NCBI GenBank assembly: GCA_003021655.1
Contig: PXRP01000028.1
Location: forward strand, 23,635 to 71,879
Source: Halobacteriales archaeon QS_4_69_31
Lineage (GTDB): Archaea; Halobacteriota; Halobacteria; Halobacteriales; Haloarculaceae
Direction of reading: 5' to 3'
DNA: 48,245 bases
The notes below the pieces were generated by a model that ran no database searches, was not told where the DNA came from, and saw only the letters and a program-made list of their open reading frames with translations. Made by a program: the position numbers and the translations under genes. Positions 1 through 48,245 of this stretch are shown here, in pieces. How positions within the stretch are numbered: position 1 is the first letter of the stretch; the number at the start of each line of letters is the position of its first letter.

Positions 1-93
1 GTCCACGCACGGGGGCAGGCCGAAACCGCAACCACGGAGAAAGCCCCGCCCTCAAGGAACGAGCCGAAAGGCGAGCGAGTAGGGCGGGGTAGT
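1..93 (+). mobile_element. Probable right end of an IS200/IS605 (IS1341-type, TnpB) element
   Basis: Frame 1 of the plus strand encodes GQAETATTEKAPPSRNE (roughly bases 16-66). From memory this resembles the C-terminal tails of haloarchaeal IS1341-type TnpB proteins; I could not search. It is followed by a 9-bp perfect inverted repeat (44-52 with 81-89) of the kind found at the right ends of these elements. The body of the element would lie before base 1. In many archaea the 16S rRNA dimethyltransferase gene follows DUF655, so an insertion here would separate the two. The boundary at about base 93 is inferred from the end of the hairpin. Confidence 0.42.
40..93 (+). ncRNA. Possible 3' part of a TnpB-associated guide RNA (omegaRNA/sotRNA)
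   Basis: CCCCGCCCT (44-52) pairs perfectly with AGGGCGGGG (81-89). Inside is a short GCC-GAAA-GGC hairpin (63-72) with a GNRA-type tetraloop. Sense-overlapping RNAs at the 3' ends of IS1341 tnpB genes are known in Halobacterium, and TnpB nucleases use such right-end RNAs as guides. The structure is seen; the RNA identity is inferred. Confidence 0.3.
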
Positions 94-672
94 TTACTCA
101 TTCTCGTCGCGGCGTGCGAACGTGCGGTACTTCAGGTCGTCCTCGCGGATCTCCTCCAGGATGCGTTCGACGATCACGTCCCGGGGGTTGTGGAGTCCGC
201 TCACGCGGTCTTCGAGGTCCTGGAAGCTCTCGAACGGTCTGCGCTTGCGCTCGTCGAGGATCGTGTTGCGCAGTTTCTTGCCGATCCCCGGCAGGAGGTT
301 CAGCTGGTGGAGCCGGAGCGTGACGGGCTGGGCCTCGTTGTAGAAGTCGACGAACCGCCCCTCTTCCTCGTCGACGACGTCCTCGACGACGTACTCCAGT
401 TCGGACTGGGCCCCGCCCGGGAGGTCGTCGTACTCGATCTCGTCGACGAACTCGATGGCGTCGTTCCCGTCGAGCGCGATGTCGTTGCCGATCGAGATGT
501 CGGCCTCGTCGCCCAGGATGGTCTCGTAGAGGTGGAACTCCTCGCGGTCGAGCGCGTAGGCCAGGGGCTGTTTCTGGTACTGCGGGCGGTCGTCCTCGGT
601 GCGCCCGTGGGCGAGGTAGTCGAGGACGACGGCCCTAGAGGCAGACGACTCGTCGCGCTCGGTGTCACTCAT
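94..672 (-). CDS. DUF655 family helix-hairpin-helix protein
   Basis: This is a 192-residue acidic protein of the archaeal DUF655 family. The C-terminal part has a helix-hairpin-helix nucleic-acid-binding motif (LPGIGKK at residues 127-133, with a long basic helix after it). The N-terminal 110 residues form the family-specific domain. DUF655 genes commonly lie between the Rpb4 gene and the 16S rRNA dimethyltransferase gene in archaea, which suggests a link to transcription or rRNA handling, but no activity is established to my knowledge. It follows rpoF at 40 bp and has its own TATA-like box (697-704), so it can be transcribed separately. The ATG at 672 lies 28 nt after that box. Confidence 0.88.
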   Translation of the reverse strand: MSDTERDESSASRAVVLDYLAHGRTEDDRPQYQKQPLAYALDREEFHLYETILGDEADISIGNDIALDGNDAIEFVDEIEYDDLPGGAQSELEYVVEDVVDEEEGRFVDFYNEAQPVTLRLHQLNLLPGIGKKLRNTILDERKRRPFESFQDLEDRVSGLHNPRDVIVERILEEIREDDLKYRTFARRDENE

Positions 673-696
673 GTCACAGTGATACGACGAGACAGA

Positions 697-704
697 ACTT
701 AAAC
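697..704 (-). promoter_or_regulatory. TATA-like box for the DUF655 gene
   Basis: GTTTAAGT on the minus strand, centred about 28 nt before the ATG at 672; the spacing fits a leaderless haloarchaeal transcript. Confidence 0.5.
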
Positions 705-712
705 CCCAGCAG

Positions 713-1069
713 TCACGCGTACTTCGCGACGACCTCGAGAATCTCGTCGAGTTCGTCGCCCGACAGCGAGTACCGCTCCTGGGCGTAGACCGCCCGGAGT
801 TCGTCGCGGTCCGCGGGCCGGAGGTTGGCGATCTTGTAGGCGGTCGGCTCGTCGACTTTCTCCAGTTCGAGCAGTTCCGCGACGAACTCGCGAGCCTCTT
901 CGGGGTCCAGCACCGCGAAGCGGTTGACGTGCTCGATGGCCCGCGCGAGTTCGTACCGCATCTCGCGCTCCTCCTCGGCCGCGCGCTCGCGTTCGAGGTC
1001 CTGGAGGATCACCTTCGTCTCCGCCAGCGTCAGGTACTCCTCGTCGACTTTCTCCTTGAATATCGTCAT
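713..1069 (-). CDS. rpoF: DNA-directed RNA polymerase subunit F (Rpb4)
   Basis: This 118-residue protein matches archaeal RpoF/Rpb4. It has the N-terminal [18 protein letters not shown] segment that packs on RpoE (Rpb7) and a C-terminal helical HRDC-like domain with the [20 protein letters not shown] stretch. RpoE and RpoF form the stalk of archaeal RNA polymerase, which helps open-complex formation and binds exiting RNA. Its ATG overlaps the stop of rpl21e by 4 nt (ATGA), so the two are translationally coupled. Length and gene order are typical for the family. Confidence 0.95.
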
Positions 1070-1356
1070 TCCTGGGGCCGGAGGTGTGCGGACTTGACGA
1101 TGAGCGTCTTCTCGGTGTCGCCGTCGGTGATCCCGACCTCGTAGGCCTCGCCCTGCTGGCCGACGACCTCGCCGGTGTACCCGTCGAACCGGGGGTGGTA
1201 GCGGCCGTCGTCGACGCTCGGGTCTATCTTGAGGTGGACCATCTGGCCCTCCTCGAACTCCTGGACCGCACGCCCCGGCGGGGACGTGCCACCGTCCCGC
1301 GGGTCGTTTCTGAGCTTGTGCCGCGTGTTCGACCGGGGTCCGTTAGAGTTGGGCAT
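1066..1356 (-). CDS. rpl21e: 50S ribosomal protein L21e
   Basis: This 96-residue protein is archaeal/eukaryotic-type L21e (eL21) of the large ribosomal subunit. It opens with [20 protein letters not shown], a family hallmark. The central [19 protein letters not shown] segment is the SH3-like core. The gene leads an rpl21e-rpoF operon with a 4-nt overlap into rpoF, and a strong TATA box lies just upstream of its ATG. Confidence 0.96.
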
Positions 1357-1382
1357 TCGTGGGGTGGCCTAATCCGGTGACG

Positions 1383-1391
1383 CTTATAAAA
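1383..1391 (-). promoter_or_regulatory. TATA box for rpl21e-rpoF
   Basis: TTTTATAAG on the minus strand, about 30 nt before the rpl21e ATG at 1356. It is one of the best TATA matches in the window and predicts a leaderless or near-leaderless mRNA. Confidence 0.65.
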
Positions 1392-1487
1392 CGTGCGTTA
1401 CGCGCCGGCCACGCGATCCCCTCACGTGGGCAGTGGGGGCGGACGACCGGTCCTGAGAGGGCGAATGCGGGGGACCGGGAGGAACAG

Positions 1488-1754
1488 TCAGAGGCGACCG
1501 ACTTCGCCGACTTCGACCGACTCGACGCCCTCGACGGAGGCGAAGGCTTCCTCGACGGCCTCGGTGCCGCCGGTGTCGTCGGGGACGATGACCGTCGGGA
1601 GCAGCGCCACGAGGCCGAAGGCCACCTCGTCGCGTTCGAACCCGTTGATCTTCGCGCCCTCGGGGATGGACTGTTCGAGACGCTCCTGGAGCGCGTCCAG
1701 GTCGACGTCCGGGCTCTCCGGCATGACCTTGATCTGTGCGGCGACTTTCCCCAT
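1488..1754 (-). CDS. ef1b: Translation elongation factor 1-beta (aEF-1beta)
   Basis: This 88-residue protein begins [19 protein letters not shown] and is the full-length archaeal EF-1beta, the nucleotide exchange factor that recycles EF-1alpha-GDP during translation elongation. The open frame extends about 50 codons further upstream, but that part overlaps the zinc-ribbon gene in another frame and is non-homologous, so the internal ATG at 1754 is the start. It lies 2 bp after the stop of the zinc-ribbon gene and is probably co-transcribed with it. Confidence 0.95.
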
Positions 1755-1756
1755 CG

Positions 1757-1936
1757 TTACGGTCCAGTGAACCCGCAGTCGGGACACTCGTAGAGGTTGC
1801 TCTGCTTGCGGCACTTGGCACAGCGGTAGATCCCGTGGCCACAGTCCGGGCACTTGAACGCGGCGGCGTTCGTGCCGGCGATGTTGATGCCACACGAGAT
1901 GCACTTCTGTTTGCGCTTCTGCTGGCTCTCGCTCAT
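1757..1936 (-). CDS. Small zinc-ribbon protein with four CxxC motifs (HVO_2753-like)
   Basis: This 59-residue protein has four CPxCG-like knuckles at residues 12/15, 29/32, 39/42 and 51/54, enough for two zinc ribbons. Haloarchaea have a conserved family of such zinc-finger microproteins next to EF-1beta; their molecular target is not established. The ATG at 1936 is chosen over one 13 codons upstream because it lies 27 nt after a clear TATA box and begins [10 protein letters not shown], as in the family. It is the first gene of a two-gene unit with ef1b. Confidence 0.88.
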
Positions 1937-1958
1937 ACGCTCCCGTACCCTCTGGGGG

Positions 1959-1967
1959 CTTTTAACC
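1959..1967 (-). promoter_or_regulatory. TATA box for zinc-ribbon/ef1b unit
   Basis: GGTTAAAAG on the minus strand, about 27 nt before the ATG at 1936. Confidence 0.6.
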
Positions 1968-2011
1968 GTTGTCAACTCGGTCGTCGGGCGCGTGCCGCCG
2001 GAACGGGCCGC

Positions 2012-2656
2012 TCACCCGAAGTTCTCGACCTTCGCGGCGTCCGTCCGGCCGCCGGCCCCCTCGATGGCGGCCGTCGCCGCGTCGACGAACGGGGCGAACC
2101 CGTAGACGAACAGCTGGCTGTCGCGGCCGTGTTCGGCGAGGGCGCTCCCGACGGCCGCGGTCAGGGCCGCGTCGGTGTCGGGGACGGCGACGGTCACCCC
2201 CGCCTCCCGCAGGGCCGCGATCCGCTCGGCGTGGACCGGGTCGTCGGCCCGGTAGACGACGACCGCCTCGTGGCCGTCGGCGAGCGCGCGCTCGGCGATG
2301 GCGACCGCCGCGCCGACGCCGGGACCGCCCGCGAGGACGACCGCCGGGTCCTCGCCGTCGTAGTAGTTCCTGCCGAACGGGCCCGAGACGCGGACGCTGT
2401 CGCCGGCCGACAGCCCGTCCAACAGCGCGCCGACGTCGTCCCTGGGGTCGACCTCCACCGTGACCTCGAAGGTCCCCTCGACGTCCGGCGAGGAGACCGT
2501 GTAAAACCGTGCCTCCGGCCCGTCGGCCGTCTCGAAGGCGAGCTTGACGAACTGGCCGGGTTGGGCCGTAAACCCCGGCGGCGACTCGACCTCGACAGCG
2601 ACGGTGTCGGTCCCCACGGACTCGACGGCGGCGACGGTGAGGTCGGCCTCGTCCAT
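2012..2656 (-). CDS. FAD/NAD(P)-binding ferredoxin reductase-like oxidoreductase
   Basis: This 214-residue protein belongs to the ferredoxin-NADP+ reductase superfamily. Residues 1-95 form the FAD-binding barrel with the RFYT-VSS motif at 50-56 and a GPFG phosphate-binding turn near 92-95. Residues 105-214 form the NAD(P)-binding Rossmann domain, with GGPGVG at 110-115. There is no 2Fe-2S domain, so it needs a separate electron partner. It is divergent from korAB, whose product reduces ferredoxin; moving electrons between ferredoxin and NAD(P)H would fit, but that is inference. The ATG at 2656 is the first in frame with homology-like sequence. Confidence 0.82.
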   Translation of the reverse strand: MDEADLTVAAVESVGTDTVAVEVESPPGFTAQPGQFVKLAFETADGPEARFYTVSSPDVEGTFEVTVEVDPRDDVGALLDGLSAGDSVRVSGPFGRNYYDGEDPAVVLAGGPGVGAAVAIAERALADGHEAVVVYRADDPVHAERIAALREAGVTVAVPDTDAALTAAVGSALAEHGRDSQLFVYGFAPFVDAATAAIEGAGGRTDAAKVENFG

Positions 2657-2828
2657 GTGAGCGTGTCGAGGCGGCCCGTCGCAAATCCCTTTCGTTCCGG
2701 GGTGTGTCACACCGCGGGTAGCGGTTTCCCTTCGAACATATTTTGCCGGCCCCCGTCGTCGCGGTTTTCGAACGCTCGCGCGGTTCTCGTCGTGGGGCGG
2801 GCGGCCGATTTGCTCGACGTTACAGAAG

Positions 2829-2836
2829 CCTTTTTG
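2829..2836 (+). promoter_or_regulatory. TATA-like box for korAB
   Basis: CCTTTTTG about 30 nt before the korA ATG at 2863. Confidence 0.45.
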
Positions 2837-2862
2837 CCGGGGGGAAAATATCTTGGGGCAGT

Positions 2863-4644
2863 ATGCCCGAGGACCTGAACTGGGCCATCGGCGGGGAAGC
2901 CGGTGACGGGATCGACTCCACGGGGAAGATCTTCGCTCAGGCACTCTCGCGTGCCGGCCGTCACGTCTTCACGTCGAAGGATTTCGCCTCGCGGATCCGC
3001 GGCGGCTACACCGCCTACAAGATCCGGACGTCCGTCGACCGCGTCGAGAGCGTCGTCGACAGGCTCGACGTTCTCATCGCGCTGACCGAGCGCACCATCG
3101 ACGAGAACCTCGACGAACTCCACGAGGGGTCGGTCATCATCTACGACGGGGAGCGCTCGACGATGCAGGACGTCGAGGTCCCCGAGGGGATGGTCGGCCT
3201 GGAGGTGCCGCTCAAGCGCCTCGCCGAGGACGCCGGCGGCGCAATCATGCGCAACGTCGCCGCCCTCGGGGCCGCCTGCGAGGTGGCGAACTTCCCCATC
3301 GACAACCTCGACGAGGCTCTCGAGAAACGGTTCGGGGACAAGGGCGAGGCCATCGTCGCCAACAACCGCCAGGCCGCCCGCCTCGGCCAAGAGTACGTCG
3401 AGGAGAACTACGACCACGAGTTCGGGTACGAACTGGCGACGACCGATAGCGACTACGTCCTGTTGAACGGCGACGAGGCCATCGGCATGGGCGCCATCGC
3501 CGCCGGCTGTCGCTTCTACGCCGGCTACCCCATCACCCCCGCGACCGACGTGATGGAGTACCTGACCGGCCGCATCGACCGCTACGGCGGCAAGGTCGTC
3601 CAGGCCGAGGACGAACTCGCCGCCATCAACCTGGCGCTTGGCGCCGCCCGCGCCGGCGCCCGCGCGATGACGGCCACCTCGGGCCCCGGGATCGACCTGA
3701 TGACAGAGACCTTCGGGCTGGTCGCGACCACCGAGACGCCGCTTGTCGTCTGTGACGTGATGCGGTCGGGCCCGTCGACCGGGATGCCCACGAAGCAGGA
3801 ACAGGGCGACCTCGACATGGTGCTGTACGGCGGTCACGGCGAGGTACCCCGGTTCGTCGTCGCGCCCACGACGGTCTCGGAGTGTTTCTGGAAGACCGTC
3901 GAGGCGTTCAACCTCGCGGAGAAGTACCAGACGCCGGTGTTTCTGGTCTCGGACCTGGCGCTGGCGGTGACCGAACGGACGTTCCCGCCCGAGGCATTCG
4001 ACATGGACGAGGTCGAGGTCGACCGCGGGAAGGTCGTCGACGAGTCCGAGGTCGACTCCTGGCAGGACGAACAGGGGCGGTTCCAGCCCCACTTCCCGAC
4101 CGCCGACGGCGTCAGCCCGCGGACCTTCCCCGGGACCACCGGCGGCGCGCACATGACCACCGGGCTCGAACACGACGGACTCGGGCGCCGTACAGAGGAC
4201 ACCGAGGTACGGAAAGAGCAGGTCGAGAAACGCCAGCGGAAAGTCGACACCGCACGGGAACGCGAGGAGTGGGACTACCGGGAGTTCGGCGACCCCGAGG
4301 CCGACATGCTCGTGCTCTCGTGGGGCTCGAACGAGGGCGCCATGCGGGAGGCCCTCGACATCCTCGCCGAGGACGGCTACCGGGTGCGGTTCATCTCGGT
4401 ACCGTACCTGTTCCCGCGGCCCGACCTCTCGACGGAGGTCGCGGCCGCCGAGGACGTCATCGTCGTGGAGTGTAACGCCACGGGCCAGTTCGCGGACGTC
4501 GTCGAACACGACGTGCTCGAACGGGTCCAGCGGGTCAACAAGTACAACGGCGTCCGCTACAAGGCGGACGAACTCGCGGCGGAGATCAGAGAGACGCTCG
4601 CGGGCGACGCGGCTACTCAGGACCAGGAGGTCGAAGCACAATGA
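2863..4644 (+). CDS. korA: 2-oxoacid:ferredoxin oxidoreductase alpha subunit (probable 2-oxoglutarate)
   Basis: This 593-residue protein fuses a gamma-type domain (residues 1 to about 190, starting NWAIGGEAGDGIDSTGKIF) to the alpha domain (from about 205, with GYPITPATDVMEYLTG). It is the large subunit of a CoA-dependent 2-oxoacid:ferredoxin oxidoreductase, which oxidatively decarboxylates a 2-oxoacid to acyl-CoA and reduces ferredoxin, replacing the NAD-linked dehydrogenase complexes. The N-terminal IGGEAGDG and the partner sequence look closer to haloarchaeal KorA (2-oxoglutarate) than to PorA (pyruvate); substrate is inferred. The ATG at 2863 is preferred over an upstream start because a TATA-like box lies between them. 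It overlaps korB by 4 nt. Confidence 0.9.
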   Translation: MPEDLNWAIGGEAGDGIDSTGKIFAQALSRAGRHVFTSKDFASRIRGGYTAYKIRTSVDRVESVVDRLDVLIALTERTIDENLDELHEGSVIIYDGERSTMQDVEVPEGMVGLEVPLKRLAEDAGGAIMRNVAALGAACEVANFPIDNLDEALEKRFGDKGEAIVANNRQAARLGQEYVEENYDHEFGYELATTDSDYVLLNGDEAIGMGAIAAGCRFYAGYPITPATDVMEYLTGRIDRYGGKVVQAEDELAAINLALGAARAGARAMTATSGPGIDLMTETFGLVATTETPLVVCDVMRSGPSTGMPTKQEQGDLDMVLYGGHGEVPRFVVAPTTVSECFWKTVEAFNLAEKYQTPVFLVSDLALAVTERTFPPEAFDMDEVEVDRGKVVDESEVDSWQDEQGRFQPHFPTADGVSPRTFPGTTGGAHMTTGLEHDGLGRRTEDTEVRKEQVEKRQRKVDTAREREEWDYREFGDPEADMLVLSWGSNEGAMREALDILAEDGYRVRFISVPYLFPRPDLSTEVAAAEDVIVVECNATGQFADVVEHDVLERVQRVNKYNGVRYKADELAAEIRETLAGDAATQDQEVEAQ

Positions 4645-5504
4645 GCTCGGACGTTCGATTCACCGACTTCAAGTCTGACAAGCAACCGACGTGGTGTCCC
4701 GGCTGCGGCGACTTCGGGACGATGAACGGCATGATGAAGGCCCTGGCCGAGACCGGCAACGACCCCGACAACACGTTCGTGGTCGCGGGGATCGGCTGTT
4801 CCGGGAAGATCGGGACCTACATGCACAGCTACGCGCTCCACGGCGTCCACGGCCGGGCGCTCCCGCTGGGCATCGGCGTCAAACTCGCCAACCCCGACCT
4901 GGAGGTGATGGTCGCCGGCGGCGACGGCGACGGCTTCTCGATCGGCGCGGGCCACTTCGTCCACGCCGTCCGGCGCAACGTCGACATGACCTACGTCGTC
5001 ATGGACAACCGCATCTACGGGCTCACGAAGGGCCAGGCCTCGCCGACCTCCCGCGAGGACTTCGAGACGGCGACCTCGCCCGAAGGGACGAACATGCCCC
5101 CGGTCAACCCCCAGGCGCTGGCGCTGGCCTCCGGGGCGACCTTCATCGCACAGTCGTTCTCCTCGGACTCCAAACGGCACGCCGACCTCGTCAAGCAGGC
5201 CATCGAACACGACGGCTTCGGCTTCGTCAACGTCTACTCGCCGTGTGTCACGTTCAACGACGTCGACACCTACGACTACTTCCGGGACGCCATCGTCAAC
5301 CTCGACGAGACCGACCACGACCCCAACGACCGCGACCAGGCCAAAGCGAAGATACTGGAGGGCGACACCGAGTACATCGGCGTCCTCTACCAGGACGAGA
5401 ACTCCGTCCCCTGGGAACAACAGGAGGGCCTCGACCAGAACATGGCCGAGATCCCCGACGGCGCACCCGAAGACGCGATGGACCTCGTCCGCGAGTTCTA
5501 CTGA
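4641..5504 (+). CDS. korB: 2-oxoacid:ferredoxin oxidoreductase beta subunit
   Basis: This 287-residue protein carries the thiamine diphosphate site: GDGDGFSIG near residue 93 and the downstream MDNRIYGLTKGQ segment. Cysteines for a 4Fe-4S cluster are visible as CPGC (19, 22), GCSGK (53) and SPC (about 200). Together with KorA it makes acyl-CoA and reduced ferredoxin, probably in the oxidative TCA cycle. The start overlaps the korA stop (ATGA), so the subunits are co-translated in the usual order. Length is typical of haloarchaeal KorB. Confidence 0.92.
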   Translation: MSSDVRFTDFKSDKQPTWCPGCGDFGTMNGMMKALAETGNDPDNTFVVAGIGCSGKIGTYMHSYALHGVHGRALPLGIGVKLANPDLEVMVAGGDGDGFSIGAGHFVHAVRRNVDMTYVVMDNRIYGLTKGQASPTSREDFETATSPEGTNMPPVNPQALALASGATFIAQSFSSDSKRHADLVKQAIEHDGFGFVNVYSPCVTFNDVDTYDYFRDAIVNLDETDHDPNDRDQAKAKILEGDTEYIGVLYQDENSVPWEQQEGLDQNMAEIPDGAPEDAMDLVREFY

Positions 5505-5526
5505 CCGCGGCCGTTTTCTCCGGGCT

Positions 5527-5577
5527 GTCAGTCTCCATCTCCGCCAGACTGACGGCCCCGCCTTCGCCACGGCGGGG
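5527..5577. repeat. Two consecutive stem-loops after korB
   Basis: GTCAGTCT (5527-5534) pairs with AGACTGAC (5546-5553) across an 11-nt loop. CCCCGCC (5556-5562) pairs with GGCGGGG (5571-5577) across an 8-nt loop. A short T run (5513-5516) precedes them. They could form a 3' mRNA-stabilising or terminating structure for korAB; role inferred. Confidence 0.4.
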
Positions 5578-5654
5578 GGTTGCGCCGGCACGGGTCGCGC
5601 CCACACAACCTGTTGGGGACCACGAACTTGGTGAGGGATTCCCTGTCCTCGGGT

Positions 5655-7145
5655 ATGCATCTCTTCTGGCACCGGCGGGACCTGCGGATCCCGGACAACC
5701 GCGGGCTGGCGCTGGCCGCCCGCGACGACGACGTCCTCCCGGTGTTCGTCGTCGAGGAGGGACTCCTCCGTCAACTCGGCGGCCGCCAGCGCGCGTTCGT
5801 GCTCGCTGGGGTCGACGCGCTCCGTGCCGCCTACCGGCGTCGGGACGGCGACCTGCTCGTCCGCCGTGGGAAGCCCGCACCCACGCTTGCCGGCCTGCGC
5901 GACGCGCTCGACGCCGGATTCGTCTACTACAACCGCCACTACCGGCCGGCCAGGCGCAACCGGGAGCGGCGCGTCCGGCGGCGGATGCCCGCGCGGGCGG
6001 TCACCGACCTCGTGCTCGTCGACCCGGAGCGGCTCGACGAGCGGTACCCGAACCACGGCCGGTTCTACGACGACTGGAGCGCGGAACCGAAGCCCGAACC
6101 GCTCGACGAGCCCGACACTGACGCGCTCGTCGACCCCCAGGAGGTGGCCGACCGGATCCTGGCGGCACCGGCCACAGAGGAACAGATGGCGGACCCGCTG
6201 TCGGCGACCGGGGACGACGAGGCGGACCTGACGCCGGGCCCGGCCGCCGCGGCCGACGACGACGCGGCGGACCTGTCCGAGGGGGTGGCCGACATCGACC
6301 TCCCGACGGCGGGCTACGGGGCGGCCCGCGAGCGGTACGACCGGTTTCTCGACGCGGGGATCGGGAGCTACGCCGACACGCGCGACGACATGGCGGCGGC
6401 CGTCGAACGCCCGGTCGGAGCCGTCTCGCGCCTCTCGCCGTACCTCGCGGCCGGGATGGTCGGCGTCCGCGAGGTGTGGGCCGACGCCACCGCGCGCTAC
6501 GAGCGCGCCGACGAGGCGGTCCGCCGGAACGTCGGGAAGTACCGCTATGAACTCTCCTGGCGCGAGCACAACTACCACCTCCTCTCTCACACCCCGACGC
6601 TGCTGACGAAAAACTACAGGGACCCCCCCAACCCGATCGCGTGGCGCAACGACCCTGACGAGTTCGCGGCCTGGAAGCGCGGCGAGACGGGGTATCCACT
6701 CGTCGACGCCGGCATGCGACAGCTCGAGGCCGAGGGGTACGTCCACAACCGCCCGCGGCAGAACGTCGCCTCGTTCCTGACGAAACACCTGCTGGTCGAC
6801 TGGCGGAAGGGCGCCCGCTACTTCGCGACGAAACTGGTCGACCACGACCCCGCGAACAACTACGGCAACTGGCAGTGGATCGCCTCGACCGGCACCGACT
6901 CCGTCGACGTCCGGATCTTCGACCCCGTCGCCCAGATGGACAAGTACGACCCCGGCGCCGACTACGTGAAAGCGTACGTCCCCGAACTCCGCGACGCGGC
7001 GCCCGAGCGGGTCGTCGAGTGGCCGACGCTTTCGGCCGGGACCCGCGAGTCGCTCGCCCCGGAGTACCCCGACCCGGTCGTCGACCGCGACGCCGCATAC
7101 GAGCGGGCGAAACGCGTCTTCGAGACAGCGCTGGGCAAACGCTGA
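5655..7145 (+). CDS. phr: Deoxyribodipyrimidine photolyase
   Basis: This 496-residue protein is a cryptochrome/photolyase family member. The N-terminal Rossmann antenna-binding domain starts HLFWHRRDLRIPDNRGL. The C-terminal FAD-binding domain has SRLSPYLAAGM, SWREHNYHLL, and NYGNWQWIASTGTDS, the signature of DNA-repairing photolyases. It uses blue light and FADH- to split UV-induced pyrimidine dimers, important for surface-living halophiles. An acidic Ala/Asp-rich insert of about 30 residues (near 185-215) joins the domains, as in other haloarchaeal forms. The ATG at 5655 begins at the conserved antenna-domain strand; an upstream in-frame start adds 25 non-conserved residues. Confidence 0.92.
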   Translation: MHLFWHRRDLRIPDNRGLALAARDDDVLPVFVVEEGLLRQLGGRQRAFVLAGVDALRAAYRRRDGDLLVRRGKPAPTLAGLRDALDAGFVYYNRHYRPARRNRERRVRRRMPARAVTDLVLVDPERLDERYPNHGRFYDDWSAEPKPEPLDEPDTDALVDPQEVADRILAAPATEEQMADPLSATGDDEADLTPGPAAAADDDAADLSEGVADIDLPTAGYGAARERYDRFLDAGIGSYADTRDDMAAAVERPVGAVSRLSPYLAAGMVGVREVWADATARYERADEAVRRNVGKYRYELSWREHNYHLLSHTPTLLTKNYRDPPNPIAWRNDPDEFAAWKRGETGYPLVDAGMRQLEAEGYVHNRPRQNVASFLTKHLLVDWRKGARYFATKLVDHDPANNYGNWQWIASTGTDSVDVRIFDPVAQMDKYDPGADYVKAYVPELRDAAPERVVEWPTLSAGTRESLAPEYPDPVVDRDAAYERAKRVFETALGKR

Positions 7146-7235
7146 GGGCGGGCGCGGTCGCGACCGCGGTGCTTTGCCGTTCGGGCGGCGACCGGGCGGC
7201 CCGCGGCGACCGGCCGGTCGGGCGAGACTAACGTG

Positions 7236-7244
7236 TCATTTATC
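7236..7244 (+). promoter_or_regulatory. TATA-like box deciding the UbiA start
   Basis: TCATTTATC centred 29 nt before the GTG at 7269. It overlaps the more upstream candidate GTG at 7233, which therefore could not be translated from a leaderless transcript. Confidence 0.5.
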
Positions 7245-7268
7245 CCGCGACCCCGGGAACACGGGGGT

Positions 7269-8117
7269 GTGCGAGCGAGCGAGCGCCTCCGCGGGCTGGT
7301 CGAACTCACGCGACCGGCCAACGCCGTCGCCGCGGGCGTGCTGACGTTCGTCGGCGCGTTCGTCGCCGTCGAGCAGTGGCGACGGGGGGTCGCGACGACC
7401 GCCGGCGCCGCGTGCGCGACGACGGCCGTCGCCACCGGCGCGGGGATGGCGATAAACGACTACTTCGACCGCGAGGTCGACCGCGTGAACGACCCCGGGC
7501 GGCCGATCCCGCGGGGTGCGGTCCCGCCGCGGGGCGCGCTGGCGTTCAGCGGCGTGCTCTTTGCCGTCGCCGTCGTCCTCGCGGTGACGCTGCCGCCCCT
7601 TGCGGTCGCCATCGCGCTGGTCAACCTGGTCGCGCTGGTCACCTACACGAACGTCTTCAAGGGGACCCCGGGGCTGGGCAACGTCCTGGTGTCGTATCTC
7701 GTCGGGAGCGCCTTCCTGTTCGGCGGGGCGGCGGTCGGCAACGCCGGCGCGTCGGCCGTCCTCGCGGCCCTGGCGGGGCTGTCGACGCTCGCGCGGGAGG
7801 TCATCAAGGACGTCGAGGACATCGTCGGGGACCGCGAGGAGGGGCTCCGGACGCTCCCGGTGGTCGTCGGCGAGCGCCGGGCGCTGACACTGGCGGCGGC
7901 GGCACTCGGGGTCGCCGTCCTTGCGAGTCCGGTGCCGTACCTGCTGGGGACCTTCGGCGTGGCGTACCTGGTCGTGGTCGCGCCGGCCGACGCGATAATG
8001 GTCTACGCCGGCTACCGGAGTTTCGCGGACGCGGCGGCCGGCCAGTCCGTCCTCAAGTACGGCATGTTTCTCGCGACGGCCGCGTTCGTTGCGGGCCGGT
8101 CGAGTGCGGTGCTGTAG
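7269..8117 (+). CDS. UbiA prenyltransferase, probable digeranylgeranylglyceryl phosphate synthase
   Basis: This is a 282-residue membrane protein of the UbiA family with about 8 transmembrane helices. Both aspartate-rich Mg-diphosphate motifs are present: NDYFDREVDRVNDPGRP and a second, KDVEDIVGDREEGLRT. In archaea this family adds the second geranylgeranyl chain to geranylgeranylglyceryl phosphate, making the unsaturated archaeol precursor. The next gene, geranylgeranyl reductase, acts later in the same pathway and supports the assignment over quinone-type prenyltransferases. GTG 7269 is preferred to GTG 7233 because a TATA-like box overlies the latter. The downstream sequence RASERLRGLVELTRPANAV is the usual N-terminus. 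Confidence 0.83.
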   Translation: MRASERLRGLVELTRPANAVAAGVLTFVGAFVAVEQWRRGVATTAGAACATTAVATGAGMAINDYFDREVDRVNDPGRPIPRGAVPPRGALAFSGVLFAVAVVLAVTLPPLAVAIALVNLVALVTYTNVFKGTPGLGNVLVSYLVGSAFLFGGAAVGNAGASAVLAALAGLSTLAREVIKDVEDIVGDREEGLRTLPVVVGERRALTLAAAALGVAVLASPVPYLLGTFGVAYLVVVAPADAIMVYAGYRSFADAAAGQSVLKYGMFLATAAFVAGRSSAVL

Positions 8118-8140
8118 CCGGCGAACGCAGTTCAGCAAGA

Positions 8141-8149
8141 CTCTTTAGG
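8141..8149 (+). promoter_or_regulatory. TATA-like box for geranylgeranyl reductase
   Basis: CTCTTTAGG centred about 25 nt before the ATG at 8170. Confidence 0.5.
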
Positions 8150-8169
8150 CAGACGCCGGAGTCTCGTAC

Positions 8170-9402
8170 ATGGACCACTTCGACGTGGTGATCGCGGGGG
8201 CCGGGCCCGCTGGTGCCCAGTGCGCGCGCGACCTCGCCGGCCGGGATTACGACGTCCTCGTCCTCGAGACCGAGTCCGAGGACGAGTTCCCGCGCCAGAG
8301 CAACAAGTCCACGGCCGGCACGTTCCCGTCGATGATGGCCTCGTTCTCGGTCCCGGACGACGTGGTGATGAACTACACCGACAGCGTCGTCCTCGAGTCG
8401 CCGAACGACTCCTACGTCACCGACCAGCCGGGTGCGGTGCTGGAGTTCGCGGAGTTCAAGCGGTTTCTGGTCCGTGACGGCCGCGAGCGGGGGGCGACCT
8501 ACCGGTTCGACTCGCGCGTCTCGAAACCCATCACGGAGGGCGGCGACGTCGTCGGCGTCCGCTACGACGGCGACGAGGAGGTCTACGGCGACATAATCGT
8601 CGACGCCACGGGGCCGGCGGCGCCGCTGGCCAAGGCACTCGGCGTCAGCGACCTGGAACGCGAGCGCCAGGCCATCGGCGTCGAGTACGAGTACGAAGGC
8701 GTCGCGGTCGACCACCCGGAGTACCCCGACCTGACCGACGCGATGATGCTACGGCTCGACCACGACCTGGCGCCGGGCGGGTACTCGTGGATATTCCACA
8801 CCGGCGGGGACACGGCGAAGGTGGGGCTGTGTTACATCCAGAACGACTCCCACCGCCGGTACGCCACCGACGGGATGGGGATCGACGACTACCTCGAGTA
8901 CTGGCTGGAGACGGACCCGCGGTTCGCCGAGGCCGAGCGCATCGAGGGGAAACAGGCCCACCGCGGGTCGGCCCACATCCAGCCCCCAGGGTCGCTGAGC
9001 ACGGACAGCTTCATGGCCGTCGGCGATACGGTGCCGACGATCGACCCGCTGTGGGGCGAGGGCATCCACACGGGGATGAAGTCGGGCCGGGCCGCGGCGG
9101 TCACGGCCGACGCGTGTCTCACGCCGGCCGACCCCGACACCTCCGCCGAGGCGATGTCCGTCTACGACGACCTCTGGCACTCGGAGGTCGCCCCGAAGGC
9201 CCGGACGCGCCTGCTGATGACGGAACTGCTCTATCTCGCGCCCAACGACCGCTACGACACCCTGATGCGGGACCTCCAGCGGACCGACGGGGACACGCTC
9301 TCGGAGGTCAACGCCGGCGACAAGCTGGCCGCGCGGAAACTGTTCCACCTCTCTGACCTGCCGATGCTCGCGCGGTTCGCGCGACGGCAACTCGCCCAGT
9401 GA
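8170..9402 (+). CDS. Geranylgeranyl reductase family flavoprotein (digeranylgeranylglycerophospholipid reductase)
   Basis: This 410-residue protein starts with an FAD-binding Rossmann motif (GAGPAG, residues 10-15) and has the second FAD motif AVGDTVPTIDPLWGEGIHTGM typical of geranylgeranyl reductases. These enzymes saturate the isoprenoid double bonds of archaeal ether lipids. It lies 52 bp after the UbiA-family gene but has its own TATA-like box. Together they cover prenyl transfer and saturation in archaeol synthesis. Alternative: a paralogue acting on menaquinone side chains or free geranylgeranyl diphosphate; the neighbour favours lipid. Confidence 0.87.
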   Translation: MDHFDVVIAGAGPAGAQCARDLAGRDYDVLVLETESEDEFPRQSNKSTAGTFPSMMASFSVPDDVVMNYTDSVVLESPNDSYVTDQPGAVLEFAEFKRFLVRDGRERGATYRFDSRVSKPITEGGDVVGVRYDGDEEVYGDIIVDATGPAAPLAKALGVSDLERERQAIGVEYEYEGVAVDHPEYPDLTDAMMLRLDHDLAPGGYSWIFHTGGDTAKVGLCYIQNDSHRRYATDGMGIDDYLEYWLETDPRFAEAERIEGKQAHRGSAHIQPPGSLSTDSFMAVGDTVPTIDPLWGEGIHTGMKSGRAAAVTADACLTPADPDTSAEAMSVYDDLWHSEVAPKARTRLLMTELLYLAPNDRYDTLMRDLQRTDGDTLSEVNAGDKLAARKLFHLSDLPMLARFARRQLAQ

Positions 9403-9492
9403 CCCACGCTCGCCGTCCGACCCCCACGAAACGGCTCTGTCGGGCGGTTCTCGCGGTATCGGTCCCCGACTCCGGCCGTGATCGTGCGACAG

Positions 9493-9502
9493 AATTTTAA
9501 TG
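9493..9502 (+). promoter_or_regulatory. TATA box for Tat-exported propeller protein
   Basis: AATTTTAATG centred 28 nt before the ATG at 9525. Confidence 0.55.
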
Positions 9503-9524
9503 CCACGGAATACCACACGCGGGT

Positions 9525-11461
9525 ATGCAAGACGAGCACAGCAGGCGACAGTTCCTGATGGGGTGTGGGTGTGTCGGCGCGGGAGCGCTCACGGCCACCG
9601 GGGTCGGAGCCCGGTCAGACCCCGACGCGGACCTTGCACAGCCGCCGACCAACTGGAGCCGGACCTACGAGGGGCCGGGCGACGCGCCGGGCAACGCGGT
9701 CGCCCCGGCCGTCGACGGCGACGGGCACCTCCTGGCGGGCGAACAGGCGGTCCCCGACGACGTCTCCGAGACGACCGACCGCGCGGCCCGTCTCGTCAGA
9801 ATCGACGCGGACGGCGACGTTCTCTGGGAGGAAACCTACACCCAGCAGTCGACGACCGTCGCGAACGACGTCCTGGCGGACGGCGACGGCTACGTCGTCG
9901 CGGGGTACACCGCCGGCGACGACACCGGAACCGACGCGTTCGCCATCAGAGTCGACGAGGACGGCGACGTCGACTGGCGCAAGACCTTCTGGATCCAGCC
10001 CGACACCGACGACATCGTCCACGCCGTCGAGCCCCGTGCAGGGTCGGGATACGTCTGCGTCGGCGAGACGAGTCGGTTCAATAGCGGGCTGGTCACGCTC
10101 TTGGAGTCCGACGGCGACGTCGACTGGTCGGACACGTTCAGGGACGGGGGCGAGAACCGGCTCGACGCCGTCGCGGAACACCCCCAGGGCGGGTACGTCG
10201 GGATCGGCCGCACAGACGCCGACAACGACGACCTCAACGGGTGGGCGTTCAGATTCAACGAGGACCGCGACATGCTCTGGAGCAAGTCCCACCGCCGGCC
10301 ACGCGAGGGGGCAGGGAGCGACGAATTCTTCGACTACAACGTCTTCTACGACACCGTCGGGACCGCGAACGGGTTCCTCGTCGTCGGGACGAACGGGTCC
10401 AGACGGTCGGAAGCGCCCCGGAACGGCTGGGTCGCGGAACTCAACACCGACGGCGGGATCATCTGGCAGCAGTACTACGAGCGGACGGACGACGTCGTCG
10501 AGTTCTACAGCGTCCAACTCGGCGAACTCAGGTACTACGTGGCGGGCAGGCGCGCCGACGACCTCTCGGGGACGGACAGCCGGGGGCACGTCCTGCGTGT
10601 CGGTATCAGGGGCGCCGTCGAGTGGGAAGACGAGTACGAACCGTCGGGCGTCGGCGCGCTCGCCGACATCAACCTGGTAGACAGGGACGAACTCGTCGGC
10701 ACCGGCGGGGTCGCTCCGAACGCCGCCGGCCAGTCGGACATGTGGGGTCTCACGGTCGGCGGCGAGGGAGCGACCGAGCCGACGCCGTCGCCGACCAGGA
10801 CGCCGACACCCTCACCGACGCCGCCGCCGACGCCGACCCCCTCGCAGACGGCGTCGCCCACGCCGACCGAGACCGACGTGCCAGGCGGCGGTGGTGGAGG
10901 CGGCCAGACGCCGACGAGCGCCCCGACGGAGACCCCGGCCGGCGGTGGCGGTGACGGCGGTGGCGGTGACGGCGGCGGCGACGGCGACTCGTCGGGTGGC
11001 GGCGTCCCGATGACTGCCATCGGCGTCGGTCTCGCCATCGTCGCGCTCGGCGTCGGCGGCTTCCTCTACAACTACTTCGTCCGCGGCGACGGCGGCGGTG
11101 GCGGCGCCGGCGGCCAGGGCGGCCAGCCTCCGCAGGGCGGCCAGGGCGGCCAGCCCCCGCAGGGCGGTCAGGGCGGTCAAGGTGGTCAGGGCGGTCAGCC
11201 CCCGCAGGGCGGCCAGGGCGGCCAACCGCCACAGGGCGGCCAGGGTGGCCAACCACCACAGGGCGGCCAGGGAGGGCAGGGCGGCCAACCGCCGCAAGGC
11301 GGCCAGGGAGGGCAGGGCGGCCAACCGCGCCGCAAGGCGGCCAGGGTGGGCAACCACAGGGCGGCCAGGGTGGGCAGCCACAGGGCGGCCAGGGCGAGTC
11401 CGGTGGCTCGTCGGAAGGCGACGGAGGCGACGGGCAGGGCACTGACGAGGACGCCGACTGA
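9525..11461 (+). CDS. Tat-exported beta-propeller-like membrane protein, frameshifted in its Gly/Gln-rich tail
   Basis: The N-terminus has a twin-arginine signal (SRRQFL, residues 6-11, then a hydrophobic stretch with Cys residues). About six repeats follow (residues ~45-410), each pairing a DGDVxWxxxY/F-type strand with a GYVVxG-type strand, suggesting a beta-propeller. Next come a Thr/Pro-rich wall-spanning linker (~418-452), a Gly/Asp-rich stretch, one transmembrane helix (~495-520), and a cytoplasmic tail of GGQGGQPPQ repeats. Two extra bases near 11326-11330 shift the frame; without them the repeats continue and end GQGTDEDAD at a TGA at 11459-11461, abutting the next gene. As written the frame runs to 11825 in Arg-rich sequence antisense to the phosphatase gene. 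Function unknown; it may be an extracellular sensor or scaffold. Confidence 0.75.
11108..11400 (+). repeat. Tandem repeats encoding GGQGGQPPQ units
   Basis: Roughly a dozen imperfect GGQ/PPQ units built on GGCGGCCAG- and CCGCAG-type words. Repeat number is prone to slippage, and the 2-bp frameshift lies inside the array. Confidence 0.85.
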
Positions 11462-12184
11462 TCAGCCCCGCCGGCCGAGGACGACGCTGACGTTGTCGCT
11501 ACCCCCGTTCTCGTTGGCCGTCTCGACGAGGATGTCCGCGGCGTCAGCGAGCGCGTCGGTCGTCGAGACCACCTCGTGGATGGTCGACTCTGGGACTTCC
11601 TCGGTGAGTCCGTCCGAGCAGAGCAGCAGCGTCTCGCCGGGGTCGAGTTCGAGCGAGAAGGTGTCGGGGTCGACCCCGTCGCCCGCACCCAGCGCCTGGG
11701 AGATGACGTTGCGCCGCGGGTGGGCGGCGGCCTCCTCCTGGGTCAACTGGCCGGCATCGACCAACTGCTGGACGAGCGAGTGGTCGACGGTCACCTGCTC
11801 GATGGCGTCGTCGGTGACGCTGTAGGCGCGGCTGTCGCCGACGTTGATGACCGTCGTGGTGTCGTCCCCGACGAGCGCCGCCACGAGGGTCGTTCCCATC
11901 CCCCCGCGGCCGCTGTCGGCGGCGGCGGCCTCGCGGACCGCCTCGTCGGCGGTCCGGACGGCCCGTTCGAGCGCCTCGGCCGGTTCGGCGCCCACCCGTC
12001 TCCCCAGGTTCTCGGCGAACGCCTCCAGCGCGGTGGCGCTCGCGACGTCGCCCGCGCTGTGGCCGCCCATGCCGTCGGCGACCGCCAGCAGTTCGCCGCT
12101 GTCGGTCGAGACTGCGAGGACGCTGTCCTCGTTGTGGTCGCGCCGTCTGCCGACGTCCGTCTCCGCGACCGTCTCGACTCCCAT
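11462..12184 (-). CDS. PP2C-type serine/threonine protein phosphatase
   Basis: This 240-residue protein has all the core PPM/PP2C motifs. RRRDHNED (13-20) and ADGMGGH (36-42) supply the metal-binding aspartates. NVGDSRAY, LLCSDGLTEEV and GGSDNVSVVL follow in order. It should be a soluble Mn/Mg-dependent phosphatase that removes phosphate from Ser/Thr. Its stop codon touches the restored stop of the convergent membrane-protein gene without a gap. No kinase gene is in the window. The ATG at 12184 starts directly with the conserved VETVAETDVGRRR sequence. Confidence 0.93.
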   Translation of the reverse strand: MGVETVAETDVGRRRDHNEDSVLAVSTDSGELLAVADGMGGHSAGDVASATALEAFAENLGRRVGAEPAEALERAVRTADEAVREAAAADSGRGGMGTTLVAALVGDDTTTVINVGDSRAYSVTDDAIEQVTVDHSLVQQLVDAGQLTQEEAAAHPRRNVISQALGAGDGVDPDTFSLELDPGETLLLCSDGLTEEVPESTIHEVVSTTDALADAADILVETANENGGSDNVSVVLGRRG

Positions 12185-12208
12185 ACCTGAAGGCCGGGGG
12201 GCTTCGCC

Positions 12209-12219
12209 GAAAAACTTTC
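12209..12219 (-). promoter_or_regulatory. Possible TATA-like box for PP2C gene
   Basis: GAAAGTTTTTC on the minus strand, about 30 nt before the ATG at 12184; a weak match. Confidence 0.35.
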
Positions 12220-12281
12220 GTCGAGCGACAGCTTTGGCCAGATCGTCTCATCTCAGTGTCACGTCCAGGGCCGGGGAAGAA

Positions 12282-12290
12282 AGCTTATTC
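12282..12290 (+). promoter_or_regulatory. TATA-like box for the membrane protein at 12314
   Basis: AGCTTATTC centred 28 nt before the ATG at 12314. Confidence 0.5.
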
Positions 12291-12313
12291 AGCGGGGTGC
12301 CAAACGCCCGGAT

Positions 12314-13057
12314 ATGTCCGTCGGGAACCAGGGTGTCGTGGAGGCGATCAAGGTGGACCTCCGGAAGTTTTACGAGACCTGGATGGACCTGCTCTTTCCG
12401 CGCCAGCGCGCGGACGACCACTCGGTGCTGGGGAAGTGGCGTCCCGAGACGCCCCGGGAGAAGGTGACCTACAACGGCTGGTCGGTGCTCGGGATGTCCG
12501 TCATCGCGGTGCTGTACCCGCTCGCGCTCTTCGGCGTGGTCGTCCGGTTCCACGCCCGGAAGGTCGACGTTTCGGTCGAGAAGATCGGTGCGATCGGCGT
12601 GTTCCTGCTCGCGTTGCTTGTCTGGGGCGGCCTCGCGGCGCTCGTGGAGTTCCAGCTGAGCTTCCCGGAGAACGAGGCAAACGCCATCATCGGTGCCAGC
12701 GTCGTCGCTATCGTCTCGACGGCGCTCGCGCTGTTTTTCCGCCACGTCGGCGGCCGCGCCGTCACCGTCATCTTCGCGTACCCCTTCGCGATGACGGCCA
12801 TCTTCCTCCCGCCCGTGGTGGCCGCTCTCCTCTCGGACCGGGTCGCGCAGTTCTCGATCGTCTACAGCGAGGAGGTCGCCGTCATCATCCAGAACCAGGT
12901 CCTCGCCGAGGTCGGCCTCAAGGACTACTTCGTCGACAACTTCGACCGCAACGGCGGTGCCTACGTCATCATGTGGGTGGCGATATCGGTCCCGGCCGGG
13001 TGGCTACTCGGCTCGACGGTCGCGCTGGCCGATTTCATCCGCCCCAAAGAGGACTAG
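12314..13057 (+). CDS. Integral membrane protein of unknown function
   Basis: This 247-residue protein has a soluble N-terminus of about 55 residues (rich in charged residues, with FYETWMDLLFPRQR) followed by about five hydrophobic helices: near 57-76, 90-115, 120-140, 150-170, and 215-235. The sequence between the last two is amphipathic and charged (SEEVAVIIQNQVLAEVGLKD). I recognise no catalytic motif. It looks like a conserved haloarchaeal membrane protein. Its TAG overlaps the stop of the convergent downstream gene through a shared CTAG. Confidence 0.78.
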   Translation: MSVGNQGVVEAIKVDLRKFYETWMDLLFPRQRADDHSVLGKWRPETPREKVTYNGWSVLGMSVIAVLYPLALFGVVVRFHARKVDVSVEKIGAIGVFLLALLVWGGLAALVEFQLSFPENEANAIIGASVVAIVSTALALFFRHVGGRAVTVIFAYPFAMTAIFLPPVVAALLSDRVAQFSIVYSEEVAVIIQNQVLAEVGLKDYFVDNFDRNGGAYVIMWVAISVPAGWLLGSTVALADFIRPKED

Positions 13058-13764
13058 AGCGGCACCTCCGCGGGGTCTATCGTCCGCGCCTCCGGGACGC
13101 CCCGACCGACGCCGACCTCGCCCGTCCGGTCTCTGTCGACGAGTATCGTCCCGCCGACCGAGAGCGGCGCGAGCACGCCCCCGACCACCGTTCCCGCGTC
13201 GGACAGCGGCGCCCGGACCGCGACGCTGTCCGCTGCCGTCAGTTCGGCCTCGCGTGCGACACGGTCGGCCGCAGTCAGGAGTCGGCGGTGCGTGTAGGTC
13301 TCCCCGCCGGCCGCGAGGAGGGCGGTCCCGGGCGCGACCGCCTCGGGCGGCATCGTCGGGTTCTCGCTCCAGACCTCCCGCTCGAAGTGTGCGACCCCGG
13401 TCTCGTCGGGGTCGTCGCCGTAGGCGAGGACCTGCGTCCCGGGTCCGGAGTCGTATTCGGCGACCCGGTCGGCGGGGACGACCAGCGCCCGCGCCTCGAC
13501 GCGCCGCCCGGGGTCGAATGTGACCGTCGCGCCGAGGAGCCCCGCGCCGAGAAAGGCCGTCAGCGGCGGCGGCGAGAGCGCCTCGGCGGCGTCTACGGCG
13601 ACCGTCGCGCCCTCGCGGACGCCGTAGTGGCGAAACAGGTTGCCCGCCTTCCAGGCGGTCGTACAGAGCTTCTCGTAGCTGTACGAGCCCGCGCGGCTGT
13701 CGGTCCGGAGCGCGAGCGCGTCGCTCCGGCGCTCGCGCGCGACGAGGTCACCGACCGTGTCCAT
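13054..13764 (-). CDS. Shortened AMP-binding (acyl-CoA synthetase-like) protein
   Basis: This 236-residue protein resembles the N-terminal half of adenylate-forming acyl-CoA synthetases: the start VGDLVARERRSDALALR and the SYEKLCTTAWKAGNLFRHYGV segment match the family N-domain. It lacks the P-loop (usual form SGTTGxPKG) and the C-terminal domain with the catalytic lysine. About half the usual length is missing, yet the frame is clean and codon use matches its neighbours, so it may be a retained non-catalytic derivative. A gene decay product is the alternative. It is convergent with, and overlaps by 4 nt, the membrane-protein gene. Confidence 0.7.
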   Translation of the reverse strand: MDTVGDLVARERRSDALALRTDSRAGSYSYEKLCTTAWKAGNLFRHYGVREGATVAVDAAEALSPPPLTAFLGAGLLGATVTFDPGRRVEARALVVPADRVAEYDSGPGTQVLAYGDDPDETGVAHFEREVWSENPTMPPEAVAPGTALLAAGGETYTHRRLLTAADRVAREAELTAADSVAVRAPLSDAGTVVGGVLAPLSVGGTILVDRDRTGEVGVGRGVPEARTIDPAEVPL

Positions 13765-13833
13765 GGTCGCCGTTGGGACGACGGCGGGAAAAGGCGTCGG
13801 GACCGTGCTCGAGCGCCGTCCCGAGACCGGGGT

Positions 13834-13842
13834 ACATTTACA
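13834..13842 (+). promoter_or_regulatory. TATA-like box for nop5-fibrillarin
   Basis: ACATTTACA centred 27 nt before the nop5 ATG at 13865. Confidence 0.55.
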
Positions 13843-13864
13843 ATTTCGGTGTGTGCGTCCGGGT

Positions 13865-14737
13865 ATGACCGACGACGCCGCGGGAGCCGGCTGGTTCGAG
13901 GGCGTCGACCCCGACAGCCTGGCCGGCGCCCGCGAGGCGCTCGAAGCGGGGTCCGCCGACGCGCCTGCCGACTGGCCGGCGCGGGCCGTCGCGGCCGGCT
14001 TCGCCGCCGACGCCGACGACTACTACGACAAACTCCACGAGGCGACGACGACGGTGGCCCGCCAGCGCGTCCGCGAACTGGAGCGGGCCGACGACCGCCA
14101 ACTGATCCACGCCGTCCGGGCCATGGACGATTGTCGCCGGACAGCGAACGAACTCGCCGAGCGGGTCGCCGAGTGGGCCGGCGCCCGCTACGACGACGCG
14201 GGAACGGGCGTCGAGTACGCGCGGGAGCTGGCGGCCGGCGACGCGAGCGGGGATCCGACGGGCGACGCGGACAGGGACCCGGCCGGCGAGCGGCTGGTCG
14301 CGCTGGCCGAGCGGACGGCGGCGCTGGCCGACGAGGCCGACGAACTGGAGCGGTTCGTCGGGAGGGCCGCGCCCGACGTGGCGCCGAACCTCGCGGCGAT
14401 GGCCGGGCCCGTCTTGGCCGCACGGCTCATCTCGCTCGCGGGCGGGCTCGAAGCGCTGGCGAAACAGCCCAGCAGTACCGTCCAGGTGCTCGGCGCCGAG
14501 GACGCGCTCTTTGCCCACCTCAGGGGCGACGCGCCCTCGCCGAAACACGGCGTCATCTACACCCACGAGTACGTCAGCGGCACGCGCCGGGAGAAACGGG
14601 GGTCGGCCGCCCGCGCGCTGGCGGGGAAGCTCACTATCGCGGCCCGCGTCGACCACTACGGCGGCGACCGCCGGCCGGAACTGGACGCCGAACTCGACGA
14701 GCGGATCCGCCAGATCAGGGGTGGGGGCGATGAGTGA
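13865..14737 (+). CDS. nop5: Nop5 (Nop56/58) box C/D RNP protein
   Basis: This 290-residue protein is archaeal Nop5. The C-terminal Nop domain has APNLAAMAGPVLAARLISLAGGLEALAKQPSST and the VQVLGAEDALFAHLRG and HGVIYTHEYV motifs. It bridges L7Ae-bound box C/D guide RNA and fibrillarin for 2'-O-methylation of rRNA and tRNA. The N-terminal fibrillarin-binding region is short and acidic, as is usual in haloarchaea. Its last codons overlap the fibrillarin gene by 8 nt, so the partners are co-translated. The ATG at 13865 sits 27 nt after the TATA-like box. Confidence 0.93.
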   Translation: MTDDAAGAGWFEGVDPDSLAGAREALEAGSADAPADWPARAVAAGFAADADDYYDKLHEATTTVARQRVRELERADDRQLIHAVRAMDDCRRTANELAERVAEWAGARYDDAGTGVEYARELAAGDASGDPTGDADRDPAGERLVALAERTAALADEADELERFVGRAAPDVAPNLAAMAGPVLAARLISLAGGLEALAKQPSSTVQVLGAEDALFAHLRGDAPSPKHGVIYTHEYVSGTRREKRGSAARALAGKLTIAARVDHYGGDRRPELDAELDERIRQIRGGGDE

Positions 14738-15362
14738 CCTGCCCGCCGGCGTCCAGCGCCGCACCATCGACGGCGAGCGGTCGCTGGCGACGCGTGGCGA
14801 ACCGGTCTACGGCGAGGCGACCGACGGCGAGTGGCGCGCCTGGAACCCCCGGCGCTCGAAACTCGCCGCGATGCTGGAGTCGGGGCTGGCGACCGGCCTC
14901 GCGGGCGGGGAGACGGTACTCTATCTCGGCGCGGCGGCGGGGACGACTGTCAGCCACGTCGCCGACTTCGCGGGGCCGACCTACGCCGTCGAGTTCGCGC
15001 CGCGGCCGATGCGTGACCTGCTGGCGGCCTGCGAGACGCGGCCGCGACTGTTCCCGCTGCTCGCGGACGCGCGGACCCCGGGCGAGTACGCCCACGTCGT
15101 CGAACCGGTCGACGCCGTCGTCCAGGACGTCGCGACCCGCGGCCAGGCGGCCGTCGCCGTGGCCAACGCGCAGTTCCTCCGCGAGGACGGCCGCCTCCTG
15201 TTGGCCGTCAAGGCCCGCAGCGAGGACGTCACCGCCGACCCCGAATCCGTCTTCGAGGCGGTGCTCGACGACCTGCGCGAGCGGTACGAGATCCTGACGA
15301 CAGAGAGGCTCGAACCGTCCCACGACGACCACCTCGGCGTGGTCGCCCGTCCCCGGTCGTAA
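14730..15362 (+). CDS. flpA: Fibrillarin-like rRNA/tRNA 2'-O-methyltransferase
   Basis: This 210-residue protein is archaeal fibrillarin, the catalytic subunit of box C/D RNPs. SAM-binding sequence VLYLGAAAGTTVSHVAD and the downstream YAVEFAPRPMRDLL, DAVVQDVA and LLLAVKARS segments match the family, including the K and D residues of the catalytic set. The substrate-facing start RTIDGERSLATRGEPVYGE is typical. It begins inside the end of nop5. Confidence 0.94.
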   Translation: MSDLPAGVQRRTIDGERSLATRGEPVYGEATDGEWRAWNPRRSKLAAMLESGLATGLAGGETVLYLGAAAGTTVSHVADFAGPTYAVEFAPRPMRDLLAACETRPRLFPLLADARTPGEYAHVVEPVDAVVQDVATRGQAAVAVANAQFLREDGRLLLAVKARSEDVTADPESVFEAVLDDLRERYEILTTERLEPSHDDHLGVVARPRS

Positions 15363-15414
15363 ACCCGCCCCCGCTGTATCGAACCCGCCGGCGGCCGATG
15401 GGGACGCCGCAGTT

Positions 15415-15423
15415 CCCATTACC
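15415..15423 (+). promoter_or_regulatory. Possible TATA-like box for MBL hydrolase
   Basis: CCCATTACC centred 25 nt before the ATG at 15444; weak. Confidence 0.35.
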
Positions 15424-15443
15424 CCAGGGTCGGTACTGCGCCC

Positions 15444-16298
15444 ATGGAGTTCACGGTCCTGGGTTCCGGTGGTAATAGTCCGACGCCGATGCCGACCTGT
15501 GACTGTCGCGTCTGCGAGGAGGCCAGGGAGAAGGGCATCCCGTACGCCCGGCGGGGCAACTCGCTTTTCGTCCACGACGAGAAGGTCCTCGTCGACGCGC
15601 CCGAACTGGTCTGGGAGTCGCTGAACCGCGAGTCGATCCGGGCGGTCGACTACGTCTTCCTGACGCACTTCCACGCCGACCACACGCTGGGACTGCGGGT
15701 CCTCCAGCCCCTGGGGATGGAGGACGTGCCCGTCACCGACTTCGTCGGCGACCCGCCGACACTGGTCGTGAGCGAGACCACCTCCGAGCGGGCCATCGAG
15801 GCCAACGAGGTGTTCAGCCACCTCACGGAGGTCTGGTCCGACGTCGAGGTCCTAGACGACGGCGAGACGCGAGCGTTCGGGGACCTGTCGGTCACGCACC
15901 TGACCGCGGACATCCACGAGGACGGCGACGGGGCCATCTCGGGCTTTCTCTTCGAGGACGGGACGGCGACGGCGTTCGTCTCGCCCGACGAGAACAGGCA
16001 CTTCGATCTGGACCGGCTCCCGGCGCTTGACCTGTGGGTCAAAGAGACCGGCTACTTCCCGGAGACGCCCGCCGGAGAGCCCCTCGTCACCGAGGAGGCG
16101 GCCGAGACGACGCTCGCCCACGAGATGACCTTCGAGGAGTCGCTGGCCCAGGTCCGGACGGTCGAGCCCGGGCGGGTGGTCTGTACCGAGATCGAGGAAC
16201 TGTTCCGGCGCAGCTACGACGACTACAAGCGTCTGGAACGGGACCACGAGGACCTGAATCTGGAGTTCGCCTACGACGGGATGCGGATCGAACTCTGA
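15444..16298 (+). CDS. MBL-fold metallo-hydrolase (PhnP/RNase Z-like)
   Basis: This 284-residue protein has the metallo-beta-lactamase metal motif HFHADH at 75-80, with further ligands at TADIHEDGD and in the last third. The start FTVLGSGGNSPTPMPTCDCRVC, with two CxC/CxxC cysteines, resembles PhnP-type phosphodiesterases, which carry an extra structural zinc. The substrate cannot be named. It probably hydrolyses a cyclic nucleotide or other phosphodiester. It stands alone between nop5-fibrillarin and gshA. Confidence 0.87.
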   Translation: MEFTVLGSGGNSPTPMPTCDCRVCEEAREKGIPYARRGNSLFVHDEKVLVDAPELVWESLNRESIRAVDYVFLTHFHADHTLGLRVLQPLGMEDVPVTDFVGDPPTLVVSETTSERAIEANEVFSHLTEVWSDVEVLDDGETRAFGDLSVTHLTADIHEDGDGAISGFLFEDGTATAFVSPDENRHFDLDRLPALDLWVKETGYFPETPAGEPLVTEEAAETTLAHEMTFEESLAQVRTVEPGRVVCTEIEELFRRSYDDYKRLERDHEDLNLEFAYDGMRIEL

Positions 16299-16460
16299 CT
16301 CGGTCGCCCCGAGACGTCCTCCCGCCGTCGGCGCCGCCGGGGCCGCGCGCGACGAGCTGACTCGCGCGCTGACGGTTCGCTTGCCGGGTCGGGTGGTCGG
16401 CTCACCGGGTCACCGCGGACGCGGCCGCGACCCGCCCCGTAGCGGTCTCCGGGATGGGAA

Positions 16461-16470
16461 GGTTTTACCG
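16461..16470 (+). promoter_or_regulatory. TATA-like box for gshA
   Basis: GGTTTTACCG centred 29 nt before the ATG at 16494. Confidence 0.5.
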
Positions 16471-16493
16471 CTCGCGGGTCGACGTTGTCGCCG

Positions 16494-17579
16494 ATGGACG
16501 AGCGGGGTTCACGCGAGAACTTCACCCGGACCGGCACGCTCGGGATAGAGGAGGAGTACTTCGTCGTCGACGCCCAGGGGCGACCGACATCGGGCACCGA
16601 CGAACTCGTCTACGGGTCCGAGCCGCCGGAGGTCCTGGCCGGCCGTCTCGACCACGAACTGTTCAAGTGCGTCATCGAGGCCCAGACGCCGACGATCGAA
16701 CCCGGAGAGGACCCGCGGGCGGCGCTAATCGAGGTCCGCGAGGCGCTCGTCGAGCACGCCGAGGCCCACGGTTTCGGCATCGCCGCGGCGGGTCTCCACC
16801 CGCTCGCGAAGTGGCGGGAACTCGAACACGCGGAGAAACCCAGGTACCGGGCCCAGCTCGATCGTATCCAGTACCCCCAACACCGGAACACGACGGCCGG
16901 CGTCCACGTCCACGTCGGGGTCGACGACGCTGACAAGGCCGTCTGGGTCGCCAACGAGATCCGGTGGCACCTGCCGGTCATGCTGGCGCTGTCGGCCAAC
17001 TCGCCGTTCTGGAACGGCTTCGACACCGGGCTGGCCTCGGCCCGCGCAAAGGTCTTCGAGGGACTCCCGAACACGGGGATGCCGACCGCGTTCGCTGATT
17101 ACGAGGCCTTCGACACCTTCGAGCGCCGGATGATTGAGACCGGGAGCATCGACGACAGGGGCGAACTCTGGTTCGACGTGCGCCCCCACTCCGGACTCGG
17201 CACTGTCGAGGTGCGCACGCCGGACGGCCAGGCCGACCCCGACCGCGTGATGGCGTTCGCCGAGTACACGCAAGCTCTCGTCGAGGACCTGGGCGCGCGC
17301 TACGAGGACGGCGAAGCGGGCAGCGACTACCGGCGGGAACTCTACGAGGAGAACAAGTGGCGCGCGCTGCGGTACGGCCACGACGCCAGCCTCCTCGACA
17401 AGTCCTTCGAGACGACGACCGACCTCGGGGAGATCGTCGACCGCGAGGCCGACCGCCTGGGGATAGCGGGTATCCGCGACGTCTACGACGGCGAGAGCGG
17501 CGCACAGCGCCAGCGCCGGATCCGCCGCGAGGACGGCGTCGCCGCGCTGGCCGACGCGCTCGCGCTCCAGTCGGAGTGA
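16494..17579 (+). CDS. gshA: Glutamate-cysteine ligase (haloarchaeal GshA)
   Basis: This 361-residue protein belongs to the GCS2 family of ATP-dependent glutamate-cysteine ligases: [16 protein letters not shown] near the start, [10 protein letters not shown], and the conserved VEVRTPDGQ near residue 240. In haloarchaea the product gamma-glutamylcysteine is itself the main low-molecular-weight thiol, since glutathione synthetase is absent. It probably supplies the thiol buffer. A TTG three codons upstream is in frame, but the ATG at 16494 is the better start given the TATA spacing. Confidence 0.9.
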
Positions 17580-17611
17580 CGCCCGAGCGTGGTCTCCCGA
17601 CCCGTCGGCAA

Positions 17612-17620
17612 GGTTTTTAT
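17612..17620 (+). promoter_or_regulatory. TATA-like box for the winged-helix regulator
   Basis: GGTTTTTAT about 39 nt before the ATG at 17655, which would leave a leader of about 10 nt holding GAGAGGA, a possible ribosome binding site. Confidence 0.45.
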
Positions 17621-17654
17621 CCACCAGGGGCTTTCGTCCTTCTAGAGAGGACGC

Positions 17655-18287
17655 ATGTCTGCCGACGATACAACCGACGACGACGAGTCCGAGTACGAGG
17701 AGTTCGACGGGGACGGCGGGAACGTCCGCGAGCGGCTCGAAGAGGAGGCCGACAGGGCCGTCGACCAGCTCGACGAGGGGATCGTGGACCTCCTCTCGTG
17801 GGTGCTGGAGACCGAGACCCGCACGCGCATCTACGTCTATCTCCGCCAGCACCCCGACAGCACGAGCGACGAGATCGCCGACGGGACGGGCCTCTATCCC
17901 AGCACCGTCCGGGAGGCGCTGGCCGAACTCCACGACGAGGGCAAGGTCTCCCGCCAGAAGCGCGAGAGCGACGGCGCGGGCAACAACCCCTACGAGTACT
18001 CGGCGATGGCCCCGAGCGAACTCGTCGGCACCATCGTCGACGACGTCCAGTCCGAACTGAACACCGTCTTCAACCTCGACGACGTCCTCGGCGCTGGCGA
18101 CGACGAACCGGTCCACGACGAGGAACCCGTGACGATCACCGTCGAGGACGCCTCCGACGACGAGGCGGACGGGGACGAAGACGCCGGAGCGAGCGACGGC
18201 GACGAGGCGGCCGACGCGAGCGACGGTGACGACGAGGCGGCCGACGTGAGCGACGGTGACGACCAGGACGAGGACGACACGTCGTGA
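17655..18287 (+). CDS. Winged-helix transcriptional regulator with acidic repeat tail
   Basis: This 210-residue protein has a central winged helix (about 50-115): LVTETR-like start then RIYVYLRQHPDSTSDEIADGTGLYPSTVREALAELHDEGKVSR in consecutive helices, the layout of ArsR/TrmB-like repressors. An acidic N-terminal arm precedes it. The last 60 residues are a repeat-rich tail of Asp/Ala/Ser units (DEAADASDGD-type, about three copies) with almost no hydrophobics. Target genes are unknown; it is flanked by gshA and coaD. The tail repeats are also visible at DNA level (18170-18270). Confidence 0.82.
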   Translation: MSADDTTDDDESEYEEFDGDGGNVRERLEEEADRAVDQLDEGIVDLLSWVLETETRTRIYVYLRQHPDSTSDEIADGTGLYPSTVREALAELHDEGKVSRQKRESDGAGNNPYEYSAMAPSELVGTIVDDVQSELNTVFNLDDVLGAGDDEPVHDEEPVTITVEDASDDEADGDEDAGASDGDEAADASDGDDEAADVSDGDDQDEDDTS

Positions 18288-18421
18288 CCGGAGACGGCCC
18301 CCGGCCCCCGGCCCGCAGTCCGGCGGCCGTGGGTTTGCAGTCCACCGTTCACGGTTCACGCGACCCGTGAGTCAGTCAGCCGGCCGGGGACCGTTCAATC
18401 CGCGTCCCGGTGGGGGTTACG

Positions 18422-18437
18422 TGACAGCGCGCTGTCA
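18422..18437. promoter_or_regulatory. Perfect 16-bp palindrome upstream of coaD
   Basis: TGACAGCGCGCTGTCA is its own reverse complement. It lies about 22 bp upstream of the coaD TATA-like box, the position of a BRE/activator or operator site. The protein binding it is unknown; the winged-helix gene next door is a candidate. Confidence 0.5.
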
Positions 18438-18458
18438 TCTACCGGCCGAGCCGAAGGC

Positions 18459-18467
18459 ACTTTATTC
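18459..18467 (+). promoter_or_regulatory. TATA-like box for coaD
   Basis: ACTTTATTC centred 26 nt before the ATG at 18489. Confidence 0.55.
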
Positions 18468-18488
18468 AGGGCCGCACAGTCACCGGGT

Positions 18489-18992
18489 ATGAAGGTCGCG
18501 CTGGGTGGGACGTTCGACCCGATCCACGACGGACACCGCGCGCTGTTCGAGCGCGCGTTCGAGGTGGGAGACGTGACCGTCGGGCTGACGAGCGACGACC
18601 TCGCGCCGACCTTACGCGACGACGACCGCTACGTCCGCCCGTTCGACGAACGGCGACGCGACCTGGAAGCCGAACTCGAAGCGTTCGCCGAGGAGTTCGG
18701 CCGGTCCGTCGAGGTCCGCCGGCTCGACGAACCGACAGGCATCGCGACCGAACCTCAGTTCGACGCGCTGGTCGTCTCCCCCGAGACCGAGGCCGGCGGC
18801 AAACGCATCAACGAGATCCGCCGCGACCGCGGGGTCGACCCCCTCGACCTGGAGGTCGTCGACCACGTCTACGCCGAGGACGGCGAGATCATCTCCAGTA
18901 CGCGCATCGTCGACGGCGAGATCGACGAACACGGCAACCTGACGCCCGACAGCGACGGCCGCCCTCACCCCGACGACATCGCCGGATCCTGA
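18489..18992 (+). CDS. coaD: Phosphopantetheine adenylyltransferase (archaeal CoaD)
   Basis: This 167-residue protein is a nucleotidyltransferase with GGTFDPIHDGH (6-16), containing the HxxH ATP-phosphate site, and the second signature ISSTRI near 138. It adds AMP to 4'-phosphopantetheine to give dephospho-CoA, the penultimate step of coenzyme A synthesis. Archaeal-type PPATs of this length lack the bacterial hexamer features. The C-terminal 20 residues are acidic and probably disordered. Confidence 0.92.
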   Translation: MKVALGGTFDPIHDGHRALFERAFEVGDVTVGLTSDDLAPTLRDDDRYVRPFDERRRDLEAELEAFAEEFGRSVEVRRLDEPTGIATEPQFDALVVSPETEAGGKRINEIRRDRGVDPLDLEVVDHVYAEDGEIISSTRIVDGEIDEHGNLTPDSDGRPHPDDIAGS

Positions 18993-19116
18993 ACTGCCGG
19001 TCGTCTCCTCCACGTTCTCGGGTCTCTCTACTCGGTCGCACAGTCCCGGCTCCCACGCGTCTCCAGTCGGGTGGGGGCTGTCTGCTCGGCCGTATTCTCC
19101 CGGTACGGCCACACCG

Positions 19117-19174
19117 TCACCACTTCGGGAGTCGCGCCTCTCTCACTCCGGGAGTCGTGCGGTCACCACTCGGG
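19117..19174. repeat. Short direct repeats at the 3' end of the TFB-like gene
   Basis: GTCACCACTTCGGG (19117-) recurs as GTCACCACTCGGG (19161-), and CTTCGGGAGTCGCGC recurs as CTCCGGGAGTCGTGC about 22 bp later. The second copy covers the stop and last codons of the TFB-like gene. This suggests local duplication of the gene end. Confidence 0.45.
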
Positions 19175-19471
19175 GGCGTCGTGGCCGGCGCTTTCGAGGA
19201 CCGCCTTCCAGCGTTGCTGGACGGTCAGCCGCGCGACCCCGGCGGCGTCGGCGACCTCGGCCTGCGTCCGGCGCTCGCCCTCCAGGAGGCCGGCGACGTA
19301 GAGGCTGGTGGCGAGCATCGCCCGCTTGGAGCGCTCGTCGTCGGGCAGGTTCGAGAGAAAGAGGTCGACCGCACGCGAGCGCGCCGACTCGCCGTATCCC
19401 AGCCGTTCGGCGACGCCCTCGAGGTCGTCCAGCCACGCCTCGTTCTCGACCTGGTCGCGGGCGCTGTACAT
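19163..19471 (-). CDS. Single-cyclin-domain TFB-like protein
   Basis: This 102-residue protein resembles one cyclin repeat of transcription factor B (TFIIB). It has five predicted helices and a C-terminal GERRTQAEVADAAGVARLTVQQRWK segment, which matches the recognition helix region of the second cyclin repeat that contacts the BRE. It lacks the zinc ribbon, B-finger and first cyclin repeat of true TFB (about 300 residues). It may bind BRE-like DNA or compete with TFB, but that is inference. ATG 19471 is chosen over the adjacent GTG 19474 because it lies 29 nt after the TATA box. Confidence 0.8.
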   Translation of the reverse strand: MYSARDQVENEAWLDDLEGVAERLGYGESARSRAVDLFLSNLPDDERSKRAMLATSLYVAGLLEGERRTQAEVADAAGVARLTVQQRWKAVLESAGHDAPEW

Positions 19472-19495
19472 CACACGCGGCTTGGCGGGCGGCGG

Positions 19496-19504
19496 CCTTA
19501 AACC
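19496..19504 (-). promoter_or_regulatory. TATA box for the TFB-like gene
   Basis: GGTTTAAGG on the minus strand, 29 nt before the ATG at 19471. Confidence 0.6.
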
Positions 19505-19529
19505 TTCAAGGCCGGACAGGCGTGGTGGT

Positions 19530-19743
19530 GTCGAGCGTGACGGGACGCCGGTCTACGAGACGGCGGTCGAGGCCGGCGACATGGTGTCCAGCGACGAGGA
19601 CGAGGAGCCGGTCTTCCGGGTGGAGTACCGCGCCTTCGACGAGGAACCCGGCTATCGCGTCGCCTGCCGTCGTCGACCGCCTCGCCAAGCTACACACCAC
19701 CGGCGGTCAGCGCCAATGGATTTATTCCGGTCGACCGTCGTGA
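19530..19743 (+). pseudogene. Possible degraded small gene
   Basis: Two adjoining frames have gene-like codon use. The first reads VERDGTPVYETAVEAGD through DEEPGYRVA (to about 19665). The second, shifted by one base, reads AVVDRLAKLHTTGGQRQ and stops at 19743. Joined, they make a plausible acidic protein of about 70 residues with no good start codon. I do not recognise the family. A small remnant with a one-base frameshift is the simplest reading. Confidence 0.3.
19719..19727 (+). promoter_or_regulatory. TATA-like box for the 19751 operon
   Basis: GATTTATTC centred 28 nt before the ATG at 19751. Confidence 0.5.
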
Positions 19744-19750
19744 TTCCCCA

Positions 19751-20233
19751 ATGGACGCGTCACGGCTGGTGGTGTACGCGTCGGTGGCGCTGATGGTCGC
19801 CCTGACGGTCCTCTCGGGCCCGGTCGTCGGCGCCGTCGACCTCACGACACCGGTCGTACACGGGGCAGTCGGCGAGGGGAACGTCACCGTCGAGTCGGTC
19901 GAGGCGCCCGCGACCGCGCGGATAGACCGCGGCTTGCAGTCCGAGTCCTACTACCTGAAGGTGCCCGACACCCGGGTCAGGGCTTCCTCGATCACCGGCA
20001 AGCCCGTCGTCTCCTACCGCATCGAGATCCCGGGGCTCAACTACACGCGGTCGACGGCTCACTTCCTAGACTCCGACGACGCCGGCGTGGTCGCGTTCTC
20101 GATCGCCGAGGACACGCTCGGGAGCGACCGCGTCGACGCGGAGCGCTACGGGGGCCGTATCCGGCTCGTCGTCCGCGGGACCACGGAGTGGGTCGTCTAC
20201 GAGGGCACCGTCACCGTGGAGGTGACCGAATGA
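19751..20233 (+). CDS. Secreted or membrane-anchored protein of unknown function
   Basis: This 160-residue protein has an N-terminal hydrophobic segment (residues 7-29, ending GPVVGA) that fits a Sec signal peptide. The rest is beta-rich, with SYYLKVPDTRVRASSITGKPVVSYRIEIPGLNYTRS and a C-terminal [13 protein letters not shown] strand. One NYT sequon could be N-glycosylated. No family is recognised. It overlaps the next gene by 4 nt, so it may work with that large membrane protein at the cell surface. Confidence 0.78.
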   Translation: MDASRLVVYASVALMVALTVLSGPVVGAVDLTTPVVHGAVGEGNVTVESVEAPATARIDRGLQSESYYLKVPDTRVRASSITGKPVVSYRIEIPGLNYTRSTAHFLDSDDAGVVAFSIAEDTLGSDRVDAERYGGRIRLVVRGTTEWVVYEGTVTVEVTE

Positions 20234-22161
20234 GACTGGCGGCCGGCCGGCGGTGGGAGCCGACCCGACGGCGGCTGGCCGCGGCGCGGGCGCTACTCGT
20301 CCGGGTGTTCTTCGGGTCGGGCCACGGCGTCGCACTCTTCCTCGGGACGCTCGCGTTCGCCGGGCTCTACTGGCGGGTCGGCGTGTTCATCAACGACACG
20401 TACACGCTGGCCAACGCCTTCGTGAGCCTCGCGGAGGGGTACCTCCACGTCGACGAAGCGGTCTACGGACCCGGCCTGGACACGCCGGGGATGGTCGTCA
20501 GCGAAGGGCAGGTCTACGGGCGCAACTACGGGCAGCTCGTCGTCTCGCTACCGTTCCTGTGGGCGATGGAGGCGGCCGGGACGGTGGCGGACCCGGGGCT
20601 GGTCCTCCCGCTGGCGTGGGGGCTGGTCGCCGTCGCGCTCGGCGCGACGAGCGGTCGCCTGGTCGGACGTGCGACCGCCGGTCGGGCCGTCGGCGCGGTC
20701 TGTGGCCTGGCGGTCTTCCTGGCCAGCGCCGCGGTCGCGCGGCCGCTTGACCCGGTGCTGTTCCCGGTGGTCGCGCTCCAGGCGGCCACGCTCGTCGCCA
20801 CGGCCCTCGCGGCGACGACGCTGTATCGCCTCCTCGCCCGGCCGTACGGGGACGCGGTCGGAACGGCCGCGGGAGTCCTCGCCGTGACGGCGACCCCGAT
20901 GGGGTTCTGGGCGACGATCCCGAAACGCCACGCGTTCACCGTCGCGCTCGTGCTCGGGGTCTGTTACGCGCTGTACCGGAGCCGCGAGCCGGCGGACCCC
21001 GAGGCGCTGCTCCCGCCGGTCGGCTTCCGGGCGCTCGCGTACGGGCTGGTCGGCCTGATGACGTGGCTCCACGGCGGCGAGGCGTTCGTCGTCTTCCTCG
21101 CGCTCGTCGTCGTGGACGTGCCGACTGCGCCGTCGAACGACGTCCGCTCGCTCGCCGTCCTCGCGGGGGTCTTCTGTCTGTCGCTGGTGCCGTTTCTCGT
21201 GACCAACACCCTGATCGCCGGCGACCCGCTCCAGCCACCCCGGATGCTGCCTGATTACGGCGGCGTCGTCGGGGAGAGCGGTTCCGGCGCTGGCGGGGAA
21301 GCGGGCGGTTCCGGCGAGGGGTCGGGGTCGTTTGTCACGGCGGTGTTTCCACCGGCTGTCGCTACGACCCTCCTGGCAGTATCGGACCGCGTCGGGACCC
21401 TGCTGCACCCGTTCAGACTCGGGCTCTGGGTCGTCGCCGACAAGCCGGACGCGCTTCTCAGTACGTTCGTCCGTAGCGGGTACAGCGACCGGCTGGTCGG
21501 CGAGAACCTGAAGCAGGCGATCAATCTGTCCGTGGCCGAGGCTGGCCCGCTGGTGGGCGGCGTCGTCGCCGGCGTGGCGGTCCTGACCCGTCGGGCACAG
21601 CGGGTCGACGGGCGTGAGGCCGTCCGTGAGTTCCGGTCGCGTCTCGACGCCGCGGGACCAGCGCGGACGACGGACGCGTTCGCGGCCGTCTGTGGTCTCC
21701 TGTTCGTCCTCGTCTATCTCCCGCGGTTGCCGGTACATGCGCAGGTCACGGCGCGGTACCTGCTGGTCCTCTACCCGCTCGCGCTCTACGGGCTGGTCCG
21801 ACTCGGGCCGCTCAGGCGCGTCCTCGCGGACCACTGGCAGACGGGGCTGTGGACCTGGGCCGGGGGCGTGTTCGTCGGCGGACAGCTGTTCGTCGTCGCC
21901 GTCGCTGCGGGGTCGCTGGGTCGGGGGAGCGCCTTCCAGTTGCACGCGCTCGCGGGGCTGGGCGCGGCGGCGCTGTTCGCGGTCCTCGCGTCCGCGAGCG
22001 TCCTGACCGACCGGGCCGACCGGGCGACGGCACTGGCCGCCGGCCTCGCCGCGGCGCTGGGCACGAACCTCGTCGTCCTCTCGGGGCTGGTCTACTTCCA
22101 GTACGGCCCGTACGCCCTCCCGGCAGCCGGGGCGGTCGCGGACCTCCTGTCGGCCGTCTGA
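20230..22161 (+). CDS. Large polytopic membrane protein, glycosyltransferase-like
   Basis: This 643-residue protein has about 12 hydrophobic helices, with a large extracellular-type region after the first (residues 55-105, [19 protein letters not shown]). The overall plan, and the [25 protein letters not shown] segment near 520, recalls GT39/GT-C type polyprenyl-phosphate glycosyltransferases. I do not see a decisive catalytic motif. A Gly/Ser-rich loop lies near 345-365. It is co-translated with the secreted protein before it (ATGA). Envelope glycan or lipid work is an inference. Confidence 0.75.
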
Positions 22162-22211
22162 CCCGATCCGGGACCGTGTCACTCTTGGCACACGGTGTCG
22201 ATGCCCCGGGT

Positions 22212-22781
22212 ATGGACCGCCTCAGGGATTCGCTACTCGACGCGCCGATCGTCGAAAAGGAGGGGTATCACTACTTCGTCCACCCGATCAGCGACGGCGT
22301 CCCGATGTTGCGGCCCGAACTGCTCCGGGAGATCGTCATCAAGATCATCCGCAAGGCCCAGCTCGAGGACGTCAACAAGATCGTCACCCCGGCCGCGATG
22401 GGGATCCACATCTCGACGGCCGTCTCGCTGATGACCGACATCCCGCTTGTCGTCGTCCGCAAGCGCCAGTACGGGCTCGACGGCGAGGTGGCGCTCTCGC
22501 AGGCGACCGGCTACTCCGAGAGCGAGATGTACGTCAACGACGTCTACGAGGGCGACCGCGTCCTCGTGCTCGACGACGTGCTCTCGACGGGCGGGACGCT
22601 CACGGGTATTACCGGCGCTCTCGAGGAGATAGGAGCCGAGATCGTCGACATCGTCGCCGTCATCAAGAAGACCGACGGCGAGAACAAACTCGCCGACGCT
22701 GGCTACGAGGCCAAGACGCTGATCAACGTCGCCATCGAGGGCGGCGAGGTCGTCGTCACCGACGACAGGGGCGACGGGTAG
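22212..22781 (+). CDS. hpt: Hypoxanthine/guanine phosphoribosyltransferase
   Basis: This 189-residue protein is the archaeal-type purine PRTase. The PRPP-binding signature is [14 protein letters not shown] (near 118-131), preceded by [14 protein letters not shown]. It salvages hypoxanthine and guanine to IMP and GMP. It aligns in length with archaeal HGPRTases that look like adenine PRTases. The ATG at 22212 begins [19 protein letters not shown], the usual N-terminus. The promoter is not obvious. Confidence 0.92.
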
Positions 22782-23388
22782 CCACGCCGCGTCGGGCTGG
22801 GGGGTGAGGTCGACGGCGTCGAGAACTCGCGGTCGGGCCTCGGCCGCTCACACCGACACAGAGAGCGTCTCCGGAAGGGTCGAGAGCGCTGACCGATAGT
22901 TCGAGGTCGCTCCCGATGTCGGCACTCGTATCGACCGCACAGACGCCGATGGCGTCGTTGCGCCGGAGACTCGTCAGAAACGTCGAGTTGGGGAACCGAG
23001 AGACCGAGCGGGTGTCCGTGTGGGCGAACCGCTGAAGCTGTCGGCGCTGGGCCTCGTCGTAGCTGCGGCGTTCGTGGCCGATGAGACACACTTGCCCGAT
23101 GGTCTGGCCGTCGTGTTCCACGTTCGGGCCGGCGTACGAGACGATACCCAGGTTCTGTAGCACCTCGTTATTCCGGTCGCGGGTCAGCGTGTCCCCGTCC
23201 GCGCCGGTACAGGCCAGGAAGTTCTCGACGTCGTACTGTTCGAGCGCCTCCAGCCGGGACCCCTCGTCCTCGGGGGCGAGAAAGCCGACCTGGGCGCTGT
23301 GGGTGATCAGGTCGTCGACGATAGAGCCCAGCCAGCCGACGGCGTCCGCCTCGATCCGGTCGAGCGCGTCCTCGACTGCCGTCGGTGT
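22756..23388 (-). pseudogene. GAF-like sensor gene remnant without a start
   Basis: After the stop of the TIGR00300 gene, the same minus-strand frame stays open with good codon use. It reads VEDALDRIEADAVGWLGSI, then YDVENFLACTGADGDTLT, then GQTIGQVCLIGHERRSYDEA with RRQLQRFAHT. The last part is the end of a GAF-type sensory domain as seen in haloarchaeal signalling proteins. There is no ATG or GTG at its head, and the C-terminus decays into Arg-rich sequence before a stop at 22756. It is best read as a truncated sensor-protein remnant. No other gene lies in this 600-bp stretch. Confidence 0.55.
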
Positions 23389-24651
23389 TCAGTCGCCCGT
23401 CGACGAGTCGCCCCCGCCGTCGGTCTCGTCGTCCAGCAGGTGGTCTGCCAGGATCGGGACGAACGTGCCCACGTCGGTGACCATACCGATGGCCTGGTCG
23501 CTGCCCCGGTCGAGCAACTGGGTGACGGTCGCGGGGTTGATGTCGACACAGACGGTGCGGGTGGTCGAGGGCAGGCAGTTGCCGACCGCGACAGAGTGAA
23601 GCAGCGTCGAGAGCATCAACACGAGGTCCGCGCGGTGGGCCTGCTCGCGGATGGCGTTCTGGGCCTCGACGGCGTCGGTGATGGTCTCGGGCAGCGGGCC
23701 GTCGTCGCGGATCGACCCCGCGATGACGTACGGGACGTCGTTCTCGACGCACTCGTACATCACGCCGGAGTCGACGACGCCGTCGGCGACGGCCGCCTCG
23801 ATGCCGCCCGCGCGGATGATCTCCGAGATGGTGTAGATGTGGTGTTTGTGGCCCTTGCGGGGGTGGTCCAGGCTCTCGGTGTCCATCCCCAGCGACGTGC
23901 CATAGAGGTCCCGTTCGAGGTCGTGGACGGCGAAGCCGTTCCCGATAGAGAGCATGTCGACGTACCCCTCCCGGACCAGTCGCGCCGTGCTCTCGCGCGC
24001 GCCGGAGTGGATGAGCGCCGGGCCACAGACCGCCAGCACCTCACCGCCCTCGCGTTTGGTCTCGGCGATGGCGTCGCCGACCTTCCGGATCGTCGACTCG
24101 GAGGGCCGTTCCGAGGAGACGCCGCCCTGCATGAACCCGAAGGCGCCCTCCCGGCCGCGGGGGCGCTCGGGCGGGCTCACCCGGATGCCCGTCTCGCCGG
24201 TGACCACGAGGTCGCCCTCCTCTATCGCGTTGAGGACCTTCGTGTAGGCCCGGAGGTCCTCGCCGTTCTCGACGACGACCGCACAGTCCATCTCGATGTT
24301 CTCGACGGGGGCCCACTCGCCGTCGACGCGGATCTCGGTGGGGTGGTTCGTCGTCGAGTAGAAGCCGTGGGGGACGACCTGGTCGGCGGGCGCCGGTTCC
24401 AGCGTCGCGTCCTTCGGGTCCGAGAGGTTCGCCCCGTTCTGGTGGAGTTCGTGGATGATAGACTCCAGCGTCGCCTCGTCGTCGGCCTGGACGAGCAGGC
24501 GTGCGTACGATTCGGCGGTCTTGTGCCGGCCGATCTCGAACTCCTCGACCTCGAAGGAGCCACCCATGTCCATGATGATGCCGAAACAGGCCTGCATCAT
24601 CCCCGAGTCGATGATGTGGCCCTCCAGCTCGACCTGGCGTGCGGCGGTCAT
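23389..24651 (-). CDS. TIGR00300 family protein (LOR/SDH-type; ornithine cyclodeaminase-like)
   Basis: This 420-residue protein begins RQVELEGHIIDSGMMQACFG and matches the TIGR00300 LOR/SDH-like family found in archaea and cyanobacteria. N-terminal (~1-100) and LOR/SDH (~100-190) domains are followed by a C-terminal Rossmann-like domain with VLAVCGPALIHSG, SIGNGFAVHDLERDLYGTSLG and KGHKHHIYTI. Some archaeal members are reported to act as ornithine cyclodeaminases, and cyanobacterial relatives combine this with an arginine-degrading domain absent here. I therefore infer an NAD-dependent role in ornithine-to-proline metabolism. The ATG at 24651 lies about 27 nt after a weak TATA-like CACTTACTC. 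Confidence 0.85.
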   Translation of the reverse strand: MTAARQVELEGHIIDSGMMQACFGIIMDMGGSFEVEEFEIGRHKTAESYARLLVQADDEATLESIIHELHQNGANLSDPKDATLEPAPADQVVPHGFYSTTNHPTEIRVDGEWAPVENIEMDCAVVVENGEDLRAYTKVLNAIEEGDLVVTGETGIRVSPPERPRGREGAFGFMQGGVSSERPSESTIRKVGDAIAETKREGGEVLAVCGPALIHSGARESTARLVREGYVDMLSIGNGFAVHDLERDLYGTSLGMDTESLDHPRKGHKHHIYTISEIIRAGGIEAAVADGVVDSGVMYECVENDVPYVIAGSIRDDGPLPETITDAVEAQNAIREQAHRADLVLMLSTLLHSVAVGNCLPSTTRTVCVDINPATVTQLLDRGSDQAIGMVTDVGTFVPILADHLLDDETDGGGDSSTGD

Positions 24652-24672
24652 ACTGTGTGGGTAGATGGCCCC

Positions 24673-24682
24673 GAGTAAGTGG
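24673..24682 (-). promoter_or_regulatory. Weak TATA-like box for TIGR00300 gene
   Basis: CCACTTACTC on the minus strand, about 27 nt before the ATG at 24651. Confidence 0.35.
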
Positions 24683-24750
24683 TTTTGGATACGCGTCCCC
24701 GCAGTCTGGTGGCGTCGGTCCGGTCGCTGGCCGGGGGCGCCGTCGACCCC

Positions 24751-24859
24751 GTGGCGCCAGCGGTCCCCGGGACGCTCCTGGACGAACGCCGTCGAGTCCG
24801 GCGCCGCGCGCAGGGAGGTCGAGTGGCGCCAGCGGTCCCCGGGACGCTCCCGGACGAAC
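24751..24859. repeat. Pair of 37-bp direct repeats spaced 72 bp
   Basis: The segments 24751-24787 and 24823-24859 are identical except for one base (T at 24779, C in the second copy). Each contains GTGGCGCCAGCGGTCCCCGG. The 72-bp period equals 24 codons: on the minus strand both read ERPGDRWRH in an open but ATG-distant frame. The segment 24652-24898 holds no convincing gene, so this is either a degenerate repeat-protein remnant or a regulatory repeat. Confidence 0.6.
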
Positions 24860-24898
24860 CCGTGCCCGACCCTCGCTCCCTTCCCCGGCGCGGCCGGC

Positions 24899-25348
24899 TC
24901 ACTCGAAGTCGGTGTGACACTCCACGCGCCACTCGACCGCCGAGCGGTCGTCGAGGCGGTCGTAGAAGCGGCGCAACCCCGCCGAATCGGTCTCGGGGAG
25001 GACGTGTAACCGGACGGTGCCGTCCCTGACGGCCACCCGGAAGACGTCGGTCGTCCCCTCGTCGCGGACCAGGTACAGCGCCATCGGGAGTTCGTGGAAG
25101 TCGCCGAAGCGGTAGGGGCCGTCCGCCAGGACCGTCTCGACCAGCGACGCAAGGTCCGTGTGTTCGTCGCCGTCCCCGTCTCTGTCGGCGTCCTCGTCCC
25201 TGCCGGCGCCCTCGTTTGCGTCCCCGTCGGGCGCGAGTTCGAAGACCGTCTCGCCCTCGTACTCGACGCCGCCGCTCCGAGGATAGGTCCGCTCGGGCCG
25301 GCTCGGGATCGCAAAGGAGGGGTCACGCGCCATCATCCGGTGAGTCAT
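24899..25348 (-). CDS. Hypothetical haloarchaeal protein
   Basis: This 149-residue protein starts MTHRMMARDPSFAIPSRPERTYPR. It has a low-complexity Asp/Glu/Gly linker (about residues 40-65) and then a compact domain (66-149) with FGDFHELPMALYLVRDEGTTDVFRVAVRDGTVRLHVLPET. No motif is recognised. A GTG five codons upstream is possible, but the TATA box lies 25 nt before ATG 25348 and fits that start. It is transcribed in the same direction as the TIGR00300 gene, separated by the repeat region. Confidence 0.65.
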   Translation of the reverse strand: MTHRMMARDPSFAIPSRPERTYPRSGGVEYEGETVFELAPDGDANEGAGRDEDADRDGDGDEHTDLASLVETVLADGPYRFGDFHELPMALYLVRDEGTTDVFRVAVRDGTVRLHVLPETDSAGLRRFYDRLDDRSAVEWRVECHTDFE

Positions 25349-25367
25349 CCCGGGGTAGGGCACGATC

Positions 25368-25377
25368 GTTTTTAAGT
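25368..25377 (-). promoter_or_regulatory. TATA box for the 24899-25348 gene
   Basis: ACTTAAAAAC on the minus strand, 25 nt before the ATG at 25348. Confidence 0.55.
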
Positions 25378-25468
25378 CCTCGCTGTATCCGCTCCGGTGG
25401 CGTTCACCTTCGGGCGCTCAGTAGCCGCGGCGAGTCGGTCTCTCTCGTAACCGCGACCCTCAAGGGAT

Positions 25469-25714
25469 TCAGTTGTCAAGGTATCGCTGCCGCAGTCGGC
25501 CCACGTACTGTGCATCCCAGCCGCTGGTTTCGACGTAGTCGGTGAGTGCAGCGTCGACGTATTCCACAGGAATGACATCGTTGGTCGTGAGCGTACAGAG
25601 GATGTGTGGTGAGATGACGACGGAGTAGCACTTCTCCGAGACGCCGGCCACGCAGGCGAGAAACGCGGTTCCGTGGTCCGGGAAGAAAAGCAGGACGTTC
25701 GGCTGGTCGGGCAT
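25469..25714 (-). CDS. Small hypothetical protein
   Basis: This 81-residue protein starts MPDQPNVLLFFPDHGTAFLAC; a TTG five codons upstream is the alternative start. It has three cysteines and a hydrophobic N-terminal half without a clear membrane helix. The C-terminus (VETSGWDAQYVGRLRQRYLDN) looks helical. Its codons use more A/T than its neighbours (for example GTT, CTT, ATC mixed), which may hint at later arrival. No family is recognised. Confidence 0.5.
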   Translation of the reverse strand: MPDQPNVLLFFPDHGTAFLACVAGVSEKCYSVVISPHILCTLTTNDVIPVEYVDAALTDYVETSGWDAQYVGRLRQRYLDN

Positions 25715-25792
25715 GCCGTCTGTCTGCAAACGGGCCGAAGTGAAGGTGTGAGAGAGCGCAGGTCGCGACCGTCACCACCCATCCGCTCGCAG

Positions 25793-26395
25793 CTACCACT
25801 CGTCGTCGACGAGGTCCCGCAGGCGGTCGAACGCCTCGCGCTCGCGCTCACCGCCGCAGGACTCGACGACCGACTCGAAGTAGGCCAGGCGCTCCCGGAG
25901 GCGTTCGGTGTCGTAGGCGTCGACGTCCAGCCTGGAGGCCGCCACCGTCGCCTCGACGACGGCGGCGTGTCCGCGGTTGGTCGTCGGCACCGTCTCGCGC
26001 TCGACGGCCGCCTCCTCGACGGCGAGTTCCCAGGTGACCACCGGCGTGTCGCCCTCCGCCGTCGCGTCGCGGCGCTCGACGGCGACGCGCGCCCAGGCGT
26101 CGGCGCTGGAAAGCACCGGCTCGGCCCGCTCCCAGACGCCCAGCGCGGCTTCGACGAAATCGACCGGGTCGCGGGTGAACTGGACGTAGCCGCCCCCGCG
26201 CTCCCGGAAGTTGCGCCGGGTGCGGGTCCGCCCGTACGTGCGGGCGGTCACCGGGTCGCCGGCATGGACGCCCAGCGCCGCGACGCTCCAGCGGTCGTTC
26301 GGTCCCAGGGTGGCGACGACCGACTCCGTGACCCCCCGGAGGGCGACCGGCCAGTCGGCGGTGCCGTGTGACCCGCCGGTGTCGTCGGCGGTCAT
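25793..26395 (-). CDS. DUF447 family protein
   Basis: This 200-residue protein matches DUF447. It starts ALRGVTESVVATLGPNDRWSVAALGVHAGDPVTARTYGRTRTRRNF, a flavin-reductase-like split-barrel layout with GRTRTRRNF near the usual flavin-phosphate region. The second half is helical. DUF447 proteins occur in archaea and, as I recall, in tetrahydromethanopterin gene clusters of methylotrophs; no activity is assigned. The ATG overlaps the stop of the CitG-like gene by 4 nt, so it is the last gene of the cofD operon. Confidence 0.82.
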   Translation of the reverse strand: MTADDTGGSHGTADWPVALRGVTESVVATLGPNDRWSVAALGVHAGDPVTARTYGRTRTRRNFRERGGGYVQFTRDPVDFVEAALGVWERAEPVLSSADAWARVAVERRDATAEGDTPVVTWELAVEEAAVERETVPTTNRGHAAVVEATVAASRLDVDAYDTERLRERLAYFESVVESCGGEREREAFDRLRDLVDDEW

Positions 26396-27252
26396 ACCGG
26401 CATCCCGCGCTCTAGCGCGACGAACAGGCCCGCGGCGACGACGTCGGCGGTCGTCCCCGGATTTATGTCGCGGTCGACGAGCGTCTCGGCCAGTTCCTCG
26501 GGGTCGAGGTCCCCGTCGCGGGCGGCGCGGGCGCGCTCGGTCACCCACTCTGCGGTTTCGCGGTCGTGCTGGATTGCGACGAACGTGTCGGGTTCCTCGG
26601 CCAGCAGGTCGAGGAAGACCGCGGCGGCGCGGTCGGTGACCGGTCCCTCGCGCTCGCGGAGCGACGCGGCCGCCACGAAGGTCCGCTCGAAGCCGCCGAC
26701 CCACTCGCGGGCGACGCCGTCGCGGTCGGCCGACCGCTCCATCACGTCCGCGAGCGCCAGGCCGCGCCGCTCTAGGACGGGGACGGCCTCGCTCCCCCGG
26801 CGGACGTCCAGCGGTTCCATCCCCTCGGGCGGGTCCGCGACCGCGACGTTGACGGCCTCGAACGCGCGGTAGAACGCGGCGGCGTCGGAGACGGTCGTCT
26901 CCGCGACGACCGCCGACGCGCCCGCCGGCGAGAGGGCGTCCCGACCGGCCGCGGCGACCAGCGGGGTCGTCAGCAGGACCGCGCCGAACTGCGTGTTACC
27001 GCCCCGCTGGGCGCTCATGCCCTCGATAGCCCGCCTGAAGGCCGCCCCGAGCGGGTCGCCGGCCGCCGCCCGGCGGAACCCCTCGCGCGCCCCGACGGCG
27101 CCCGCGAGGAACTGCTCGAACCGGAGGTCGTCGCACTCGCGGTGGCGGTCGACGTTGCCGGGCTTGGGCGTGCCCGCCACCTCCAGCAGGAGTGCGAGTT
27201 CGGCGTTCTCGGCGGTCGTCCGCCCGACTGCGCCGTCAGTCACGGGTCCCAC
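26392..27252 (-). CDS. CitG-like (triphosphoribosyl-dephospho-CoA synthase family) protein
   Basis: This is a 283- or 286-residue protein, depending on which GTG (27243 or 27252) is the start. The N-terminal LLEVAGTPKPGNVDRHRECDDLRFEQFLAGA motif and the RGGNTQFGAVLLTTPL motif are hallmarks of the CitG family. CitG enzymes make the prosthetic group precursor of citrate lyase or malonate decarboxylase from ATP and dephospho-CoA. No such lyase is near, so this member probably acts on another substrate, perhaps forming a ribosyl-cofactor bond. It is the third gene of the cofD operon, with a 4-nt overlap into DUF447. Confidence 0.85.
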   Translation of the reverse strand: MGPVTDGAVGRTTAENAELALLLEVAGTPKPGNVDRHRECDDLRFEQFLAGAVGAREGFRRAAAGDPLGAAFRRAIEGMSAQRGGNTQFGAVLLTTPLVAAAGRDALSPAGASAVVAETTVSDAAAFYRAFEAVNVAVADPPEGMEPLDVRRGSEAVPVLERRGLALADVMERSADRDGVAREWVGGFERTFVAAASLREREGPVTDRAAAVFLDLLAEEPDTFVAIQHDRETAEWVTERARAARDGDLDPEELAETLVDRDINPGTTADVVAAGLFVALERGMPV

Positions 27253-27281
27253 CCCCGGCGCCGGCGACGTGGTCGACAGGG

Positions 27282-28097
27282 TCAGTCACGCGCGCCACCT
27301 CCGACGCCGGCGACCTGCTCGGGGGATTCGTCGAACCACTCGGCGACGGCGTCGGCGACCCGCCGGAGGACGACGGGGTCGTCGCTGGGCCGGCCGACGC
27401 TGACCGCGTCAGCGCCGTAGTCGAGGTACTCCCGGACCGACGCGCGGTCGCGGACCTCGTTGTTGGCGACGACGGCGGCGTCGGTCGCGGCGGCGACCTC
27501 GCCGACGACCGGTTCGGAGTCCATCGCGTCGACGTGGATGGGGTCGGCACCCGCCGCCGCGACGCGCCGGGCGAGCGCGGGCAGGTCGACGCCGGGGACC
27601 CCGGCGCGGACCTTCACGCTCACCGTCGCGCCGGTCCCGGCCGCCGCCGCGACGTACGCCCGGAGGCGGTCGCCGTCCCGGAGCAGCGACTCGCCGGCCC
27701 CCGCGGCGCACATCTCCTCCTGGCGGCAGTGGGCGTTGACCTCCAGGACGGCTCCGTAGTCGCGGCAGACCCGTGCGGCCGCGCGAACCGGTTCCGGGCT
27801 CGCGGCCCGGACGTTGAACCCGGGTCTGAGGGGGGCGTCTGCCAGCGCCCCGAGTTGCGCGTCGACGAACGCCAGCGGGTCCGGGGGCAGGAACTCGACA
27901 CGGTCGCGGGCGACCAGTTCGCGTGCGGCCGCCCGCGTCGGTTCGTCGAGGGCGATACCGCCGAGAACGGCTGCGCCGACGTACGGCGCCGCCGCCCGCG
28001 CCCACGCGGCGTCCGAGCGGCCGCTCAGGCTCGCCGCGGCGACCCGCGGCCGGAAGGGCGGGTCGCCCGCGGGCCGGTCGGCCGGCGACCGCGTCAT
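27282..28097 (-). CDS. Dihydrouridine synthase-like TIM-barrel protein
   Basis: This 271-residue protein has a flavin-type TIM barrel related to tRNA-dihydrouridine synthase or dihydroorotate dehydrogenase: [19 protein letters not shown] holds the active-site Cys in the usual position (N-HCRQ), followed by [30 protein letters not shown] and DAVSVGRPS. It has no C-terminal RNA-binding domain. Homologues in methanogens and haloarchaea form a separate subgroup of unknown substrate. It is translationally coupled to cofD (4-nt overlap) and leads the CitG-like gene by about 30-40 nt. Flavin binding is predicted; the reaction is not. Confidence 0.82.
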
Positions 28098-29086
28098 CGT
28101 ACCAGCTCCATAGCCTCGCTGACCGCGCGGGCGACCCGCTCGGCGTCGGCGGGGTCGTCCATCGCCGTATCGGTGCGGACGACCGGCCGGTCGAGGACGG
28201 TCCCGTCGGCCTCGTCGAGGACGAACGCGTCGGCGAAGGGGAAGGCCTCGGCGACGCCGGCGGTGCTCGGCTCGTAGCCGGCCGCGACCAGCAGGTCGTC
28301 GGCGGGGCCAGAGAAGACGCGGTCCTCGACGAACGGCGAGACGGCCACCACGGGAGTGTCCGCCAGCGCCGCCTCGACGCCGTCGAGTGCGAGCATCGGG
28401 CCGATGCTCGTCACGGGGTTGGAAGGCCCGACGACGACGGGCTCCGAGAGCGCCGCGAGTACCGCCTCGGTGGCTTCGGCGTCGTCGCTCCCGCGGAACT
28501 CCACGCGGTCGACCGCGGGTTCGCCGTCGTGGGCCACCCAGAACGCCTGGAAGTGCATCGGCCCGTCCGCGGTGTGGACGACCGTCGCCACCGGGTCGTC
28601 GCTCATCGGCAGCACCTCGACGGTGAGACCGAACGCCGCGGCCAGGCGCCGGGTCACCCCGGTCAGCGAGTACCCCTCGTCGAGCAGGCTCGTGCGCAAG
28701 ATGTGGACGGCCCGGTCGCGGTCACCGATGTGCATGAACTCGCCGACCCCGGAGAAGCGACGCCATCGCGCGAGTCGCCGGCCCTCGGTCTGTCGGTCCT
28801 CGGGCAGGTAGCGCGGCCCGACCTCCACCCCGAGCCGCTCGGCCAGCGTCCGCAACTGGGCGTGGGTCTCGGCGGTGTCGCCGTCGATCCCCCACCACGT
28901 CTCGCGGTCCAGCACCCCGCCGAGGAGAAAGAGCACGGTGTCGACATCCGGGCAGACGAGGTGCCCGCCGAGTTCGACGTCGTCGCCGGTGTTGCCGACG
29001 ACCGTCGTCTCGGCGGGGTCGAACACCGCGTCGGCCCCCGACAGGAGCTTCGGCGTCCCCGTCCCGCCGGACAGCACGGTTACCAT
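28094..29086 (-). CDS. cofD: 2-phospho-L-lactate transferase (CofD)
   Basis: This 330-residue protein is CofD. It begins [18 protein letters not shown] and has [13 protein letters not shown], both binding the nucleotide-activated substrate. It joins the lactyl-phosphate moiety to 7,8-didemethyl-8-hydroxy-5-deazariboflavin (Fo), giving coenzyme F420-0. The ATG at 29086 is chosen over an upstream in-frame start because it begins at the conserved strand and lies 28 nt after a TATA-like box. It heads the operon cofD-DUS-like-CitG-like-DUF447 with 4-nt overlaps. Confidence 0.94.
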
Positions 29087-29109
29087 ACCTCCGGGTAGGT
29101 GCGAGCCCG

Positions 29110-29118
29110 CCCTAAACA
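29110..29118 (-). promoter_or_regulatory. TATA-like box for the cofD operon
   Basis: TGTTTAGGG on the minus strand, about 28 nt before the ATG at 29086. Confidence 0.5.
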
Positions 29119-29202
29119 CTTGCGTCCGGCCGGCCCACGACCGGGTCGGCCCCCCACACTCACAATGCCGTGTATCATCCAGTTGTCAATACTGAGAATT
29201 GC

Positions 29203-29211
29203 ACCTTTAGA
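29203..29211 (+). promoter_or_regulatory. TATA-like box for the tyrosine phosphatase-like gene
   Basis: ACCTTTAGA about 42 nt before the ATG at 29249. The short AT-rich stretch 29170-29210 is the divergent control region shared with cofD. Confidence 0.4.
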
Positions 29212-29248
29212 CTGAAGGCCCCCGGCCGAGAGGGTCGAGGTAGCGTCG

Positions 29249-29803
29249 ATGCCGGATTTCCACGCACAGCGGTCAGGCGCGACTGCGCACAGGTTTGCCC
29301 CCGCCGCCCCGGACGAAGACACCGTTTACGGTGCCTGCTGTCCGGGCTGGCACAGCGCTGCCTCCCACGAGGACGCCCTCGCCGACTGGGTCGAGTTCAT
29401 GCGACACAACGATGTCGAGCGGGTCTGCTGTCTGCTTCCGGGCCGACAGCTCGCGGGTTCACAGAGCAACATCGCCAGATACCGGGCGGTCTTCGGCGAC
29501 GACGGCGTCTGCCACGCGCCGACGCCGGACCACCACCTGGTTGACGAGCCGTTACTGGCCGACCGGATACTGCCGTTTCTCGACGCCGCGGTCGCCGCCG
29601 ACGAGCGGGTCGTGGTCCACTGTCTCGCGGGACTGGGCCGCACCGGCCAGGTGCTGGCCGCGTGGCTCGCCCACGACCGCGACATGGGCCCCAACCGGGC
29701 GGTCGCCACCGTCGAGGAGATGGGGCGACACCCCCGAGACGCCGTCAACGCGGGCAACGCCACCGAGAACGACCTCCGGGCACTCGTGTCGACGTTCGAG
29801 TGA
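29249..29803 (+). CDS. Protein-tyrosine phosphatase-like (CX5R) protein
   Basis: This 184-residue protein has the full phosphatase signature HCLAGLGRTGQ, with nucleophile C125 and R131 (Cx5R). An aspartate for general acid is available in PTPDHHLVDE (residues 91-100). The fold and size match dual-specificity phosphatases. It is a soluble enzyme that could dephosphorylate proteins, nucleotides or lipids. It is divergent from cofD. The start begins DFHAQRSGATAHRFAP after a poor leader. Confidence 0.85.
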   Translation: MPDFHAQRSGATAHRFAPAAPDEDTVYGACCPGWHSAASHEDALADWVEFMRHNDVERVCCLLPGRQLAGSQSNIARYRAVFGDDGVCHAPTPDHHLVDEPLLADRILPFLDAAVAADERVVVHCLAGLGRTGQVLAAWLAHDRDMGPNRAVATVEEMGRHPRDAVNAGNATENDLRALVSTFE

Positions 29804-29878
29804 CCGGACGCCGCGGCGCCGGACCGCGGCCGTGCGAGCCATCCCGGGGGGACCGCCAGCCGCCGCTCCGTCCCGGGT

Positions 29879-29926
29879 CCGGGCTGTCCAGACCGTCCGG
29901 GCCCGGGCTGTCCGGACCGTCCGGGC
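29879..29926 (+). repeat. Two tandem 24-bp repeats before the HD gene
   Basis: 29879-29902 and 29903-29926 differ at one base. Each contains CCGGGCTGTCC and GACCGTCCGGGC. The second holds the palindrome GTCCGGAC. They lie about 15-60 bp upstream of the TATA-like AACCTTTTGA (29941-29950). Regulatory role possible but unproven. Confidence 0.55.
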
Positions 29927-29940
29927 CGGCAGGGATGCTG

Positions 29941-29950
29941 AACCTTTTGA
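29941..29950 (+). promoter_or_regulatory. TATA-like box for the HD/amidohydrolase operon
   Basis: AACCTTTTGA centred 29 nt before the ATG at 29975. Confidence 0.45.
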
Positions 29951-29974
29951 CCCGACCCGCCTAAGGGGCCGACG

Positions 29975-31198
29975 ATGACGACGATCAAAGACAGCGTCCA
30001 CGACCACATTTCGGTCGAGGGCGTTGCGGCGGCGCTGGTGGACACGCCCCCGGTCCAGCGGCTCCGCCGGGTCGCACAGCTCGGGACCGTCACCTACGTC
30101 TACCCGTCGGCAAACCACACGCGTTTCGAGCACTCGCTGGGCGTCTACCACCTCGCCGACCGGGCGCTGGACCACCTCCGTATCGAGGGCAAGCAGGCCG
30201 AGCGGGTCCGTGCCGCGGCCGTGCTCCACGACATCGGCCACGCCCCCTACAGCCACAACGTCGAGGAACTCGTCTACCGCTACACCGGGAAGTACCACGA
30301 CGACGTGGGCGACCTGCTCGACACGGGTCCCGTCGCGCGGACGCTCGCGGACCACGGCCTGAACCCCGACGCAGTCGCCGACCTGGTCGCCGGCGAGGGC
30401 CAGCTCGGCCAGCTCGTCTCGGGGGAACTGGACGTCGACCGGATGGACTACCTGGTCCGTGACGCCCACCACACGGGCGTCCCCTACGGCACGATCGACA
30501 CCGGGCGGCTCGTGCGTGCGCTGTCGTTCGTCGACGGCGACCTCGTGCTGGGCGAGGGGAACGTCCAGACCGCCGAGAGCCTGCTGCTGGCCCGTGCGCT
30601 GATGAACCCGACCGTCTACAGCCACCACGTCGCCCGCATCGCCAAGGCGATGCTCCGGCGGGCGACCGAGCGCCTCCTGGCCCACGACGGCGTCGACGCC
30701 GCCGAGTTGCGCCGGATGGACGACTACGACCTCCGGGTGGCGCTCCGGGAGTGTCCGGCCACCGCGGCCTACGCCCACCGGCTCGACCGCCGGGACCTCT
30801 ACAAGCGGGCGGTCTGGGCCGAGATGGCCGCCGTCCCCGACGAGGTCGTCGACGCCGACCACGAGCACCGCCGGGAACTGGAACGCGAGGTGGCCGACGC
30901 GGCCAACGTCGACCCCGACGCGGTCGTGCTGGACGTACCCGACCGGCCGTCGATGCCCGAGTCGACGAGCCGCGTCCTCGTCAACGGCGAGGTGCGCGAA
31001 CTCGGCGCGCAGTCGACGCTCGTGAGCGCGCTCCGGACCGCCCAGCGCGACCAGTGGCGCCTCGGCGTCTACGCGCCCGCCGAGTCCGCCGGGCGGGTCG
31101 GCGACGCCGCCGTCCGGACGCTCGGCCTCGACACCGACGACACCCGCGTCCGGGACGTCCGCCCGGGTATCCACGCGACACTCGACGAGTTCCAATGA
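29975..31198 (+). CDS. HD-domain phosphohydrolase
   Basis: This 407-residue protein begins TIKDSVHDHISVEGVAAALVDTPPVQRL, as in archaeal HD hydrolases of the dNTPase-like YdhJ/AF1432-related group. Metal ligands are visible: FEHS (H53), LHDIGHAPYSH (HD 85-86, H94) and the third-region D in ELDVDRMDYLVRDAHHTG. Such proteins hydrolyse dNTPs or other nucleotides; the exact substrate is unknown. The C-terminal 100 residues are a small alpha/beta extension. Its TGA overlaps the ATG of the amidohydrolase, so the two are coupled. Confidence 0.88.
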   Translation: MTTIKDSVHDHISVEGVAAALVDTPPVQRLRRVAQLGTVTYVYPSANHTRFEHSLGVYHLADRALDHLRIEGKQAERVRAAAVLHDIGHAPYSHNVEELVYRYTGKYHDDVGDLLDTGPVARTLADHGLNPDAVADLVAGEGQLGQLVSGELDVDRMDYLVRDAHHTGVPYGTIDTGRLVRALSFVDGDLVLGEGNVQTAESLLLARALMNPTVYSHHVARIAKAMLRRATERLLAHDGVDAAELRRMDDYDLRVALRECPATAAYAHRLDRRDLYKRAVWAEMAAVPDEVVDADHEHRRELEREVADAANVDPDAVVLDVPDRPSMPESTSRVLVNGEVRELGAQSTLVSALRTAQRDQWRLGVYAPAESAGRVGDAAVRTLGLDTDDTRVRDVRPGIHATLDEFQ

Positions 31199-32229
31199 CA
31201 GACACCACAGCTATCGACGGCACGGTCCTGCGCGGACGGGAGTTCGAGCCCGTCGAGGGACAGGTCGTCATCGAGGACGGCCGGATCGCCGCTATCGAGG
31301 AGCAACCGGCACACAGCGACCGGATCGTCGTCCCGGCGTTCGTCAACGCCCACACGCACATCGGCGACTCCATCGCCAAGGAGGCCGGCGAGGGGCTCTC
31401 GCTGTCGGAACTGGTCGCGCCCCCGGACGGGCTGAAACACCGCCTGCTCCGGGCGGCGAGTCGCGCCGAGAAGGTCGAGGCGATGCGGCGCTCGCTGTCG
31501 TTCATGGAGACCGCCGGGACGACCGCCTGCATCGAGTTCCGCGAGGGCGGCGTCGGCGGCGTCGCGGCCATCGAGGAGGCGGCCGCGGGCGCGGGCGTCG
31601 ACCCGGTTGTGCTCGGGCGCGAAACCGTCGAGGCGATGGAGGCCAGCGACGGCTTCGGCGCCAGCGGGGCCGACGACGGCGACTTCGCCTACGAGCGCAA
31701 CGCGACCGCCCGCGCCGGCAAACTGTTCGGCATCCACGCCGGCGAGGTCCACAGCGGCGACATCAACCCCGCGCTCGATCTCGACCCGGACTTTCTGGTC
31801 CACATGGTCCACGCCGAACAACTCCACCTGGAACGGGTCGCCGACAGCGAGATCCCGGTCGTCGTCTGCCCGCGGTCGAACCTCGTGACCGGCGTCGGCG
31901 TCCCGCCGGTCGCCGACCTCGTCGACCGGACCACCGTCGCGCTCGGGACCGACAACGTCTTTCTCAACAGCCCCTCGATGTTCCGCGAGATGGCCTACAC
32001 CGCCAAGCTCACCGACGTCAGCGCCCGCGATGTGCTCCGCATGGCTACGGTCAACGGGGCCGAGGTCGCCGGCCTGAACTGCGGCCGCATCGAGGAGGGC
32101 CGGGACGCCGACCTGCTCGTCCTCGACGGGGACTCCGACAACCTCGCCGGCGCCAGAAACGTCGTCCGCGCCGTCGTCCGCCGCGCCGGCGTCGGCGACG
32201 TCCAGGACGTGGTCCTGTCCGGTCGGTGA
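31195..32229 (+). CDS. Amidohydrolase family protein
   Basis: This 344-residue protein is a metal-dependent amidohydrolase of the cytosine deaminase/TRZ-ATZ type. Metal ligands are NAHTH (H53, H55), HAGEVHSG (H181), and GTDN (D253). The N- and C-terminal strands form the usual small beta-sandwich (GTVLRGREFEPVEGQVVIEDGRI). It may deaminate or hydrolyse a nucleobase-like or cyclic amide compound. Its start overlaps the HD gene stop (ATGA), suggesting a shared pathway in nucleotide breakdown, which is inference. Confidence 0.88.
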   Translation: MTDTTAIDGTVLRGREFEPVEGQVVIEDGRIAAIEEQPAHSDRIVVPAFVNAHTHIGDSIAKEAGEGLSLSELVAPPDGLKHRLLRAASRAEKVEAMRRSLSFMETAGTTACIEFREGGVGGVAAIEEAAAGAGVDPVVLGRETVEAMEASDGFGASGADDGDFAYERNATARAGKLFGIHAGEVHSGDINPALDLDPDFLVHMVHAEQLHLERVADSEIPVVVCPRSNLVTGVGVPPVADLVDRTTVALGTDNVFLNSPSMFREMAYTAKLTDVSARDVLRMATVNGAEVAGLNCGRIEEGRDADLLVLDGDSDNLAGARNVVRAVVRRAGVGDVQDVVLSGR

Positions 32230-32538
32230 GTTCCTGGCGGACCTCGCGTCCTGTCCGACCGGTCGGTGCGTCCAGGCGACCCAGAACCGGAACCGCGCCG
32301 GAAACGCCCCACGGCCTCCGGTTCCCCGGCCGGTGCCGGTCCGGGCGACCCGAACAACTATGTGTGGTCTCGTTGTAGTGGGGGACACTGGAACGGCGAC
32401 GTTCCCTGTTTGCCCCCGCCCGGCCCCGCCGGGTTGGATAGCCGTAGCCGGGGGAGTTGGTAAGGGTTATGTATCTCGCGCCAATAGAAGGCTGTAGTAT
32501 CTCGTGACAGCAACTTCTCAGACCGGCCAGACCCACAC
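32230..32538. other. Long intergenic region upstream of the RNA polymerase operon
   Basis: This 309-bp segment has no convincing gene. The first 200 bp are GC-rich and without notable structure. From about 32350 the composition shifts towards A/T. A possible TATA box GGGTTATGTA (32464-32473) would give an mRNA leader of about 40 nt before rpoH. This is probably the main promoter region of the rpoH-rps7 operon. Confidence 0.5.
32464..32473 (+). promoter_or_regulatory. Possible TATA box of the RNA polymerase operon
   Basis: GGGTTATGTA about 70 nt before the rpoH ATG; a leadered transcript is predicted. Weak. Confidence 0.35.
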
Positions 32539-32775
32539 ATGGTAGACGTCAACCGACACGACCTCGTTCCGGAGCACACCGTCCTCGACGGCGAGCAGAT
32601 CGAGGACGTGCTCGAGGAGTACAACATCAGAAAGACCGACCTGCCCAAGATCAAGCGCACGGACCCCGCGCTCCGCGACCTCGATGCGGACGTCGAGGCT
32701 GGCGACGTCGTGCAGGTCACGCGGGACTCGCGAACGGCCGACCAGGCAGTCGTGTACCGACTCGTCGTAGAATAA
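32539..32775 (+). CDS. rpoH: DNA-directed RNA polymerase subunit H (Rpb5)
   Basis: This 78-residue protein is archaeal RpoH, the C-terminal-only version of Rpb5. It has the [22 protein letters not shown] and [10 protein letters not shown] motifs. It sits at the lower jaw of RNA polymerase near downstream DNA. It opens the standard rpoH-B2-B1-A1-A2 gene order and is separated by 1 bp from rpoB2. Confidence 0.97.
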
Positions 32776-32776
32776 C

Positions 32777-34339
32777 ATGAATACACAGGACAGACGCGCC
32801 ATATCACGTGAGTATTTCTCGAGGGAACGACTCGCAGAACACCACTTCCGCTCGTTCAACGCCTTCCTCGACCGGGGGATGCAGGAGGTCGTCGACGAGA
32901 AGGCGACCATCGACACGGACATCGGCGACAAGGAGGGCGAAGAGCCCGTCTACGTCGAACTCGGCGACGTCCGGGTCGTCACGCCGCGGGTCCGGGAGGC
33001 CGACGGCTCCGAGGAGCTGCTCTACCCCCAGGAGGCCCGCCTGCGCAACATCACCTACGCCGCGCCCGTCTTCATGGAGATGGCGATCATCAAGGGCGGC
33101 GAGGAGGAGGAAGAACGGGTGGTCGACCAGACCGAGACCAAGATCGGCCGCATGCCGGTCATGGTCGGCTCCGAGAAGTGTAACATCGCGGGCTTTTCCA
33201 GCGCGGAACTCATCGACATCGGGGAGGACCCCGCCGACCCCGGCGGCTACTTCATCGTCAACGGCTCCGAGCGGGTGCTGATGACCAGCGAGGACCTGGC
33301 GCCCAACAAGATCCTCGCCGAGACCGACACCAAGTACGGCGACACCATCGAGGTGGCCAAGACCTTCTCCCAGCGCCGTGGCTACCGCGCGCTGGTGCTG
33401 GTCGAACGCCAGCGCGACGGCCTGCTGGAAGTGTCGTTCCCCTCGGTCTCGGGGAGCATCAACTTCGTGACGCTGGTGCGGGCGCTCGGGCTGGAATCCG
33501 ACGAGGAGATCGTCCACCGCGTCTCCGAGGACCCCGAGATCGTGAAGTTCATGCTGGAGAACCTGGAGGCCGCGGACGTCCAGACCACCGAGGAGGCCAT
33601 CGAGACGCTGGGCCAGCGGGTCGCCTCCGGCCAGGGGAAAAACTACCAGCTCAAACGCGCCAACTACGTCATCGACCGGTATCTCCTCCCGCACCTCCAC
33701 GAGGACGGCGTCGAAGAGGAGGACGTCCGGATCAACAAGGCCTACTACCTCTGCCGGATGGCCGAGGCGTGTTTCGAACTGGCGCTGGACCGGCGCGAAC
33801 CCGACGACAAGGACCACTACGCCAACAAGCGCCTGAAGGTCAGCGGCGACCTCATGAAGGACCTGTTCCGGACGGCGCTGAACAAGCTGGCCCGCGACGT
33901 GAAATACCAGCTCGAACGGGCCAACATGCGCAACCGCCAGCTCTCCGTTTCGACGGTCGTCCGGTCGGACGTGCTGACCGAGCGGCTGGAACACCCCATC
34001 GCGACGGGCAACTGGGTGGGCGGCCGGTCGGGCGTCTCCCAGCTGGTCGACCGCACCGACTACATGGGCGTGCTCTCGCACCTGCGGCGGCTGCGCTCGC
34101 CGCTCAGCCGCTCGCAACCGCACTTCGAGGCGCGTGACCTGCACGCGACACAGTGGGGGCGTATCTGCCCCTCCGAGACGCCCGAGGGCCCGAACTGCGG
34201 GCTCGTCAAGAACTTCGCCCAGGCGATGGAGCTGTCACAGAACGTCGAGGACGAACAGGCACTCAAACAGGAACTGGCGGCGATGGGCGTCCAGGGCATC
34301 CCCGGGATCGAATCCATCGAGCAGCCGGCAGACGACTAA
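32777..34339 (+). CDS. rpoB2: DNA-directed RNA polymerase subunit B''
   Basis: This 520-residue protein is the N-terminal half of the beta/Rpb2 subunit, split from B' as in haloarchaea and methanogens. It carries the protrusion, lobe and fork regions: [47 protein letters not shown] and the [20 protein letters not shown] motif near the active site. The split ends after the fork region with an acidic tail. It is followed 2 bp later by rpoB1. Confidence 0.97.
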
Positions 34340-34341
34340 CA

Positions 34342-36168
34342 ATGAGCAAACAACGCGAAGCCAAAGTCTACGTCAACGGGAGCCTGGTCGGGACCCACCC
34401 GAGCCCGGACCAGCTAGCCGCACAGATCCGCCAGGCGCGACGCCGGGGGGAGGTCTCCGAGATGGTCAACGTCTCGGTCAAGGAACGCACCGGGGAGGTC
34501 ATCGTCAACGCCGACGCCGGCCGCGCCCGCCGTCCGCTGCTGGTCGTCGAGGACGGCAAACCCCTCATCGACGACGCCGAGATCGAGGCCGTCAAGGAGG
34601 GCGAGATCGCCTTCGAGGGCCTCGTCGACGCCGGCTACGTCGAGTTCATCGACGCCGAGGAGGAAGAGGACATCTACGTCGCCGTCGACGAGACCGAACT
34701 CACCCCCGACCACACCCACCTCGAGGTCGACCCGCAACTGATGTTCGGCATCGGGGCCGGGATGATCCCCTACCCCGAGCACAACGCCTCGCCCCGCATC
34801 ACGATGGGGTCGGGGATGATCAAACAGTCGCTGGGGCTGCCCAGCGCGAACTACCGGATCCGGCCCGACACGCGCCAGCACCTCCTGCATTACCCGCAGT
34901 TGTCGCTGGTCAAGACCCAGACGACCGAACAGATCGGCTACGACGAGCGCCCGGCCGCCCAGAACTTCGTCGTCGCGGTCATGTCCTACGAGGGGTTCAA
35001 CATTGAGGACGCGCTCGTGATGAACAAGGGCTCGGTCGACCGGGCGCTGGCCCGGTCGCACTTCTTCAGGACCTACGAGGGCGAGGAACGCCGCTATCCG
35101 GGCGGCCAGGAGGACCACTTCGAGATCCCCGACGAGGAGGTGCGGGGCGCCCGCGGCGAGGAGGCGTACACCCACCTCGACGAGGACGGCCTCGTCAACC
35201 CGGAGACGCCGGTCGGCGAGAACGACGTCCTGCTGGGGAAGACGTCGCCGCCCCGCTTCCTCGAAGAGCCCGACGACATGGGCGGGCTCAGTCCGCAGAA
35301 ACGCCGCGAGACCAGCGTCACGATGCGCTCGGGCGAGTCGGGCGTCGTCGACACCGTCACGCTCATGGAGGGCGAGGACGGGTCGAAGCTCTCGAAGGTC
35401 TCCGTGCGCGACGAGCGCATCCCCGAACTGGGCGACAAGTTCGCCTCCCGGCACGGACAGAAGGGCGTCGTCGGCCACATCGCCCCCCAGGAGGACATGC
35501 CATTCACCGAACAGGGCGTGGCGCCGGACCTCATCCTCAATCCCCACGCCCTCCCGTCGCGGATGACCGTCGGCCACATCCTGGAGATGATCGGCGGCAA
35601 GGTCGGCTCCCTGGAGGGCCGGCGCGTCGACGGCACCGCCTTCACCGGCGAGGGCGAGGACGATCTCCGGCAGTCGCTGGTCGACCACGGCTTCGACTCC
35701 AGCGGCAAGGAGGCGCTGTATTCGGGCGTGACCGGTGAGAAGATCGAGGCCGAGATCTTCGTCGGGACCATCTTCTACCAGAAACTGTACCACATGGTCT
35801 CGAACAAGATCCACGCCCGGTCGCGCGGCCCGGTGCAAGTGCTAACCCGCCAGCCCACGGAGGGGCGGGCCCGCGAGGGCGGCCTGCGCGTCGGCGAGAT
35901 GGAACGGGACGTCCTCATCGGCCACGGCGCGGCGATGGCGCTCAAAGAGCGCCTGCTCGACGAGTCCGACCGCGAGTTCATCAACGTCTGCGGGGAGTGT
36001 GGGATGACCGCCGTCGAGAACGTCGAGCAACGCCGGGTCTACTGTCCCAACTGCGACGAGGAAACCGAGATCCACGAGGTCGAGATGAGCTACGCCTTCA
36101 AACTCCTGCTCGACGAGATGAAAGCGCTGGGCATCGCGCCCCGCATCGAACTGGAGGACGCAGTCTAA
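34342..36168 (+). CDS. rpoB1: DNA-directed RNA polymerase subunit B'
   Basis: This 608-residue protein is the C-terminal half of the beta/Rpb2 subunit. It contains the catalytic [15 protein letters not shown] motif, [11 protein letters not shown], and a C-terminal zinc ribbon CGECG...CPNC (near 553-576). It helps bind nucleotides and holds the RNA-DNA hybrid together with A'. The ATG at 34342 starts [19 protein letters not shown], typical of the family. No intein is present here, unlike in the next two genes. Confidence 0.97.
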
Positions 36169-36169
36169 C

Positions 36170-39100
36170 ATGAGCGCACAGGGAACCCCACAGGAGATCG
36201 GTCAGATCAGCTTCGGGCTGATGGACCCCGAGGAGTACCGCGAGATGAGCGCCACGAAGGTCATCACGGCCGACACCTACGACGACGACGGCTTCCCCAT
36301 CGACATGGGGCTGATGGACCCGCGCCTGGGGGTCATCGACCCCGGGCTGGAGTGTAAGACCTGCGGGAAACACTCCGGGTCGTGTAACGGCCACTTCGGC
36401 CACATCGAACTGGCCGCGCCGGTCATCCACGTCGGCTTCGCGCGGCTCATCCGCCGGCTGCTGCGCGGGACCTGCCGGGAGTGTTCGCGGCTGACCCCCG
36501 TCGACGGCCGCCGCGTCGCCGACGCCGAACAGGCCGCCGAGGAGCGCAAACGCGAGTACCGCGAGCAGCTCCGGCGCACGAAGGAACTCGGCAAAGACCC
36601 CAGCGACGTGCTCAAGTCGGCCATCCGCGAGTGCCGGAAAGTCGACTACTGCCCGTACTGTGGCGCCAAGCAGTTCGACATCAAACACGAGAAACCCACC
36701 ACGTACTACGAGATCATCGAGGTGCCCCACTCGGAGCTGTCCAAGCGGCTCGAACGCGCGATGGACCCCGAGGACGGCGCGCCGGTCACCCCGGAGGACA
36801 TCGCCGACGAACTCGAGGACAGCGACTTCGAGCCCGGGCGCATCCGCGAGTTGCTCTCGGGCACCTACCGCCCCGACCGCAACGACATCGACCGGCTGAA
36901 GAACCTCGGCCGGGCGCTGGGCCGGCTCAACGACCTCGAGGAGGTCGACCCGAGCATCGACTCCTCGGCGGATTATTTCGTCCAGGAGGACATGGACAAG
37001 CTGATGCCCTCGGACACCCGCGACTGGTTCGAGGCCATCCCCGACGAGGACATCGAGGCCATCGGCATCAACCCCGACCGGTCCCGGCCGGAGTGGATGG
37101 TCCTCACGGTCCTGCCGGTGCCGCCGGTGACCGCTCGGCCCTCGATCACGCTGGACAACGGCCAGCGCTCCGAGGACGACCTTACGCACAAGCTCGTCGA
37201 CATCATCCGCATCAATCAGCGGTTCATGGAAAACCGCGAGGCCGGCGCCCCGCAACTCATCATCGAGGACCTCTGGGAACTGCTCCAGTACCACGTCACC
37301 ACCTTCATGGACAACGAGATCAGCGGGACGCCGCCGGCTCGCCACCGCTCCGGGCGGCCGCTGAAGACCCTCTCGCAGCGCCTGAAGGGCAAGGAGGGCC
37401 GGTTCCGCGGCTCGCTGTCCGGGAAACGGGTCAACTTCTCGGCCCGGACCGTGATCTCGCCGGACCCCACCCTCTCGCTCAACGAGGTCGGCGTCCCGGA
37501 CCGGGTCGCCAGCGAGATGACCCAGACGATGAACGTGAACGAGCGCAACCTCGACGAGGCCCGCCGGTACGTCGCCAACGGGCCCGAGCGACACCCGGGC
37601 GCGAACTACGTCCGCCGCCACGACGGCCGCCGGCTCAAGGTGACCGAGAAAAACTGCGAGGAACTCGCCGAGAAGGTCGAACCCGGCTGGGAAGTGTCGC
37701 GGCACCTCATCGACGGCGACATCGTGATCTTCAACCGCCAGCCGTCGCTGCACCGGATGTCGATCATGGCCCACGAGGTCGTCGTGATGCCGTACAAGAC
37801 CTTCCGGCTCAATACGACCGTGTGTGTCGTTGGTGACACGACAGTCGACTGCGGTGGATACGAGCGCCGGATCGACGCTATCGAGGACAACTGGGACGAC
37901 GAGGTCGTCACGACATACGACCCCGACGACCGCGAGACCCGTGAGACGGACCTGCAGGACTTCTGGTCGCTGCTGCCGTCGGAATACGGTGCGACGGTCC
38001 ATCGCGTCGAGACGGAGTTCGGTGAAATTGTCGCGACATCCGACCACCCCCTGGAGACGCCGGACGGGGCCGTCCCGGTCGAAGACCTCGAACCGGGCGA
38101 CGAGTTGTTCCGTCGTCCGGTCGACCTACCCGAGTTCGAACCGGACGACGACGAACAGATCGCAGTGACAGAAGACGATGTCCGCGAGGCCGCACCCGAG
38201 GCAACCTACGTCGGGCACATGCTTCGGACGCTCGACGGACTGGTACCCTTCGACGCACACTCGCGTGAGGGTGTCGCCGTCGCCAGACTCGTCGGTCACC
38301 TCTTCGGTGACGGGACGCTGGACTTACACGGTCAGACGGGGCGCCTGTTTTTCAGAGCGTCTCGAGATGACCTCCAGGCGGTCCAGAACGACCTCGAACG
38401 GCTTGGATTCGATCCGGAGGAGCCGGTGCTGAAAGAGAACACAGGACAGATCGTCGCTGCAGACGGTGGGACGAAGCATGTCGAGGGAAGCGGCTGGTCG
38501 ATGAAAGTCGGGAGCAAACCCCTGGCTTCGTTCATGGCGGCTGCGGGCGTTCCCGCCGGCGACAAGGCACAGTCCGACGCGACGGTGCCCGAGTGGATCA
38601 GGAATGGCCCGAGGGCGGTCAAGCGTGCGTTCCTGAGTAGCTACTTCGGAGCGGAACTGAGCACTCCGTCCTACCGCGGTCATAAGCTGTTCCGACAGCC
38701 CGTGTTCAAGCTATCGCGGACCGAAGATGTCGTCGACGCTGGAAAACAGTTCGTCGAACAGATCGACGCAATACTCGAGGAATTCGGAACCGGTATCTCA
38801 AACGTTCGCGTCCGACCGAGTAATCGACGACAGGACGGGTCGGTCTCACAGCAGATCGTCGCCGAGTTAGAAGCCAGTCACGAGGCAGTCGAAGCGCTGT
38901 TCGGCCGGATCGGCTACACCTACAACTCCGACGCCGAAGCAGAGGCACGGCTGGCGTACGGATACCTCTCGGACAAACCCCACGGCGCGTTCGCAATCGA
39001 ACAGTTTCCGGATTACGACGACTGGAAAGAGGAGCGAGTCGTGAATGAGAACGAGGGTATAATATCCGATAGTATAAAAGAAATAGAAAGAGCCGAAAAT

Positions 39101-40534
39101 CAGAGAGTATACGACATTACAACCGAAGATAAAGCACACAAATTCATCGCGAATGAATTAGTGTCAAATAATTGTCCTCCATACAACGCGGACTTCGACG
39201 GCGACGAGATGAACATGCACGCCCTCCAGAACGAGGAGGCCCGCGCGGAGGCCCGCGTGCTGATGCGGGTCCAGGAACAGATGCTCAGCCCGAAGATGGG
39301 CGAGAACATCATCGGCGCGATCCAGGACCACGTCTCGGGGACGTACCTCCTGACCCACACGAACCCCCGGTTCAACGAGACCCAGGCGCTGGACCTGCTC
39401 CGTGCGACCCGGATCGACGAGTTGCCCGAGGCCGACGGGACCGAAGACGGCGGGGTCTACTGGACCGGGCGGACGCTGTTCTCGGAGCTGTTGCCCGACG
39501 ACCTCGACCTGGCGTTTACCTCCTCGGCGGGCGACACGGTCGTCATCGAGGACGGCCAGATGCGCGAGGGCACCATCGACGAGGACGCCGTCGGCGCGTT
39601 CGGCGGCGAGGTCGTCGACACCATCGCCAAGGAGTACTCGAAGACGCGGGCGCGCATCTTCATCAACGAGGTGGCTGCGCTGGCGACCCGCTCTATCATG
39701 CACTTCGGGTTCTCGATCGGGATCGACGACGAGTCGATAGACCCCGAGGCCGAAGAGCGCATCGATGAGGCCATCGACAACGCCTACGAGCGCGTCGGGG
39801 AACTCATCGAGACCTACGAGGCGGGCGAACTCGAACCGCTGCCGGGCCGGCCGGTCGACGAGACACTGGAGATGAAGGTCATGTCGACGCTCAGCAAGGC
39901 CCGGGACACCGCCGGCGACATCGCCGAGGACCACTTCGCCGAGGACAACCCCGCGGTCATCATGGCCGATTCCGGCGCCCGCGGGTCGATGCTGAACCTC
40001 ACGCAGATGGCCGGCTGTGTCGGCCAGCAGGCGGTCCGGGGCGAGCGCATCAACCGCGGCTACGAGGACCGCACGCTCAGTCACTTCAAGCCCCACGACC
40101 TCTCCCCGGAGGCGCGTGGCTTCGTGGAACACTCCTACCGCGGCGGACTCGAACCCAAGGAGTTTTTCTTCCACGCGATGGGCGGCCGCGAAGGGCTGGT
40201 CGACACGGCGGTGCGGACCTCGAAGTCGGGGTACCTGCAGCGCCGCCTCATCAACGCCCTCTCGGAACTGGAGACCCAGTACGACGGCACCGTCCGGGAC
40301 ACCTCGGACACGGTCGTCCAGTTCGAGTTCGGCGAGGACGGCACCTCACCGGTCCAGGTCTCCTCGGCCGAGGAGGGCCAGACCGTCGACGTCGAGTCGA
40401 TCACCGAACGCGTCCTCGACTCCGAGTTCGACTCCGAGGCCGAACGCGAGCGGTTCCTCGGCGAACGGCCCGAGCCGACGAACCTCTCCGAGCACGCCGA
40501 CGACTGGTGGATGGAAGCGGCGGGGGGTGACTGA
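36170..40534 (+). CDS. rpoA1: DNA-directed RNA polymerase subunit A' with intein
   Basis: This 1454-residue precursor is the N-terminal part of the beta'/Rpb1 subunit and gives a mature A' of about 1004 residues after splicing. Zinc-binding [17 protein letters not shown] (61-79), CRECSRL, and CPYCGAK (near 161) lie in the clamp. [13 protein letters not shown] precedes the insertion. The intein (residues 552-1001) separates FRLNTTV from [16 protein letters not shown]. The three aspartates of NADFDGD (1008, 1010, 1012 in precursor numbering) hold the catalytic Mg2+, so no active enzyme can form until the intein is removed. The gene ends 2 bp before rpoA2. Confidence 0.97.
37823..39172 (+). mobile_element. 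Intein in RNA polymerase A' (LAGLIDADG homing endonuclease)
   Basis: This in-frame insert encodes 450 residues. Block A starts with Cys1 ([12 protein letters not shown]). Block B has T72xxH75 in [13 protein letters not shown]. The endonuclease motifs are LVGHLFGDG (156-164) and FLSSYFGAE (270-278). Block F is [14 protein letters not shown] (from 428), and the end is LVSNN followed by C+1 of the extein. The penultimate residue is Asn, not the usual His. Bases 39041-39172 are only about one-third G+C (45 of 132 by hand count) and include four ATA and two AGA codons, unlike the rest of the window. Confidence 0.95.
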
Positions 40535-40536
40535 CC

Positions 40537-43209
40537 GTGGAGGTCGACGAGGACGTCAGAGCGCTGGTCGAGGACACTACCCTCCCGCGCCGTCTCAAGG
40601 AGGACGTCTACGAGGAGGTCGCCGCCCGCGGGGACCTCTCGCTCGAAGCAGTCGACGAGGTCGTCCAGGCCGTCGAGAGCCAGTACCTCGACACGCGCGT
40701 GGACCCGCTGGACCCGGTCGGGACCGTCAGCGCACAGTCCATCGGGGAACCGGGAACGCAGATGAGCGTCCCCGCCGAAGAGCGGGTCATCGTGCGTCGA
40801 AACGGCGAGACGGACGTGACCGAAATCGGCGGGCTCGTCGACGGACTCGCGGCCGTCCGGGAGACCCGTTCCGTCGACGGCCACGAGGTCGTCACGGCGC
40901 CGGAGAACATGGAGGTGCTCTCGCTGCGGGCCGACGAACGAGTCGCGTGGAAGCCACTCGACGAGGTCAGCCGCCACGAGGCACCGCCGGAACTGCTCCG
41001 GTTCGAACTCGAATCCGGGCGGGACGTTCGGGCGACGAAATCTCACTCGTTTGTCACGCGACGGGACAACGAGGTCGTTCCAGTCCCGGGGGAGGAGTTG
41101 ACTGGCGGCGACTGGCTCCCGGTCGTTCGCTCGTTCGATGGGAACGGCCCCGGGACGGTCAACCTCCGCGAGTATCTGGATAGCGACGACTACTGGTTCA
41201 CCTCCACGCTGACCGACGGCGGTGTCGCGGCCGACAGTCCGGCTGGCAAAGACCAGACCCGGAACAAGCGCGAGGCGCTCGCGGCCGGCGAACTCGACGA
41301 AGGGGCCGTCTATCCCGTCCAGGGGACGGTCGGCCTGCCCGAGGAGTTCCCGCTCGACGGGACGACCGGATTCTTCCTCGGCGCGTTCCTCTCGGAGGGG
41401 AACGCCACGGACGACTACGTCTCGATTTCGAATGTCGACGCTGACTTCCAGCACTGTGTGCGCTCCGTTGCAGAGCGGTTCGGTCTCTCGGTCAGCGAGT
41501 ACGACAACGAGAGCGGATTCGGGACGGGACACGGCCTTCGGGTCAACGGCACGGTCCTCGCGGACTTCGTTCGGACCGTCTGCTATGCCGACGGTGAGAA
41601 AGCCGTTCCCGGCTTCGCCTTCGGAGCGCCCCGGACGTTCGTTCGAGCGCTGCTCGCGGGGTATTTCAGCGGAAATGGCACCGTCGCCGACCGCGCCGTT
41701 CGTGCGAGTTCCACGTCACGCCGACTTCTCGAAGGGATCGCTCTCCTCCTCGGTCGATTCGACATCTACGGTCGGTTCGGCAGCGGGGACGGTTCGACGA
41801 CACTCCGGATCCCGTCGAAGTACGTCCCCGCGTTCGCGGAGCGGATCGGCCTCGTCGGCGACCGCGGCGACCGACTCGATGCAGCTGCCTCGGAGATCGA
41901 CCCGAACGGCCCGGACGCGACGGACCAGATCCCGAACGTCGGCGACGCGCTCGAGACTGTGGCGGCGGCGGCAGACATGCCATCGCGTCAGGTCCACAGC
42001 GCGCACGAACGACAGCGGATCGGACGCAACCGCCTCTCGGAGATCGTTGCCAACACCGCGGAATCGACCGCGGACGAACCGGCGGCGCTTGCGGATCTCG
42101 AACGGGCCGTCGAGAGTGACGTGGTCTGGGAGCGTATCGAGTCGGTCGAGACGGTCACGCCGGACCACGAGTACGTCTACGACTTCTCCGTCGGGGGACT
42201 GGAGACGTTCACCACGGCCCAGGGCGTCGTCACCCACAACACGATGAACACCTTCCACTACGCGGGCGTCGCGGAGATCGACGTCACGCAGGGGTTGCCG
42301 CGGCTCATCGAACTGGTCGACGCCCGGAAGGAGCCGGACACGCCGACGATGTCGATCCGGCTCGACGAGGCGTACGCGACCGACCGCGAGAAGGCCCACG
42401 AGGTCGTCTGGCAGATCGAGTCGACGAAGATCCTCCAGCTCGGGGACGTCTCGACGAACGTCGCGGACATGCTCGTCCAGATCGACCTCAACGAGGAGAC
42501 GCTGCGCGAGCGGTGGCCGACCGCCGACAGCCTAGACGAGGTCGTCGAGGACATCGCGACGACCATCGAGTCGTCGCTGGGCGTCGACGTGAGCACGCCC
42601 GCGCGGACGGTCGTCCAGTTCGGTCCGGAGGAGCCCAGCTACCGCGACCTGCTCCAGCTCGTCGAGGAGCTGCGCGACATCGTCTTCAAGGGCATCGAAG
42701 ACGTCTCCCGCGTGGTCATCCGGAAAGAGGAGACCGAGCGCGGCGAGGAGTTCGAGCTCTACACGGAGGGGTCGGCGCTGGGCGACGTCCTCGGCATCGA
42801 GGGGGTCGACGCCTCGCGGACGACCTGCAACGACATCCACGAGATCTACCGCAACCTCGGCATCGAGGCGGCCCGCGAGGCCATCATCGACGAGATGTAC
42901 CTGACCCTCGAAGAGCAGGGGCTCGACGAGGTGAACATCCGCCACCTGATGCTGGTCGCGGACATCATGACCAACCGCGGGACGATCCAGTCGATCGGCC
43001 GCCACGGCATCTCGGGCAACAAGGAGTCGGTGCTGGCGCGGGCGGCCTTCGAGGTGACGGTCAACCACCTGCTCGACGCCGCCATCCACGGCGAGGTCGA
43101 CGACCTCAACGGCGTCACGGAGAACGTCATCGTCGGCAAGCCGATCAAGCTCGGTACCGGGGACGTCAACCTCCGCATGAACGCCGGGGGCAGCGGCAGC
43201 GCGGACTAG
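40537..43209 (+). CDS. rpoA2: DNA-directed RNA polymerase subunit A'' with intein
   Basis: This 890-residue precursor starts with GTG and gives a mature A'' of about 398 residues. It is the C-terminal part of beta'/Rpb1. The intein (residues 77-568) is inserted within SIGEPGTQM / [10 protein letters not shown], a segment of the bridge helix/trigger loop region that moves in each nucleotide addition. The C-extein includes [24 protein letters not shown] and a C-terminal [19 protein letters not shown] motif. It is in the same operon as A', B', B'' and H. Confidence 0.97.
40765..42240 (+). mobile_element. Intein in RNA polymerase A'' (LAGLIDADG homing endonuclease)
   Basis: This in-frame insert encodes 492 residues. 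It begins with Ser1 ([16 protein letters not shown]). Block B is T91KSH94. Endonuclease motifs are [11 protein letters not shown] (203-213) and [10 protein letters not shown] (296-305). Block F is [13 protein letters not shown], and the end is VVTHN followed by Thr+1. The terminal His-Asn is canonical. The composition is similar to the host genes. Both endonuclease motifs look intact, although the catalytic acid in the first is Glu and the second has Asn in place of Asp. Those substitutions may weaken cutting. Confidence 0.95.
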
Positions 43210-43635
43210 ATGACGGTCACACTGTCCGACGAGGCGCGGCGGGTGATCGCTCTCTTCGAGGAAGAGACCGGCGCCACCGTCCGGGATTGCGTCGTCGACG
43301 AGGAGTTCGACCGCCTGCTGGTGCTGGTCAAGGCCGGCGAGATGGGCCAGGCCATCGGCCCCGGCGGCGCGAACGTCCAGCGCGTCGAACAGCGTCTCGA
43401 CCGCGAGATCAAACTCGTCGAGGACGCCCCGACCGCCGAGGACTTCGTCGCCAGCGCCCTCGCGCCCGCCGCCGTCTACAACGTCACGATAAGCGAGAAC
43501 GACAACACCGTCGCCTACGCCGAGGTGGCCGACGAGGACCGCGGGGTCGCCATCGGCGCCGACGGCCGCAACATCGAGGCCGCCCGTCGCCTCGCGGCCC
43601 GCCACTACGACGTCGACGGCATCGAACTGACCTGA
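43210..43635 (+). CDS. nusA: NusA-like KH-domain transcription factor
   Basis: This 141-residue protein has two KH domains, with GxxG loops in MGQAIGPGGANV (near 50-60) and VAIGADGRNIEA (near 113-123). Archaeal NusA is just this RNA-binding part of bacterial NusA, without the RNA-polymerase-binding and S1 domains. It probably takes part in transcription elongation or termination or rRNA handling. It immediately follows rpoA2, with no gap between stop and start. Confidence 0.93.
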   Translation: MTVTLSDEARRVIALFEEETGATVRDCVVDEEFDRLLVLVKAGEMGQAIGPGGANVQRVEQRLDREIKLVEDAPTAEDFVASALAPAAVYNVTISENDNTVAYAEVADEDRGVAIGADGRNIEAARRLAARHYDVDGIELT

Positions 43636-43678
43636 CGCTGTCGGCCCCATCGCTCGTTTCCCCGCTCGTGACCTGTGG

Positions 43679-43912
43679 GTGGTGTTTAGTTCAGCGAGAG
43701 CCGAACCGGGCGGGACGGGGCTCGTGGGGACACACCTGACTCGGCGGTTGCTCGACGACGGCCACGAGGTGGTCGTCGTCTCCCGGAGCGCCAGGTCGGT
43801 CGCGATGGACGAGGACGCGGGGACGCTCGACCGGGTGGAGGCCTCGGTGACCGACCGCGCGGCGCTGACCGACGTCACGCGGTACGGGCTGGCCGACCTG
43901 CGCTTCGGGTAG
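43679..43912 (+). pseudogene. Remnant of an NAD-dependent epimerase-type gene
   Basis: The frame encodes [26 protein letters not shown], a Rossmann NAD(P)-binding start of an extended SDR/epimerase, and then ends after about 65 residues at DLRFG. Intact members have about 300 residues. Sequence before GGTG (VFSSARAEP) is not a natural N-terminus. It is a small remnant between nusA and rps12. The operon flow is otherwise intact because rps12 has its own TATA box. Confidence 0.65.
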
Positions 43913-43970
43913 CACCCGCGCACCCCACTTCGGTGCGTGGCGGAGTTCCAGACACACGACGAAAGAGGAG

Positions 43971-43980
43971 CCTTAAGTAC
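43971..43980 (+). promoter_or_regulatory. TATA box for rps12-rps7
   Basis: CCTTAAGTAC centred 29 nt before the rps12 ATG at 44005. It allows rps12-rps7 to be transcribed apart from the polymerase genes. Confidence 0.6.
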
Positions 43981-44004
43981 CTCCGTCGGATACGCACGGG
44001 TACT

Positions 44005-44433
44005 ATGGCAAACGGCAAATACGCCGCGCGCAAACTCAAGAAGGAGCGCCAGAAACACCGGTGGTCCGACTCCGACTACGCGCGCCGCGAGCGGGGGCTG
44101 GGCGAGAAGTCCGACCCCCTGGAGGGCGCGCCACAGGGTCGGGGCATCGTTCTCGAGAAGATCGGCATCGAGGCCAAACAGCCCAACTCGGCGATCCGGA
44201 AGTGCGTCCGGGTCCAGCTCATCAAGAACGGTAAGCAGGTCTCGGCGTTCTGTCCCGGCGACGGCGCGATCTCCTTTATCGACGAGCACGACGAGGTGAC
44301 CATCGCCGGCATCGGCGGGGCCAAGGGCCGCGCAATGGGGGACATCTCCGGCGTCAACTACAAGGTCGAGAAAGTAAACGGCGTCTCGCTCATCGAACTC
44401 GTCCGCGGGAACGCGGAGAAACCGGTCCGATAA
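44005..44433 (+). CDS. rps12: 30S ribosomal protein S12 (uS12)
   Basis: This 142-residue protein is archaeal S12 of the decoding centre. It begins [20 protein letters not shown] and contains the conserved [21 protein letters not shown]. The ATG at 44005 is preferred over an upstream start because it follows the TATA box by 29 nt and has the conserved N-terminus. It is 1 bp from rps7. Confidence 0.97.
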
Positions 44434-44434
44434 C

Positions 44435-45016
44435 ATGTCCGAGGCAGACTCCCAGTCCGCGAGCGCGAAGCTGTTCGACCGGTGGTCCGTCGAGGACATC
44501 GAGTACAGCGACCCCTCGACAGAGCGGTACATCACCGTCACCCCGATCGCACACACGATGGGGCGCCACGCCTCCAAGCAGTTCCAGAAGTCGGAGATCA
44601 GCATCGTCGAGCGCCTCATCAACCGGCTGATGCAGACCGACGAGAACACCGGCGACAAGGCCAAGACCATGCGGATCACCCAGGAGGCGTTCGAGATCGT
44701 CCACAGCCGCACCGACGAGAACCCCATCCAGGCGCTCGTCAGCGCCGTCGAGAACGCCGCCCCGCGAGAGGAGACCGTCCGCCTGAAGTACGGCGGCATC
44801 TCGGTGCCCCAGGCCGTCGACGTCGCGCCCCAGCGCCGCGTCGACCAGGCGCTGAAGTTCCTCGCCGAGGGCGTCTACAACGACGCCTTCAAGTCGCCCG
44901 TCGACGCCGAGGAAGCGCTGGCCAACCAGCTCGTCGGCGCCGCCAACAACGACGTCTCTACCTACGCCGTCAACCAGAAAGAGGAGAAAGAGCGCGTCGC
45001 GGCCGCCGCGCGGTAG
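44435..45016 (+). CDS. rps7: 30S ribosomal protein S7 (uS7)
   Basis: This 193-residue protein is archaeal S7, which nucleates the 30S head on 16S rRNA. It contains the typical SIVERLINRLMQ, APREETVRLKYGGISVPQAVDVAPQRRVDQAL and NQKEEKERVAAAAR segments. In many archaea EF-2 follows; here a gene remnant and a biotin cassette follow instead. Confidence 0.96.
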   Translation: MSEADSQSASAKLFDRWSVEDIEYSDPSTERYITVTPIAHTMGRHASKQFQKSEISIVERLINRLMQTDENTGDKAKTMRITQEAFEIVHSRTDENPIQALVSAVENAAPREETVRLKYGGISVPQAVDVAPQRRVDQALKFLAEGVYNDAFKSPVDAEEALANQLVGAANNDVSTYAVNQKEEKERVAAAAR

Positions 45017-45049
45017 TCTCTCCGTCTTCCCCGTTCTCTCCTCTCTCGA

Positions 45050-45160
45050 TTACCGGAATCGGCGTTCCGAGACCGCCTCGTAGCACTGCTCGCCGGTGAG
45101 TTGCCACGTGCCCGGCCCGAGCGCGGGGACCGACGCGCCCCGGACCTCGACGTACTCCAT
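45050..45160 (-). pseudogene. N-terminal remnant of an aldo/keto reductase
   Basis: The minus strand encodes a 36-residue peptide, MEYVEVRGASVPALGPGTWQ then LTGEQCYEAVSERRFR, followed by TAA. The PALGxGTWxLTGEECYEAV pattern is the start of aldo/keto reductases (usually about 260 residues or more). The GLGTW motif reads GPGTW. The gene is cut off directly after rps7. Bases 45161-45265 hold nothing I recognise. Confidence 0.65.
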
Positions 45161-45265
45161 GGACGCGCTTGACGGGCCACCGACAAGAAATCACTGTCGC
45201 GGGAGTCGGTCGACCCGTCCGGACGCGGTCCGGGCACCCGAGACAGGGGGGCGACCGCGCCGCGG

Positions 45266-45958
45266 TCACCCGGGCACCAGCGACAGGTCCAGGTGCTCCC
45301 GTATCCCCGCGACGGCGCCCGCGGGGTCGGACAGGTCCAGGGGCGGCAGCGTCTCGACGGTGACCTCGGCGAGGTCCGCGACGACGCCGGGGTTGGTTCG
45401 CTCGGCGACGGTCGCGCCCTCGTACTCGTTGAGGACCACGCCGAGTACCGGCACATCGCGCGAACGGAGCGCCGCGACCGTCAGCGTCGTGTGGTTGATC
45501 GTCCCCAGTCCGGAGCGGGCGACGACGACCGCCGGCAGGTCCAGGTCGGCGACGAGGTCGATCACCTCGCGGTCTCCCGCGAGGGGGACCCGGAGGCCGC
45601 CGATGCCCTCGACAACGCCGCGCTCGGCCCCGGAGAGGGCGTCCCGACAGCCAGCGAGTAGCTCATCGTACGAGAGGTCGACGCCGGCCTCGCGGGCGGC
45701 CACGGTGGGGGCCAGCGCGGGTTCGAGCCGCCGGAGACAGGTCGCCGCCGCGTCAGTCCCGCAGGCCTCGGCGACGAAGCCGGCGTCGTCGTCGGGCGGG
45801 TAGCCGGTCTGGCAGGGTTTGACCGCCCGCGCGTCCTCGCCGTCGGCCCGGAGCGCCCCGACCAGCCCCGCGGTCACGACGGTCTTGCCGACGCCGGTGT
45901 CGGTGCCGACGACCGCGAAACCGGCGGGCGGCGCCGGCTCCGCGTCGGCGTCGCTCAC
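45266..45958 (-). CDS. bioD: Dethiobiotin synthetase (BioD)
   Basis: This 230-residue protein has the ATP-binding P-loop GTDTGVGKT (18-26) and the conserved VKPCQTGYPPDDD motif. BioD closes the ureido ring of dethiobiotin from diaminopelargonate, CO2 and ATP. It starts with GTG at 45958, overlapping the stop of bioF by 4 nt (GTGA). It is the last gene of the bioU-bioF-bioD unit. Confidence 0.93.
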   Translation of the reverse strand: MSDADAEPAPPAGFAVVGTDTGVGKTVVTAGLVGALRADGEDARAVKPCQTGYPPDDDAGFVAEACGTDAAATCLRRLEPALAPTVAAREAGVDLSYDELLAGCRDALSGAERGVVEGIGGLRVPLAGDREVIDLVADLDLPAVVVARSGLGTINHTTLTVAALRSRDVPVLGVVLNEYEGATVAERTNPGVVADLAEVTVETLPPLDLSDPAGAVAGIREHLDLSLVPG

Positions 45959-47151
45959 AGCAGGCCCACCTCCTCGCCGGCCGCACGGAAGGCCGCCAGG
46001 CAGTGTTCGATGTCCTCGGCGGTGTGTGTCGCCATCGGCGCGACGCGGACCCGGCTGGTCCCCTCCGGAACCGTCGGCGGCCGGATCCCCGGCGCGAGGA
46101 CGCCGCGCTCGCGCAAGGCGTCGTCCAGCGCCATCGCGTCCGCGGCGTCGCCGACGACCACGGGGAGGATCTGTGTCTCCCCGCGGACCTCGTAGCCCAT
46201 CCCCGCCAGCCCCTCGCGCAGGCGGGCGACGTTCTCCCAGAGGCGGTCGCGCCGGTCGCTCTCGCGGGCGATACCCAGCGCCTCGCGGGCGGCGGCCGCC
46301 GCGGGCGGGGCCAGCCCCGTCGAGAAGACGAACGACCGGGCGGCGTTGACGAGGTGTTCGACCAGGGGCTCGCTCGCGGCGACGTAGCCGCCCTGGCTGG
46401 CCAGCGCCTTCGAGAGGGTTCCCATCTGGACGTCCACGCGGTCGCCGAGTCCCTCCCGCTGGACGACGCCGCCACCGTCCTCGTAGAGGCCGGTGGCGTG
46501 GGCCTCGTCGACCATCAGCCACGTGCCGTACTCCGCGGCGACGTCACACAGGTCCGCGAGGGGCGCGACATCGCCGTCCATGCTGAACACGGAGTCGGTG
46601 ACGACGAGCCAGGACTCGTCGTCGTCGGCCTCGCGGGCCCGCCGGTCGAGGCGCCGGCGCAGGTCCGCGGGGTCGCAGTGGTCGTAGACCAGGGTGTCGG
46701 CGTCGGCCATCCGGCAGCCGTCGATGATGCTCGCGTGGTTCAGTTCGTCGGAGAAGACGACATCCGGGGAAAGCGCCGTGAGCGTGCTGACGTTCGCGGC
46801 GTAGCCCGACGAGAAGACGAGCGCGCGGTCGGTGCCCTTCGTGTCCGCCAACTCGCGTTCGAGCGCGCGGTGGGCCGTCGTGTCGCCGGTGACGAGCCGG
46901 CTCGCACCCGCGCCCGCACCGACCTCGCGGGCCGCCTCCGTCGCGGCCGCCTGCACCCGGTCGTCGGTCGCCAGCCCCAGATAGTTGTTCGACGCGAACA
47001 CCAGTCGCTCGTCGCCGTCGAAGCGGGTCCGCGGCGCGGCCGACTCGGCCGTGTCGAGCGAGCGCTTGAGACCGCGTCGCTCCCGCTCATCGAGCCGCGC
47101 GCGAAGGTCGAAGCCGCGGTCGCGCGTCTGCTGTCCCTCGCCCTCGGCCAT
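45955..47151 (-). CDS. bioF: 8-amino-7-oxononanoate synthase (BioF)
   Basis: This 398-residue protein is a PLP-dependent alpha-oxoamine synthase. It has FASNNYLGLATDD near 52-64, VDEAHATGLYEDGGG, and the PLP lysine K248 in GTLSKALASQGG. BioF joins pimeloyl-CoA or -ACP with alanine to give 8-amino-7-oxononanoate (KAPA). 2-amino-3-ketobutyrate ligase is an alternative, but the bioD neighbour favours BioF. It lies 1 bp after the saccharopine-dehydrogenase-like gene. Confidence 0.92.
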   Translation of the reverse strand: MAEGEGQQTRDRGFDLRARLDERERRGLKRSLDTAESAAPRTRFDGDERLVFASNNYLGLATDDRVQAAATEAAREVGAGAGASRLVTGDTTAHRALERELADTKGTDRALVFSSGYAANVSTLTALSPDVVFSDELNHASIIDGCRMADADTLVYDHCDPADLRRRLDRRAREADDDESWLVVTDSVFSMDGDVAPLADLCDVAAEYGTWLMVDEAHATGLYEDGGGVVQREGLGDRVDVQMGTLSKALASQGGYVAASEPLVEHLVNAARSFVFSTGLAPPAAAAAREALGIARESDRRDRLWENVARLREGLAGMGYEVRGETQILPVVVGDAADAMALDDALRERGVLAPGIRPPTVPEGTSRVRVAPMATHTAEDIEHCLAAFRAAGEEVGLL

Positions 47152-47152
47152 C

Positions 47153-48220
47153 TCAGAAGCCGGGCATCAGCTCCGCGGGACCGAAGACGCCGTAGTCGCC
47201 GGCGCGATTGTGCCGGACTGCGGCCTTCAGGTAGCCGAGCGCCGGCCCGTTCACGTTCGCCGCCATGCTGGTGTCGTCGCCGAGTTCGAACGTGTTGGTG
47301 GCTCGCTCGCCGTCGAACGTGCGCCCGGTGACGGTGACCGTCGTCGTGACCGGCTTCTCGTCGCTGCGCACGTCGAGCACGCCGCCGACGGTCACGTCCT
47401 CGGCGTCACAGATGCCAGCACGCTCCAGCAGCACGTCGTCGGCGTGTTCCATGTCCTCGAACTCGATGACGCCGTCGTGTTCGTCGATGACCGCCTCGAT
47501 TTCCTCGGCGCTCATCTCGCGGGCCGTCTCCATGTCGTAGCCGTCGAGGTGGGCGATGTCCTCGCGCACGGTCCCACGGTTGTCCTCGTAGCCGGACTTG
47601 AGACCGACGCCCCAGTGGATGTCGACGGACTCGACCTCGACGAACGACTGTGCCGCAAGCGCCGCCGCGCCGGTGAGGAAGCCGGGCGTCGCGCCCGCAC
47701 CACAGACGAACGTGACGCCGGAATCGACCAGCTCCTCCTCGCGGTCGTCCAGCATCCCGATGACCCGCGAGCGCTTCAGCACGTCCACGAGGACGCCCTC
47801 GTAGCCGGCGTCGGCGAACCGCTCGGCGATGCGGGGGATGAAGTCGTGTTCGAGGTTCGGGAGCGCGAGCAACACCGCGTCGAGCGCGTCCGACTCCTCG
47901 ATGACCGCGCCGATTGGGTCGGCCGTCCGCTCGCCCTGTTCGGACGCGACGATGCCGGCGTCCGCGCCGTGCTGTTTGACGCCGCTCTCGACGGCCGTAC
48001 CGCCGTCCGTGCGGGCGTCCGTGTCGCCGGTGCCGTCGCCGGCGATGTTCCCCTCCGTCGCGTCGAGGAGTTCCGAAACGTCGAGCCCGTCGTGGTCGAC
48101 CGCGACGCCGTGGCGGTCACAGGCCGCCACCGGTTCGAGCGTCTCCTTTGCCGTGCTGACTTCGAGCGTTCGCCGTCCGATGCCACCTGTCCCGAGTACC
48201 GCGAAGTTGATTGTGTCCAT
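47153..48220 (-). CDS. bioU: Saccharopine dehydrogenase-like protein, probable BioU
   Basis: This 355-residue protein has an N-terminal NAD(P)-binding motif GTGGIG (10-15) and the overall fold of saccharopine-dehydrogenase-like proteins. BioU, first characterised in cyanobacteria and with haloarchaeal homologues, is a suicide enzyme that uses its own lysine to turn KAPA into diaminopelargonate, replacing BioA. K149 in LVDVLKRSRVIG is a candidate donor by position. Context is strong: it leads bioF and bioD with a 1-bp gap, and no bioA-type aminotransferase is in the window. An acidic insert (about 50-95) is probably a halophilic loop. The gene begins near the window edge. Confidence 0.8.
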   Translation of the reverse strand: MDTINFAVLGTGGIGRRTLEVSTAKETLEPVAACDRHGVAVDHDGLDVSELLDATEGNIAGDGTGDTDARTDGGTAVESGVKQHGADAGIVASEQGERTADPIGAVIEESDALDAVLLALPNLEHDFIPRIAERFADAGYEGVLVDVLKRSRVIGMLDDREEELVDSGVTFVCGAGATPGFLTGAAALAAQSFVEVESVDIHWGVGLKSGYEDNRGTVREDIAHLDGYDMETAREMSAEEIEAVIDEHDGVIEFEDMEHADDVLLERAGICDAEDVTVGGVLDVRSDEKPVTTTVTVTGRTFDGERATNTFELGDDTSMAANVNGPALGYLKAAVRHNRAGDYGVFGPAELMPGF

Positions 48221-48245
48221 ATCAGTCGTCGGTTGCGTTGCTCGT

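Follow-up and report, generated by a model that had tools for sequence, protein, structure and literature searches.

AT-rich 3' end of short-type inteins in the haloarchaeal RNA polymerase A' gene and its likely transfer with the adjoining 3' flank

The A' intein and its features

The window is the whole stretch of DNA that was analysed, 48,245 nucleotides from Halobacteriales archaeon QS_4_69_31, and it carries the gene for RNA polymerase subunit A' interrupted by an intein. The features of this gene are as follows.

36170 to 40534, plus strand: rpoA', encoding RNA polymerase subunit A', 1454 codons with the intein included (open frame; NCBIfam NF006336 and TIGR02390)
37823 to 39172, plus strand: A' intein of the short type, 450 codons and amino acids, following the residues NTTV (translation and alignment with long-type relatives)
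38294 to 38320, plus strand: first LAGLIDADG-like motif, GHLFGDGTL, with acidic residue D163 (by eye; D163 invariant in a six-row alignment)
38630 to 38659, plus strand: second LAGLIDADG-like motif, with acidic residue E278, which is Asp in P0009 and L114 (sequence, by eye)
38981 to 39001, plus strand: site at which 44 residues are absent compared with the long type (alignment of short and long inteins)

The frame that holds the intein is uninterrupted through A', and 94 intein-free orthologous alleles were read at the same site. The intein has C1, T72-S-D-H75, N450 and a Cys codon at 39173, which correspond to Cys1, the TxxH of block B, the terminal Asn and the +1 Cys. The penultimate His of block G is absent, being Asn in the short type and Ser in the haloarchaeal long type; a residue other than His at this position is tolerated in some working inteins. 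The score against Pfam Intein_splicing (PF14890) was 34.2 bits, which is just below the cut-off of 35.8, and the Pfam LAGLIDADG search of the intein gave no match at E<=0.01, both motifs being assigned by eye. The A' intein is predicted to be self-splicing and to have a homing endonuclease. In the available part of a halobacterial intein survey, mini-inteins are those that have lost the homing endonuclease region, with a length gap of more than 100 amino acids (PMC4071816); the A' intein is not one of these because only 44 residues are absent and both LAGLIDADG-like motifs are retained. The same survey, as far as available, lists an rpolA allele in the RNA polymerase A subunit and does not specify A' or A'', so that its identity with the A' site of the window is a candidate one (PMC4071816). 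The rpoA'' gene of the same genome (40537 to 43209 of the window) has its own intein of about 490 amino acids with a LAGLIDADG_3 match and without an AT-rich end.

Extent and strength of the AT-rich end

39041 to 39172, plus strand: AT-rich 3' end as first described, the last 44 codons of the intein, GC 0.34 and GC3 0.34
39056 to 39181, plus strand: best-fitting low-GC3 block, which begins at intein codon 412 and ends with extein codon 3 (three-segment fit)
39137 to 39172, plus strand: last 12 codons, AT-rich in all four short lineages read
39164 to 39180, plus strand: TCAAATAATTGTCCTCC, which spans the junction and is shared unchanged by three of the four short lineages

The original prediction held that the last 132 bp of the intein are about 34% GC, far below the exteins and the rest of the intein, and this was confirmed. 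When the whole 48 kb was cut into 16,038 windows of 132 bp (step 3), the 40 with the lowest GC all overlapped the AT-rich tail, and in the GC profile from 34000 to 42000 the windows off the low-GC block were all at 0.55 or above. The GC3 elsewhere was 0.60 to 0.86 in bins of the intein body and about 0.94 in the exteins. The predicted enrichment of ATA and AGA was also found: these codons occur four times and twice, respectively, in the 44 codons of the tail and once and twice in the 2,079 codons of the neighbouring frames (34153 to 36165 and the A' and A'' exteins). When the same amino acids were drawn from the codons of the intein's own body, a GC3 as low as that of the tail was reached in 0 of 20,000 draws. 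The claim that the shift ends exactly at the splice junction did not hold. The GC3 was 0.73 before the fitted block, 0.26 inside it and 0.97 after it, and because the fit ends at extein codon 3 the block crosses the junction by 9 bp, TGT CCT CCA. This claim is contradicted as well by the codons TGT CCT CC[A/G] past the junction, which were seen in none of the 94 empty alleles.

Short and long types of the A' intein

Relatives were sought by intein-protein searches of genomes, and the figures given here hold among the matches listed per genome. Inteins at the A' site were found in at least 5 of 391 genomes of the class sample, at least 7 of 146 of the host family, at least 2 of 170 of the G318 family, at least 1 of 4 of the G383 family and, at E<=1e-45, at least 5 of 392 of the phylum sample; among the matches listed there was none in the 18, 26 and 125 genomes of three other families. 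In the class sample 67 of 391 genomes had any match at E<=0.001, and 21 of the 25 lower-scoring loci fetched there were delimitable RtcB inteins. A scan of genome contigs gave a single record, QH_10_67_22 (L004), whose GC3 bins and junction sequence are those of L036. The protein search gave 29 proteins (P0004 to P0032) with an intein at the A' site out of 48 matches listed.

These inteins fall into two size types, a short one of 450 to 452 amino acids and a long one of 479 to 495. The short type, which forms a single clade (support 100/99), is without the 44 residues that the long type has just upstream of the tail, and this loss is likely derived because the outgroups P0029 and P0031 both retain that stretch. 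Short-type DNA was read from 6 genomes, representing 4 lineages of shared ancestry in 2 host families; these genomes are incomplete (64 to 88%) and probably metagenome-assembled, and short-type P0006 to P0010 are known as protein only and stand outside the DNA-based counts. The long-type A' inteins (P0011 to P0027, L006, L007, L039 and the partial L008; 494 to 495 amino acids) share the insertion site of the window and are 62 to 67% identical to its intein over residues 1 to 380, L008 being outside that alignment. Unlike the short type they keep the 44 residues, end in GSN rather than xNN and lack the AT-rich 44-codon tail. In genus g9 close relatives have either the short type (L037, L038) or the long type (L007) at this one site, which indicates turnover at this site within one genus.

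The GC3 of the last 44 codons was 0.34 in L001, 0.30 in L036, 0.48 in L005 and 0.34 in both L037 and L038, all of the short type, and 0.68, 0.70, 0.77 and 0.84 in the long-type loci L006, L007, L039 and L008, respectively. Resampling of the same amino acids gave 0 of 20,000 in each of five short loci (L114 being outside this set) and P values from 0.09 to 0.73, none significant, in the four long loci. The hosts of the short type are nevertheless GC-rich, with a 3' extein GC3 of 0.905 to 0.94 in five loci and 0.76 over 49 codons in L114. AT-rich ends in GC-rich hosts had been named as evidence against a recent origin, and they were found in three further genera, of which one belongs to a different family. 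In that other-family relative, L114, the GC3 was 0.66 over 44 codons and only the last 12 codons were AT-rich (2 of 12 GC-ending), and its 3' flank is GC-rich (TGC CCC CCC). The GC3 of the last 12 codons in the four short lineages was 0.42, 0.50, 0.25 and 0.17. Over the last six codons the mean GC3 was 0.12 for the short type and 0.46 for the long type (four lineages each), and 0.83 for 21 RtcB inteins; a dip at the end was seen in none of these 21 delimited RtcB inteins. They and the A'' intein of the window lead us to reject the AT-rich end as a general trait of inteins. The AT-rich tail is thus mainly a trait of the short subtype. It is not strictly so since three of the four long-type loci also dip, to a GC3 of 0.33, in the last six codons, and A' inteins at large may have a fainter dip in their final codons.

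Trees and age of the tail

Trees were built from residues 1 to 379 (body) and from residues 399 to 450 (tail); the latter has 52 columns and many unresolved forks. The short clade was supported at 100/99 in the body tree and 94/93 in the tail tree, and in both the window joined P0004 and P0005 and then P0006 and L005. Grouping of the whole intein with one clade in such split trees had been named as evidence against the mosaic, and the window fell in the short clade both times, beside P0006 and L005; we saw no conflict of the kind that marks a mosaic intein, the tail tree being weakly resolved inside the short clade. A protein search with residues 946 to 1005 alone gave three matches, P0004, P0005 and P0010, among nine candidates. 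Among L001, L005 and L037, residues in codons 407 to 435 were shared at 41 to 52%, and the identical codon was used at 21 to 42% of these. This is no better than in the body, where the share of identical codons was 44 to 53%, and yet the region is AT-rich in all three lineages. In the last 15 codons the identical codon was used at 75 to 89% of the shared residues. The AT-rich end is therefore likely old, and it is not a patch that this genome alone acquired recently. The idea of a recent mosaic made by replacement of the tail fails because both of the results set beforehand as counting against it, agreement of the split trees and an AT-rich end in GC-rich relatives, were obtained.

The 3' flank of occupied and empty alleles

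39173 to 39246, plus strand: 74 bp of 3' extein flank identical to that of G444, a putative co-conversion tract
Empty-type site: TGTCCGCCGTACAAC
Window-type flank: TGTCCTCCATACAAC

The flank sample of the host family comprised 70 alleles read of 136 matches (30 loci and 40 chosen stretches); L051 repeats G444 and was excluded from the flank counts. Among the 63 empty alleles of this family, 53 have TGY CCG CCG after the insertion site and none has TGT CCT CC[A/G], which follows the junction in all five short carriers of the family and overall in three of the four short lineages. When 31 empty alleles of f4 and f11 hosts were added, CCG CCG was present in 79 of 94. The two Pro codons past the insertion site (39176 to 39181 of the window) are thus silently conserved as CCG CCG in empty alleles; Pro codons elsewhere in the same exteins are CCG at 49% and CCC at 42%. 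Among eight haloarchaeal carrier lineages, short and long, CCG CCG was kept in one and the others depart from it in several ways (Fisher P = 6e-5 for empties against carriers, the lineages not being fully independent). Ala replaces the first Pro in some occupied alleles and in one empty allele (L039, L082, P0015 and P0018 to P0020), and a further empty allele, L141, has Thr there.

Pairs of related alleles allowed the flank to be compared base by base. The 3' extein of the occupied G310 differs from that of its empty kin G438 at 28 of 1200 bp, and 7 of these differences are within the first 24 bp; on the left, of 28 readable bases just the last differs. The A' gene of G310 (L005) has a gap and a frame change shortly upstream of the intein, which is probably a fault of the assembly. 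The inteins of the window genome (G000) and its sister G444 differ at 16 of 450 codons and the first 74 bp of their 3' flanks are identical, whereas the opening 1200 bp of the 3' extein show 152 differences and the 5' flanks are already unlike at their first base. G428 and G382 are close kin, with extein codons 11 to 95 97.6% identical, that carry a short and a long intein, respectively, and the first 77 bp of their flanks are the same save for positions +6 and +12. In G310 the flank, TGT CCT CCA TAT AAT GCG GAC TTT, resembles that of the low-GC hosts G014 and G054 (3' extein GC3 of 0.41 and 0.51), both of which have CCG at +2. The best reading of these comparisons is that the right flank of carriers was co-converted with the intein, on the 3' side. 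Homing would be seen here indirectly, through the footprints of transfer with co-conversion, and cleavage by the endonuclease is predicted. Homing repair had been proposed earlier, and what survives of it is the co-converted right flank and not a recent replacement of one end of the intein.

Proposed explanation and its rivals

A probable explanation, to which we give a probability of about 60%, is that the AT-rich 3' end of the short type and the opening codons of the 3' extein form one old block and move together, copied by the action of the predicted homing endonuclease. The endonuclease would cut the empty site, and repair would copy the intein, usually extending over the opening codons on its right, if not further. 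The AT-leaning end and flank of a founder, which presumably lived in an AT-leaning host, would thereby be handed on like a fossil with each transfer. Some constraint would also keep the last dozen codons AT-rich; we infer this because the silent sites just upstream look saturated and because L114 has lost the AT bias except there. Candidates for this constraint are pausing at rare codons, conversion by a rival endonuclease and protection of the target site. What runs counter to one old block is L114, which has no AT-rich flank and only 12 AT-rich codons, and an AT-leaning founder alone leaves unexplained the AT-rich silent sites in codons 407 to 435 and the body GC3 of about 0.7. Of the low-GC donor proposed earlier, an AT-leaning source survives in that the flank of G310 is like that of low-GC halophiles; the donor itself was not found, and among the genomes searched none of low GC was found to carry a short-type A' intein. 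P0029, from archaeon SCG-AAA382B04, which we take to be Methanonatronarchaeia-like, was rejected as donor since it carries the long type, as was the low-GC locus L040, which is of the long type with the flank TGT CCG CCA. A viral source was also rejected; no relative was confirmed in IMG/VR by protein and there was no match to the junction pattern.

That a low-GC donor recently replaced only the 3' end, by recombination or one-sided homing repair, and so made a mosaic intein would agree with the abrupt change of GC3 that the window shows at codon 412 and with the flank of G310. It is nevertheless very unlikely, considering that the AT-rich end is also present in L036, L005, L037 and L038 and, shortened, in L114, that the body and tail trees are congruent and that the silent sites of codons 407 to 435 have diverged between lineages at least as much as those of the body. 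Ordinary relaxed codon bias of a selfish element, the tail having neither history nor function, is scarcely credible: the intein bodies do have a GC3 of about 0.7, below most of the surrounding exteins, but the tail departs from the codons of its own body in all five short loci resampled, and a departure of such strength is absent in long-type and RtcB inteins.

Conversion anchored at the 3' side could also have recurred, if a rival A' endonuclease cuts occupied alleles at their right junction and the break is then repaired with the 3' end of the rival. This presumes an intact right half-site in the occupied allele, and it predicts repeated tails of varied length that end just past the junction. 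The left edges do vary (codon 412 or 405, 361 or 369, 320 and, by eye, about 441 in L114), the right edge lies 0 to 8 codons past the junction, P0010 is 93% identical to the window in its last 15 residues but 69% in its body, and G428 and G382 have short and long inteins at one site. We consider it unlikely all the same, because the body and tail trees show no supported conflict inside the short clade, the intein end is conserved in the long type too and the cutting of occupied alleles is putative. A doubtful alternative to the old block is that selection favours AT-rich DNA or rare codons where the A' intein ends, for example so that a pausing ribosome gives the intein time to fold ahead of the C-extein. 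It would fit the low number of GC-ending codons among the last six, which is 3 of 24 in four short lineages and 11 of 24 in four long ones as against the mean GC3 of 0.83 in RtcB inteins (n=21), and also the use of differing AT-rich codons for differing residues in different lineages (TTA GTG, ATA ATA, ATT CTT). However, the RtcB inteins and the A'' intein of the window are without such an end, and therefore inteins have no general need of it. An equally doubtful idea is that the intein carries its own recoded flank, with which it would silently overwrite the right half of the homing site as it spreads and hide occupied alleles from its own or rival endonucleases; the CCG CCG kept in most empty alleles and the varied departures from it in carriers would speak for this. 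If it is true, the AT-rich end and flank would together be nature's equivalent of the recoded flank that engineered gene drives carry.

Comparison with known systems

In the available part of the report on the angiosperm mitochondrial cox1 homing intron, a short 3' co-conversion tract with synonymous third-position changes is described, which marks carriers and is inherited through successive transfers, with no 5' tract recognised (PMC3192709). The cox1 intron, as described there, is a mobile endonuclease-bearing element with a silent 3' tract, as is predicted for the A' intein; it differs in that it is a group I intron of plant mitochondria, whereas the A' element is an intein of haloarchaea whose marked stretch extends over the element's own end as well. 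For haloarchaeal MCM inteins, which are homing inteins, co-conversion of codons beside the insertion site was inferred, and the available part of that account does not mention a compositional tail (PMC10643990). According to the same part, the co-converted codon of MCM-d is needed for splicing (Pro to Ser), whereas the changes in the A' flank are silent (PMC10643990). It is because of the likeness to cox1 and MCM, as these sources present them in part, that the AT-rich end and the TGT CCT flank are read here as one block. A literature search of incomplete coverage, and thus a weak negative, gave among the titles listed no paper on an AT-rich intein end or recoded intein flanks.

A 3'-sided silent co-conversion tract together with an AT-rich intein end would mark visibly where inteins have homed from one haloarchaeal genus to another, and what looked like a one-off oddity becomes a trait of a subtype, traceable in metagenomes. 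The close pair of an empty and an occupied allele would let a single homing event be read base by base. This leads to the question whether the silent changes shield occupied alleles from cutting.

Two observations were made on single assemblies. The metagenome protein P0004 is a hybrid A': up to some 19 residues ahead of the insertion site it is f11-like, with an N-extein 90% identical to that of P0009, whose hosts are presumably Halorutilus-like, and then come the intein of the window (448 of 450 residues) and a window-like C-extein. It reflects either a long 3' co-conversion or a chimeric contig, and because the latter is possible it was set aside as evidence of transfer. The G797 assembly (L148/L153) breaks at the 3' splice junction, one contig ending 49 codons past the junction and a second one starting at the third extein codon, and this break may come from a mixture of occupied and empty strains.
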